Source: Bradyrhizobium sp. (lineage in GTDB: Bacteria > Pseudomonadota > Alphaproteobacteria > Rhizobiales > Xanthobacteraceae). Taken from it: a DNA stretch of 48,472 nucleotides. The position numbers and the translations under genes are program-made. Where the stretch lies: contig NZ_JADGRI010000005.1 of NCBI RefSeq assembly GCF_017881085.1, positions 1-48,472 on the forward strand, written 5' to 3'. This document shows positions 1 to 48,472 of the stretch, in pieces; within the stretch, counting starts at the first letter, position 1; each line of letters opens with the position of its first letter. A model generated the notes under the pieces. That model had not been told where the DNA came from. It ran no database searches and saw only the letters and a program-made list of their open reading frames with translations.

Positions 1-1
1 C

Positions 2-1213
2 TGCGGCGCCGATCCCGAAGGCGTCGTCAAGGCGGTCGACATGCTGCTCGGCGCCGAGCGGCCGGTGATGCTGGTCGGCCAGGGCGTGCGCTATGGCGGT
101 GCCGCCGAAGAACTCCTGAAGCTCGCCGAACGCCTGCAGATTCCGGTGGCGGCGTCGGCCTCGGGCCTCGGCGCGATCGACTGCAATCATCCGCTCGCGC
201 TTGGCCTCGTCGCGCGCGCCGGCCATTATCAGGCCAACCACGCCACGCGTCAGGCCGACGTGCTGCTGGCGCTCGGCGTGCGCTTCGACGACCGCACTTC
301 GAGTTCGTGGATCCCCGGTTATTCCTTCACCATTCCGCCAACCCGCCTCATTCACGTCGACATCGATCCCGAAGAGATCGGCCGCAACTATCCTGTCGCG
401 CTCGGCCTGATGGCCGATGTCCGCACCTTCCTGCGGCAGATCCACGCCGAACTCGACCGCCGCGCCGACCTGACCAAACGCGCCGATGCGCGCAGGAAAT
501 GGCTGGCGCAGATCGACACCTATCGCAAGGAATGGGACAAGTTCGTCGCCCCCGGTTTTTCCGACGACACCACGCCGATCAATCCGCAGCGCGCAGCACT
601 CGAGATCGACAAGGCGCTGCCGGAGAATGCGATCCTGGTCAGCGATATCGGCGTGCATCACAATTGGCTGCTGAGCTTCTGCAAGCCGAAGCGGCCGGAC
701 TCGCTGATCGGCTCGATGGGGTTTGGGCCGATGGGTTTTGGCGTCGCCGGCGTGATGGGCGCGAAATTCGCCGCGCCCGACCGGCCCTGCGTGTCGGTAT
801 GCGGCGACGGCGCGTTCTTCATGCACGCCAACGTGCTGGGAACGGCGGTCGAGTATAATCTGCCTGTCGTCTGGGTGGTCTGGAACAACTACGCCTATGC
901 CTCGATCCGTGGCCTGCAGCGCGGCTATCTCGGCGGCCGCGAACTCGCCACCGACTTCCACGATCCCGTCAGCGGCCAGCGCTACAATCCGGATTTCGCC
1001 GCGATGGCGCGTTCCTGCGGCGTCGAAGGCGTGCGCGTCGACCGCGCCGGCGATCTCGGCGAAGCCATTCGCAAGGGCATTGCCGCCAACAAGCCCTATC
1101 TGATTGACGTCGATATCGCCGCCGACATCAATCCCTCCGGCGCCGGCGTCTGGGAGCTTCCGGGGCTCGGGCGAAGCAAGCCGGGCATTGGAACGCAATT
1201 CGAGCCGACCTGA
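2..1213 (+). CDS. Thiamine-pyrophosphate-requiring enzyme (acetolactate synthase large-subunit-like), 5' truncated by window edge
   Basis: The frame is open upstream of the listed ATG at 41 (CGADPEGVVKAVDMLLGAERP...). GDGAFFMHANVLGTAVEYNLPVVWVVWNN is a TPP-binding GDG...NN motif. Confidence 0.85.
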   Translation, partial: CGADPEGVVKAVDMLLGAERPVMLVGQGVRYGGAAEELLKLAERLQIPVAASASGLGAIDCNHPLALGLVARAGHYQANHATRQADVLLALGVRFDDRTSSSWIPGYSFTIPPTRLIHVDIDPEEIGRNYPVALGLMADVRTFLRQIHAELDRRADLTKRADARRKWLAQIDTYRKEWDKFVAPGFSDDTTPINPQRAALEIDKALPENAILVSDIGVHHNWLLSFCKPKRPDSLIGSMGFGPMGFGVAGVMGAKFAAPDRPCVSVCGDGAFFMHANVLGTAVEYNLPVVWVVWNNYAYASIRGLQRGYLGGRELATDFHDPVSGQRYNPDFAAMARSCGVEGVRVDRAGDLGEAIRKGIAANKPYLIDVDIAADINPSGAGVWELPGLGRSKPGIGTQFEPT

Positions 1214-1270
1214 TCGTCGCAACAATCGAAGCGGAATTCTCGTCCGCAAAAAATCAAAGGGGGAAACGTC

Positions 1271-1975
1271 ATGATGCTCAAAGGCAAGAAGGTCGTTGTG
1301 GTCGGGGGTTCGTCCGGTATCGGTCTTTCGACCGCCGAACTGGCGACGCGGGAAGGCGCCGAGGTCATCATTGCCTCGCGCAATGCCGAACGCCTCAACG
1401 CCGCGGCGGGCCCGATCGGCTCCAGGGCGATTCCGGCCGACGTCACCAGCGACAAGAGCGTTGAAGATCTGTTCCGCGCCTGCGGCCCGGTCGATCATGT
1501 CGTGGTCACGGCTGCGCAACTCAAGACCGGTCCGTTCAAGACCGTGGCCATGGACGACGTGCGCTCGACGATGGAAGGCAAGCTCTGGGGCGCCTGGCGC
1601 GTCGCGCGCTTCGCCGATATTCGTCCCGGCGGATCTCTCACGCTGGTGTCCGGGTATCTGAGCATTCGGCCCCGGCCCAATTCCGCTGTTATCAGCGTGG
1701 CCAACGGCGCGCTGGAATCGCTCACCCGCGCCTTGGCGCTCGAACTGGCGCCGGTGCGCGTCAATTGCGTGTCGCCGGGGATTATCGACACGCCGATCCG
1801 CGCGGCGATGCCGGAAGCGGCGCGCCGCGATATGCTGGCCAAGACGGCGGCGAGCCTGCCGGTGGGGCGCGTCGGCGTCGGCGAAGACATCGCAAGGCAG
1901 ATCCTCGCCTTCATGACCATCGGCTTTGCGACGGGTTCGATCGTCTATCTCGATGGCGGCGGGCTGGTCACCTGA
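1271..1975 (+). CDS. SDR family NAD(P)-dependent oxidoreductase
   Basis: N-terminal VVVVGGSSGIGLSTAEL Rossmann motif; C-terminal GSIVYLDGGGLVT typical of SDRs. Confidence 0.88.
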   Translation: MMLKGKKVVVVGGSSGIGLSTAELATREGAEVIIASRNAERLNAAAGPIGSRAIPADVTSDKSVEDLFRACGPVDHVVVTAAQLKTGPFKTVAMDDVRSTMEGKLWGAWRVARFADIRPGGSLTLVSGYLSIRPRPNSAVISVANGALESLTRALALELAPVRVNCVSPGIIDTPIRAAMPEAARRDMLAKTAASLPVGRVGVGEDIARQILAFMTIGFATGSIVYLDGGGLVT

Positions 1976-2005
1976 ACATAAGGCCTCAAGCCCGCGAACA
2001 CTCGA

Positions 2006-3409
2006 ATGCCGCAAAACCCCGCAAAGCTGGTTGTTGTCGGACACGGGGCGGCCGGGCTCGCCGCGGCGCTTTCGGCGGCCGAGCAGGCGCGCGGCCGCGG
2101 CGTTTCCGTCGACATCACCGTGCTTGAGAAATCGCGCGAAGATGAAGCCGGCGGCAATACGCGCTGGTCGCCATCGAACATGCGGCTCGATGCGCCCGAC
2201 CGGATCGATCCCGCTTTTGCCGATGACATGCTCAAGATTTGCGGCGGGCGCGGCGATATCAGCTATTTTCGTGCGCTGGCGGAACATGCGACCGCGACGA
2301 TCGGATGGCTGCAACGCCACGGCGTCGAATTCATCACGCCTCTCTACTATCTCAGCGCCGGGCCTGCGCGCATCCAGCCGGTCGGCGGCGGAGGCGCCAT
2401 CATTCAAAAGCTGCTCGCCGCGGCGAAGCAGGCAGGAGTGAAGGTTCGCTATGAATACGAGGCGCAGCGGCTGGTGATGGCGGAGGGGCGCATCGGCGGC
2501 ATCGAGGTTCACGCCGGCGTTGGCGCTGCGACAACGCTCGACGCCGATGCGGTCATTCTTGCCAGCGGCGGATTTCAGGGTAACCCTTCGATGATGCGCG
2601 CGCATTTCGGACCCGGTGGCGAGAGCATCAGGCTGATCTCGCCGGGAACGCGCTTCGACACCGGCGACGGCATCCGCATGGCGACCGAGCAGGGCGCCAA
2701 CATTTCCGGCGCGTGGGACGGCATGCATATCGAGCCGGTCGACCCGCGCAGCCAACATTCCGCGCCAGTCGTGCTGGTGTACCCTTACGGCATCGTCGTC
2801 GATCAGCACGGCCACCGCTTCTTCGACGAAGGCGGCGGCCTGATGCACGAGACCTGGGAGGCGCTTGCCCGCGACATCCACTTTGCACGGCCGAAGCGGT
2901 TGGCCTATGCGATCCTCGATTCCCGGCTGTTCGATATCGACGGCTACGCGCGCGCGATCCGGTCGGAGGTCCCACCTGTTAAGGCCGACTCGATCGAAGC
3001 GCTCGCGGCGCAGATCAGCGTACCGCCCGATAATTTGCGAAGCACGGTCGAGGCGTTCAACGCGGCTGCGACCGGCGACCCCGCGCGGTTCGATGCGGCC
3101 CGCTGCGACGGCCTGGCGGCTTCCAGCGAACTGAAGCCACCGAAATCGAACTGGGCGCGGGCCATTACAAAACCGCCGTTTCTCGCCTATCCCCTGGTCG
3201 GCGCCATCGCCTACACTTTCGGCGGTCTTGCGACCAGCACAAGAGCTGAAGTCATGGGCGAGCAGGGGCCGATATCGGGTCTCTACGCCGCCGGCGAAAC
3301 CACCGGGCATTTCTACGGCACCGCGCCGAACGCGGTTGCGGTGCTGCGGGCGCTGGTTTTCGGAAAAATCGCGGGAGAAGCGGCTGTAGAATTCCTGCAG
3401 CGGCGATAG
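2006..3409 (+). CDS. FAD-dependent oxidoreductase (FAD_binding_2, fumarate reductase/tricarballylate dehydrogenase-like)
   Basis: VVVGHGAAGLAAALSAAE dinucleotide-binding motif; C-terminal GLYAAGETTGHFYGTAPNAVAVLRALVFGKIAGE. Confidence 0.85.
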   Translation: MPQNPAKLVVVGHGAAGLAAALSAAEQARGRGVSVDITVLEKSREDEAGGNTRWSPSNMRLDAPDRIDPAFADDMLKICGGRGDISYFRALAEHATATIGWLQRHGVEFITPLYYLSAGPARIQPVGGGGAIIQKLLAAAKQAGVKVRYEYEAQRLVMAEGRIGGIEVHAGVGAATTLDADAVILASGGFQGNPSMMRAHFGPGGESIRLISPGTRFDTGDGIRMATEQGANISGAWDGMHIEPVDPRSQHSAPVVLVYPYGIVVDQHGHRFFDEGGGLMHETWEALARDIHFARPKRLAYAILDSRLFDIDGYARAIRSEVPPVKADSIEALAAQISVPPDNLRSTVEAFNAAATGDPARFDAARCDGLAASSELKPPKSNWARAITKPPFLAYPLVGAIAYTFGGLATSTRAEVMGEQGPISGLYAAGETTGHFYGTAPNAVAVLRALVFGKIAGEAAVEFLQRR

Positions 3410-3446
3410 CATCGCCTCCTGCGCGGATAAGAAGAGGAAAGACACC

Positions 3447-3830
3447 ATGACCGAACTGAACAACGGCGCCTTCATCCGCAACATCGCCGAAGTGCCCTGG
3501 CGCGAATTCCCCAACCATTTCGGCGGCGCGCTGTCGAAGCCGCTGGTGATGCCGGAGACCGCGGGCTCACACCATATCGATTACCGGATTTCGATGTACC
3601 AGCCGATGGCGCATGTCGCGCGCCACAAGCATCAGGTTCAGGAGCAGATCTACCACGTGCTCGAAGGCGAGGGGCTGATGGAGATCGCAGGCAAGAACCA
3701 TCTGGTGCGCAAGCACGATTTTATCTTCCTGCCACCCGGGGTCGAGCACGCGATTTCGAATTCAGGTCTGGTCGACCTGGTATTCCTGGTGATCACCTCG
3801 CCGGTCACCGACGACGCCAAGATCGTCTGA
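3447..3830 (+). CDS. Cupin domain protein
   Basis: HVARHKHQVQEQIYHVLEGEGLMEI...HDFIFLPPGVEHAISN cupin motifs. Confidence 0.85.
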   Translation: MTELNNGAFIRNIAEVPWREFPNHFGGALSKPLVMPETAGSHHIDYRISMYQPMAHVARHKHQVQEQIYHVLEGEGLMEIAGKNHLVRKHDFIFLPPGVEHAISNSGLVDLVFLVITSPVTDDAKIV

Positions 3831-3844
3831 TGATTCATCGGCCA

Positions 3845-3950
3845 CATGGTTCGAGACGCGCTTCGCGCTCCTCACCATGAGGGACTTCGGCCGTAGCAGA
3901 ATTGGACCTCATCCTGAGGAGCACGCGTTAGCGTGCGTCTCGAAGGATGA
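3845..3950. repeat. Dispersed palindromic repeat, type R1 (…gctcctcaccatgaggg…cctcatcctgaggagc…gtctcgaaggatga)
   Basis: Internal inverted segments; a diverged, interrupted relative lies at 13081-13374. Confidence 0.7.
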
Positions 3951-3990
3951 AGCCACCGCACTGGAAATTGCTTCAACCGAGCGGGCCTGA

Positions 3991-5691
3991 GTGAAAATGC
4001 CGGCTTCCGACGCTTACGATGTCGTCGTCATTGGCGCTGGCGCCGGTGGCATGACGGCGGCCGCCGTCGCCGCCGCGGAAGGCTTGAGCGTCCTTGTCAT
4101 TGAGAAGACGGACTTCGTCGGGGGAACGATGGCGTGGTCGGGCGGAATGGTCTGGATCCCCGTCAACACCTTGATGAAGCAGGCAGGCCTTGATGACAGC
4201 TTGCCCGCCGCCGCGAGCTATCTCGCCGGCACCGTTCCTGAAAGCGAAAACGCCGATTTGCGGCAAGTGTTTCTGGCGCGGGGGCCGGAGGCGGTCGAAT
4301 ATCTCGAAGCGAAGACCGAGGTCCGGCTGCAGCCGGTGAAAACCTATCCCGACTACTATCCGGAAAAGCCGGGATCGACGGCCGGCGGCCGCGTGCTCGA
4401 ACCCATCAGTTTTGACGGCGCCGCGTTGGGCGCGAATTTTGCGCGGCTGCGTCCGCCGCTGCCGGAATTCACATTGTTCGGCGGCATGATGGTCAACCGG
4501 CTCGATATACCGCATCTTCGCAAAGTGGGGCGCTCGTTGCGCTCGACCCTGCGCGCGCTGCGTCTGGTTTCGCAATATGCGCTGCAGCGGCTTCGCGCAC
4601 CCCGCGGTACCACGCTGCATCTGGGCAACGCGTTGGCCGCGCGGCTCTACGCGTCGCTGCTGAAGCGAAATGTCGATATCCTGTTCGGCACCGGTGTTGA
4701 GCAGCTCGTGATCGAAGGCGATGCCGTCCAGGGTGTGGCGATCAGGGATTCATCCGGCGCACGGGCGATCGCCGTGCGCAAAGGTGTCGTGCTGGCGACC
4801 GGCGGCTTCTCGCACGATGCGAGACTTCGGGAACAGTTCTTCCCCGCTGGAGCAGGTCCGGTTTCGGCCACGGCGCCCGCGGGGACCGGCGACGGCCTGC
4901 ATGTCGCACTCGCCGCCGGCGCCAGCCTCCATACGCGGGTGGCCAGTCCTGCCTATTGGGTGCCGGCATCGCTGTTCAAGCGCGCCGATGGCAGCCAGGG
5001 TGTTTTCCCGCATACCGTGACCGACCGCGCAAAACCCGGAATCATCGCGGTCAATGCGGCGGGCAGGCGCTTTGTCAATGAAGCCTTGTCCTATCACGAG
5101 TTCGTCCTGGCCATGCTGCGTGACGGCAACGACGCGGCGGACCGTTCGATTCATCTCGTCTGCGACCGGCGGTTTCTATGGCGCTATGGGCTTGGCCGGA
5201 TTCAGCCGTTCACTCTGAACGTGAGACGATACGCCCAGAGCGGCGAACTGATCGAGGCCGCCAGTGCCGACGCGCTCGCCGAAGCGATCCGCGTAGAAAA
5301 ATCGGCGCTGGCAAGAACGCTGGAGACATACAATGCATCCGCCCGGATCGGGATCGATCCCGAATTCGGGCGCGGCGGCTCCATCTATCAGCGTCACCTC
5401 GGCGACCCCAGTCATTCGCCTAATCCCTGCGTCGCGCCGATCGAGCAGCCGCCGTTTTACGCGTTGCGGATTTATCCGGCGGATCTGGGCACCGCGATCG
5501 GCCTCCAGACCGATGGCCACGCCCGCGTTCTGAGGAAGGACGGCAGCGTCATTTCCGGGCTCTATGCCTGCGGCAACGATATGGGCTCGATCATGAACGG
5601 AAATTATCCGGGCCCCGGCATCACGCTCGGGCCGGCGCTGACCTTCGGCTACATCGCCGGCCGGCATCTCGCGCAAGAAAGAGGTAAGTGA
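3991..5691 (+). CDS. FAD-dependent oxidoreductase (FAD_binding_2, 3-ketosteroid-delta1-dehydrogenase-like)
   Basis: DVVVIGAGAGGMTAAAVAAAEGLSVLVIEK; C-terminal GLYACGNDMGSIMNGNYPGPGITLGPALTFGYIAGRHLA. Start is GTG 3991 or ATG 3997. Confidence 0.85.
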   Translation: MKMPASDAYDVVVIGAGAGGMTAAAVAAAEGLSVLVIEKTDFVGGTMAWSGGMVWIPVNTLMKQAGLDDSLPAAASYLAGTVPESENADLRQVFLARGPEAVEYLEAKTEVRLQPVKTYPDYYPEKPGSTAGGRVLEPISFDGAALGANFARLRPPLPEFTLFGGMMVNRLDIPHLRKVGRSLRSTLRALRLVSQYALQRLRAPRGTTLHLGNALAARLYASLLKRNVDILFGTGVEQLVIEGDAVQGVAIRDSSGARAIAVRKGVVLATGGFSHDARLREQFFPAGAGPVSATAPAGTGDGLHVALAAGASLHTRVASPAYWVPASLFKRADGSQGVFPHTVTDRAKPGIIAVNAAGRRFVNEALSYHEFVLAMLRDGNDAADRSIHLVCDRRFLWRYGLGRIQPFTLNVRRYAQSGELIEAASADALAEAIRVEKSALARTLETYNASARIGIDPEFGRGGSIYQRHLGDPSHSPNPCVAPIEQPPFYALRIYPADLGTAIGLQTDGHARVLRKDGSVISGLYACGNDMGSIMNGNYPGPGITLGPALTFGYIAGRHLAQERGK

Positions 5692-5701
5692 GAGGACAAT
5701 C

Positions 5702-6529
5702 ATGACAAGCCCGGCCGCCGGCTTCGGCGTCAATACCTATTCCTATATTTTCGGCGGCAGCGCCGCCGATACCGTCGCGCGGCTCGCCGACCAGGGTTAT
5801 GGCGGTGTCGAGCTGATGTTCTTTCCCGGCCATCTCTGGCCGGCCGAGCTTGATGCCGCAAAACTCCGCGGCTTGCGCAATCTCTGCGAGCAGCGGCTGC
5901 GGCTGGTGGCCGTCAACATGCCCAATGTCGACATCAACGTCGCCGCCGCCGCCGAGGAGATGCGCGCCTATACGCTCGATCTCCTGATAAAATTCGTTCG
6001 CTGCGCCGGGGAGTTGGGAGCCGGCGGGATCATCATCGGCCCCGGCAAGCCCAATCCGCTGTTTCCAATGCCACGCGACCGCATGGTCTCCCATTTCTAT
6101 CGCGCGCTCGATGTGCTGGCGCCTCTGGCACGCGAGGTCGGCACAAGGCTGTTGATCGAGAATATGCCGTTCGCCTTCCTGCCGGACGCGGAGTCGTTGA
6201 TGAACGTGGTCGACTTCTATGGCGACGCCGGCATTCGCGTCATCTACGACGTGGCGAACGCGCACTTCATCGGCGAGGCCCCCACGGAGGGATTGCGGCG
6301 CGTCCGCGACCGGCTCTCTCTCGTGCATTTCTCCGATACGACAAGGCAGACCTACAAGCACGATCCTTTGGGCCACGGCGATGTTCCACTCGCCGGCATC
6401 GCGTCCGCGATGAAAGAGGCCGGATACAGCGAGCTGCCGATGCTGGAAATCATTTCGCGCAGCCCGGATGCCGACATCGCCGATAGCTGCGCCCGCATGC
6501 GCGAAGCGGGGTTTGGCGGCGAAGCGTGA
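5702..6529 (+). CDS. Sugar phosphate isomerase/epimerase family (xylose-isomerase-like TIM barrel)
   Basis: GFGVNTYSYIFGG...LLIENMPFAFLPDAESLMNVV...IRVIYDVANAHFIGE...VHFSDT. Confidence 0.8.
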   Translation: MTSPAAGFGVNTYSYIFGGSAADTVARLADQGYGGVELMFFPGHLWPAELDAAKLRGLRNLCEQRLRLVAVNMPNVDINVAAAAEEMRAYTLDLLIKFVRCAGELGAGGIIIGPGKPNPLFPMPRDRMVSHFYRALDVLAPLAREVGTRLLIENMPFAFLPDAESLMNVVDFYGDAGIRVIYDVANAHFIGEAPTEGLRRVRDRLSLVHFSDTTRQTYKHDPLGHGDVPLAGIASAMKEAGYSELPMLEIISRSPDADIADSCARMREAGFGGEA

Positions 6530-6546
6530 GCGGGTTTCGCGCGCGG

Positions 6547-7329
6547 TTACGCGCTGGTCCCCAGCCCCAGGCTCGCATAGATCCGCCGCGCATAGGCGCC
6601 GAATTCGTCCGTGGTCTTGATCGGCAGCGCGCGGGGAAACGGCAGCAGAATTGGGAAATATTCCGCCATCCGCGCGGGTCCCGCGGTGAGCACGGCGCAA
6701 TGCGAGGCGAGGAACACAGCTTCCTGGATGCTGTGGGTAACGAAGATGATGGTCTTGCCGCTTTCGCGCCAGATCCGCAGCATCTCCAGATTCATCTGCT
6801 CGCGGGTCAGCGCGTCCAGCGCGCCGAACGGCTCGTCCATCAGGATCAGTTTCGGGTCGTGGACGAAGGCGCGCGCGATCGCGGTGCGCTGCTGCATGCC
6901 GCCCGACAATTGCTGCGGATATTTGTCCTCGTAGCCGGAAAGCCCGACAAGGTTGAGCAGGTCGCGCGCACGCGACCGCGCCGCCTTCATCGGCAGGCCG
7001 ACGATTTCAGCCGGCAGCAAGACGTTGTCGAGAATGGTCCGCCATTTCAGCAGCAGCGCCTGCTGGAACACCATGCCGATGTCGCGCGCGGGGTCGAACG
7101 GCGTGTGGGCATTGCCGATCTGGATGGTGCCGCCGTCGGCGTCGTGGAGCCCCGCCAGAATCTTCAGCACGGTGGTCTTGCCGCAGCCGGAAGGCCCGAC
7201 CAGCGAGATCAGCTCACCTTCCCTGACGTCCATGGTGACATCGGAGACCGCGAGAAATTCCTGGCCGCCCGAACGATAGACCTTGCGCACATTGCGCAGG
7301 CGGATGAAGGGCTCCTGCGGCTCGCTCAT
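6547..7329 (-). CDS. ABC transporter ATP-binding protein (nitrate/sulfonate/taurine type)
   Basis: VGPSGCGKTT Walker A, LSGGMQQRTAIARAF signature, LILMDEPFGALD Walker B. The listed ORF extends to 7653, but the real start is probably the ATG at 7327-7329 (MSEPQEPFIRL), which overlaps the upstream stop (ATGA). Confidence 0.88.
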   Translation of the reverse strand: MSEPQEPFIRLRNVRKVYRSGGQEFLAVSDVTMDVREGELISLVGPSGCGKTTVLKILAGLHDADGGTIQIGNAHTPFDPARDIGMVFQQALLLKWRTILDNVLLPAEIVGLPMKAARSRARDLLNLVGLSGYEDKYPQQLSGGMQQRTAIARAFVHDPKLILMDEPFGALDALTREQMNLEMLRIWRESGKTIIFVTHSIQEAVFLASHCAVLTAGPARMAEYFPILLPFPRALPIKTTDEFGAYARRIYASLGLGTSA

Positions 7330-8381
7330 GCCAGCCATTTCTGCAGATTGTCGGTGACGAAATCGTCGTCGGAAAGATCCGCGTGCTCGTTGCAGACCCG
7401 GTCGATCTCGTGCATCTGGCCGGGGCTGAGGCCCTCCGCGGGATCGAGGCACCAGATTCCCTCCATCAGGCCTTGCCGGCGCAGGATCTCGTGGCAGCCG
7501 GCGATGCAGCCGCGGAAATTGTTGGCGACGTCGAAGAACGCGCTGTTGCAGTCGGTGACGCGGGCATCGAGCGCCAGGAGATCCGCCGGCACCGCCGCCT
7601 TGCCCCGCGCCGCCTTGCACATCTCGAACTGCTTGATCGCGCTCGCGGTCCATACCGACCAGTGGCCGAGCAGGCCGCCCTTGAAATAAGCGCGCGTGGT
7701 GACGCCCTTGTCGCGCAAATCGAACGGCAGCGTGAGGTCGAGCAGGATGTGGTCGTCGTTGCCGGTATAGAGCGCGATGCGATCGAGCCCGCCGGCGGCG
7801 GCGACGCCGCGCAGCACGTCGAGCGTGCGGTAGCGGTTGAACGGTGCGACCTTGATGGCGATGACGTTGTCAATCATCGCAAATCGCCGCCAGAACTCCG
7901 CGCTGAGGATGACGCCGCCGACCGCCGGCTGCAGATAAAACCCGACCAGCGGAATCTCGCGCGCCACCGCCTCGCAATGACTGATGATCTCGTGTTCGCT
8001 CGCGGATTTCATGGCGGCGAGGCTGAGCAGCCCGGCATGATAGCCGATGCCGCGCGCAACTTCCGCCTCGGCGACGGCTTGCCCGGTCGGGCCAGCGAGG
8101 CCTGCGACCAGCGCCAGCGGCCGCTTGGTCCAGCCCACCGCGGTCTCCGCGGCGAGCTCCAGCACCGGCCGGTACAGGCCGACATCGCGGATCGCGAACT
8201 GCGTGGTGTGGACGCCGACCGCAAGGCCGCCGGCGCCGGCGTCGATGTAATAGCGCGTCAGTGCGCGCTGATGTGTGGCATCGAGCGTGCGATCGGCGTT
8301 GAGCGCCAGCGGATGGGCGGGGATCACGGTCCCGTCGGCGATCAGGCGCCGCACCGCGGATTCGATTTTGCTATGATGCAT
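7326..8381 (-). CDS. Dihydrodipicolinate synthase/DapA-family aldolase-like protein
   Basis: Class I aldolase-like barrel; candidate Schiff-base Lys in NVIAIKVAPFNRY. Confidence 0.75.
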   Translation of the reverse strand: MHHSKIESAVRRLIADGTVIPAHPLALNADRTLDATHQRALTRYYIDAGAGGLAVGVHTTQFAIRDVGLYRPVLELAAETAVGWTKRPLALVAGLAGPTGQAVAEAEVARGIGYHAGLLSLAAMKSASEHEIISHCEAVAREIPLVGFYLQPAVGGVILSAEFWRRFAMIDNVIAIKVAPFNRYRTLDVLRGVAAAGGLDRIALYTGNDDHILLDLTLPFDLRDKGVTTRAYFKGGLLGHWSVWTASAIKQFEMCKAARGKAAVPADLLALDARVTDCNSAFFDVANNFRGCIAGCHEILRRQGLMEGIWCLDPAEGLSPGQMHEIDRVCNEHADLSDDDFVTDNLQKWLA

Positions 8382-8392
8382 GGCGATGATCC

Positions 8393-9226
8393 CTATCCAT
8401 ATTCCGGGCCGGCGACGGCGAAGGGCAGTTGCGCGGGCGGCGGGGCGGCGTCGCCGAAGCGCATGCGCTGAAACGGCCGCTCGATCTTCCAGCCAGAGCG
8501 TGTCAGGCCGTCGAGGAATGGGGCCTGCTCGAACACGACGTCGATCAGCAGCGGACCGTTCTCGGACCGCACGATTTCATTGACCAGAGTCAACGCCTGC
8601 TCCGGGCTGGTCGCAAGCAACGGGCCGATATGCCGCGCCTTGCGGCCGTCGCGGACGAGGGCAAGCGCATCGCCGTTCGACACCAGCCGGGAGCCGGAAC
8701 GTCCGCCGAGCTCCGTCAGCAGGTCAACGCGATCGAAACCCATCGCGAGACGGTCCCGGGCGGCAAGTGTCGCGGTATCGACGGACGACAGCGACGGCGG
8801 CGCTTCGGCCTTGGTCGACATCGCATGCTCGAGCCGCAACCGCCGCAACTGCAGCGTCGGCTTGAATCCCAGGGGACCATAGACCGAGGCGCCTGCCGGC
8901 GTGGCGTCGAGCCACGTCGTCAGCCCTTGTTTGGCCGCGGCGGCGAGACAGGCATCGACCGATCTCGTGGCGAGACCGCGCCGGCGCCAGCTTTCGGTCA
9001 CCAGCACCATGCTGATCCAGGCATTGCCGGACGAGTAGGGCAACAGCGCCGCGCTGGCGACGAGATGCCCGTCACTGTCGCGCACGCCGAACACAGCTCC
9101 CTTGGTCAGGAAGAAACGCCAGTCGGCCTCGTTCTGGTTCCAATGCGCTTCCGTCGAAAGCAGGAGTCCCGCGGCTGCGTCGTCCAAACCGAGCCGAACG
9201 ATCGGCGTCTCGTCAGTACCGGCCAT
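8393..9226 (-). CDS. GNAT family N-acetyltransferase with C-terminal acetyltransferase-like domain
   Basis: WISMVLVTESWRRRGLATRSVDACLAAA acetyl-CoA-binding motif. Confidence 0.82.
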   Translation of the reverse strand: MAGTDETPIVRLGLDDAAAGLLLSTEAHWNQNEADWRFFLTKGAVFGVRDSDGHLVASAALLPYSSGNAWISMVLVTESWRRRGLATRSVDACLAAAAKQGLTTWLDATPAGASVYGPLGFKPTLQLRRLRLEHAMSTKAEAPPSLSSVDTATLAARDRLAMGFDRVDLLTELGGRSGSRLVSNGDALALVRDGRKARHIGPLLATSPEQALTLVNEIVRSENGPLLIDVVFEQAPFLDGLTRSGWKIERPFQRMRFGDAAPPPAQLPFAVAGPEYG

Positions 9227-10250
9227 CGCGCACCTCGTATTTGGTGGGCTTTCCCAAGCTCGGCATCGCGCGCGCGACCCAGTCCGCGGTCCATTTTATC
9301 AATTGCTCGGTATCGACGATCGGCAGACCGAACAGTTTTACGGCCTGCGAGGTGTCGGTGAGCCAGGCGGTCGGCTCCTCCTTGCCGACGATGACAGGCG
9401 CACGGCCGAGCCGCGCGCCGAGTTTGGCGGCGAGATCGCGCACCGCCAAGATCTGGTGGCCGCTGACATTGATCGGCGAGGTCGGCGTGTCGCAATTCGC
9501 GAGGCAGCGCAGCGCCTGCGAAGACGCATCGCCCTGCCAGATGAAATTGACATGGCCGAGGCTGACGTCGATCGGCTTGCCGTTAAGGATCTTGCTCGCG
9601 ATGTCGTGCAGTACGCCGTAACGCATGTCGATCGCGTAGTTCAGCCGGAACAGCCGGCCGGGCGTCGAAAACCGGCGCGAGAAATATTCGAACATGCGCT
9701 CGCGGCCGACGCAGGATTGCGCATATTCGCCGGGCGGATTGGGCTGAACGCTCTCGTCCGCGCCCTTGCCGTCGATCGGAACGAACGGATAGACGCAGCC
9801 GGTCGAGAACGCCACGATACGGGAGTTCCGGAAGACCTGCGCGACCAGCGCAGGGACGTGCGCGTTCATCGCCCAGGTCAGCGACAGATCGCCCTCGGCG
9901 CCGAATTTGCGCCCGGCCATGAACACGATATTTTTCACCTTGGGCAGCGCCTTGATCGCGGTCTCATCGAGCAGGTCGCACGCGATCGTCTCGACGCCGC
10001 GGGCCTCCAGCCACGCCTTCGCGGCCGGTTCACTGAAGCGCGCGATGCCGATCACGCGGCGGCCGGGCAGGGCGGCTTTGGCGAGGCCCGCCAGTGTCGG
10101 TCCCATCTTGCCGGCGACCCCGAGGATCATGATGTCGCCGTCGACCTTGTTGAGATCGTCGATCAGCGCCTGGCTTGGGCGGCACAAAAGATCGTCGAGC
10201 GCTCCGATATCGGCGATCGTCTCCGGCAAGGTGTTGCGCGTCAGAAACAT
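9213..10250 (-). CDS. NAD-dependent epimerase/dehydratase family protein
   Basis: IMILGVAGKMGPTLAGLAKAALPGRRVIGIAR Rossmann start. Overlaps the downstream GNAT start. Confidence 0.8.
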   Translation of the reverse strand: MFLTRNTLPETIADIGALDDLLCRPSQALIDDLNKVDGDIMILGVAGKMGPTLAGLAKAALPGRRVIGIARFSEPAAKAWLEARGVETIACDLLDETAIKALPKVKNIVFMAGRKFGAEGDLSLTWAMNAHVPALVAQVFRNSRIVAFSTGCVYPFVPIDGKGADESVQPNPPGEYAQSCVGRERMFEYFSRRFSTPGRLFRLNYAIDMRYGVLHDIASKILNGKPIDVSLGHVNFIWQGDASSQALRCLANCDTPTSPINVSGHQILAVRDLAAKLGARLGRAPVIVGKEEPTAWLTDTSQAVKLFGLPIVDTEQLIKWTADWVARAMPSLGKPTKYEVRDGRY

Positions 10251-10262
10251 GGATCTTCCTTC

Positions 10263-11033
10263 TTATTGCAGCCGCACGTCCCTGACCACGAACAGCCGTT
10301 CGAGGCCAAGCACCAGGCCGTAGAGCGCTACTCCCAGCAGCGTCAGCAGCACGACCGCCATCACCATGGCCGGTGTGTCGAGCGAGGATTGCACCTGGAT
10401 CATGAGATAGCCGAGCCCGCGTTCGCTCGCGATGAATTCGCCGACGATGGCGCCGGCCACGGCCAGGATGGCGCCGACCTTCATGCCGGAAAACACGTAA
10501 GGCAGCGCACCCGGCAGCTGGATCTTGCGGAACAGCGTCCAGCGCGAGCCGCGCAACGATTTCACGAGGTCGAGCAGATCCGGCTCGACCTCGGTGAGGC
10601 CGCGCGCGGTGGTCAAGAGGATCGGGAAGAAGCAGATCGAGAAGGCGATCAGGATGTTTGGAAAGATGCCGTAGCTGAACCAGACGATGAACAGCGGACC
10701 CAGCGCCACCTTCGGGATCATGTTGAGCGTGACGAACAGCGGCAGCAGCAACAGGCTCACCAGCGGCGACCAGCAGAACACCACCGCCAGCGCCACGCCG
10801 ACAAAGGCGCCCAGCGCAAAACCGCCGAGGATTTCGACCGCCGTCACCGCCAGATTGGAGAGCCATGCATATTTCGCGTAACCCAGCGTCGCGATCGTCG
10901 CCAGCGGCGATGGGAGCACGAATTTCGGCACGTGAAAGGCATCGACCAGCACCTGCCACAGCACGATCACGGCGACATGCACGACCAGGATGATCGCGAA
11001 GGTGCGGGCCGAGCGCATGCCGTCTGTGAACAA
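10263..11033 (-). CDS. ABC transporter permease (SsuC/TauC-like)
   Basis: Multi-TM protein with the EAA-like loop EVEPDLLDLVKSLRGSRWTLFRKIQLPGALPYVFSGMKVG. Confidence 0.88.
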   Translation of the reverse strand: MFTDGMRSARTFAIILVVHVAVIVLWQVLVDAFHVPKFVLPSPLATIATLGYAKYAWLSNLAVTAVEILGGFALGAFVGVALAVVFCWSPLVSLLLLPLFVTLNMIPKVALGPLFIVWFSYGIFPNILIAFSICFFPILLTTARGLTEVEPDLLDLVKSLRGSRWTLFRKIQLPGALPYVFSGMKVGAILAVAGAIVGEFIASERGLGYLMIQVQSSLDTPAMVMAVVLLTLLGVALYGLVLGLERLFVVRDVRLQ

Positions 11034-11103
11034 GGTGGTCTCCTGTCCCGCCCGCCGCTGGCGGGCGAGGGGTAGCTTAACCTATCCCGATACCCAGCAG
11101 CTT

Positions 11104-11119
11104 TCAACCAATTGGTTGA
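11104..11119. promoter_or_regulatory. 16-bp perfect palindrome TCAACCAATTGGTTGA, candidate TetR operator of the permease-ATPase operon
   Basis: Exact self-complementary 16-mer located 71-86 bp upstream of the permease start codon (minus strand). Confidence 0.55.
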
Positions 11120-11138
11120 TTAGGTTGGCTGCTTCCGT

Positions 11139-11240
11139 CGTCATTCCGGGATGGTGCGAAGCGCCAGACCCGGAATCTCGAGATTCTCCGATGTGCAATG
11201 GCACACCGTAGTTCGATGCTGCGCATTGCCCGGAATGACG
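11139..11240. repeat. Dispersed palindromic repeat, type R3 copy 1
   Basis: cgtcattccgggatggtgcgaagcgccagacccggaatctcgagattctccgatgtgcaatggcac…cccggaatgacg; near-identical to 46271-46374. Confidence 0.85.
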
Positions 11241-11248
11241 GGGCTCCC

Positions 11249-11896
11249 TCACGGCCTCAACGCCTGCATCACCAGATCGACCACGTGCTTGCGGCGGGCG
11301 CGCCGGGCGGTGGGGCTCGACAGGTCCTTGCCGAAGATCGCCGACAGCGTCGGGGTGTTGGAGAAGAAGAAATAGCTCAAGCCGGCGATCGAGATATAGA
11401 GATGCACGGGGTCGACGCCGCTGCGAAAGGTTCCGGTCCGGACGCCCTGCTTCAGGATCTTCGAGACCATGCTGACCAGCGGCGAGTGCATGTCCTCGAT
11501 CCGCAGCGAGGCGCGTACGTGCCGGGCACCGTTGCGGTTCTCGTCGTTGAGCAGCACGATGAAGTCCGGATGCAGCGCGAGGTGGTCGAAGGAGCTCTCG
11601 ATCAGCTTGCGGATGGCCTGCTCGGGAGGCAATCCCTCGAGGTTGAGCGTGCGCTCCTGGGCGCGGATTTCCTCGTAGACCCATTCGAGCACCGCCAGGT
11701 ACAGCGCGTCCTTGTCGCCGAAATAGTGATAGACCAACTGCTTGTTGACGCCGGCGCGGGCCGCGATCTCGTCAACCCTAGCTCCGGCAAGCCCGCTCTT
11801 GGCGAATTCGCGCCGCGCTGCGGTCAGCAGCTTCTGGCGTGTGGCGACGGGGTCGCGGCGCTGCGGCTTGGCGGCAGTTGGTCGTTGTTTGGGCAT
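11249..11896 (-). CDS. TetR/AcrR family transcriptional regulator
   Basis: TRQKLLTAARREFAKSGLAGARVDEIAARAGVNKQLVYHYFGDKDALY HTH. Start is probably ATG at 11896 (MPKQRPT) rather than TTG at 11917. Confidence 0.88.
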   Translation of the reverse strand: MPKQRPTAAKPQRRDPVATRQKLLTAARREFAKSGLAGARVDEIAARAGVNKQLVYHYFGDKDALYLAVLEWVYEEIRAQERTLNLEGLPPEQAIRKLIESSFDHLALHPDFIVLLNDENRNGARHVRASLRIEDMHSPLVSMVSKILKQGVRTGTFRSGVDPVHLYISIAGLSYFFFSNTPTLSAIFGKDLSSPTARRARRKHVVDLVMQALRP

Positions 11897-11898
11897 TT

Positions 11899-11914
11899 CC
11901 AACCAGACAGTTGA
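11899..11914. promoter_or_regulatory. Degenerate copy of the 11104 palindrome (CCAACCAGACAGTTGA), candidate TetR operator
   Basis: 11/16 matches to TCAACCAATTGGTTGA, with CAACCA and GTTGA half-sites conserved, immediately upstream of the probable tetR start. Confidence 0.4.
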
Positions 11915-12020
11915 CAATTCGGTCCGTCCCTTGTTGCATTGGTAGACCGGCGAAGGCGTGGCGACAAGGCCGCGAGACCCGAGTCACAAAGCGCCAACCG
12001 CGAGATCGAGGAGAGCCGCC

Positions 12021-13025
12021 ATGAAGCGTTTCGGGATTGCAGGACTGGCGCTCGCGCTGCTGGCGCCGACCGCTCCCGCCGGCGCCGGCGAAGCCGTCAA
12101 CCTGATCCTGAACTGGACGCCGACCGCCGATCACTCGCCGTTCTATTACGCCAAGGCGCAGGGCTGGTACGAGAAGGCCGGCATCGATCTCACCATCGAG
12201 GTCGGCAAGGGCTCCGGCGTCTCGGCGCTGAAGGTCGGCTCGGGCGGTTCGCCGTTCGGCATCGCCGATCTCGCGACCATGCTGGTGGCGCGCAGCAAGG
12301 GCGCCGACGACGTGGCGCTGATGAGCATCTACGCCAATACCGGGCAGACCTTCTACTGGCTGAAGAGCTACGGCGTGAACGGGGTCAAGGATTTTCCCAG
12401 CCACAAGATCGGCAATCCGCCGGGCGACGCCTCGCGCGTAATGTGGCCGGCCTTCGCCAAGGCGGCGGGGATCGCGCCGGATTCCGTGAATTTCGTCAAT
12501 GTCGGGCCGACCGCGAAGATCGCGGCGTTGAAGAGCCACACCGTCGACATCATCAGCGATTTCTACAACGAGCACGATCTGAAGGCGATCGAGTTCGGGG
12601 CCGACCTCGGCTACGTCAACTGGAAGGACATCGGGCTCAACCCTTACGGCAACTCGCTGATCGTCAACGGTGCCTACCTGCAGAAAAATCCGAAACTGGT
12701 CGAGGATTTCGTCAAGATCAGCCAGAAGGCGTTCGCCGCCTGCGTCGCCGACGTCGATCCCTGCCTGAAGGCGCTACTTGACCAGGTCTCCGGCCTCGAC
12801 AAGGAAAACCAGCAGCGCCAATGGGAAAGAATAAAATTCCTGATGACCGACGAGTTCACCACCAGCAAGGCGCTGGGCTGGATCGACGGCGAGCGGATGA
12901 AGAAGGATTACGAGCTGGTGCAGACCTATCTCGGCATGGAAAAGCCGTTCAACGTCGAAGACGCGTTCACGACCAGGATGCTTGATACGTCGGTGAAGAT
13001 GGACGCGAGCAAGGTGAAGAAGTGA
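12021..13025 (+). CDS. ABC transporter substrate-binding protein (NMT1/ThiY-like)
   Basis: Signal peptide MKRFGIAGLALALLAPTAPAGAGEA; NLILNWTPTADHSPFYYAKAQGWYEKAGIDLTIE typical of the NMT1/THI5-like family. Confidence 0.88.
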   Translation: MKRFGIAGLALALLAPTAPAGAGEAVNLILNWTPTADHSPFYYAKAQGWYEKAGIDLTIEVGKGSGVSALKVGSGGSPFGIADLATMLVARSKGADDVALMSIYANTGQTFYWLKSYGVNGVKDFPSHKIGNPPGDASRVMWPAFAKAAGIAPDSVNFVNVGPTAKIAALKSHTVDIISDFYNEHDLKAIEFGADLGYVNWKDIGLNPYGNSLIVNGAYLQKNPKLVEDFVKISQKAFAACVADVDPCLKALLDQVSGLDKENQQRQWERIKFLMTDEFTTSKALGWIDGERMKKDYELVQTYLGMEKPFNVEDAFTTRMLDTSVKMDASKVKK

Positions 13026-13080
13026 GCGCCTAGGGCGCGTTCGGGTCCGGTCGGGTAACGATCGGCCGTTTGGCTTCATA

Positions 13081-13140
13081 GGCTCGACGCACGGCTTTGC
13101 CGTGCTCCTCACCATGAGGGTCCAAGGCCTCATCGTGAGA
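13081..13140. repeat. Type R1 repeat, left part of a probably interrupted copy
   Basis: ggctcgacgcacggctttgccgtgctcctcaccatgaggg…cctcatcgtgaga resembles 3845-3950. Confidence 0.5.
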
Positions 13141-13187
13141 GTCTGATTCAAAAAGCGGTCAATAAGTTCGGACATTGGCGCCTGGCT

Positions 13188-13276
13188 CGTCATGCCCGGC
13201 CTTGTGCCGGGCATCCACGTCTTATAGTGCAGCGGCGAGAGAGACGTGGATGGCCGGGACAAGCCCGGCCATGACG
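13188..13276. repeat. Dispersed palindromic repeat, type R2, forming a long hairpin
   Basis: CGTCATGCCCGGCCTTGTGCCGGGCATCCACGTC…GACGTGGATGGCCGGGACAAGCCCGGCCATGACG inverted termini. Confidence 0.75.
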
Positions 13277-13334
13277 AAAGTGAATCAATTTCGGGCTACG
13301 AGCGAGTGCCCTAATATGCTGGCTGCTTTTTCAG

Positions 13335-13374
13335 TCAGGCTCTGAGGGGCGCGTAACGCCGTCGCGAAGGATGA
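13335..13374. repeat. Type R1 repeat, right-end fragment
   Basis: tcaggctctgaggggcgcgtaacgccgtcgcgaaggatga resembles the end of 3845-3950. Confidence 0.4.
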
Positions 13375-13437
13375 CGCCCCCTGAGTTGGAACGATGCACG
13401 AGTTTGAATTTCGCGACACGTGAGGGAGGACCACACC

Positions 13438-15396
13438 ATGACTGCAACAGCCAGCAGCGAAGCCGCCAAGGAAATGTCAAAGGAAACGCCCAAGGACGCG
13501 TCCGCCTCCGTCGTCGCCCAGCAGGCGGCGATGCTGGGCGCGCTGCCGTTCTCCGACACCGCCGATTTCGACGACGCCGCGCGCGGCTTCATGGGAACGA
13601 TCGAGCATGCGCGGATCGCCAACCCGCAAGGGCGCGTGGTCTGGAGTCTGGAGCCCTACGGCTTCCTGTCCGACGCGGAGGCGCCCGCCACCGTCAACCC
13701 GAGCCTGTGGCGGCAGTCGCGGCTCAACATGCAGCATGGGCTGTTCGAAGTGATGCCGGGCGTCTATCAAATTCGCGGGCTCGACATCGCCAACATGACG
13801 CTGATCGAGGGCGACTCGGGCGTGATCGTGGTGGACACGCTGACCTCGATCGAAGGCGCGCGCGCCGCGATGGAGCTCTATTTCAAGCACCGCGGCCTGC
13901 GCCCGGTCGCCGCCGTGATCTTCACCCATACCCATACCGACCATTGGGGCGGCGCGCGCGGCGTGCTGGAAGAGGATGCGCTGGCGACCGGCCGCGTCCC
14001 TATCATCGCGCCCAACCTGTTCATGGAGCATGCGGTTTCCGAAAACATCATCGCTGGTCCTGCGATGCTGCGCCGCGCGCAATATCAATTCGGGCCGTTC
14101 CTCGCCAAGGGGCCGCGCGGGCAGGTCGATTGCGGGCTCGGCAAGTCGATGGCCGCGGGCTCGGTGGCGCTGCTGCGCCCGACCGATCTCATCATGGAGA
14201 CCGGCGACAAGCGCATCATCGACGGGCTGGAATTCGAATTCCAGATGGCGCCGAACTCGGAGGCCCCGGCGGAGATGCATTTTTACGTGCCGCACTACAG
14301 GCTCTTGAACCTGGCGGAAAACTGCACGCATAATTTCCACAATCTGCTGCCGTTCCGGGGCGCCGATGTGCGCGACGCGCTGGCCTGGTCGAAATATCTC
14401 GGCGAGGCCTTGGCGATGTGGGGTGGCAAGGCCGACGCCATGTGCGGCCAGCACCACTGGCCGGTCTGGGGCAAAGCGCGCATCGACACCATGATCCGCC
14501 AGCAGCGCGATCTCTACAAGTTCGCGCACGACCAGACCATCCGCCTGATGAACCACGGCCTGACGGCGACCGAAATCGCGGAGACGATAAAGCTGCCGGC
14601 GAGCCTGGAGGGCGCATGGCATACGCGCGGCTATTACGGCCATATCCGTCATAACGTGAAGGCGATCTACCAGAAATATCTCGGCTGGTACGACGCCAAC
14701 CCCGTGCATCTCGATCCCTTGCCGCCGGTCGACGCCGGCACGAAATACGTCGAGTATATGGGCGGCGCGGCGGCGATCCTCGATCGCGCGCGCAAGGATT
14801 TCGCCAAAGGCGAATTCCGCTTCGTCGCGCAGGCCGTCAGCCATCTGGTTTTCGCCGATCCCGATAATGCCGCCGCCCGCGCGCTGCTCGCCGACACCTT
14901 CGAGCAGCTCGGCTATGCCGCCGAAAGCGCGACCTGGCGCAACGCCTATCTGTTCGGCGCGCAGGAGCTGCGCCAGGGCATGCCGAAGGCGCCGCCACGC
15001 CCCTCGATGCCGCGCGAAACGCTCGCCGCGCTGCGCAGCGGGCAAATATGGGACGTGCTTGGCGTCCGCCTGAACGGGCCAAAGGCCGAAGGCAAGCACA
15101 TCGTTCTGAACTGGAGCTTTACCGATACCAGGGAAAACTTTGTGCTGACGCTGGAGAACTGCGCGCTGACCTATCTCGAGGGCGCACTGGCTCCCACGGC
15201 GGACGCCAGTTTTACGCTGCCGCGCAGCGTGCTTGACGATGTCATCGCCAAACAGACCTCGTTTCCGGAAGCCGTCGCCAGCGGCAAGATCACCTTCACT
15301 GGCAATGCGATGCGGCTCGCCGAACTGATGAGCCTGATGGACGAATTCCCGCGCATGTTCGAGATCGTCGAGCCGAAGCGGACCGCAGTGAGCTAG
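13438..15396 (+). CDS. Alkyl/aryl-sulfatase (SdsA1/BDS1-like metallo-beta-lactamase fold)
   Basis: IFTHTHTDHWGGARGV HxHxDH metal-binding motif; alkylsulfatase dimerisation and SCP2-like C-terminal regions; ATG at 13438. Confidence 0.87.
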   Translation: MTATASSEAAKEMSKETPKDASASVVAQQAAMLGALPFSDTADFDDAARGFMGTIEHARIANPQGRVVWSLEPYGFLSDAEAPATVNPSLWRQSRLNMQHGLFEVMPGVYQIRGLDIANMTLIEGDSGVIVVDTLTSIEGARAAMELYFKHRGLRPVAAVIFTHTHTDHWGGARGVLEEDALATGRVPIIAPNLFMEHAVSENIIAGPAMLRRAQYQFGPFLAKGPRGQVDCGLGKSMAAGSVALLRPTDLIMETGDKRIIDGLEFEFQMAPNSEAPAEMHFYVPHYRLLNLAENCTHNFHNLLPFRGADVRDALAWSKYLGEALAMWGGKADAMCGQHHWPVWGKARIDTMIRQQRDLYKFAHDQTIRLMNHGLTATEIAETIKLPASLEGAWHTRGYYGHIRHNVKAIYQKYLGWYDANPVHLDPLPPVDAGTKYVEYMGGAAAILDRARKDFAKGEFRFVAQAVSHLVFADPDNAAARALLADTFEQLGYAAESATWRNAYLFGAQELRQGMPKAPPRPSMPRETLAALRSGQIWDVLGVRLNGPKAEGKHIVLNWSFTDTRENFVLTLENCALTYLEGALAPTADASFTLPRSVLDDVIAKQTSFPEAVASGKITFTGNAMRLAELMSLMDEFPRMFEIVEPKRTAVS

Positions 15397-15401
15397 CGAG
15401 C

Positions 15402-15442
15402 CGTCATTCCGGGGCGATGCGCCAGCATCGAACTCCGATGTG
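15402..15442. repeat. Truncated, inverted copy of R3 repeat
   Basis: cgtcattccggggcgatgcgccagcatcgaactccgatgtg matches the reverse complement of the right end of 46271-46374. Confidence 0.6.
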
Positions 15443-15473
15443 TCGGCAACCCGTCCGGGGCTTCGGGCACGCC

Positions 15474-15519
15474 ATGCGGCTCGCGGAACGGATGGGCCCG
15501 ATGGACGAATTCCCGCGCA
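15474..15519 (+). pseudogene. Degenerate duplicate of the alkylsulfatase 3' end
   Basis: 42/46 identities to 15310-15355 (atgcggctcgc[c/g]gaac[t/g]gatg[a/g]gcc[t/c]gatggacgaattcccgcgca). Confidence 0.75.
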
Positions 15520-15692
15520 GGGAGCTGTTGCGGTCTGTCGTCGGGCTGCCAAGTCGGATCAGCGAAGCCCAGGGGGGAAGCCGGATGGTCACTTCAGCAT
15601 CCTGCACTGGCGCAGTCTGCGTTCCTTCCGTAAAGAAGCCGGACGCCGGGCGGCTTCGATCGCCCGGCCAACATTGGGGAGGAAAATACCGC

Positions 15693-16067
15693 ATGTTTTC
15701 GCATGTCATGATCGGCACCAACGACCTTGAAAAAGCAAAATCGTTCTATGATGCGTTGCTGGGCACGCTCGGCGTGCAGCCCGGCAGGGTGGACCGCCAT
15801 CGCATTTTCTACAGGACCAAGACCGGCGTGTTCTCGGTCTCGAAGCCGATCGATGGCAAACCGGCGACGCCTGCCAATGGCGGCACCGTCGGCTTCGTCG
15901 CCGCTTCCCCCGAAGAGGCCGACGCCTGGCACGCCACCGGCGTCGCCAATGGCGGCAAGACCTGCGAAGACCCGCCCGGCGTGCGCGAAGGCCCGCAAGG
16001 CAAACTCTATCTCGCTTACCTGCGCGATCCCGACGGCAATAAGATCTGTGCCTTGCACCGGATGTAA
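15693..16067 (+). CDS. VOC family (glyoxalase/bleomycin resistance-like) protein
   Basis: MFSHVMIGTNDLEKAKSFYDALLGTLGV...AYLRDPDGNKICALHRM. The listed start at 15417 lies in repeat/duplicated sequence; ATG at 15693 is preferred. Confidence 0.85.
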   Translation: MFSHVMIGTNDLEKAKSFYDALLGTLGVQPGRVDRHRIFYRTKTGVFSVSKPIDGKPATPANGGTVGFVAASPEEADAWHATGVANGGKTCEDPPGVREGPQGKLYLAYLRDPDGNKICALHRM

Positions 16068-16146
16068 CCGCAGGTCGGATCAGCGATAGCGTAATCCGCC
16101 GTTCCTCGTGCGGGTGGCAAATAAGTGCGAGTCGTTTCTGCGCGTC

Positions 16147-16264
16147 ACACCGTGGCGTCCCCGCGAAAGCGGGGACCAACCACAGGCGGTAGCGGGTGCA
16201 CGAAAGCCGTCGAACAGCGTCTTTCACAACAGACGACACGGAGTGTCCCGGCTTTCGCCGGGAC
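16147..16264. repeat. Dispersed repeat with inverted segments (cgtccccgcgaaagcggggacc … gtcccggctttcgccgggacgac)
   Basis: Two internal hairpins; noncoding position between VOC and GT4 genes. Confidence 0.55.
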
Positions 16265-16299
16265 GACTAAGAGAGCGCCCGCCGCTCAGCGCCTCCCGT

Positions 16300-17367
16300 C
16301 TACTCCGCGCTGCTTACCAGCTTGATGCGTGGTTCGGCGGCTTCCATCAGGCTGCGATAGGCCGCGAGATAGTCGAGCGCCATGCGGCGGGCGGTGAAGC
16401 GGGCTTCGAACTGCTTGCGGATCGCAGGACGGCTCAGGCCCGACAGACGGTCGACCGCAGAGACCGCGCTGGTTTCATCCTCGACGACGAAGCCGGTCAG
16501 CCCGTCCTCGATGATCTCCGCGACCGAGCCGCGGTTGTAGGCGATCACCGGCGCGCCGCACGCCATCGCCTCGATCATGACAAGGCCGAACGGTTCCGGC
16601 CAGTCGATCGGAACCAGTAGCCCGATCGCGCCGCTGAGGAAGTCCGATTTTTCGTGGTCGCCGATCTCGCCGATATATTCGACCAGAGGATGGTCGATCA
16701 GCGGACGGACGATTTCATCGTAATAATCCTGGTCGGCGCGGTCCACCTTGGCGGCAATCTTCAGGGGGATGCCGCATCGGATGGCGATCTTGATGGCGCG
16801 ATCGACACCCTTTTCCGGCGCAATCCGGCCCAGCACGGCCAGATAGCCGGGGGTCACCGGCCGCGGCGTCAGCAGCGCTTCCGGCAGCCCGTGATGGATG
16901 GTGCGCACCCAATTGGCCTGCGGCACCGGGCGCCGCTGGGCGTTCGAGATCGAAATCACCGGGATCGATGAAAATGTCGTGAACACCGGCTGATGCTCCG
17001 GCAGATCGAGCCGGCCGTGCAGGGTGGTCAGAAACGGCGTCGGCTGGCGGGAGAACAGCGAGAAGGGATAATAGTCAAGATGGAAGTGCAGAAAGTCGAA
17101 CTCCTCATCGTCGCATTTTCGCCGTACGCGTTCCAGCATCACCATGTGCAGCGCGTTGGGATCGCGCACCGCGCCGTCGAGGCGCAGCGCCTTCGGCCAG
17201 GTCGCATCCAGCTTGGCGGAGGTCTGGGAGTCGCCGCTGGCGAACAAGGTGACGTCGTTTCCCAGCGCGACCAGTTCCTCGGTCAGCCAGTGCACTACCC
17301 GCTCGGTACCGCCGTACAGTTTAGGGGGAACAGCCTCCGTCAACGGAGCAACCTGCGCGATGCGCAT
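16300..17367 (-). CDS. Glycosyltransferase family 4 protein
   Basis: MRIAQVAPLTEAVPPKLYGGTERVVHWLTEELV...LGRIAPEKGVDRAI...EPFGLVMIEAMACGAPVIAYNRGSVAEII. Confidence 0.88.
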   Translation of the reverse strand: MRIAQVAPLTEAVPPKLYGGTERVVHWLTEELVALGNDVTLFASGDSQTSAKLDATWPKALRLDGAVRDPNALHMVMLERVRRKCDDEEFDFLHFHLDYYPFSLFSRQPTPFLTTLHGRLDLPEHQPVFTTFSSIPVISISNAQRRPVPQANWVRTIHHGLPEALLTPRPVTPGYLAVLGRIAPEKGVDRAIKIAIRCGIPLKIAAKVDRADQDYYDEIVRPLIDHPLVEYIGEIGDHEKSDFLSGAIGLLVPIDWPEPFGLVMIEAMACGAPVIAYNRGSVAEIIEDGLTGFVVEDETSAVSAVDRLSGLSRPAIRKQFEARFTARRMALDYLAAYRSLMEAAEPRIKLVSSAE

Positions 17368-17651
17368 CTCTCACTCTCCTGTTCGTGATCACAATTGAAC
17401 AATCAGCCCTTCGCGGAGTCGGTACCGGCATGCCGAGTCGGGAACGTTCTCGCATGTGCGAAGTTCCTTGGAACAGCACACTTCTTCCGTCTCACGGTCT
17501 TCTTGATGCCATCGACCCAGATCAGAGGTTTGACGCGCGCCATGCTGCAAACGCGTAGTAGGGGCAGCGTTGCGGGAACCGCGGGGAAGTATCGATCATT
17601 CAACTACCGGGCTCCGAACCGATAGAGTTCCCTCTCCAACAGGTCTGCCGC

Positions 17652-19415
17652 ATGGACAATCTTTCAGGCTACGCCAACCGTCCGCTTTCGTTCGTGTTGC
17701 GCTATCTGCGCCACCGTCTCGCCGCCCATGTCGTCATTTTGACTTCAGTTGTCGCCGCGGTTGCCTGTTCCGTAGGCACTCAATACGGCGTGAAGTATCT
17801 GGTCGACGGCTTGTCGGCGGGACCTGCCCGCGCCGGCGGCGTGTGGCTGGCACTCATTTTTCTGATGTCGCTGATCGCGGCGGACAATTTCCTCTGGCGG
17901 ATCGCAAGCTGGACCGCGAGCTTCACCTTTGTGGGCGTAACCGGGGATCTGCGCCGTGATATTTTCCGTCATCTCACCGGTCACGCGCCGAGCTATTTTT
18001 CCGACCGGCTGCCGGGCATGCTGACCAGCCGCATCACGGCCACGTCGAACGCAGTTTATACCGTCGAGAACATGGTCGTCTGGAATGTGCTGCCGCCCTG
18101 CATGGCGACGATCGCTGCAATTGCCCTGATCACGACCGTGAGTCCGGTGATGGCTGGGGGTATGATCGTGGTCGCGGGCGTCATGGTGGTTGCGATGTTC
18201 CGTCTGGCGGCCGCCGGCAAGCCTTTGCATGACGATTTCGCCAACAAGGCCGCGGCTGTCGATGGCGAGATGGTCGACGTCATCAATAACATGCCGCTGG
18301 TGCGAGCATTTTGCGGGTTCCGCTTCGAGCACGAGCGCTTCGACGCGACCGTCAGCCGCGAATTGACGGCGCGGGGACGAAGCCTGCGCTATCTGGAAAA
18401 GCTGCGGATCACTCACGCCGCGATAACGGTCGCACTGACCATCGCGCTGCTGGTCTGGGCGATCGTGCTTTGGCAGCACGGCAGCGCCACCACCGGCGAT
18501 GTCGTGCTGGTCTGTACGCTGGGGCTTTCGATTCTGAGCGCGACGCGCGATCTCGCGGTGGCGCTGGTCGACGTGACCCAGCATGTCGCCCGGCTGACCG
18601 AAGCCATCGCCACCCTGCTGCTGCCGCACGAACTCCGTGACCATCCGCAAGCCGAGCCGCTGATAAAGGCGGGGGCGGCGATCGTCTTCAACAAGGTGTC
18701 GTTCCAGTATCCCGGGGGCCTGCAGGTATTCGACAAGTTCAGCCTCCGGCTCAACGCGGGCCAGAGGGTCGGGCTGGTCGGACAGTCCGGCGGCGGCAAA
18801 TCCACCGTGTTCGTCCTGCTGCAGCGTTTCTACGACGTGAACCAGGGGCACATCGCTATCGATGGCCAGAACATTTCCCGGGTCACGCAAGAGAGCCTTC
18901 GCGCGGCGATTTCGGTGGTGCCGCAGGATATTTCGCTGTTCCATCGCTCGATCATGGAAAACATCCGGTACGGACGGCCGGGCGCTACCGACGACGAGGT
19001 GCTGCGTGCGGCCATCGCGGCGCGGTGCGATTTCGTCGAGACCCTGCCGGAAGGTTTGGCGACCCAGGTCGGGGATCGTGGCGTCAAATTGTCGGGCGGG
19101 CAGCGGCAACGCATCGCGATTGCCCGCGCCTTCCTGAAGGACGCGCCGATCCTGCTGCTGGACGAGGCCACCGCAGCGCTTGACAGCGAGTCGGAGGAGG
19201 CGATCCGCGAAGCGCTTGCGCGCCTGATGCGCGGGCGTACAGTGATCGCCATCGCGCATCGGCTGGCAACGCTGCGTAATTTCGATCGGGTCATCATGCT
19301 GCAGGGCGGCCGGATCATCGAGGATGGACCGCCCGATCGTCTCATGCAGGGCGGCGGCCCGTACCGGGAACTGGTGGCGCGGGAGATGAACCGGCTGGCG
19401 ACGCATGCGGCCTGA
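17652..19415 (+). CDS. ABC transporter, fused permease/ATP-binding (MsbA-like exporter)
   Basis: TM domain plus GLVGQSGGGKST, LSGGQRQRIAIARAFLKDAPILLLDEATAALD. Confidence 0.9.
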   Translation: MDNLSGYANRPLSFVLRYLRHRLAAHVVILTSVVAAVACSVGTQYGVKYLVDGLSAGPARAGGVWLALIFLMSLIAADNFLWRIASWTASFTFVGVTGDLRRDIFRHLTGHAPSYFSDRLPGMLTSRITATSNAVYTVENMVVWNVLPPCMATIAAIALITTVSPVMAGGMIVVAGVMVVAMFRLAAAGKPLHDDFANKAAAVDGEMVDVINNMPLVRAFCGFRFEHERFDATVSRELTARGRSLRYLEKLRITHAAITVALTIALLVWAIVLWQHGSATTGDVVLVCTLGLSILSATRDLAVALVDVTQHVARLTEAIATLLLPHELRDHPQAEPLIKAGAAIVFNKVSFQYPGGLQVFDKFSLRLNAGQRVGLVGQSGGGKSTVFVLLQRFYDVNQGHIAIDGQNISRVTQESLRAAISVVPQDISLFHRSIMENIRYGRPGATDDEVLRAAIAARCDFVETLPEGLATQVGDRGVKLSGGQRQRIAIARAFLKDAPILLLDEATAALDSESEEAIREALARLMRGRTVIAIAHRLATLRNFDRVIMLQGGRIIEDGPPDRLMQGGGPYRELVAREMNRLATHAA

Positions 19416-19485
19416 GGTCGTCAGCGATTGTTCTGAGTTGCGTACCGTCGCGCGAAATACGCAAGCAACCGGCCAAGGTCACCCA

Positions 19486-21684
19486 ATGGCAATTGAAGCT
19501 CTCTCTCAAACGACGATTCGCGAGACCGACATCGTACTGGAATCGCCGTTCTATATTCCGATGACCGGGCCCGCGGCGCGGCCGCGGCGCTCGCTCAAGC
19601 ACGACAACACCTTCATCGTGCTCGACAGCCATGGCGACATCGGCGCTTCCGCCGGCGGACCGGACGGGCTGTTCAACACCGACACCCGTTATCTGGCCCG
19701 GCTGGAACTCGTGCTGGACGAGCTGCAGCCGCTGCTGCTCGGCTCGAACTTGCGCGATGACAATTCCGCCCTGACGGTCGATCTCACCAATCCCGACGTC
19801 TATCGCCAGGGGCGGATCGTGCTGCAGAGGGACATGCTGCACATCGTGCGCACCATCTTCCTGTGGTGCGGCACCGCCTATCAGCGGATCGGCGTGCAGA
19901 ACCATGGCGACCGGCCAGCGAGTTTTGACATGACGCTGCTGTTCGACAACGACTTCGCCGATCTGTTCGAAGTGCGCGGCGAGAAGCGCCCGCGCCGGGG
20001 CGTCGGCTCCAGCAAAATGCTCGGCCCCGCCCACGTCCTGCTCGAATACAGGGGGCTCGACGATGAAGCGCGCGCCACGGCGCTGCATTTCGATCCCCGG
20101 CCGACGCGGCTTGCGGTGAATTCGGCGACCTATCATTTCGATCTGGCGCCGCAGCAGGTCGCTTCGCTGTTCGTCGCCGTATCGTGCAACAAGCCGGCCG
20201 GGTTCAGTCCGGCGCCGTTCTTTCGCGGATTGCTGGCGCATCGCCGCGAAATGCGCCGATCGACATTGGGCGCCACCTGCGTAGAAACTTCAAACGATAT
20301 CTTCAACGAGGTGCTGTGCCAGTCAATGGCCGACCTCAACATGCTGATGACGGACACGCCGCAGGGACGATATCCCTATGCGGGCATCCCCTGGTATTCG
20401 ACGACCTTCGGCCGCGACGGAATCATCACCGCGCTGCAAATGTTGTGGATCGATCCGCGGGTGGCCCGCGGCGTGCTGCGGCGGCTCGCCTTCTATCAGG
20501 CGAAGTCGGTCGATCCGCTCGCCGACGCCGAACCCGGCAAGATCCTGCACGAGATGCGCGGCGGCGAGATGGCTGATCTGCGCGAGGTGCCGTTCGCGCA
20601 ATATTACGGCAGCGTCGATGCGACGCCGCTGTTCGTGCTGCTGGCCGGCCTCTATGTCGAGCGCACCGGCGACGACGAGACGCTCGCGGAGCTGTGGCCT
20701 TCGATGGAAGCCGCGCTGCAGTGGATCGACGGGCCCGGCGATCCCGACCGGGACGGCTTCGTCGAGTACCGGCGCGCATCGGAACAGGGCCTCGCCAATC
20801 AGGGCTGGAAGGATTCCTACGACGCGATCTTTCATGCCGACGGTCGCTTGGCGGAAGGCTACATCGCGCTTGCCGAAGTGCAGGGCTACGTGTTCGCGGC
20901 CAAGCGGCTGGCGGCGCGCTGCGCCTTGCGCCTCGGACTTGCGCAAAAGGCCGGGCAACTCGCGACCGAGGCGCAAACGCTTGCCGCACGGTTCGAAGAG
21001 GCCTTCTGGTGCGACGATCTCGGGACCTATGCGCTCGCGCTCGACGGCGAAAAGAAGCCGTGCCGGGTGCGGACCTCGAATGCCGGGCAACTCCTGTTCA
21101 CCGGCATCATCCGCCCGGAGCGCGCCCGAATGGTCGCCGCCGATCTGATGCGGCCGCATTTCTTCACGGGCTGGGGCATCCGCACCGTGGCGCAGGGCGA
21201 AGCGCGCTACAATCCGATGTCCTACCATAATGGCTCGATATGGCCGCACGACAACGCCCTGATTGCGCTCGGACTTGCGCGTTACGGGCTGAAGCATTCG
21301 GTCGAGTGTGTGTTCAAGGGCCTGTTCGACGCCGCCGCCTACATGGATTTGCGGCGGCTTCCAGAGCTGTTTTGCGGATTCCGGCGTGAGAAGGAGCGCG
21401 GACCGACGCTGTACCCCGTCGCCTGCGCGCCGCAGGCCTGGGCGAGCGCGACGCCGTTCACGCTGCTGGAAGCGGCGCTCGGCCTCGAATTCGATGTTCA
21501 GCGCGGCGAAATTCGGCTGCGCAATCCGCGCCTGCCGGCATTCCTCAACGAGGTGGTGCTGCGCGATCTGCGACTGGGACCCTCAAGCGTCGATCTTCGG
21601 GTCAGCCGCCACGGCGAGGAGGTCGCGCTGGAGGTGCTGCGCACGCGCGGCCAGATCCAGGTGTCGATCGTCCTGGCGCATTGA
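19486..21684 (+). CDS. Amylo-alpha-1,6-glucosidase / glycogen debranching enzyme-like protein
   Basis: Glycogen-debranching N-domain start (FIVLDSHGDIGASAGGPDGLFNTDTRYLARLEL) and GIPWYSTTFGRDGIITALQMLW; YNPMSYHNGSIWPHDNALIALGLARYG. ATG at 19486 preferred over 19405. Confidence 0.87.
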   Translation: MAIEALSQTTIRETDIVLESPFYIPMTGPAARPRRSLKHDNTFIVLDSHGDIGASAGGPDGLFNTDTRYLARLELVLDELQPLLLGSNLRDDNSALTVDLTNPDVYRQGRIVLQRDMLHIVRTIFLWCGTAYQRIGVQNHGDRPASFDMTLLFDNDFADLFEVRGEKRPRRGVGSSKMLGPAHVLLEYRGLDDEARATALHFDPRPTRLAVNSATYHFDLAPQQVASLFVAVSCNKPAGFSPAPFFRGLLAHRREMRRSTLGATCVETSNDIFNEVLCQSMADLNMLMTDTPQGRYPYAGIPWYSTTFGRDGIITALQMLWIDPRVARGVLRRLAFYQAKSVDPLADAEPGKILHEMRGGEMADLREVPFAQYYGSVDATPLFVLLAGLYVERTGDDETLAELWPSMEAALQWIDGPGDPDRDGFVEYRRASEQGLANQGWKDSYDAIFHADGRLAEGYIALAEVQGYVFAAKRLAARCALRLGLAQKAGQLATEAQTLAARFEEAFWCDDLGTYALALDGEKKPCRVRTSNAGQLLFTGIIRPERARMVAADLMRPHFFTGWGIRTVAQGEARYNPMSYHNGSIWPHDNALIALGLARYGLKHSVECVFKGLFDAAAYMDLRRLPELFCGFRREKERGPTLYPVACAPQAWASATPFTLLEAALGLEFDVQRGEIRLRNPRLPAFLNEVVLRDLRLGPSSVDLRVSRHGEEVALEVLRTRGQIQVSIVLAH

Positions 21685-21711
21685 AGGCGGCGCTCGACCG
21701 GAGGAGGCCTT

Positions 21712-22170
21712 ATGCGCGCAAGACACCTGTTTATGTGCGTTGCCGTCGCGTTCGCGGCGTTGCCGGCCGCCATGTCGTGGGCTCAAGATCCCCCGGTGGC
21801 GCCGAAAACGCCGGCGCCGCCGCCTTCCGTCACCATTATCGCCGCTAGGGAGGCGCACGGGGTGCTCGGCCGCGACGTCCGCAGCCCGGCGGATGAGGAC
21901 ATGGGGCATATCGTTGACGTGATCGTCGATCGTGCCGGCGTGGTGCGCGCGGCCGTCATCGACTTCGGCGGCTTTCTCGGCGTCGGCAGCCGGAAGATCG
22001 TCGTCGACTGGAACGCGCTGCATTTCGGGCATGTCGCTGACAAGGGCGACAGCATCACGCTTGAATTGACGAAGGAGCAGGTGAACGCCGCGCCTGAATA
22101 CAAGGAGGACACGCCGATCGTAGTGCTTGGCGCGGCGGGCAGCCTGGCGCCCTGGCAATTTGACCATTGA
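21712..22170 (+). CDS. PRC-barrel domain protein with signal peptide
   Basis: REAHGVLGRDVRSPADEDMGHIVDVIVDRAGVVRAAVIDFGGFLGVGSRKIVVDW; N-terminal secretion signal. Confidence 0.82.
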   Translation: MRARHLFMCVAVAFAALPAAMSWAQDPPVAPKTPAPPPSVTIIAAREAHGVLGRDVRSPADEDMGHIVDVIVDRAGVVRAAVIDFGGFLGVGSRKIVVDWNALHFGHVADKGDSITLELTKEQVNAAPEYKEDTPIVVLGAAGSLAPWQFDH

Positions 22171-22188
22171 CCCCGGAGAAGCAAACTG

Positions 22189-23502
22189 TTGGTGCGCTCG
22201 TCCAGACAGTCGCCCGATCGGATTGACGACCGCGGCGCCCGGGCCAACGTCCGCGGCGGCGATCCCGTGCTGCCGAGGGAGCCGGAGGTGCGCAGGTCAC
22301 CGGCGCCGTCTCGGCAGAGCTTGCGCGGTCTCGACTGGTTCATCTTCTTTCTCGCGGACGTGCAGACCGGGTTCGGTCCGTTCATCGCGGTTTACCTCAC
22401 GACACAAAAATGGACCCAGGTCGAGATCGGTCTTGTACTGTCGATCGGCGGTCTGGTCGCCCTGATCGGGCAAATGCCGGGCGGGGCCATCGTCGACGCC
22501 GCCCGTTCCGAGCGGCTGGTCGCCGGCCTCGCAGTGGCAACGATCGGCACCTGCGCGCTGGCCTATGCCGCCTGGCCGATCTTTCCGGTGGTGGTGGCCG
22601 CGGCGACCCTGCACGCCGCCGCCAGTTGCGTGCTCGGTCCGGCGATTGCGGCGATCAGCCTCGGCCTGGTCGGGCCGTTTGCGATTGGCGAACGGTTCGG
22701 ACGCAACGCCCGCTACGCGTCGCTCGGAAATGGCGTCGCGGCAGCCGTGATGGGCACGTGCGGCTACCTGCTGTCGAGCCGTTCGGTGTTTCTCGTCACC
22801 TTCCTGCTGGCGATTCCGACCCTGCTGGCGCTGGGGCGGATTCGCGAGCGCGAAATCGACGCGGCCCGCGCGCACGGCGCCATGGCGCGTGATGCGTCCG
22901 ACGCCAGCGCCACCAGCGTTCTCCGTCTGCTGCGCCAGCGCCCCCTGCTCATCTTCGCCGGCAGCGTGTTGCTGCTGCAACTCGCCAACGCGGCGATGCT
23001 GCCGCTGATGGCGGGCGTGGTTACGACCCGCTCGAGCCAGTGGGCGCCGGTGCTGATCGCCGCCTGCATCGTGGTGCCGCAAGCCATCGTGGCGCTGACG
23101 TCGCCGTGGGTCGGACGAACGGCACAGCTATGGGGTCGACGGCCGCTGCTGCTCTTGGGTTTCGCGGCGCTGGCTGTTCGCGGCGTACTGTTCGCCACCG
23201 TGAGCGATCCATACCTGCTGGTCGCGGTGCAGGTGTTCGATGGCATTACCGCTTCGGTCTTCAGCGTGATGATACCGTTGACCGTCGCCGACGTTGCCTT
23301 CGGAAGCGGTCACTTCAATCTGGCGCAGGGCATCGTCGGCACGGCGACCGGCATCGGGGCTTCGCTCAGCACCGTGCTGGCGGGTTACGTCAGCGACAGG
23401 TTCGGCAGCAGTATCGCGTTCACGGGACTTGCATGCGTGGCGGCCACGGGCCTCGTCATGATCTGGCTGGTGATGCCGGAGACGCGGCGGAGTCCGAACT
23501 GA
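22189..23502 (+). CDS. MFS transporter
   Basis: 12-TM-like hydrophobic profile; FFLADVQTGFGPFIAVYLTTQKWTQVEIGLVLSIGGLVALIGQMPGGAIVDAARSERLV. A later internal start is possible. Confidence 0.85.
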   Translation: MVRSSRQSPDRIDDRGARANVRGGDPVLPREPEVRRSPAPSRQSLRGLDWFIFFLADVQTGFGPFIAVYLTTQKWTQVEIGLVLSIGGLVALIGQMPGGAIVDAARSERLVAGLAVATIGTCALAYAAWPIFPVVVAAATLHAAASCVLGPAIAAISLGLVGPFAIGERFGRNARYASLGNGVAAAVMGTCGYLLSSRSVFLVTFLLAIPTLLALGRIREREIDAARAHGAMARDASDASATSVLRLLRQRPLLIFAGSVLLLQLANAAMLPLMAGVVTTRSSQWAPVLIAACIVVPQAIVALTSPWVGRTAQLWGRRPLLLLGFAALAVRGVLFATVSDPYLLVAVQVFDGITASVFSVMIPLTVADVAFGSGHFNLAQGIVGTATGIGASLSTVLAGYVSDRFGSSIAFTGLACVAATGLVMIWLVMPETRRSPN

Positions 23503-23518
23503 TCGGGCCGGAATACGA

Positions 23519-23544
23519 AAACGCCGGCCCAACGGCCGGCGTTT
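23519..23544. terminator. Hairpin between convergent MFS and fixK genes (AAACGCCGGCC-CAAC-GGCCGGCGTTT)
   Basis: Perfect 11-bp stem and 4-nt loop, flanked by A/T-bearing ends in both directions. Confidence 0.75.
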
Positions 23545-23575
23545 GAAACGGGATCAGACGAGAAACTTGGCTCGC

Positions 23576-24271
23576 TTATGCGTCCAGCGTGCGTAGCTTC
23601 TGGCGGTTGCGGAGCACGATCTGGCGTGCGCCGGAAAATCCGAGAATTCCCTGGCTGTGGAGCTGCGAAAGCGCCCTCGAGACGGTTTCCAGCGTAAGGC
23701 CGAGATAATCGCCGATATCCCTGCGGCACATCGGCAGCGCCATCATGCCCGCAACGGCGAGCCGGCCGTCCATTTCCAGGAGGAAGGTGGCCACCCGCTC
23801 CATCGCCGTCTTGCGTCCGAGCAGCAGCATATGGTCTTCCGCATGCCGGAGATCGCCGGCGGTCATGGCCCAGAGCTTGCGCGCGACCTGGACATCGACG
23901 CCTGCTGCCTGTTCGAGGCTGCGGCGCTTCACCAGCCGCACGGTGGTATCGATGATGGCTTCCGCGGCCAGCCGGTGAATGGTTCCGGATTCGAGGCCGA
24001 AAACATCGCCCGGAAGGTGGAATGCGCCGATCTGGCGGCGTCCGTCGGACAGCAGCTTGTAGCTGCGAACCGCGCCTGTAATTACCTGGTAAACGTATTC
24101 CGCAGGTTCATCCTCGCCGTAGATTTCCTCGTCCTTCTTGTAGGAAAATTCCGTTGCGACGAGACCCGCATGACCGGTAACCGCGCCGAACTGGTCGGGG
24201 GCAGGAGCGGGGAAGGCGACGGGGCTGACCTTGTGGCCGATAACCGAGGTGCTGAGGGATTGGGTAAGCAT
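23576..24271 (-). CDS. fixK: Crp/Fnr family regulator, FixK (FixK2-type)
   Basis: cNMP-binding domain followed by RRDIGDYLGLTLETVSRALSQLHSQGIL HTH; lacks the N-terminal Fnr cysteine cluster; adjacent to fixJL. Confidence 0.92.
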   Translation of the reverse strand: MLTQSLSTSVIGHKVSPVAFPAPAPDQFGAVTGHAGLVATEFSYKKDEEIYGEDEPAEYVYQVITGAVRSYKLLSDGRRQIGAFHLPGDVFGLESGTIHRLAAEAIIDTTVRLVKRRSLEQAAGVDVQVARKLWAMTAGDLRHAEDHMLLLGRKTAMERVATFLLEMDGRLAVAGMMALPMCRRDIGDYLGLTLETVSRALSQLHSQGILGFSGARQIVLRNRQKLRTLDA

Positions 24272-24354
24272 TTTGCCATCTCCTGTGCGGCGGATGGCGA
24301 ATGGGTACCGGGGATTTTCGGGGCTGGAAATTTCGCGAGATATCTTAAGGGGAA

Positions 24355-24362
24355 CTACTTAC
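24355..24362 (-). promoter_or_regulatory. Candidate FixJ-binding motif GTAAGTAG upstream of fixK
   Basis: Minus-strand GTAAGTAG matches the FixJ consensus GTAmGTAg; about 85-90 bp upstream of the fixK start. Confidence 0.6.
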
Positions 24363-24392
24363 GTATATTACCGGAGGTGGCCGTTCCAGGCC

Positions 24393-24824
24393 TCAGCCGC
24401 CGGCCGGTCCGCTCTCCTGGATGGCCCCCCGGATACGGGTGACAAGGCTCTCATCCAGCAGCGGTTTCATCAGGACGTGCCGGACGCCCGCCGCTTCAGC
24501 CCTTGCCGAGATGTTTTCGTCGGGGTAGCCGGTAATGAGGATGACCGGCGCGGCGATGTCGCGGTTTCGCAGGCGGCCGGCCAGATCGATGCCATTCATG
24601 TCGGGCATCTTGTAGTCGATCACGAAACAGTCGACGCCGGTCGAATCCACGGCGTTCAGCAGCGAGGCGCCGTTCCTGAAAGTGCGGACGTTGAAGCCGT
24701 CCGTTTCAAGAAGGAATCGAAGCGAACCAAGCACATCCGCGTCGTCGTCGACCACGTAAACTGTTGGTTTGGCGAGTGGCGACATCGCGAAAGCCCGCGC
24801 ATCTTTCGAGCTGATCTGGATCAT
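24393..24824 (-). CDS. Receiver-only (single-domain) response regulator
   Basis: TVYVVDDDADVLGSLRFLLETDGF...DCFVIDYKMPDMNGIDL...ILITGYPDE...VRHVLMKPLLDE; no output domain. Alternative start ATG at 24785 (MSPLAK). Confidence 0.88.
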   Translation of the reverse strand: MIQISSKDARAFAMSPLAKPTVYVVDDDADVLGSLRFLLETDGFNVRTFRNGASLLNAVDSTGVDCFVIDYKMPDMNGIDLAGRLRNRDIAAPVILITGYPDENISARAEAAGVRHVLMKPLLDESLVTRIRGAIQESGPAGG

Positions 24825-24861
24825 AATTTATCCAGACTACCACCCGATAGGCGATGGGGGC

Positions 24862-24875
24862 TTGATTTAGCTCAA
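24862..24875 (-). promoter_or_regulatory. Candidate FixK/Fnr box TTGATTTAGCTCAA before the receiver-only gene
   Basis: TTGAT-TTAG-CTCAA (as read on + strand) versus consensus TTGAT-N4-ATCAA; overlaps the fixJ stop codon (24872-24874). Confidence 0.65.
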
Positions 24876-25489
24876 TCCTTCAGCAGGCCGGCGCGCATCG
24901 CCAGCCGCACCAGTTCCGAGAGGCTGTTGGCCTGCATCTTTGTCATCACGTTCGCCCGGTAAACTTCGATGGTGCGGGGGCTGATGTCGTAGTCGCGGGC
25001 GATCAGCTTGTTGGAAAGCCCGGCGATCAGTCCGTCCATGACCTGGCGCTCGCGAGGGCTGAGCGATGCTACCCGCGCCGCGATATCCTGGGTGATCGCC
25101 TCGCTCTTGGCGGCCGGCTCCGCCTGATGGATGGCCGTCTCGATCATGGCGATCAGGCGGTCATCCTCGAACGGTTTCTCGAGAAAATCGACCGCCCCCA
25201 GTTTCATGGCTTCGACGGCAAGCGGCACGTCGCCATGCCCGGTCATGATCACAATCGGGAACGTGCTGTGGCCCGCCTTCATGCGCTTCAGAAGCTCGAT
25301 TCCGTCGAGGCCGGGCATGCGCACATCGGAAACGACGCAGCCGAATTCAAGGCGCGGGAGGGCATCGAGAAATTTCAAGGCGGTCTCGAACAGCGTGACC
25401 TTGTAGTTGGCGGAATCGAGCAGGAAGTTCAATGAATCCCGCATCGCCTCGTCGTCGTCGATGACATAGACCTTTCCCCTGTCCGGCAT
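24872..25489 (-). CDS. fixJ: Two-component response regulator FixJ
   Basis: VYVIDDDEAMRDSLNFLLDSANYKV receiver plus LSPRERQVMDGLIAGLSNKLIARDYDISPRTIEVYRANVMTKM LuxR HTH. Confidence 0.95.
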   Translation of the reverse strand: MPDRGKVYVIDDDEAMRDSLNFLLDSANYKVTLFETALKFLDALPRLEFGCVVSDVRMPGLDGIELLKRMKAGHSTFPIVIMTGHGDVPLAVEAMKLGAVDFLEKPFEDDRLIAMIETAIHQAEPAAKSEAITQDIAARVASLSPRERQVMDGLIAGLSNKLIARDYDISPRTIEVYRANVMTKMQANSLSELVRLAMRAGLLKD

Positions 25490-25492
25490 ATC

Positions 25493-26995
25493 TCAACTCT
25501 CGTTCGATGCTGCTGGCAGGGTGAAGCGAAACGTCGCGCCTCCCGCAGCATTGCTTTCGGCCCACATCCGGCCGCCATGGGCTTCGATGATCGACCGGCT
25601 GATGGAAAGTCCTACCCCCATCCCGGTTTCCTTTGTCGTAAAGAAGGTTTGAAACAGGTTGGCTTTGACGTCGTCGTGGAATCCGGACCCGGTATCCGAC
25701 ACTTCGATCTCGATCATGTCGTCCTCGACCTTGGCGTTCGACGCAATAAGCTCCCGTCGAGGCGACTGCGCCATCGCCTCCAGCGCATTGCGAAACAGAT
25801 TGACCAGCACCTGCTGGATCTGGACCCGATCCGCCAGTACCAGGTCGAACTCCGGATTGAGGTGGAAGCGCAGTTGGATGTTCTGCTCACGGGCGCCCGC
25901 CAGACCGAGCGCGCCTGCTTCCTCGATCAGTTTCGAGAGGCTTTCGACGCGTTTTTCGGATTCGCCCCGAGAAACGAAATCGCGGAGACGGCGGATGATC
26001 TGGCCGGCGCGAAGCGCCTGTTCGGCGGCGCGGTCCATGGCGTTTTCAATTTTCGCCGCATTGGGATCGGTGCTGCCCGCCAGCAGCCTGCGCGAGCCCT
26101 TCATGTAGTTGCTGATGGCGGCGAGCGGCTGGTTGAGTTCGTGCGCCAGCGCGGATGCCATCTCGCCCATCGCGCTCAGGCGCGAGATGTGGACCAGTTC
26201 GGATTGCAATTCCTGCAGCCTTGCCTGGGTTTGCTGGTGTTCGGTCAGATCGCGCACGAACCCGGTGAAATAGGGCTCTCCGCCCGATTGCATCTCGCCG
26301 ATCGTGAGGTGCATCGGGAAGGTGGTGCCGTCCCGGCGCTTGCCGGTCACGATCCGCCCGATGCCGATGATGTGCCGTTCGCCAGTGGATCGGTAGCGCG
26401 CCAGATAATCGTCGTGGCGCGCCTGGTCCGGCATCGGCATCATCTCGCTGACGTTTTTGCCGATCGCCTCCCGCTCGGTATAGCCGAACAGCCGCTCGGC
26501 CGCGGTGCTGAAGAACTGGATGATGCCGTAACCGTTGATCACGATCATCGCATCCGGCACGGTGTCGAGGATCGACCGCAAATGGCTCTCGCGCGTTCTC
26601 AGCGCCTCTTCGAGCTGCTTTTCCTCGTCGATATCGAGCGCGATCCCGCTGACATGGCATGGAACCCCGGCCTCGTCTTTGACCAGGCCCCCGCGGGCGC
26701 GAATCCACTGCCCGGACTTGTGCCTGCCACGCAGCCTGAAAGAAACGTCGAGACTGCCGCCGGTCTCGGCAACCTTCGTGATCGCCCGGTCGATGCGCTC
26801 GCGCTCTCCGGATTCCAGCAGGGAAAGAAACAGCTCGTAGGATATGGGCTGTTCGCGGTCGACGCCGAACAGGTTTCGCGTGGCATCGGACCATTCCAGC
26901 TCTCGCGTGGAAAGGTCGAGGTCCCAGGTTCCGACGCCGAATCCCTCCATTTGGAGTTGAAAGTGCCCTTTTGCCGATCCGGTTATGCCAGCCAC
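25493..26995 (-). CDS. fixL: Oxygen-sensing histidine kinase FixL
   Basis: Two PAS domains; heme-PAS segment QARHDDYLARYRSTGERHIIGIGRIVTGKRRDGTTFPMHLTIGEM; HELNQPLAAI H-box; ATPase domain. Confidence 0.95.
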   Translation of the reverse strand: MAGITGSAKGHFQLQMEGFGVGTWDLDLSTRELEWSDATRNLFGVDREQPISYELFLSLLESGERERIDRAITKVAETGGSLDVSFRLRGRHKSGQWIRARGGLVKDEAGVPCHVSGIALDIDEEKQLEEALRTRESHLRSILDTVPDAMIVINGYGIIQFFSTAAERLFGYTEREAIGKNVSEMMPMPDQARHDDYLARYRSTGERHIIGIGRIVTGKRRDGTTFPMHLTIGEMQSGGEPYFTGFVRDLTEHQQTQARLQELQSELVHISRLSAMGEMASALAHELNQPLAAISNYMKGSRRLLAGSTDPNAAKIENAMDRAAEQALRAGQIIRRLRDFVSRGESEKRVESLSKLIEEAGALGLAGAREQNIQLRFHLNPEFDLVLADRVQIQQVLVNLFRNALEAMAQSPRRELIASNAKVEDDMIEIEVSDTGSGFHDDVKANLFQTFFTTKETGMGVGLSISRSIIEAHGGRMWAESNAAGGATFRFTLPAASNES

Positions 26996-27241
26996 GCTAA
27001 ACTTTCACTTCCTTTGCCCGACGTCCACCAGTCCGAACCAGCAAGCGCGCAGGACAATCCTACACCAGTTTGACGTCCGATAACCGCCAGTAACTCAAAC
27101 TTTGATGCTGGATTCACAATTTCGCCCGGGTTGGCATGGTCCGGAATCCACCAAGGCGTCATTGCATATCCCGGCCCGTTTTCCCAATCGCACGCCGGCC
27201 GTGGGGGCTCTTGCGAATTTCGCGAAAAGTTCGAAGGCACT

Positions 27242-27255
27242 TTGATCTATCTCAT
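27242..27255 (+). promoter_or_regulatory. Degenerate FixK box TTGATCTATCTCAT upstream of the USP-CBS pair
   Basis: 8 of 10 conserved positions of TTGAT-N4-ATCAA; centre about 60 bp before ATG, similar to fixN and fixG spacing. Confidence 0.4.
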
Positions 27256-27308
27256 CCTGGGCTTCGATTCCGTCTCTAAAAGAGCTCCGTGGCAACGGAG
27301 AAAGTCGG

Positions 27309-28142
27309 ATGACATACGCGACCGTCATGGTCAGCCTGGCGCTTGATCAGCCGAACGAGGCGCGTCTCGACGCGGCGGGGCAGATCGCCGAACGATTCGA
27401 CGCGCGTATCGTCGGGATCGCGGCGTCGCAGTTTACTCCGCCGCTCTATTTCACGTCAGGCGAACTGGCCCAGGACCTGATCGACGAGGGACAGGCATCG
27501 ATCAAGAAACGCATCGGGGAGTTGGAAGTCCGGTTTCGCGACGCGGTAAGGAATCGGGCCAAGCCAGTCGAATGGCGCAGTGCGATCGACTTCCCGGCAC
27601 GCTATATCCTGCGGGAAGCACGTTGCGCCGACATCATCGTCAGCGGTGGAGACAGGGGGGTGCTTTCGGACCCGCTGGCGATGGCCAGCCCGAAAGACCT
27701 CGTGATGCAGGCGGGCCGGCCGCTGCTCATCGTTCCCGATTCGGCCAATTGGCTCGATCTGCGAAGCGTGCTGGTGGCCTGGAAGGATGCCACGGAGGCG
27801 AGGCGGGCGATCGCCGATGCCCTGCCCATGCTGCGCAAGGCCAAAAACGTCACCGTCACGGAAATCCTGGAGCACGACGGTAGCCGGTCGGCCGCCACGG
27901 CGCGGGTCCGTGATGTCGCGGCGTGGCTGTCACGGCACGGCGTTTCCGCCTCCGAGCGCGTTGCGGAGAAGGATGGCGACCAGGACGCGACCGCGCAACT
28001 GGACGGAATTGCCGCCGACGTCGGGGCCGGGCTCATTGTTGCCGGCGCCTACGGTCATTCGCGATTCCGCGAATTGATTCTCGGCGGCATGACGCAGCAT
28101 CTCATCACCCAATCCGCTCGCTGCGTGTTGCTGTCGCATTAG
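27309..28142 (+). CDS. Universal stress protein (tandem UspA-like)
   Basis: C-terminal DVGAGLIVAGAYGHSRFRELILGGMTQHLITQSARCVLLSH. Confidence 0.87.
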   Translation: MTYATVMVSLALDQPNEARLDAAGQIAERFDARIVGIAASQFTPPLYFTSGELAQDLIDEGQASIKKRIGELEVRFRDAVRNRAKPVEWRSAIDFPARYILREARCADIIVSGGDRGVLSDPLAMASPKDLVMQAGRPLLIVPDSANWLDLRSVLVAWKDATEARRAIADALPMLRKAKNVTVTEILEHDGSRSAATARVRDVAAWLSRHGVSASERVAEKDGDQDATAQLDGIAADVGAGLIVAGAYGHSRFRELILGGMTQHLITQSARCVLLSH

Positions 28143-28169
28143 AGGCCAACGCTTTAACCACGGAATCGA

Positions 28170-28607
28170 TTGGATCGCGCCTTGTACAAGTTTCTCGAAC
28201 AAACCGTAGCCGGCTACATGACGCGCGCAGCCAAGACTGTGACGCGCGAACGAACAGTGCGCGAGCTGAGCGAAATGTTCGAGCGAGACGATTTCAACTC
28301 CTATCCGGTCGAAGAGGACGGGCAGGTGGTCGGCATCGTCACCAAATTCGACCTGCTGAAGTGTTTTATCTTTACGCCGAGCCAGATGATTCCGCCGTAC
28401 GAGCAATTGATGAGCCGGACCGTCGGCGACGTCATGACTCCGGAATTCATTTACGTTCGTACCGACACCAAACTGACCCGGGTACTCCAGCTCATGGTCG
28501 ATCACCGCATCAGGAGCGTTCCCGCGATCGACGACGAACATCGATTGTCCGGCATCATCGCGCGCAGGGATGTTCTCAAGGCGCTGGCGGATTGCAGCGG
28601 CGGGTGA
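28170..28607 (+). CDS. CBS-domain-pair protein
   Basis: VAGYMTRAAKTVTRERTVRELSEMFERDDFNSYPVEEDGQVVGIVTKFDLLK and VGDVMTPEFIYVRTDTKLTRVLQLMVDHRIRSVPAID; TTG start. Confidence 0.85.
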   Translation: MDRALYKFLEQTVAGYMTRAAKTVTRERTVRELSEMFERDDFNSYPVEEDGQVVGIVTKFDLLKCFIFTPSQMIPPYEQLMSRTVGDVMTPEFIYVRTDTKLTRVLQLMVDHRIRSVPAIDDEHRLSGIIARRDVLKALADCSGG

Positions 28608-28733
28608 CGCTTCCGTCTGTCCACAGGCGTTTCATCGCCGACGTCGGGAATGAATCGCGTCCATCAAGCCGTTGACTAGAAGCGCTAAAAGACGATTCCC
28701 GGGCTCGGCGTCGGTCTCACGGATCAAACCTAG

Positions 28734-28747
28734 TTGATCTCGATCAA
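28734..28747 (+). promoter_or_regulatory. FixK box TTGATCTCGATCAA upstream of fixN
   Basis: Exact match to TTGAT-N4-ATCAA; centre 62.5 bp before the fixN ATG. Confidence 0.88.
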
Positions 28748-28802
28748 ATCGCGCCCGGTCGGACTGTGGTTGTTTGAGTCGTGTCCTCAAGAGAGAATCC
28801 GC

Positions 28803-30452
28803 ATGAGCCAGGCCTCTAGTTCCAAAACCATGACCATCGGCGAAAGTGGCTTGTCACTGATGTTTGCAGTGACTTCCTTTCTTTGCGTGGTCGCCGCGGC
28901 CAAAGCCGTCGACGCGCCCTTCGCATTTCATGCCTCTCTCGGCGCCGCTGCCAGTCTTGCGGCGGTATTTGTCATCCTTAACCGGTATTTCGACCGCCCC
29001 GCCGCGCTGCCGGCGTATGAAATCAATGGCCGGCCCAACTACAATATGGGTCCGATCAAGTTCGCTTCGGTCATGGCGATGTTCTGGGGAATCGCCGGCT
29101 TTACCGTCGGATTGTTGATCGCTTCGCAACTGGCGTGGCCGTTGCTGAATTTCGATCTGCCCTGGACCAGTTTCGGCCGGCTGCGGCCGCTGCATACGTC
29201 GGCCGTGATCTTTGCGTTCGGCGGCAATGTCCTGATCGCAACCTCGTTCTATGTCGTTCAAAAGACGTCCCGGGTACGTCTCGCCGGCGATCTCGCGCCG
29301 TGGTTCGTCGTTGTCGGCTATAATTTCTTCATCCTCATTGCCGGCACCGGCTATCTGCTCGGGGTCACGCAATCGAAGGAATATGCCGAGCCGGAATGGT
29401 ACGCCGATTTGTGGCTGACCATCGTCTGGGTGACCTATTTGCTGGTGTTCCTGATGACGCTGGTCAAGCGCAAGGAACCGCACATCTTCGTGGCGAACTG
29501 GTTCTATCTGGCCTTCATCCTCACCATCGCGGTGCTTCACCTCGGCAACAATCCCGCACTGCCGGTATCGGTGTTCGGCTCGAAGTCGTACATCGCCTGG
29601 GGCGGCGTCCAGGATGCGATGTTCCAGTGGTGGTACGGCCACAACGCCGTCGGGTTCTTCCTGACAGCCGGCTTTCTCGCCATCATGTATTATTTCATTC
29701 CCAAGCGCGCCGAGCGGCCGATCTATTCGTACCGCCTGTCGATCATCCACTTCTGGGCCCTGATCTTCCTCTACATCTGGGCGGGCCCGCATCACCTGCA
29801 TTACACCGCGCTTCCGGACTGGGCTCAGACGCTCGGCATGACCTTCTCGATCATGCTGTGGATGCCGTCCTGGGGCGGCATGATCAACGGCCTGATGACG
29901 CTGTCGGGCGCCTGGGACAAGCTTCGTACCGATCCCGTACTGCGCATGCTGGTCGTCTCGGTGGCCTTCTACGGAATGTCGACCTTCGAAGGCCCGATGA
30001 TGTCGATCAAGGTCGTCAATTCGCTGAGCCACTACACCGACTGGACCATCGGACACGTGCATTCCGGCGCGCTGGGCTGGGTCGGCTTCGTCTCGTTCGG
30101 CGCGTTGTATTGCCTGGTGCCCTGGCTGTGGGATCGCAAGGGACTTTACAGTCTCAAGCTCGTCAACTGGCATTTCTGGATCGCGACCATCGGTATCGTT
30201 CTCTACATCTCCGCGATGTGGGTTTCGGGGATCCTGCAGGGCCTGATGTGGCGCGCCTATACCTCGCTCGGCTTCCTCGAATATTCCTTCATCGAGACCG
30301 TGGAGGCGATGCATCCATTCTACATCATCCGCGCCGCGGGAGGAGCGCTGTTCCTGATCGGCTCGCTGATCATGGCCTACAATCTCTGGATGACGGTGCG
30401 CGTCGGTGAGGCGGAAGTGCAGTCGCCCGTCGCTCTTCAGCCGGCGGAATGA
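28803..30452 (+). CDS. fixN: cbb3-type cytochrome c oxidase subunit I (CcoN/FixN)
   Basis: Heme-copper oxidase subunit [57 protein letters not shown] at 28803. Confidence 0.96.
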
Positions 30453-30463
30453 GGAGCGATTAA

Positions 30464-31198
30464 ATGTCTTTCTGGACTCGGCATCAAATTTTCGAAAAGA
30501 ACTCGATCATCCTGATCGTGGGAATTCTCGCGGTCATCGCGATCGGCGGTCTGGTCGAGATCACCCCGCTGTTCTACCTGAAGAGCACGATCGAGGTGGT
30601 CGACGGCATGAGGCCGTACACGCCGCTCGAGCTCACCGGCCGCAACATCTACGTCCGCGAGGGCTGCTATCTCTGCCACTCGCAGATGATCCGGCCGCTG
30701 CGCGACGAGGTCGAGCGTTACGGTCATTTCTCGCTCGCCGCCGAAAGCATGTACGACCATCCGTTCCAGTGGGGATCGAAGCGAACCGGGCCCGATCTGG
30801 CGCGGGTCGGCGCCAAATACTCCGACGACTGGCATGTGACGCATCTGACCAATCCGCGCGCCATCGTTCCCCAATCGGTGATGCCCGGCTATCCGTTCCT
30901 GGCCGAGACCGAGATCGACGCCGACAACATCGCCGATCATCTGCGGACCAACCGCGCCGTCGGCGTGCCCTATACGGACGATCAGATAGCCAACGCCGTT
31001 GCCGATCTGAAGGCGCAGGCCGATCCAGACAATCCGGGGGTGGATGCGTTCTCGAAACGCTACCCGAAGGCCGTGGCGCGCAATTTCGACGGCAAGCCGG
31101 GTGCTCCGACAGAATTGGACGCGCTGATCGCCTACCTGCAGATGCTCGGCACGCTGGTCGATTTCAAGCTTTACAACGAAAAAGCCAACCTTCGCTGA
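30464..31198 (+). CDS. fixO: cbb3-type cytochrome c oxidase subunit II (CcoO/FixO)
   Basis: Monoheme CXXCH in [25 protein letters not shown]. Confidence 0.96.
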
Positions 31199-31207
31199 GG
31201 CAGAACG

Positions 31208-31372
31208 ATGAGAGCAATCCTAACCGTTCAGAATATCACATCGGATTTCGTCACGACCTTCTGGACGCCGATCTTCGTCGGAATCTTCATCGCAATCGTG
31301 ACTTACGCGCTTTGGCCTCGCAACCAGAAAGCCTTCGACGAGGCGGCGAGAATGCCGTTGCGGGAGGAATGA
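31208..31372 (+). CDS. fixQ: cbb3-type cytochrome c oxidase subunit IV (CcoQ/FixQ)
   Basis: 54-aa ORF MRAILTVQNITSDFVTTFWTPIFVGIFIAIVTYALWPRNQKAFDEAARMPLREE between fixO and fixP; absent as a separate entry in the ORF track. Confidence 0.92.
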   Translation: MRAILTVQNITSDFVTTFWTPIFVGIFIAIVTYALWPRNQKAFDEAARMPLREE

Positions 31373-31379
31373 CAAAATC

Positions 31380-32252
31380 ATGACTGAACATAGCGATTTC
31401 GACCAGATCTCCGGCAGGACCACGACCGGTCACGAGTGGGACGGCATCAAGGAACTGAACACGCCGCTGCCGCGCTGGTGGGTGATCACCTTCTATTTGT
31501 GCATCGTCTGGGCGTTCGGGTACTGGATCGTCTATCCGGCATGGCCGCTGGTTTCCGGATATACCTCCGGCGTGCTGCATTATTCGTCGCGCGCGGACCT
31601 TGCCGTGGAACTGGCTAATCTCGAGAAGATCCGCGGCGACAAGATGGTTGCGCTTGGCGCGGCGTCCCTCGCGGATATCGAGAAGGATCCGGCCTTGCTG
31701 GCGCTCGCGCGCGCCCGCGGCAAGACGGTGTTCGGCGACAACTGCGCGCCATGCCACGGCTCCGGCGCCGCCGGCGCCAAGGGCTTTCCCAACCTGAACG
31801 ATGACGATTGGCTCTGGGGCGGCACGCTCGAGCAGATCATGCAGACGATTCAGTTCGGGGCGCGTTCGGGGCATGCAAAGAGCCACGAAGGCCAAATGCT
31901 CGCCTTCGGCAAGGACGGAACGCTAAAGAAGGAGGAAATCGTTACGGTCGCCAATTACGTCCGGTCGCTGTCGGGCCTGCCCACGCGTCCGGGATATGAT
32001 GCGGCAGCCGGCGCGAAGATTTTCGCCGACAACTGCACCGTCTGTCACGGCGATGCGGGTAAGGGAAATCAGGAAGTCGGGGCGCCCAATCTCACGGACA
32101 AGATCTGGCTTTATGGTTCCGACGAGGCGACGATCATCGAAACCGTCACCAACGGCCGGGCCGGCGTGATGCCGGCATGGGTGGGGCGGCTCGATCCCTC
32201 CACGATCAAGGCCATGGCGGTCTATGTTCATTCGCTCGGCGGAGGGAAGTGA
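31380..32252 (+). CDS. fixP: cbb3-type cytochrome c oxidase subunit III, diheme (CcoP/FixP)
   Basis: Two heme motifs, NCAPCHGSG and NCTVCHGDAG; N-terminal HEWDGIKELNTPLPRWW. Confidence 0.96.
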   Translation: MTEHSDFDQISGRTTTGHEWDGIKELNTPLPRWWVITFYLCIVWAFGYWIVYPAWPLVSGYTSGVLHYSSRADLAVELANLEKIRGDKMVALGAASLADIEKDPALLALARARGKTVFGDNCAPCHGSGAAGAKGFPNLNDDDWLWGGTLEQIMQTIQFGARSGHAKSHEGQMLAFGKDGTLKKEEIVTVANYVRSLSGLPTRPGYDAAAGAKIFADNCTVCHGDAGKGNQEVGAPNLTDKIWLYGSDEATIIETVTNGRAGVMPAWVGRLDPSTIKAMAVYVHSLGGGK

Positions 32253-32388
32253 CCGCCATAGCGTTTTCGAGCGGAGTCGATGCCGGTCCGCGGGATGAAA
32301 ACGCGCCAAACCGACGATTTGCAGCCTCGGTTCTGATTCAATCAGAACGGGGCTTTGGCAAAGGACATCCCCGATATCTGCCGGCTAT

Positions 32389-32402
32389 TTGAGCTGGATC
32401 AA
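32389..32402 (+). promoter_or_regulatory. FixK box TTGAGCTGGATCAA upstream of fixG
   Basis: TTGAG-CTGG-ATCAA, 9/10 consensus; centre 63.5 bp before the fixG ATG. Confidence 0.8.
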
Positions 32403-32458
32403 CCGCGCGTCGGATGCTGGGTCTAGGCTCAGTTGCAAATGCGAGATGAATCCCGCCG

Positions 32459-33922
32459 ATGAACAAGCCCGTACTCCCAACGGAAATGGAATATGACGAC
32501 AACGGGCCGCTTTATGTGGCCCAAAAGAAGGTCTATCCGCAGAGCGTTTCCGGAACCTTCCGCCGCATCAAATGGGGGCTGATGGCATTCTGCCTCGGCG
32601 TCTACTACCTGCTGCCGTTCGTGCGCTGGAATCGCGGCCTCGGCGCCCCCAGCCAGGCGGTGCTGATCGACCTCCCCAACAGCCGCTTCTATTTTTTCTT
32701 TATCGAGCTTTGGCCCCAAGAGGTCTACTATTTTACCGGCCTGTTGATCGTCGCCGCCCTTACGCTGTTCCTGATGAACTCGATGGGCGGACGCATCTGG
32801 TGCGGATATCTATGTCCGCAGACCGTGTGGACGGATCTGTTCTACGCCGTCGAGCGCCTGATCGAGGGTGACCGCCGCGAGCGCATGAGAAAAGACGCCG
32901 CGCGGGGTACGCTGAAGCTGGAGCGCTTCGCCGAGATCACGCTGAAGCATTCGATCTGGCTGATGATCGCATGGTGGACCGGGGGCGCCTGGGTGCTCTA
33001 TTTCAACGACGCGCCGACGCTGGTGAAGCAACTCGTGACGTTCCAGGCACCCATGCTGGCCTATATCTGGATCGGAATCCTGACCGCGACGACCTATGTT
33101 CTCGCCGGGTTCCTGCGCGAGCAGGTCTGCGTCTATATGTGCCCATGGCCGCGCATCCAGGCGGCGCTCACCGACGAATGGGCGCTCAATGTCACCTACA
33201 AATACGATCGCGGCGAAAAGCGTACTTCCCTGAAGAAGGCGATCGAATTGCGGGCGCATGGCGAAACCGCCGGCGACTGCATCGACTGCTATCAGTGCGT
33301 CGCCGTTTGTCCGACCGGCATCGACATCCGCAACGGCCCGCAGCTCGACTGCATCCAGTGTGGCCTGTGCATCGATGCCTGCGACACGGTGATGAAGAAG
33401 ATCGGCCGGGAAACCCGCCTGATCGGCTACGACAACGACATCAACATCCACCGCCGCCAGGCCGGCAAGCCGCCGGTCTATCGCCTCGTCAGGCCGCGCA
33501 CGATCGTCTACAGCGCCATGATCGCCGCCGTCGGGGCGGTCATGCTGTATGCGATGCTGACGCGGTCGCTGCTCGACGTCAACGTATTGCATGACCGCAA
33601 TCCGGTCGCGGTGCGACTGAGCGACGGCTCTGTTCGCAACGCCTTTACGGTTCGGCTTCTGAACAAGCGGGGCTTCGACCGCGTCATCGCGATCGACGTC
33701 GACGGGCCGGCTAACGTCACGGTCCATGTCGTTGGCGTCGATTCCGTCACACCGGACCGGCCGATGATCATCCTGGCGCGGGATACCACAACCGAGCTGA
33801 GGGTTCTCGTCACGGCACCGTTGGAAGAAAATGCCGAAAAATCGATCCCGGTGAAATTCCGCGTCACCGACATCGGGCTCGGCGAGGTCGCATCCGCAAC
33901 CGATCATTTCGTTACTCCCTGA
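32459..33922 (+). CDS. fixG: cbb3 oxidase accessory protein, 4Fe-4S membrane protein (CcoG/FixG)
   Basis: CIDCYQCVAVCPTGIDIRNGPQLDCIQCGLCIDACD dicluster ferredoxin motif; WCGYLCPQTVW. Confidence 0.95.
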   Translation: MNKPVLPTEMEYDDNGPLYVAQKKVYPQSVSGTFRRIKWGLMAFCLGVYYLLPFVRWNRGLGAPSQAVLIDLPNSRFYFFFIELWPQEVYYFTGLLIVAALTLFLMNSMGGRIWCGYLCPQTVWTDLFYAVERLIEGDRRERMRKDAARGTLKLERFAEITLKHSIWLMIAWWTGGAWVLYFNDAPTLVKQLVTFQAPMLAYIWIGILTATTYVLAGFLREQVCVYMCPWPRIQAALTDEWALNVTYKYDRGEKRTSLKKAIELRAHGETAGDCIDCYQCVAVCPTGIDIRNGPQLDCIQCGLCIDACDTVMKKIGRETRLIGYDNDINIHRRQAGKPPVYRLVRPRTIVYSAMIAAVGAVMLYAMLTRSLLDVNVLHDRNPVAVRLSDGSVRNAFTVRLLNKRGFDRVIAIDVDGPANVTVHVVGVDSVTPDRPMIILARDTTTELRVLVTAPLEENAEKSIPVKFRVTDIGLGEVASATDHFVTP

Positions 33923-33944
33923 AGAATCCAAGAAGGAACCCGGC

Positions 33945-34445
33945 ATGAGCAGATCGCACGTTTCACCGAAGCCTCTCACCGGACGCAAGGTGCTTGTCAT
34001 GCTGGTCGCGTTTTTCGGCGTGGTGTTCGGGGTAAACTTCCTGATGATGAAGCTCGCTATCGATACCTTGCCGGGGACTGAAGTGGACTCGGCCTACAGC
34101 GCCAGCCTGGCTTACGAGAAGGAGATCGCGGCGGCGCACGATCAGGACGCGCGGGCATGGAAGATCAATGCCCACGTTCAGCGCGGTACGGATGGCGGCG
34201 CCACGGTGCAGGTCGAGGCGCGCGACAACAAGGGCGTACCGATGTCCGGCCTGACGTTTCAAGGCCGCTTCGAACGGCCGACCGACCGGCGAGCCGATCA
34301 GTCGGTTGGACTCACGGAAGTCGGCGGCGGCGTCTATCGCGGCAACGCGCCGCTGATCGCTCCCGGACAATGGGATCTGGTGCTCGAAGGCGACGCGGCG
34401 GGACAGCGGATGTTCCTGTCTAAGAATCGCGTGCTGCTGAACTAG
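33945..34445 (+). CDS. fixH: cbb3 oxidase assembly protein (CcoH/FixH)
   Basis: N-terminal TM segment, FixH-like domain, position between fixG and fixI. Confidence 0.92.
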   Translation: MSRSHVSPKPLTGRKVLVMLVAFFGVVFGVNFLMMKLAIDTLPGTEVDSAYSASLAYEKEIAAAHDQDARAWKINAHVQRGTDGGATVQVEARDNKGVPMSGLTFQGRFERPTDRRADQSVGLTEVGGGVYRGNAPLIAPGQWDLVLEGDAAGQRMFLSKNRVLLN

Positions 34446-34457
34446 GAAAACCCGACC

Positions 34458-36650
34458 ATGCAGGCGACGCGCGACTTCTCCCATTATGTGAGGGATGCAG
34501 GCCCGGGCCTGCAGCACATCGACCTTGCCATCGAAGGCGTCAGCTGTGCCGGATGCATGTCGAAGATCGAGCGGGGGCTGTCGGCGATCCCCGACGTCAC
34601 GCTCGCGCGCGTCAATCTGACCGACCGTCGCGTGGCGCTGGAATGGAAGCAGGGCACGCTCGATCCCGCCCGCTTCATCGACCGGCTCGCGGAGCTTGGC
34701 TACAAGGCCTATCCGTTCGAAACCGCGGGCGCGGAGGCGGCGGAGGCCGAACAATCGCGCTTTCTGATGCGCTGTCTCGGGGTCGCGGCATTCGCGACCA
34801 TGAATGTGATGATGCTTTCGATTCCGGTGTGGTCCGGCAATGTCAGCGACATGATTCCGGAACAGCGGGATTTCTTTCACTGGCTGTCGGCGCTGATCGC
34901 GCTGCCGGCGGCGGCCTATGCCGGCCAGCCTTTCTTCCGCTCGGCATTCCGCGCACTGCGCACCGGCAACGTCAACATGGACGTTCCGATCAGTATCGGC
35001 GTGATTCTTGCGCTTGCGATGTCGGTGGTCGAGACCATCAATCACGCCGAGCATACCTATTTCGATGCCGCGATCATGCTGCTGACGTTTCTCCTGGTGG
35101 GACGCTACCTCGACCAGAGCATGCGGCGGCGAACGCGGGCGGTCGCCGGAAATCTCGCGGCGCTCAAGGCGGAGACCGCGACCAAATTCGTCGGCGCCGA
35201 TGAAATCTCGCAAGTCCCGGTCGCTGCGATCTTTCCGGGCGACATTGTGCTGCTGCGGCCGGGCGAGCGTTGCGCGGTCGATGGCACCGTGATCGAAGGC
35301 CGCTCCGAGATCGACCAAAGCCTGATCACCGGCGAAACCCTGTACGTCACCGCGGAGCAGGGCACCTCGGTCTATGCCGGCTCGCTCAACATCTCCGGCA
35401 CATTGCGCGTGCGGGTTTCCGCGGCATCGGAAGGTACGCTGCTGGCGGAGATCACCCGGCTGCTCGATAATGCGCTGCAGGCGCGCTCCCGCTATGTGCG
35501 GCTCGCGGACCGGGCGTCGCGGCTCTATGCGCCGGTGGTGCATGCCACCGCGCTATTGACCGTGCTTGGCTGGGTGCTGCTGGGCGCCAGCTGGCACGAC
35601 GCCATCGTTACAGGCGTGGCGGTTCTCATCATCACCTGCCCCTGTGCGCTGGGTCTCGCGATCCCGACGGTGCAGACCGTTGCCTCCGGCGCGATGTTCA
35701 AGGCTGGCGTCCTGCTCAATTCCGGCGATGCGATCGAGCGGCTGGCCGAGATCGACTGGATCATCTTCGACAAGACCGGAACCCTCACGTTGCCCGATCT
35801 CGAAGTGGTGAACGCCGCCGGCATCCCCGACGAGGTGTTCCGTCTCGCGGGCCAGCTCGCGCTGGCAAGCCATCATCCGGTCGCCGCCGCCGTGGCGCAG
35901 GCGGCGGGCGCGAAATCGCCTTTTGTCGGCGCCGTCGAGGTGCCCGGGCAGGGCGTGCGCGGCATGCTCGGCCAAACCGAGATGAGGCTGGGAAGGCCGT
36001 CGTTCTGCGACGCGGAGCAACTGGCGAACGAGCGCGCGAAGCTCGACCCGGAAGCCTCCATCGTGGCGTTCAGCCTCGGCGAAGCGAAATACGTGTTCGC
36101 CGTGCGCCAGGCGCTGCGCCCGGACGCGCGAGCGATGATCTCGGCGCTGCAGAAGCGCAACATCCGGCTTGAAATTCTCTCGGGCGACCGGGAGCCTGCG
36201 GTGCAGGCGGCGGCGCGAGCGCTCGGCATCGGCGAATGGCGTGCCGGCGTGACGCCGGCCGACAAGATCACACGGATCGAGGATCTGAAGCGGCAAGGCC
36301 ACAAGGTGCTGATGGTCGGCGACGGCCTGAACGATGCGCCGTCGCTCGCCGCGGCGCATGTCTCGATGTCGCCGATCAGCGCCGCGCATCTGAGCCAGGC
36401 GACCGCCGATCTGGTTTTCCTCGGCAAACCGCTGGCGCCGGTGGTCGCGGCCATCGATTATGCGCGCAAGGCGCTGTTTTTGATGCGGCAGAACCTCTGG
36501 CTCGCGATCGGCTACAATCTTCTGGCGGTTCCGATCGCGATCGGCGGCGTGGTGACCCCGCTGATCGCGGCAGCTGCGATGTCCGGCTCATCCATTCTGG
36601 TCATGCTGAATGCGCTTCGCGCCCGCCGCGTCGCCAAGGGGAGAGCGTGA
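34458..36650 (+). CDS. fixI: Copper-translocating P-type ATPase (CcoI/FixI)
   Basis: HMA motif EGVSCAGCMSKIE, CPC (ITCPCALGLAIP), DKTGTLT, MVGDGLNDAPSLAAA. Confidence 0.95.
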   Translation: MQATRDFSHYVRDAGPGLQHIDLAIEGVSCAGCMSKIERGLSAIPDVTLARVNLTDRRVALEWKQGTLDPARFIDRLAELGYKAYPFETAGAEAAEAEQSRFLMRCLGVAAFATMNVMMLSIPVWSGNVSDMIPEQRDFFHWLSALIALPAAAYAGQPFFRSAFRALRTGNVNMDVPISIGVILALAMSVVETINHAEHTYFDAAIMLLTFLLVGRYLDQSMRRRTRAVAGNLAALKAETATKFVGADEISQVPVAAIFPGDIVLLRPGERCAVDGTVIEGRSEIDQSLITGETLYVTAEQGTSVYAGSLNISGTLRVRVSAASEGTLLAEITRLLDNALQARSRYVRLADRASRLYAPVVHATALLTVLGWVLLGASWHDAIVTGVAVLIITCPCALGLAIPTVQTVASGAMFKAGVLLNSGDAIERLAEIDWIIFDKTGTLTLPDLEVVNAAGIPDEVFRLAGQLALASHHPVAAAVAQAAGAKSPFVGAVEVPGQGVRGMLGQTEMRLGRPSFCDAEQLANERAKLDPEASIVAFSLGEAKYVFAVRQALRPDARAMISALQKRNIRLEILSGDREPAVQAAARALGIGEWRAGVTPADKITRIEDLKRQGHKVLMVGDGLNDAPSLAAAHVSMSPISAAHLSQATADLVFLGKPLAPVVAAIDYARKALFLMRQNLWLAIGYNLLAVPIAIGGVVTPLIAAAAMSGSSILVMLNALRARRVAKGRA

Positions 36651-36814
36651 TGGAAGTGATGGTCATTCTGGTGCCGCTGGCACTCGGACTTGGGCTGGTT
36701 GGCCTGCTCGGATTCCTCTGGTCGCTCAAGAGCGGTCAGTATGACGATCTCGAGGGCGCGGCCTGGCGGGCCATCGCCGATGACGAGCCGCCGCAGGAGA
36801 AGCCGGCTGAGTGA
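36650..36814 (+). CDS. fixS: cbb3 oxidase maturation protein (CcoS/FixS)
   Basis: 54-aa MEVMVILVPLALGLGLVGLLGFLWSLKSGQYDDLEGAAWRAIADDEPPQEKPAE; ATG overlaps the fixI stop (TGATG). The ORF track gives a longer out-of-context 192-aa frame. Confidence 0.92.
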   Translation: MEVMVILVPLALGLGLVGLLGFLWSLKSGQYDDLEGAAWRAIADDEPPQEKPAE

Positions 36815-36831
36815 GGCGCTGCAGAGCCTCC

Positions 36832-38247
36832 TCAGGAAGACAACGCCTTGCGATAAAGCGCGTTGTAGCAGGCGGCCGAAATGTCCCAGCTGAACGATCG
36901 CGACATCGCGCTGCGCCGCATCGAGTTGAGGCGATCCTTCGCCATGTAGGTCGCGAACGCGCGCCGGACGCCGCCGAGGAACGATTCTGTTGAGGGACGG
37001 TCGAACAGGAAGCCCGTTTCGCCGTCGGTGATGGTTTCCGCCAGCCCTCCGGTCTGGTGACCGATCGGCAGCGATCCGAACTTCTGCGCATACATCTGGC
37101 TCAACCCGCACGGCTCGAAGCGCGACGGCATCAGGGTAAAATCGCTGCCGGCGAAAATCCGCCGCGCCTGTCCGTCATTGAAGCCGATGGCGACGCCGAT
37201 CGCGTCCGGGCGGCGGCGGTGCGCATCGACCAGCGCCTGCTCGATGTCGGGCTCGCCGCTGCCGGTCACGATGAGCTGTCCCCCGGACTCGATGATCTCG
37301 TCGGCGGCGGCCAATACCAGATCAACGCCTTTCTGATGAACGAGGCGGGCCACCAGGCCGAAGATCGGTCCGCGCGACAGCGCCAGGCCGAACTGCTGGC
37401 GGACGTAGTCCGAGTTGGCCTGCTTGCCTTCCCAGTCGCCGGGAGCAAACGGCTGCGCCAGTTGCGCGCAGACCCGGGGATCCCAGCTCTCGTCGATGCC
37501 GTTCAGTATTCCCGTCAATTGCGCGGCATCGGAGCGGCGGCGCAGCAGGCCTTCGAGACCGCAGCCGAGTTCCGGCGTGGTGATCTCCCTGGCATAGGTC
37601 TCGCTGACCGTGGTGAGGTGCGACGCGTAGATCAGGCCGCCTTTGAGGAAGGACAGTTTATCGTAAAACTCGAGGCCTTCGATATGGAAGGAGTCTTCCG
37701 GTGCGCCGATCCGGCGCAGCGACTCCTTGGGAAACAGGCCCTGATAGGCGAGGTTGTGGATGGTCAGGATGGTGGGAATCCTGATGTTGTTCCAGGCGAG
37801 GTAGGCCGGCACGAGTGCGGCCTGCCAGTCATTGGCGTGAACCAGGTCCGCTGCCCAGTTCTTGTCCAGACTGCCTGCCGCCAGCTCAGCCGCGACCGAG
37901 GCAAACCGGCCGAAGCGGATATCGTTGTCCGGCCAGTCGCGGCCGGACGGGTCGCCATAGGGGTTGCCCGGGCGGTCGTAAAGTTGCGGACAGAGCAGAA
38001 CGTAGACGGGCAGGCCGTCTCTGGTCGCCGCCAGGCCGAGCGTGCAAGCCGGCATTTCCGCTTTCGCCGGACAATGGCCAACGATTTGAATATGCGTGAA
38101 TTGTTCGACGACGTCACGATAGCCCGGGAGCAGGATCCTGACATCGGCCCAGAGCCGCAGCGCCCGGGGCAAGGCCGCCGAAACCGCCGCGAGACCGCCC
38201 ACCCGGATAAAGTCGTCCATCTCGGTCGTGACGAACAGAACTCTCAA
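36832..38247 (-). CDS. glgA: Glycogen synthase (GT5)
   Basis: MRVLFVTTEMDDFIRVGGLAAVSAALPRAL; LVHANDWQAALVPAYL; SRFEPCGLSQMYAQKFGSLPIGHQTGGLAETI. Confidence 0.93.
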   Translation of the reverse strand: MRVLFVTTEMDDFIRVGGLAAVSAALPRALRLWADVRILLPGYRDVVEQFTHIQIVGHCPAKAEMPACTLGLAATRDGLPVYVLLCPQLYDRPGNPYGDPSGRDWPDNDIRFGRFASVAAELAAGSLDKNWAADLVHANDWQAALVPAYLAWNNIRIPTILTIHNLAYQGLFPKESLRRIGAPEDSFHIEGLEFYDKLSFLKGGLIYASHLTTVSETYAREITTPELGCGLEGLLRRRSDAAQLTGILNGIDESWDPRVCAQLAQPFAPGDWEGKQANSDYVRQQFGLALSRGPIFGLVARLVHQKGVDLVLAAADEIIESGGQLIVTGSGEPDIEQALVDAHRRRPDAIGVAIGFNDGQARRIFAGSDFTLMPSRFEPCGLSQMYAQKFGSLPIGHQTGGLAETITDGETGFLFDRPSTESFLGGVRRAFATYMAKDRLNSMRRSAMSRSFSWDISAACYNALYRKALSS

Positions 38248-38445
38248 AAACTGCCCTCGTTGCCCCGGTCTGACCTAAATTTATGCAAGAACGATTCCAG
38301 TTTCTCTTCCGGGTTGAAATGGGAATTGGGACGGGCTTCCGCCAGAGCCTTACCGGCTCGTTAGGGAAATGCTTCCCCCGTCGAGCCGCGCAATTTAGGG
38401 TCACGCCGCGACTTGAAGCGCGCGGGCCGGAGGGATTCTCGAGCA

Positions 38446-39651
38446 ATGACGATAGCGGCAAATGATGAGGCTAATTTGACAAAGAGCTTCGCGGGTCTTC
38501 GCGTGCTGGATTTTTCGACCACGATCGCCGGCCCACATTGCACCCGGATGCTCGCGGACATGGGCGCGGAAGTCATCAAGATCGAACAGGTCGAAGGCGA
38601 GACGATGCGGACCCGCCCGCCGGTCCGCAACGGCTGCTCCACTGCCTTCGGCCAGCTCAATGTCGGCAAGAAGAGCCTCGTTCTCGATCTGAAGTCGGCT
38701 GACGCGATCGAAATCGTCCGCCGCCTGGTCGCCAGCGCCGATGTGCTGGTCGAGAATTTCCGCCCCGGCGTGATGCGCCGGTTGAAGCTCGACTACGGCT
38801 CGCTGCGCGAACTCAATCCGAAACTGATCTATTGTTCGATCTCCGGCTACGGCCAGACCGGGCCGTCGGCGGAACTGCCGGCCTACGCGCCGGTCATCCA
38901 CGCCTCTTCCGGCTACGAGATGGCACACCTCGCGTATCAGCCCGGGCGGTCCCGCCCGGATTACTGCGGCATCTACCACGCCGATGTTCTGACCGGCGTC
39001 TATGCCTTCGGGGCGATTTCGGCGGCGCTGTATCAGCGTCACGGCACTCAAAAAGGCCAGCACATCGACGTCTCGATGCTGGAATCGATGCTCAGCCTGA
39101 CCTTGAACGAAGTGCAGTGGTCGCAATTCCCGGTGAAGCAGACCCAGCGGCCGCTGTTCGGCCCGGTCGAGACTGCCAATGGATATGTGATGCTGGCGGT
39201 CGCCAGCGAGAAGACATTCCAGAGCCTGACCAAGGTGATCGGTCATCCCGAGTGGATATCCGATCCGCGCTTTGCCAGATATTCCGACCGCCGCGACCAC
39301 TGGGGCGATCTGATGAATGGCGTCGAGGCGTGGTCGCGCGCGCTGACCACGGAAAAATGCCTCACCGAACTGAACGGCCACGGCGTTCCCTGTTCCGCCT
39401 ATCGCACGGTGGCCGAAGCATTGAACGATCCGCAGATCGCCCATCGCGGCGCATTGTCCGAGGTCCGCGATGGCGGAGGCACGTTCAAGGTGCTGAACCT
39501 GCCGTTCCGCATGTCCGGCGCGACAGTGTCCGCGGCAGAGCGGATGTCGACCCTGGGCGAGCACACCGTTGCGCTGTTGAAGGAGGCCGGCCTTTCCCTG
39601 GATGAAATCGCCGCCTTCTCCGACAAACCGCTGGCGGCGGAGCTGCGCTAA
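38446..39651 (+). CDS. CaiB/BaiF CoA-transferase family protein
   Basis: GLRVLDFSTTIAGPHCTRMLADMGAEVIKIE; YCSISGYGQTGPSAELPAYAPVIHASSG. ATG at 38446 preferred. Confidence 0.9.
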   Translation: MTIAANDEANLTKSFAGLRVLDFSTTIAGPHCTRMLADMGAEVIKIEQVEGETMRTRPPVRNGCSTAFGQLNVGKKSLVLDLKSADAIEIVRRLVASADVLVENFRPGVMRRLKLDYGSLRELNPKLIYCSISGYGQTGPSAELPAYAPVIHASSGYEMAHLAYQPGRSRPDYCGIYHADVLTGVYAFGAISAALYQRHGTQKGQHIDVSMLESMLSLTLNEVQWSQFPVKQTQRPLFGPVETANGYVMLAVASEKTFQSLTKVIGHPEWISDPRFARYSDRRDHWGDLMNGVEAWSRALTTEKCLTELNGHGVPCSAYRTVAEALNDPQIAHRGALSEVRDGGGTFKVLNLPFRMSGATVSAAERMSTLGEHTVALLKEAGLSLDEIAAFSDKPLAAELR

Positions 39652-39792
39652 CGCCAAGCGCGCGTCGACGGCAGCACAACAACTGCGGCTTTTCATCCCG
39701 AGCATACTCCCCGGCCTTGCCGGGGCCAATGTTTCCAGCCAAGCTTGCGAACGATCCGGAATACCGGACGTAGCGCTCTGGCAGGAGACGAC

Positions 39793-41334
39793 ATGATGGC
39801 GGCGATCCGCTCGCGCAAATCGGCGCAAATAGTCCTTGGTGCGGCATTTGGCGCAGCCTTGTTTGCGGGCGCTGCCCACGCGCAGAAGCAGGGTGGCAGC
39901 ATCACGGTCGGCCTCGAGCTCGACATTCCCGGCTTCGATCCGCTGAAGGTCGGCGTCTACGACACTTCGGCCGAAACGGCGGCGGCAGCGATTTTCGATA
40001 CGCTCACCACGCTCGACGACAAAGGCGAGGCGCAGCCGAAGCTCGCGCTGTCCTGGACGCATTCCGATGATTTCAGGACCTGGACCTTCAAGCTGCGGTC
40101 CGGCGTCAAGTTCCATGATGGCACGCCGTTCGATGCCGAAGCGGTGAAAGCCAATTTCGACCGGCAGAAGGATCCGGCCAATAAATGCCGCTGCGCGTTT
40201 TACATTTCTTTCATCCACGATGTGCAGGCGTCCGACGAAATGACTGTGGTTTATAATCTGATCGATCCATCGGTGAACCTGCCGGCGATCATGACGATCC
40301 AGAGTTCGAACTTCGTCATCCAGTCGCCGACGGCGTGGAAGACCAAGGGCGATGATTACAACCGCAATCCCGTCGGCACCGGACCTTATATCCTGAAATC
40401 GTGGACCGCGGGCGACCGCATGGTTCTCGAAAGGAATCCGGACTACTGGAACAAGGGGCATCCCCATCTCGATCGCATCGTCCTGAAGCCGCTGCCGGAC
40501 GCGCAGTCGCGCTTCGCCAGCCTGCAATCGGGCGAGGCGGATATCATCTGGGATGACGAGGTCGACGCGGACAATATCCAGAAGGCGCAAAAAGACCCGA
40601 AGATGACGGTCCACACCTATGCGGGCTCCGGCGCTTCGGTCTATGCCTTCAACACCAAGGTGGTGCCGTTCGACGATGTGCGCGTGCGCCAGGCCCTGGT
40701 GATGGCGATCGACCGCAACAAGATGTCGCAGGCCCTTACCAACGGGCTGAGCCGGCCGGCCTCCAATCCCTACGGCGAGGGCTCTTGGGTCAAGTGCAAG
40801 GACGACGGGGCGCTGCCCAGCGACGTCGAGAAGGCCAAGGCGCTGATCAAGGATTACGGCAAGCCGGTTGACTTCAAGATGATCGTCTCCGCGACCCCGC
40901 GCGGACGTAACACCGGTCAGATCCTGCAACAGTTCTGGAAGCGGATCGGCGCCAACATGGAGATCGAACAGGTCGACCAGGCCACCATCGTGCCGCGCGC
41001 CTTCATGCGGCAGTTCCAACTGACGCCGTGGCGGATCATCGATCTCGCTGATCCCGACCCGCAGATGTATGCGAATTTCCACACCGGCAGCCCGGTCGCG
41101 CTCGCCAACTATTCCAATCCGGAGCTCGATCACCTGCTCGAACATGCGCGCGTTACGGCCGACGTCGCCAGGCGCACCGACGACTATTGCGCGATCAGCC
41201 GGCTGATCAATCAGGAGGCGATCTGGTTCTGGACCTTCCAGAATACCTATTACGCAATTTCGAGCGCCAAACTGAAGGGTTTGCCGAAGATCTATGGCGG
41301 CGTGATCGACGTGTCCAACGTCTGGATGGAATAA
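39793..41334 (+). CDS. ABC transporter substrate-binding protein (SBP_bac_5, peptide/opine type)
   Basis: Signal sequence; WTFKLRSGVKFHDGTPFDAEAVKANFDR; NPVGTGPYILKSWTAGDRMVLERNPDYW. Confidence 0.92.
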   Translation: MMAAIRSRKSAQIVLGAAFGAALFAGAAHAQKQGGSITVGLELDIPGFDPLKVGVYDTSAETAAAAIFDTLTTLDDKGEAQPKLALSWTHSDDFRTWTFKLRSGVKFHDGTPFDAEAVKANFDRQKDPANKCRCAFYISFIHDVQASDEMTVVYNLIDPSVNLPAIMTIQSSNFVIQSPTAWKTKGDDYNRNPVGTGPYILKSWTAGDRMVLERNPDYWNKGHPHLDRIVLKPLPDAQSRFASLQSGEADIIWDDEVDADNIQKAQKDPKMTVHTYAGSGASVYAFNTKVVPFDDVRVRQALVMAIDRNKMSQALTNGLSRPASNPYGEGSWVKCKDDGALPSDVEKAKALIKDYGKPVDFKMIVSATPRGRNTGQILQQFWKRIGANMEIEQVDQATIVPRAFMRQFQLTPWRIIDLADPDPQMYANFHTGSPVALANYSNPELDHLLEHARVTADVARRTDDYCAISRLINQEAIWFWTFQNTYYAISSAKLKGLPKIYGGVIDVSNVWME

Positions 41335-41340
41335 CGGCCG

Positions 41341-42291
41341 ATGCTGGGTTTTGTGGCTCGAAGGCTGCTGTACCTGGTACCGGTACTGGTCGCCGTATCG
41401 CTGCTGACCTTCCTGATCGCGTCGCTTTTGCCGGGCGACCTCGCTTACGTCATCCTCGGCGATCAGGCGACGCCGGAAAAGGTCGCGGCGCTGCGCCACG
41501 ACTTGGGGCTCGACCAGCCGGTCTGGTGGCGTTACCTCAGCTGGCTCGGTCACGTCCTGGAAGGCGATTTCGGCCGGTCGTTCCGCACCGGCCAGACCGT
41601 GCTGCAGGCGGTGGCCGAGCGGCTGCCGGTGTCGCTCGAGCTGATGTTCTTTGCCGAGATCGCAGGCCTTGCCATCGGTGTTCCCGTCGCCATCGCCTGC
41701 GCGGTGCGCAGCGGCAGTGCGTTCGACCGCTTCATGACCGGCAGCGCCTTCGGCATGCTGTCGGTACCGACGTTCCTGTCCGCAATCCTTTTGATCTATC
41801 TGTTCGCGGTCGAACTGCGCTGGCTGCCGGCGACCGGCTACGTGCCGTTCGCCGAAGACCCGGTCGCGAATTTGCGCTTCATGGTGCTGCCGGCGCTGAC
41901 GCTGGCGCTGGCTGAATGGCCGGGCATCATGCGGGTGCTGCGGTCCGACATGATCGCGACCTTGCAGGAAGACTATATCGCCTTGGCCAAGGCCAAGGGA
42001 TTGAAGGCGTCGCGGATTCTTTTTGTGCATGCCCTGAAACCCTCCTCGCTGACCCTGATCACCGTCACCGGCATCAACATCGGGCGTCTGATCGGCGGCG
42101 CGCTGATCGTCGAGACCATCTTCGCGCTGCCGGGCATCGGCCGGCTTCTGGTCGGTGCGATCTATACCCGCGACCTCATCATCCTGCAGGGCGTGGTGCT
42201 GTTCGTCGCCGGCGGCTTCGTCGTGATGAATTTCGTCGTCGATATGCTCTACGCCGTGCTCGATCCCAGGATTCGCCATGGCCACGCTTGA
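41341..42291 (+). CDS. ABC transporter permease (DppB-like)
   Basis: MLGFVARRLLYLVPVLVAVSLLTFLIASLLPGD; EDYIALAKAKGLKASRILFVHALKPS. Confidence 0.92.
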   Translation: MLGFVARRLLYLVPVLVAVSLLTFLIASLLPGDLAYVILGDQATPEKVAALRHDLGLDQPVWWRYLSWLGHVLEGDFGRSFRTGQTVLQAVAERLPVSLELMFFAEIAGLAIGVPVAIACAVRSGSAFDRFMTGSAFGMLSVPTFLSAILLIYLFAVELRWLPATGYVPFAEDPVANLRFMVLPALTLALAEWPGIMRVLRSDMIATLQEDYIALAKAKGLKASRILFVHALKPSSLTLITVTGINIGRLIGGALIVETIFALPGIGRLLVGAIYTRDLIILQGVVLFVAGGFVVMNFVVDMLYAVLDPRIRHGHA

Positions 42292-43150
42292 GCTCGGCAT
42301 CGACGAGCAGGTCGCCGCTGGTCCGGCCGGGCGGACGCGCCGGCTGGGGCCGCTGTTCTGGGCCGCGGTCGGCTGGACCGTTTTTATCCTTGCCGCCGCC
42401 GCGCTCGCTTCGCTGTTGCCGTTGCCGAGTCCGACCGACATGGACATGCTGGAGCGACGGGCGCCGATGTCGCTGCAGCATTGGCTCGGCACCGACGGCC
42501 TCGGGCGGGACGAACTGGCCCGGCTGATCCATGGCGCGCGGATATCGCTGACGGTCGGCCTTTGCGCGCCGGTAATCGGGGTTGCGATCGGCGGCGCGCT
42601 TGGCATGCTGGCCGGCTATTTCCGCGGCCGTTTCGAAACGCTGGTGGTCGGCAGCATGGATGTGCTGCTGGCCTTTCCGCCGCTGATCCTCGCGTTGGCG
42701 GTGACCGCCTATCTTGGTCAGTCCCTGCTCAATCTCACCTGCATTCTCGGCGTGCTCGGCATTCCCGCCTTCATGCGCGTGGCGCGTGCCGCAACCCTCA
42801 CGCTGTCGCGGCGCGAATTCGTGATCGCGGCCCAGGCGCTGGGTGCCACTCATGTTCGCATCCTCCTGCGCGAATTGTTGCCCAATGTGTTCCTGCCGCT
42901 GCTCGCCTTTTTCCTGCTCGGCGTCGCCGTCACCATCGTCGTCGAAGGCGCGCTGTCGTTCCTCGGTCTGGGGGTGCCGCCACCGATATCGAGTTGGGGC
43001 AGCATGATCGGGGAGGGCCGCGAGAGCCTGGAAATCGCGCCGCGACTCGCCTTCATTCCCGCGATCGCGATGTTCCTGACCGTGCTTTCATTCAACCTGA
43101 TCGGCGACACCTTGCGGGCGCTCACCGATCCCAGGCAGGGCGCGCTGTGA
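42278..43150 (+). CDS. ABC transporter permease (DppC-like)
   Basis: HWLGTDGLGRDELARLIHGARISLTVGL; REFVIAAQALGATHVRILLRELLPNV. Confidence 0.92.
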   Translation: MATLELGIDEQVAAGPAGRTRRLGPLFWAAVGWTVFILAAAALASLLPLPSPTDMDMLERRAPMSLQHWLGTDGLGRDELARLIHGARISLTVGLCAPVIGVAIGGALGMLAGYFRGRFETLVVGSMDVLLAFPPLILALAVTAYLGQSLLNLTCILGVLGIPAFMRVARAATLTLSRREFVIAAQALGATHVRILLRELLPNVFLPLLAFFLLGVAVTIVVEGALSFLGLGVPPPISSWGSMIGEGRESLEIAPRLAFIPAIAMFLTVLSFNLIGDTLRALTDPRQGAL

Positions 43151-44142
43151 CGGAACCGGCGTTGCTTTCCGTCGAGGACGTCTCGGTCGACCTGCCGACC
43201 CCGCGCGGCAATTTGCGCGCCGTGGATCATGTCGACCTGACGGTCGGCGCCGGCCGCACACTTGGGATCGTCGGGGAATCCGGATGCGGCAAGACCATGC
43301 TGTCGCGCGCAATCCTTCATCTGTTGCCGAAAAAGGCAAAACTGTCGGGACGGGTGATGTTCGACGGGCAGGACCTCGTGCGCCTCGATCCCGAACGCCT
43401 GCGCAAATTGCGCGGCCGGTCGCTCGCCGTCGTGTTCCAGGACCCGATGACCTCGCTCAATCCGGTGCTGACCATCGGCACCCAGTTGATCGAAACGCTG
43501 CAGGAGCATCTCGAGCTCGACGGCGCGGCGGCGAAAAGGCGCAGCGCCGAGTTGCTGGCGGCGGTGGGCATTCCCGCCCCCGAGCAGCGGCTGACGCAGT
43601 ACCCGCATCAACTCTCCGGCGGCATGCGGCAGCGGGTTGCGATCGCCATTGCTCTGTCGTGCGAACCAAAGCTCCTGATCGCCGACGAGCCGACCACCGC
43701 GCTCGACGTCACTATTCAGGCCCAGATCCTCGATCTCCTGGCGCGCGAGCAGCGCCGCCGCCATATGGCGATGATCATCATCACCCATGATCTCGGCGTG
43801 GTCGCCGGCCGGACCGACGAAGTCGCCGTGATGTATGCCGGCCGCGTCGTGGAACGGGCGCCGACGCCCTTGCTGTTCAAGAATATGCATATGCCGTACA
43901 CGCAGGCGCTGCTGGCGGCGATCCCCAGGATCGATGCCGCCCCGCATACGCCGCTGCCGGCAATTTCCGGGCGTCCGCCCGATCCGACCCGGCCGCTGCA
44001 GGGCTGCTCGTTTGCGCCGCGCTGCCGTTATGCCACCGGGCTGTGTCATCGCGAGAAGCCCGCGCTCACCCCAGCGGAATCCCCGGAGCACCGATTTGCC
44101 TGCTTCCATCCGATTCTGGCGCCAGCCGGGGTAGGCGCATGA
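43147..44142 (+). CDS. ABC transporter ATP-binding protein (DppD-like)
   Basis: [21 protein letters not shown] (GTG start overlapping the upstream stop), [24 protein letters not shown]. The listed ORF 42481-44142 over-extends upstream. Confidence 0.9.
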
Positions 44143-45128
44143 CGCAGGATATCCGGCCATCGCCTCCGCCCGATCCGCTGCTGAAGGTGCAAAACCTCGT
44201 GGTCGAATATGCCGTCGGCGGCAAGACCATCCACGCGGTGTCCGATGTCAGCCTGGAAGTGGCGCGCGGCGAGACGCTGGGGCTGGTCGGCGAGTCCGGG
44301 TGCGGCAAGTCCACGCTCGGCCGCGCAGTGCTGCAGTTGCGCCGGGCTCAATCGGGGCGGGTGCTGTTCGACGGCGAGGATCTCACGGCCATGCACGGCG
44401 ATGCCTTGCGCAAGATGCGCCAGCGCGTGCAGCTGATCTTCCAGGATCCGATCGCCTCGCTGAATCCGAGGCGGCGGATCGGCGATATCGTCGCCGAGCC
44501 GCTGGTGATATCGGGCGTCAGGGATCCCAAAAAACGCGAGGAGCTCGTCCGCGAGGTGCTCGGCGCGGTCGGTCTCGACCCCTCGCTGGTGATGGGGCGC
44601 CTGCCGCACGAGTTTTCCGGCGGCCAATGCCAGCGCATCTGCATCGCGCGTGCGCTGGTGCTCAATCCGGAATTTGTCATCTGCGACGAGCCGGTGTCGG
44701 CGCTCGACGTTTCGATCCGGGCGCAAATCCTCAATCTGCTGGAGGACATGAAGGCGCGCTTCGGGCTGACGCTGCTGTTCATCGCCCACGACCTTGCGGT
44801 GGTGAAGGCGGTCAGCGACCGGGTGGCCGTGATGTATCTTGGCCGGCTGTGCGAGGTCGGGCCGTCCGAGCAGGTGTTCGCCCACCCCGCACATCCCTAT
44901 ACCGCGCTCTTGATCGAGGCTATCCCGGTACCCGATCCGGACGTGCGGCCGGCCGAAAGCGTGGCGGTCGGCGAACCGCCGTCGCCGATGTCGCCGCCGT
45001 CGGGTTGCCGTTTCCGCACCCGCTGCCCGCGCGCCGACCAGCGCTGCAACGACGAGGTGCCGGAACTCCGCGAGCTGGCGCCTCGGCAGTTCGCCGCCTG
45101 CCATCATCCATTGATCGCAGCCGGCTAA
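44139..45128 (+). CDS. ABC transporter ATP-binding protein (DppF-like)
   Basis: [59 protein letters not shown] overlaps the upstream stop. Confidence 0.9.
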
Positions 45129-45197
45129 ACGTCTAGCAAGCGTATGGGAATGCGTGGCAATCTCTGCGCAAGAGCAACAATAATCGGGAGCGAAGCG

Positions 45198-46265
45198 ATG
45201 AAGAGTTTCCAGGTCACCGAGTTCAACGCCCCCCTGAAAGAAGTGGATCAGCCGACCCCGCAGCCGACGGGGACCCAGGTGCTGATCAAGGTCAAGGCGG
45301 CCGGCGTCTGTCACAGCGACCTGCATATCTGGGAGGGCGGCTACGATCTCGGCCATGGACGCAAGCCGCTGTCCTTGAAGGATCGCGGCGTGTCGCTGCC
45401 GCGAACCATGGGCCATGAGTCGGTCGGCGAAATCGTCGCGTTCGGACCGGACGTCAAAGCCGCCGACAAGGGCGACCTCAAGATCGGCGACGTCGCGCTG
45501 GTCTACCCCTGGCTCGGCTGCGGCAAATGCGACGTGTGCCTGGCCGGCGAAGAGAATATGTGCCTGAAACCCGCATCGCTCGGCGTCTATTGCGACGGCG
45601 GCTATGCCGACCACATGACGGTGCCGAACCCCAAATACCTGCTGAATTTGAAGGGGCTCGATCCCGTGACCGCGGCGCCTTACGCCTGCTCCGGGGTCAC
45701 CACCTACAGCGCCCTGAAGAAGGTCGAGGCGGATTTCAAGACGCCGATCGTCATCATCGGCGCCGGCGGCCTCGGCCTGATGGCGCTGTCGCTCCTGAAG
45801 GCGATGGGCGGCAAGGGCGCCATCGTGGTCGATATCGACGCGCGCAAGCGCGAAGCCGCCGAAAAGGCCGGCGCGCTCGCGACCGTCGATGGCTCCGCGC
45901 CCGACGCGCTGGAGCAGCTTGCCCAGAAAGCCGGCGGTCCGATCCGCGCGGTGATCGATCTCGTCGGCAACGCCAAGACTACCCAGCTCGGCTTCGACTG
46001 CCTCTCCAAGGGCGGCAAGCTCGTCATCGTCGGCCTGTTCGGCGGCGGCGCGACCTGGGCGCTGCCGCTGATCCCGATCAAGGCCATCACCATCCAGGGC
46101 AGCTATGTCGGCAATCTCCGGGAGACGCAGGAGCTGCTCGATCTGGTGCGTTCCAAAAAGATCGCGCCAATCCCGGTGACGCCGATGCCGCTGGCCAAGG
46201 CCAACGAGGCGCTGGTCGACCTGCAGAAGGGCAGGCTGGTCGGCCGCGCGGTGCTCATGCCGTAG
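45198..46265 (+). CDS. Zinc-dependent alcohol dehydrogenase
   Basis: GVCHSDLHIWEGGYD; GHESVGEIVAFG; GCGKCDVCLAGEENMC; GAGGLGLMALSLLKAMG. Confidence 0.9.
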   Translation: MKSFQVTEFNAPLKEVDQPTPQPTGTQVLIKVKAAGVCHSDLHIWEGGYDLGHGRKPLSLKDRGVSLPRTMGHESVGEIVAFGPDVKAADKGDLKIGDVALVYPWLGCGKCDVCLAGEENMCLKPASLGVYCDGGYADHMTVPNPKYLLNLKGLDPVTAAPYACSGVTTYSALKKVEADFKTPIVIIGAGGLGLMALSLLKAMGGKGAIVVDIDARKREAAEKAGALATVDGSAPDALEQLAQKAGGPIRAVIDLVGNAKTTQLGFDCLSKGGKLVIVGLFGGGATWALPLIPIKAITIQGSYVGNLRETQELLDLVRSKKIAPIPVTPMPLAKANEALVDLQKGRLVGRAVLMP

Positions 46266-46270
46266 TCGTT

Positions 46271-46374
46271 CGTCATTCCGGGATGGTGCGTTAGCACCAG
46301 ACCCGGAATCTCGAGATTCTTCGATGTGCAATTGCACATCGTAGTTCGATGCTTCGCATCGCCCCGGAATGACG
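46271..46374. repeat. Dispersed palindromic repeat, type R3 copy 2
   Basis: cgtcattccgggatggtgcgttagcaccagacccggaatctcgagattcttcgatgtgcaattgcacatcgtagttcgatgcttcgcatcgccccggaatgacg. Confidence 0.88.
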
Positions 46375-46447
46375 AATGTGGATTGCTTCGCTTCGCTCGC
46401 AATGACAACTTTCATCTTCATCTCCCCGGTTCTGTTGAGGAATTTCC

Positions 46448-47527
46448 ATGTCCGCTAACAACGCCCTTCACATCGCCGTGCTCGCCGGCGACGGCATCGG
46501 GCCTGAAGTGATGGCTCCGGCGCTCGAAGTTCTGCGCAAGGTCGAGGCGACCACCGACCTGAAGTTTCGCTTCACCGACGCGCCGGCCGGCGCCAACGAA
46601 TATCTCGCGACCGGCAAATCGATGCCGGACTCCACCGTGCGGCTGTGTGACGAGGCGGACGCGATCCTGCTCGGCGCCTGCGGGCTTCCTTCTGTGCGCT
46701 ACCCCGACAACACCGAGATCATGCCGCAGGTCGAGCTGCGATTTCACTTCGACCTCTATGCCGGCGTGCGCCCGGCGCGGCTCATTCCCGGCGTCCCCAG
46801 CCCGATCGTCGGCGCCGACCAGCGCGGCATCGATCTCGTGGTGATCCGGGAGTCCACCGAGGGCCTGTTCGCCTCGATGGGCAAGGGCGTCGTCACCGAC
46901 ACCGAGGCGCGCGAGACGCTGGTCATCACGCGAAAGACCTCGGAGCGGTTGTTCGAGTTCTCGTTCCGGCTGGCGGAACGCCGCAAGGCGCGCGGCCGAC
47001 CCGGCCAGCTCACCTGCGTCGACAAGGCCAATGTGTTCAAGGCCTTTGCCTTCTTTCGTGAGATGTTCGACGAAGCGGCCAAACGTCATCCGGATGTCAG
47101 GACCGACCGGCTTTATGTCGATGCCTGCTCGGCGCTCTTGGTAAAACGGCCCTGGGATTTCGACGTCATGGTGATGGAGAATATGTTCGGCGACATCCTC
47201 TCCGACATGACCGCCGGCCTGATCGGCGGCATGGGCATGGCGCCGTCCGCCGATATCGGCGACACCCACGCGGTGTTCCAGCCTTGCCACGGCACCGCGC
47301 CTGATATCATGGGACAGGGCAAGGCCAATCCCACCGGCATGATCCTCTCCGCCGCGATGATGCTGGACTGGCTGGCCGACAAGCACGGGCTGGAGTCCGC
47401 TGCCGAAGCGGCTCAAAGCATCGAGCGCGCGGTCGACAAGGCCTATGCAGATGGTATCAAGCCGATGGAATTCGGCGGCGGCAACGGGACGGCGGATATC
47501 GCCAAGGCCGTCCTGGCGGCGCTGTGA
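46448..47527 (+). CDS. Isocitrate/isopropylmalate dehydrogenase family protein
   Basis: IAVLAGDGIGPEVMAPALEVL; DLVVIRESTEGLF; HGTAPDIMGQGKANPTGMILSAAMML. Confidence 0.9.
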   Translation: MSANNALHIAVLAGDGIGPEVMAPALEVLRKVEATTDLKFRFTDAPAGANEYLATGKSMPDSTVRLCDEADAILLGACGLPSVRYPDNTEIMPQVELRFHFDLYAGVRPARLIPGVPSPIVGADQRGIDLVVIRESTEGLFASMGKGVVTDTEARETLVITRKTSERLFEFSFRLAERRKARGRPGQLTCVDKANVFKAFAFFREMFDEAAKRHPDVRTDRLYVDACSALLVKRPWDFDVMVMENMFGDILSDMTAGLIGGMGMAPSADIGDTHAVFQPCHGTAPDIMGQGKANPTGMILSAAMMLDWLADKHGLESAAEAAQSIERAVDKAYADGIKPMEFGGGNGTADIAKAVLAAL

Positions 47528-47537
47528 GGGCGGGCAT

Positions 47538-48472
47538 GTGAAACGGCGTCAAGTTCTTGGTGCGCTCGGTGCAACCGCGATCGCTTGGCCGCTCGGCGTG
47601 CGGGCTCAGCAGCCGGAGCGGATGCGCCACATCGGTGTGCTTGTCGGATTGGCACAGGGCACGAACGATCCCGCTGCCGAGGTTTTCCTCCGGGCCTTTC
47701 GCGATGCGATGCAGCAGTCGGGATGGATTGAGGACAAGAACATCCGCATCGACTACCGGTTTGGCGGGACGCTCGCCAATCTCGCAAAGACCGATGCGTC
47801 CGCCGCCGAGCTTGTCGCGCTTTCTCCCGAACTGATCTATGCCCAGGGATTGCCGTCGACGCTGGCGTTGCATCGAAAAACCAGCACGATTCCCATCGTC
47901 TTCACCCAGGTGGCCGATCCGGTCGGCTTCGGCCTGGCCGATAGCGTGGGACATCCCGGCGGCAATGTCACCGGCTTCGTGGTCTGGGACCTTTCTATCG
48001 GCGGCAAGTGGATGCAGCTGCTTCGCGAACTCATCCCCGACCTCACCCATGTCGGCATCCTCTACAACCCGGACACCACGGCCTATGCGCCGCCGCTGGT
48101 CGCCGCGGCCAGGGCCGCCGCCGGAAGCGTAGAGGTCATCGAGTGTCATGCCCACAGTGACAGCGAGATCGAAACCGCGCTTTCCTCGCTCAGCCGTCAG
48201 CCGCATGGCGCTCTGATAGTGATCCCGGAGCCGTTCACGAACGCGCACCGCGACCAGATCATTGCACAATGCGCGCAATCCGGCCTGCCGGCCCTCAATT
48301 CCGTGCTCAGTGCCGTGGATCATGGTGCGCTGATTTCGTATACGGTCGTTCTGGACGAACTGGTACGCAGTCCCGTCGGCTACATCGATCGAATTCTGAA
48401 AGGGGGATCGCCGAGCGATCTGCCCATTCAGGCGCCGAACAAATATGAACTGGCGATCAACCTGAAGACGGC
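47538..48472 (+). CDS. ABC transporter substrate-binding protein (ABC_sub_bind family), 3' truncated by window edge
   Basis: GTG-initiated frame open to window end: VKRRQVLGALGATAIAWPLGVRAQQPERMRHIGVLVG...IPIVFTQVADPVGFGLADSVGHPGGNVTGF...GILYNPDTTAYAPPLVAAARAAA. Not listed in the ORF track. Confidence 0.88.
   Translation, partial: MKRRQVLGALGATAIAWPLGVRAQQPERMRHIGVLVGLAQGTNDPAAEVFLRAFRDAMQQSGWIEDKNIRIDYRFGGTLANLAKTDASAAELVALSPELIYAQGLPSTLALHRKTSTIPIVFTQVADPVGFGLADSVGHPGGNVTGFVVWDLSIGGKWMQLLRELIPDLTHVGILYNPDTTAYAPPLVAAARAAAGSVEVIECHAHSDSEIETALSSLSRQPHGALIVIPEPFTNAHRDQIIAQCAQSGLPALNSVLSAVDHGALISYTVVLDELVRSPVGYIDRILKGGSPSDLPIQAPNKYELAINLKT

Follow-up and report, generated by a model that had tools for sequence, protein, structure and literature searches.

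What does a protein consisting of little more than a receiver domain do between fixJ and fixK in Bradyrhizobium, and from which codon is it translated? Both questions are raised by the 48,472-nucleotide stretch of Bradyrhizobium sp. DNA analyzed here (the window), in which the gene order fixL-fixJ-receiver-fixK is that of fixL-fixJ-fixT-fixK in Sinorhizobium meliloti, with the cbb3 oxidase and fixG-H-I genes next on the plus strand (Table 1). The gene itself is already known: the same gene lies between fixJ and fixK as Bll2758 in B. diazoefficiens and as RPA4249 in Rhodopseudomonas palustris, and the label FixT is already in print for the latter, which has been described as FixT-homologous (PMC13327599). 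The question gains weight from the auto-repression of FixK2 in the soybean symbiont B. diazoefficiens, for which a 2022 paper still gave the mechanism as unidentified (PMC9104804). The job of fixK auto-repression is done in S. meliloti by FixT; in Bradyrhizobium, a FixK-controlled, fixLJ-linked receiver that the FixT model places first presents itself as the natural candidate. We consider a FixT-like role likely, and put at roughly 60% the probability that the receiver is the Bradyrhizobium counterpart of FixT: driven by FixK, docking on FixL, lowering FixJ phosphorylation and closing a negative loop on fixK.

Table 1. Genes and regulatory elements of the fixLJ-receiver-fixK region and other FixK boxes in the window
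Feature	Position	Strand	Details
fixK	23576-24271	-	Crp/Fnr family regulator
Predicted FixJ site upstream of fixK	24346-24361	-	TAAGTAGTTCCCCTTA; matches the S. meliloti fixK site TAAGTAATTTCCCTTA at 14 of 16 positions
Receiver-only protein, FixT-like	24393-24824	-	Bll2758/RPA4249 orthologue; 143 aa; favored start ATG 24824
Alternative internal start ATG	24783-24785	-	130 aa; other genera start at this position; weak Shine-Dalgarno
Predicted TSS	24827-24828	-	24827 with box center at -41.5, 24828 with -40.5; FixK2 geometry measured at nosR
Extended -10 element	24834-24842	-	TGGTAGTCT; TGGTA at 24842-24838
FixK box at the end of fixJ	24862-24875	-	plus-strand letters TTGATTTAGCTCAA, minus-strand reading TTGAGCTAAATCAA; exact TTGAN6TCAA
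fixJ	24872-25489	-	response regulator (receiver + GerE); NCBIfam FixJ 342.9 bits, above cut-off
fixL	25493-26995	-	PAS-PAS-HisKA-HATPase kinase; start coordinate approximate
fixN FixK box	28734-28747	+	ATG 69 nt from the box; ordinary leader
fixG (ccoG) FixK box	32389-32402	+	ATG 70 nt from the box; ordinary leader

Conservation of the FixK box at the end of fixJ

The initial annotation had placed a FixK box over the fixJ stop codon, 38-51 bp upstream of the receiver ATG at 24824, and this claim is borne out by the exact match and by its conservation. As fixJ ends at 24872, its TGA stop (24874-24872) falls inside the TTGA half of the box, and the same TGA of TTGA terminates fixJ in 47 of 63 Bradyrhizobium-genus loci. 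Among distinct orthologous loci collected across the genus and the family, an exact FixK box is present at the fixJ 3' end in all 63 from the genus (63/63) and in 138 of 139 from the whole family; because of this conservation, the box upstream of the receiver can be taken as real and a chance match is ruled out. The window holds four exact matches to TTGAN6TCAA where 0.40 would be expected, a count of four was reached in none of 100 shuffles (0/100), and three of the four sites adjoin fix genes (the receiver at 24862, fixN at 28734 and fixG at 32389); genome-wide there are 173 exact matches, compared with 10 for a reversed-pattern control. A near-FixK site (TTGATCTATCTCAT, 27242-27255) is also found 67 nt upstream of a universal-stress-protein-like ORF (27309).

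That FixK controls the receiver gene, as had been proposed from the box, is strongly supported by the box conservation together with published observations on the orthologues, since expression of RPA4249 is FixK-dependent in R. palustris (PMC2908626) and Bll2758 is induced under microoxia (PMC6515984). The proposed placement of the gene under the FixLJ-FixK cascade draws on the conserved box and on the FixJ-type site before fixK (reference S. meliloti site from PMC4999443), with expression data coming from the orthologues only.

Relation of the receiver to FixT and the proposed loop

The 143-residue receiver matches Pfam Response_reg alone (residues 22-132, E = 1.4e-24), and its predicted structure model, for which the alignment rows comprised only window and genome-contig sequences, is a single (beta-alpha)5 receiver domain with no output domain. 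The residues D26, D27, D70, T98 and K120 are all present and are invariant or nearly so among the orthologues, in agreement with the earlier description of a protein that keeps the acidic pocket, the phospho-Asp and the Lys but has no output domain. The absence of an output domain in this Bll2758 orthologue also contrasts with the naming of Bll2758 as an OmpR-family regulator in a comparative study (PMC4999443). Like the window receiver, S. meliloti FixT is of the receiver type, and its gene lies between fixJ and fixK behind a FixK-type site (TTGATCTCGCGCAA), but the protein is only ~20% identical to the window receiver, gives no Pfam receiver match and has lost the acidic pair and the Thr (the Sinorhizobium pocket reads A-A-D, with most pocket residues gone). 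As the pocket is intact in the window receiver and degenerate in Sinorhizobium FixT, the mechanism may differ between the two.

A further comparison is with the NCBIfam FixT model (NF051882), which represents Caulobacter crescentus FixT. The window receiver is the best match in its own genome (35.2 bits, against 16.5 for the runner-up), and the fixJ-linked orthologue ranks best in eight of nine further genomes; the score lies well below the curated cut-off of 150, but so does that of S. meliloti FixT itself (28.8 bits). The window receiver and C. crescentus FixT share a common Cys, equivalent to C64, whereas the four-Cys Fe-S motif of the Caulobacter protein is absent from the window receiver, in which C66 is the single Cys; this motif is absent outside Caulobacter (PMC7078487). 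The conserved Cys66 was considered as a FixT signature and rejected, as most FixJ proteins carry the same Cys. The order fixL-fixJ-receiver-fixK is seen again in Methylobacterium and other Alphaproteobacteria, single receivers linked to fixLJ also occur in Methylobacterium, Phenylobacterium, Parvibaculum and other Alphaproteobacteria, and in the tree the fixLJ-linked receivers split from FixJ and from other receivers with a branch support of 96/97. Two further routes failed: a search with a Sinorhizobium FixT profile did not pick up the window receiver, so could not serve as proof of orthology, and phylogenetic placement of the degenerate Sinorhizobium FixT proteins gave no resolution (end branch 7.7, AU p 0.44-0.51). 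The FixT-like feedback raised in the initial annotation stands in part, backed by synteny with S. meliloti and the top rank in the FixT model search, while the profile miss and the failed tree placement count against it. No functional test of Bll2758 or RPA4249, and no biochemical or genetic data on the window receiver, were found, although published tests of bll2758 may exist. A 2016 chapter is cited for a fixK2 reporter plasmid from which bll2758 was deleted.

In the proposed circuit, low oxygen would activate FixL and FixJ, and FixJ~P would switch on fixK. FixK would in turn bind its site over the fixJ stop codon, a transcript would start at the receiver AUG or, in the window, ~3 nt before it, and the receiver would dock on FixL, decrease FixJ phosphorylation and so close the negative loop on fixK. 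The FixJ-type site before fixK points to an arrow from FixL-FixJ to fixK and the FixK box to one from FixK to the receiver, whereas the arrow from the receiver to FixL would follow by analogy. A clue to the partner may lie in the docking helix, in which S34, F37 and L38 are identical to those of FixJ from the same genome (suggestive only); the helix positions taken to contact the kinase are those of kinase-receiver complexes in general. Phe at the F37 position is co-present or co-absent in the receiver and FixJ in 10 of 11 lineages, as judged by eye and post hoc, and this covariation, a pattern spotted after seeing the data, is suggestive of FixL as a shared partner.

Inhibition of FixL by the receiver could operate through binding, the mode of the known FixTs, or through acceptance of phosphate. 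A phosphate sink, in which the receiver competes with FixJ and drains phosphate from FixL~P while the kinase itself is not inhibited, would make sense of the FixJ-like docking helix and of a full phosphorylation pocket that is conserved in the orthologues, unlike that of Sinorhizobium FixT. We nevertheless regard it as improbable, because the S. meliloti and C. crescentus FixTs both inhibit FixL autophosphorylation, and for neither was phosphorylation of FixT or competition with FixJ seen (PMC7078487). Slightly less probable still is an independent single-domain regulator, of which FixK sets only the amount while another kinase phosphorylates it and its target is a different one. Single-domain receivers often have unrelated targets, and the lack of a match to the Sinorhizobium FixT profile would fit such a protein; the linkage to fixLJ and fixK across many genera, the rank in the FixT model search and the FixJ-like docking residues all argue against it. 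We retain the FixT-like inhibitor of FixL as the preferred reading.

Promoter geometry and the start codon

A class-II transcription start near 24827, as suggested previously, is reasonable, with the extended -10 element TGGTAGTCT just before it. The FixK2-dependent TSS1 of B. diazoefficiens nosR was mapped 40.5 bp from the box axis (PMC5582078), a distance of 47 nt when counted from the box start. Of the 138 box-bearing loci of the family, 109 have an ATG at a distance of 45-53 nt from the start of the box, usually 47-48; the count for precisely 47 or 48 nt is 73 of 93 in Bradyrhizobium and 24 of 45 in other genera, with most other offsets represented by a handful. By the measured FixK2 geometry, an AUG at 47-48 nt would coincide with the predicted +1. 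In the window the distance is 51 nt and the TGGTA is shifted by one, giving a predicted leader of 3 nt (AUU); predicted leaders are 3-4 nt here versus 0-1 nt in most relatives. At the other FixK promoters in the window the spacing is an ordinary 67-70 nt, and the S. meliloti FixT start lies ~90 nt from its own FixK site behind an ordinary leader, unlike that of the window receiver.

These features resemble those of leaderless mRNAs. Differential RNA-seq in B. japonicum identified 320 TSSs 0-10 nt before start codons, and a TGnTA motif was reported for the leaderless mRNAs (PMC4842269); the likeness lies in an AUG that coincides with or adjoins the predicted 5' end and in the TGnTA extended -10 element, which is found at matching spacing in 47 of 63 Bradyrhizobium loci and in few loci of other genera. 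At the window locus the element is at the right spacing and there is no Shine-Dalgarno sequence before AUG 24824, as the predicted 3-nt leader leaves no room for one. The 5'-uAUG mRNAs of Escherichia coli (PMC4965119) are similar in having an ORF with a 5'-terminal AUG upstream of a gene. The loci studied here differ from both known classes in that their TSSs are predicted and in that, in 15 of them, the stop of a mini-ORF overlaps the receiver start. The receiver transcript is thus predicted to begin with AUG in most relatives, and translation from 24824 would be of the leaderless type.

We favor ATG 24824 as the translation start with reasonable confidence. The competing proposal, made when the promoter was first noticed, was that the real start is internal, at ATG 24785 after a leader of ~42 nt, giving a protein of 130 residues; it is independent of the role of the protein. 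This internal start keeps some standing because other genera of the family start at the matching position, and some Bradyrhizobium loci can start only there. Residues 1-16 are moreover predicted to be disordered (pLDDT < 50), so the N-terminal extension may be dispensable and the choice of start may have more bearing on expression level than on function. However, the anti-Shine-Dalgarno energy at ATG 24785 (-2.6 kcal/mol) is weaker than those of fixJ (-6.5), fixK (-8.4) and even the shuffled mean (-3.9), whereas the AUG at or next to +1 is a conserved element and is the sole in-frame ATG before the domain in 39 of 63 Bradyrhizobium loci. We therefore consider the internal start unlikely, though less so than either alternative to the FixT-like role. 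Shine-Dalgarno strength did not discriminate between the start groups (p = 0.25), and codon-position bias in the N-terminal extension is only weak. Exactly over ATG 24824 lies a second FixK-like dyad with two mismatches (ATGATCCAGATCAG, 24811-24824, minus strand), at which position many relatives carry ATGATYGARRTCAG; it is probably codon-driven (MIE[IV]S) but could instead act at the start site as a weak operator for repression.

Fused and separate reading frames at the predicted 5' end

The near-5' ATG has two fates among the 109 loci. In 86, including the window, its reading frame continues without a stop into the receiver; in these the distance from ATG to receiver domain varies between 51 and 75 nt, while that from box to AUG is steady at 46-51. 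In the other 23 it opens a separate ORF, the stop of which overlaps the receiver start codon in 15 (as TGATG or ATGA, most often after 13 codons); a further seven have 9-10 codons and end shortly before the receiver start, and one is long and bears no such relation to it. In the window the stretch before the internal ATG runs to exactly 13 codons, a length that is also the most frequent among the mini-ORFs. On the receiver tree, which is short and noisy, the fused state changes at least nine times. These comparisons, with predicted TSSs and species that are not independent, are read most simply as a leaderless mini-ORF to which the receiver would be coupled, the two being fused in most Bradyrhizobium, the window included. 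With a mini-ORF that ends on or just before the receiver start, synthesis of the receiver would be tied to translation of the leaderless type. Among the seven short mini-ORFs, those of one genus (g52; L183-L188), predicted to be leaderless and exemplified by MTVFAALIGA, have TGAGG or TAGGA at their end, and the stop may double as part of the receiver's Shine-Dalgarno sequence.

The leaderless start, or the receiver-coupled leaderless mini-ORF, would constitute a new element. A conserved 5'-terminal AUG with a fused or coupled mini-ORF appears not to be described in the literature consulted, and that on Bll2758 and RPA4249 does not describe a leaderless or mini-ORF arrangement. The conserved AUG at the predicted +1 makes for a specific prediction on how the feedback protein is translated. 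More tentatively, and with odds clearly below even, the whole may be combined: a family-wide FixK promoter would put an AUG at the RNA 5' end, and this AUG would, depending on the lineage, either extend the receiver or open a leaderless mini-ORF, mostly of 9-17 codons, that couples receiver synthesis, such that the strength of feedback could depend on both ribosome state and oxygen, and the receiver would be the agent of FixK2 auto-repression in Bradyrhizobium.

Two individual loci deserve mention. One relative (L150, G021:C1:6093500-6097500) has two fixLJ-receiver-fixK clusters, the second of which also carries a FixK box, its start 49 nt from an ATG. The receiver gene on plasmid pBs162S2a of Bradyrhizobium septentrionale (L119, 3366-3860) is annotated with a start upstream of its own FixK box (TTGACCTGCCTCAA), and the annotated N-terminus is for this reason probably wrong.
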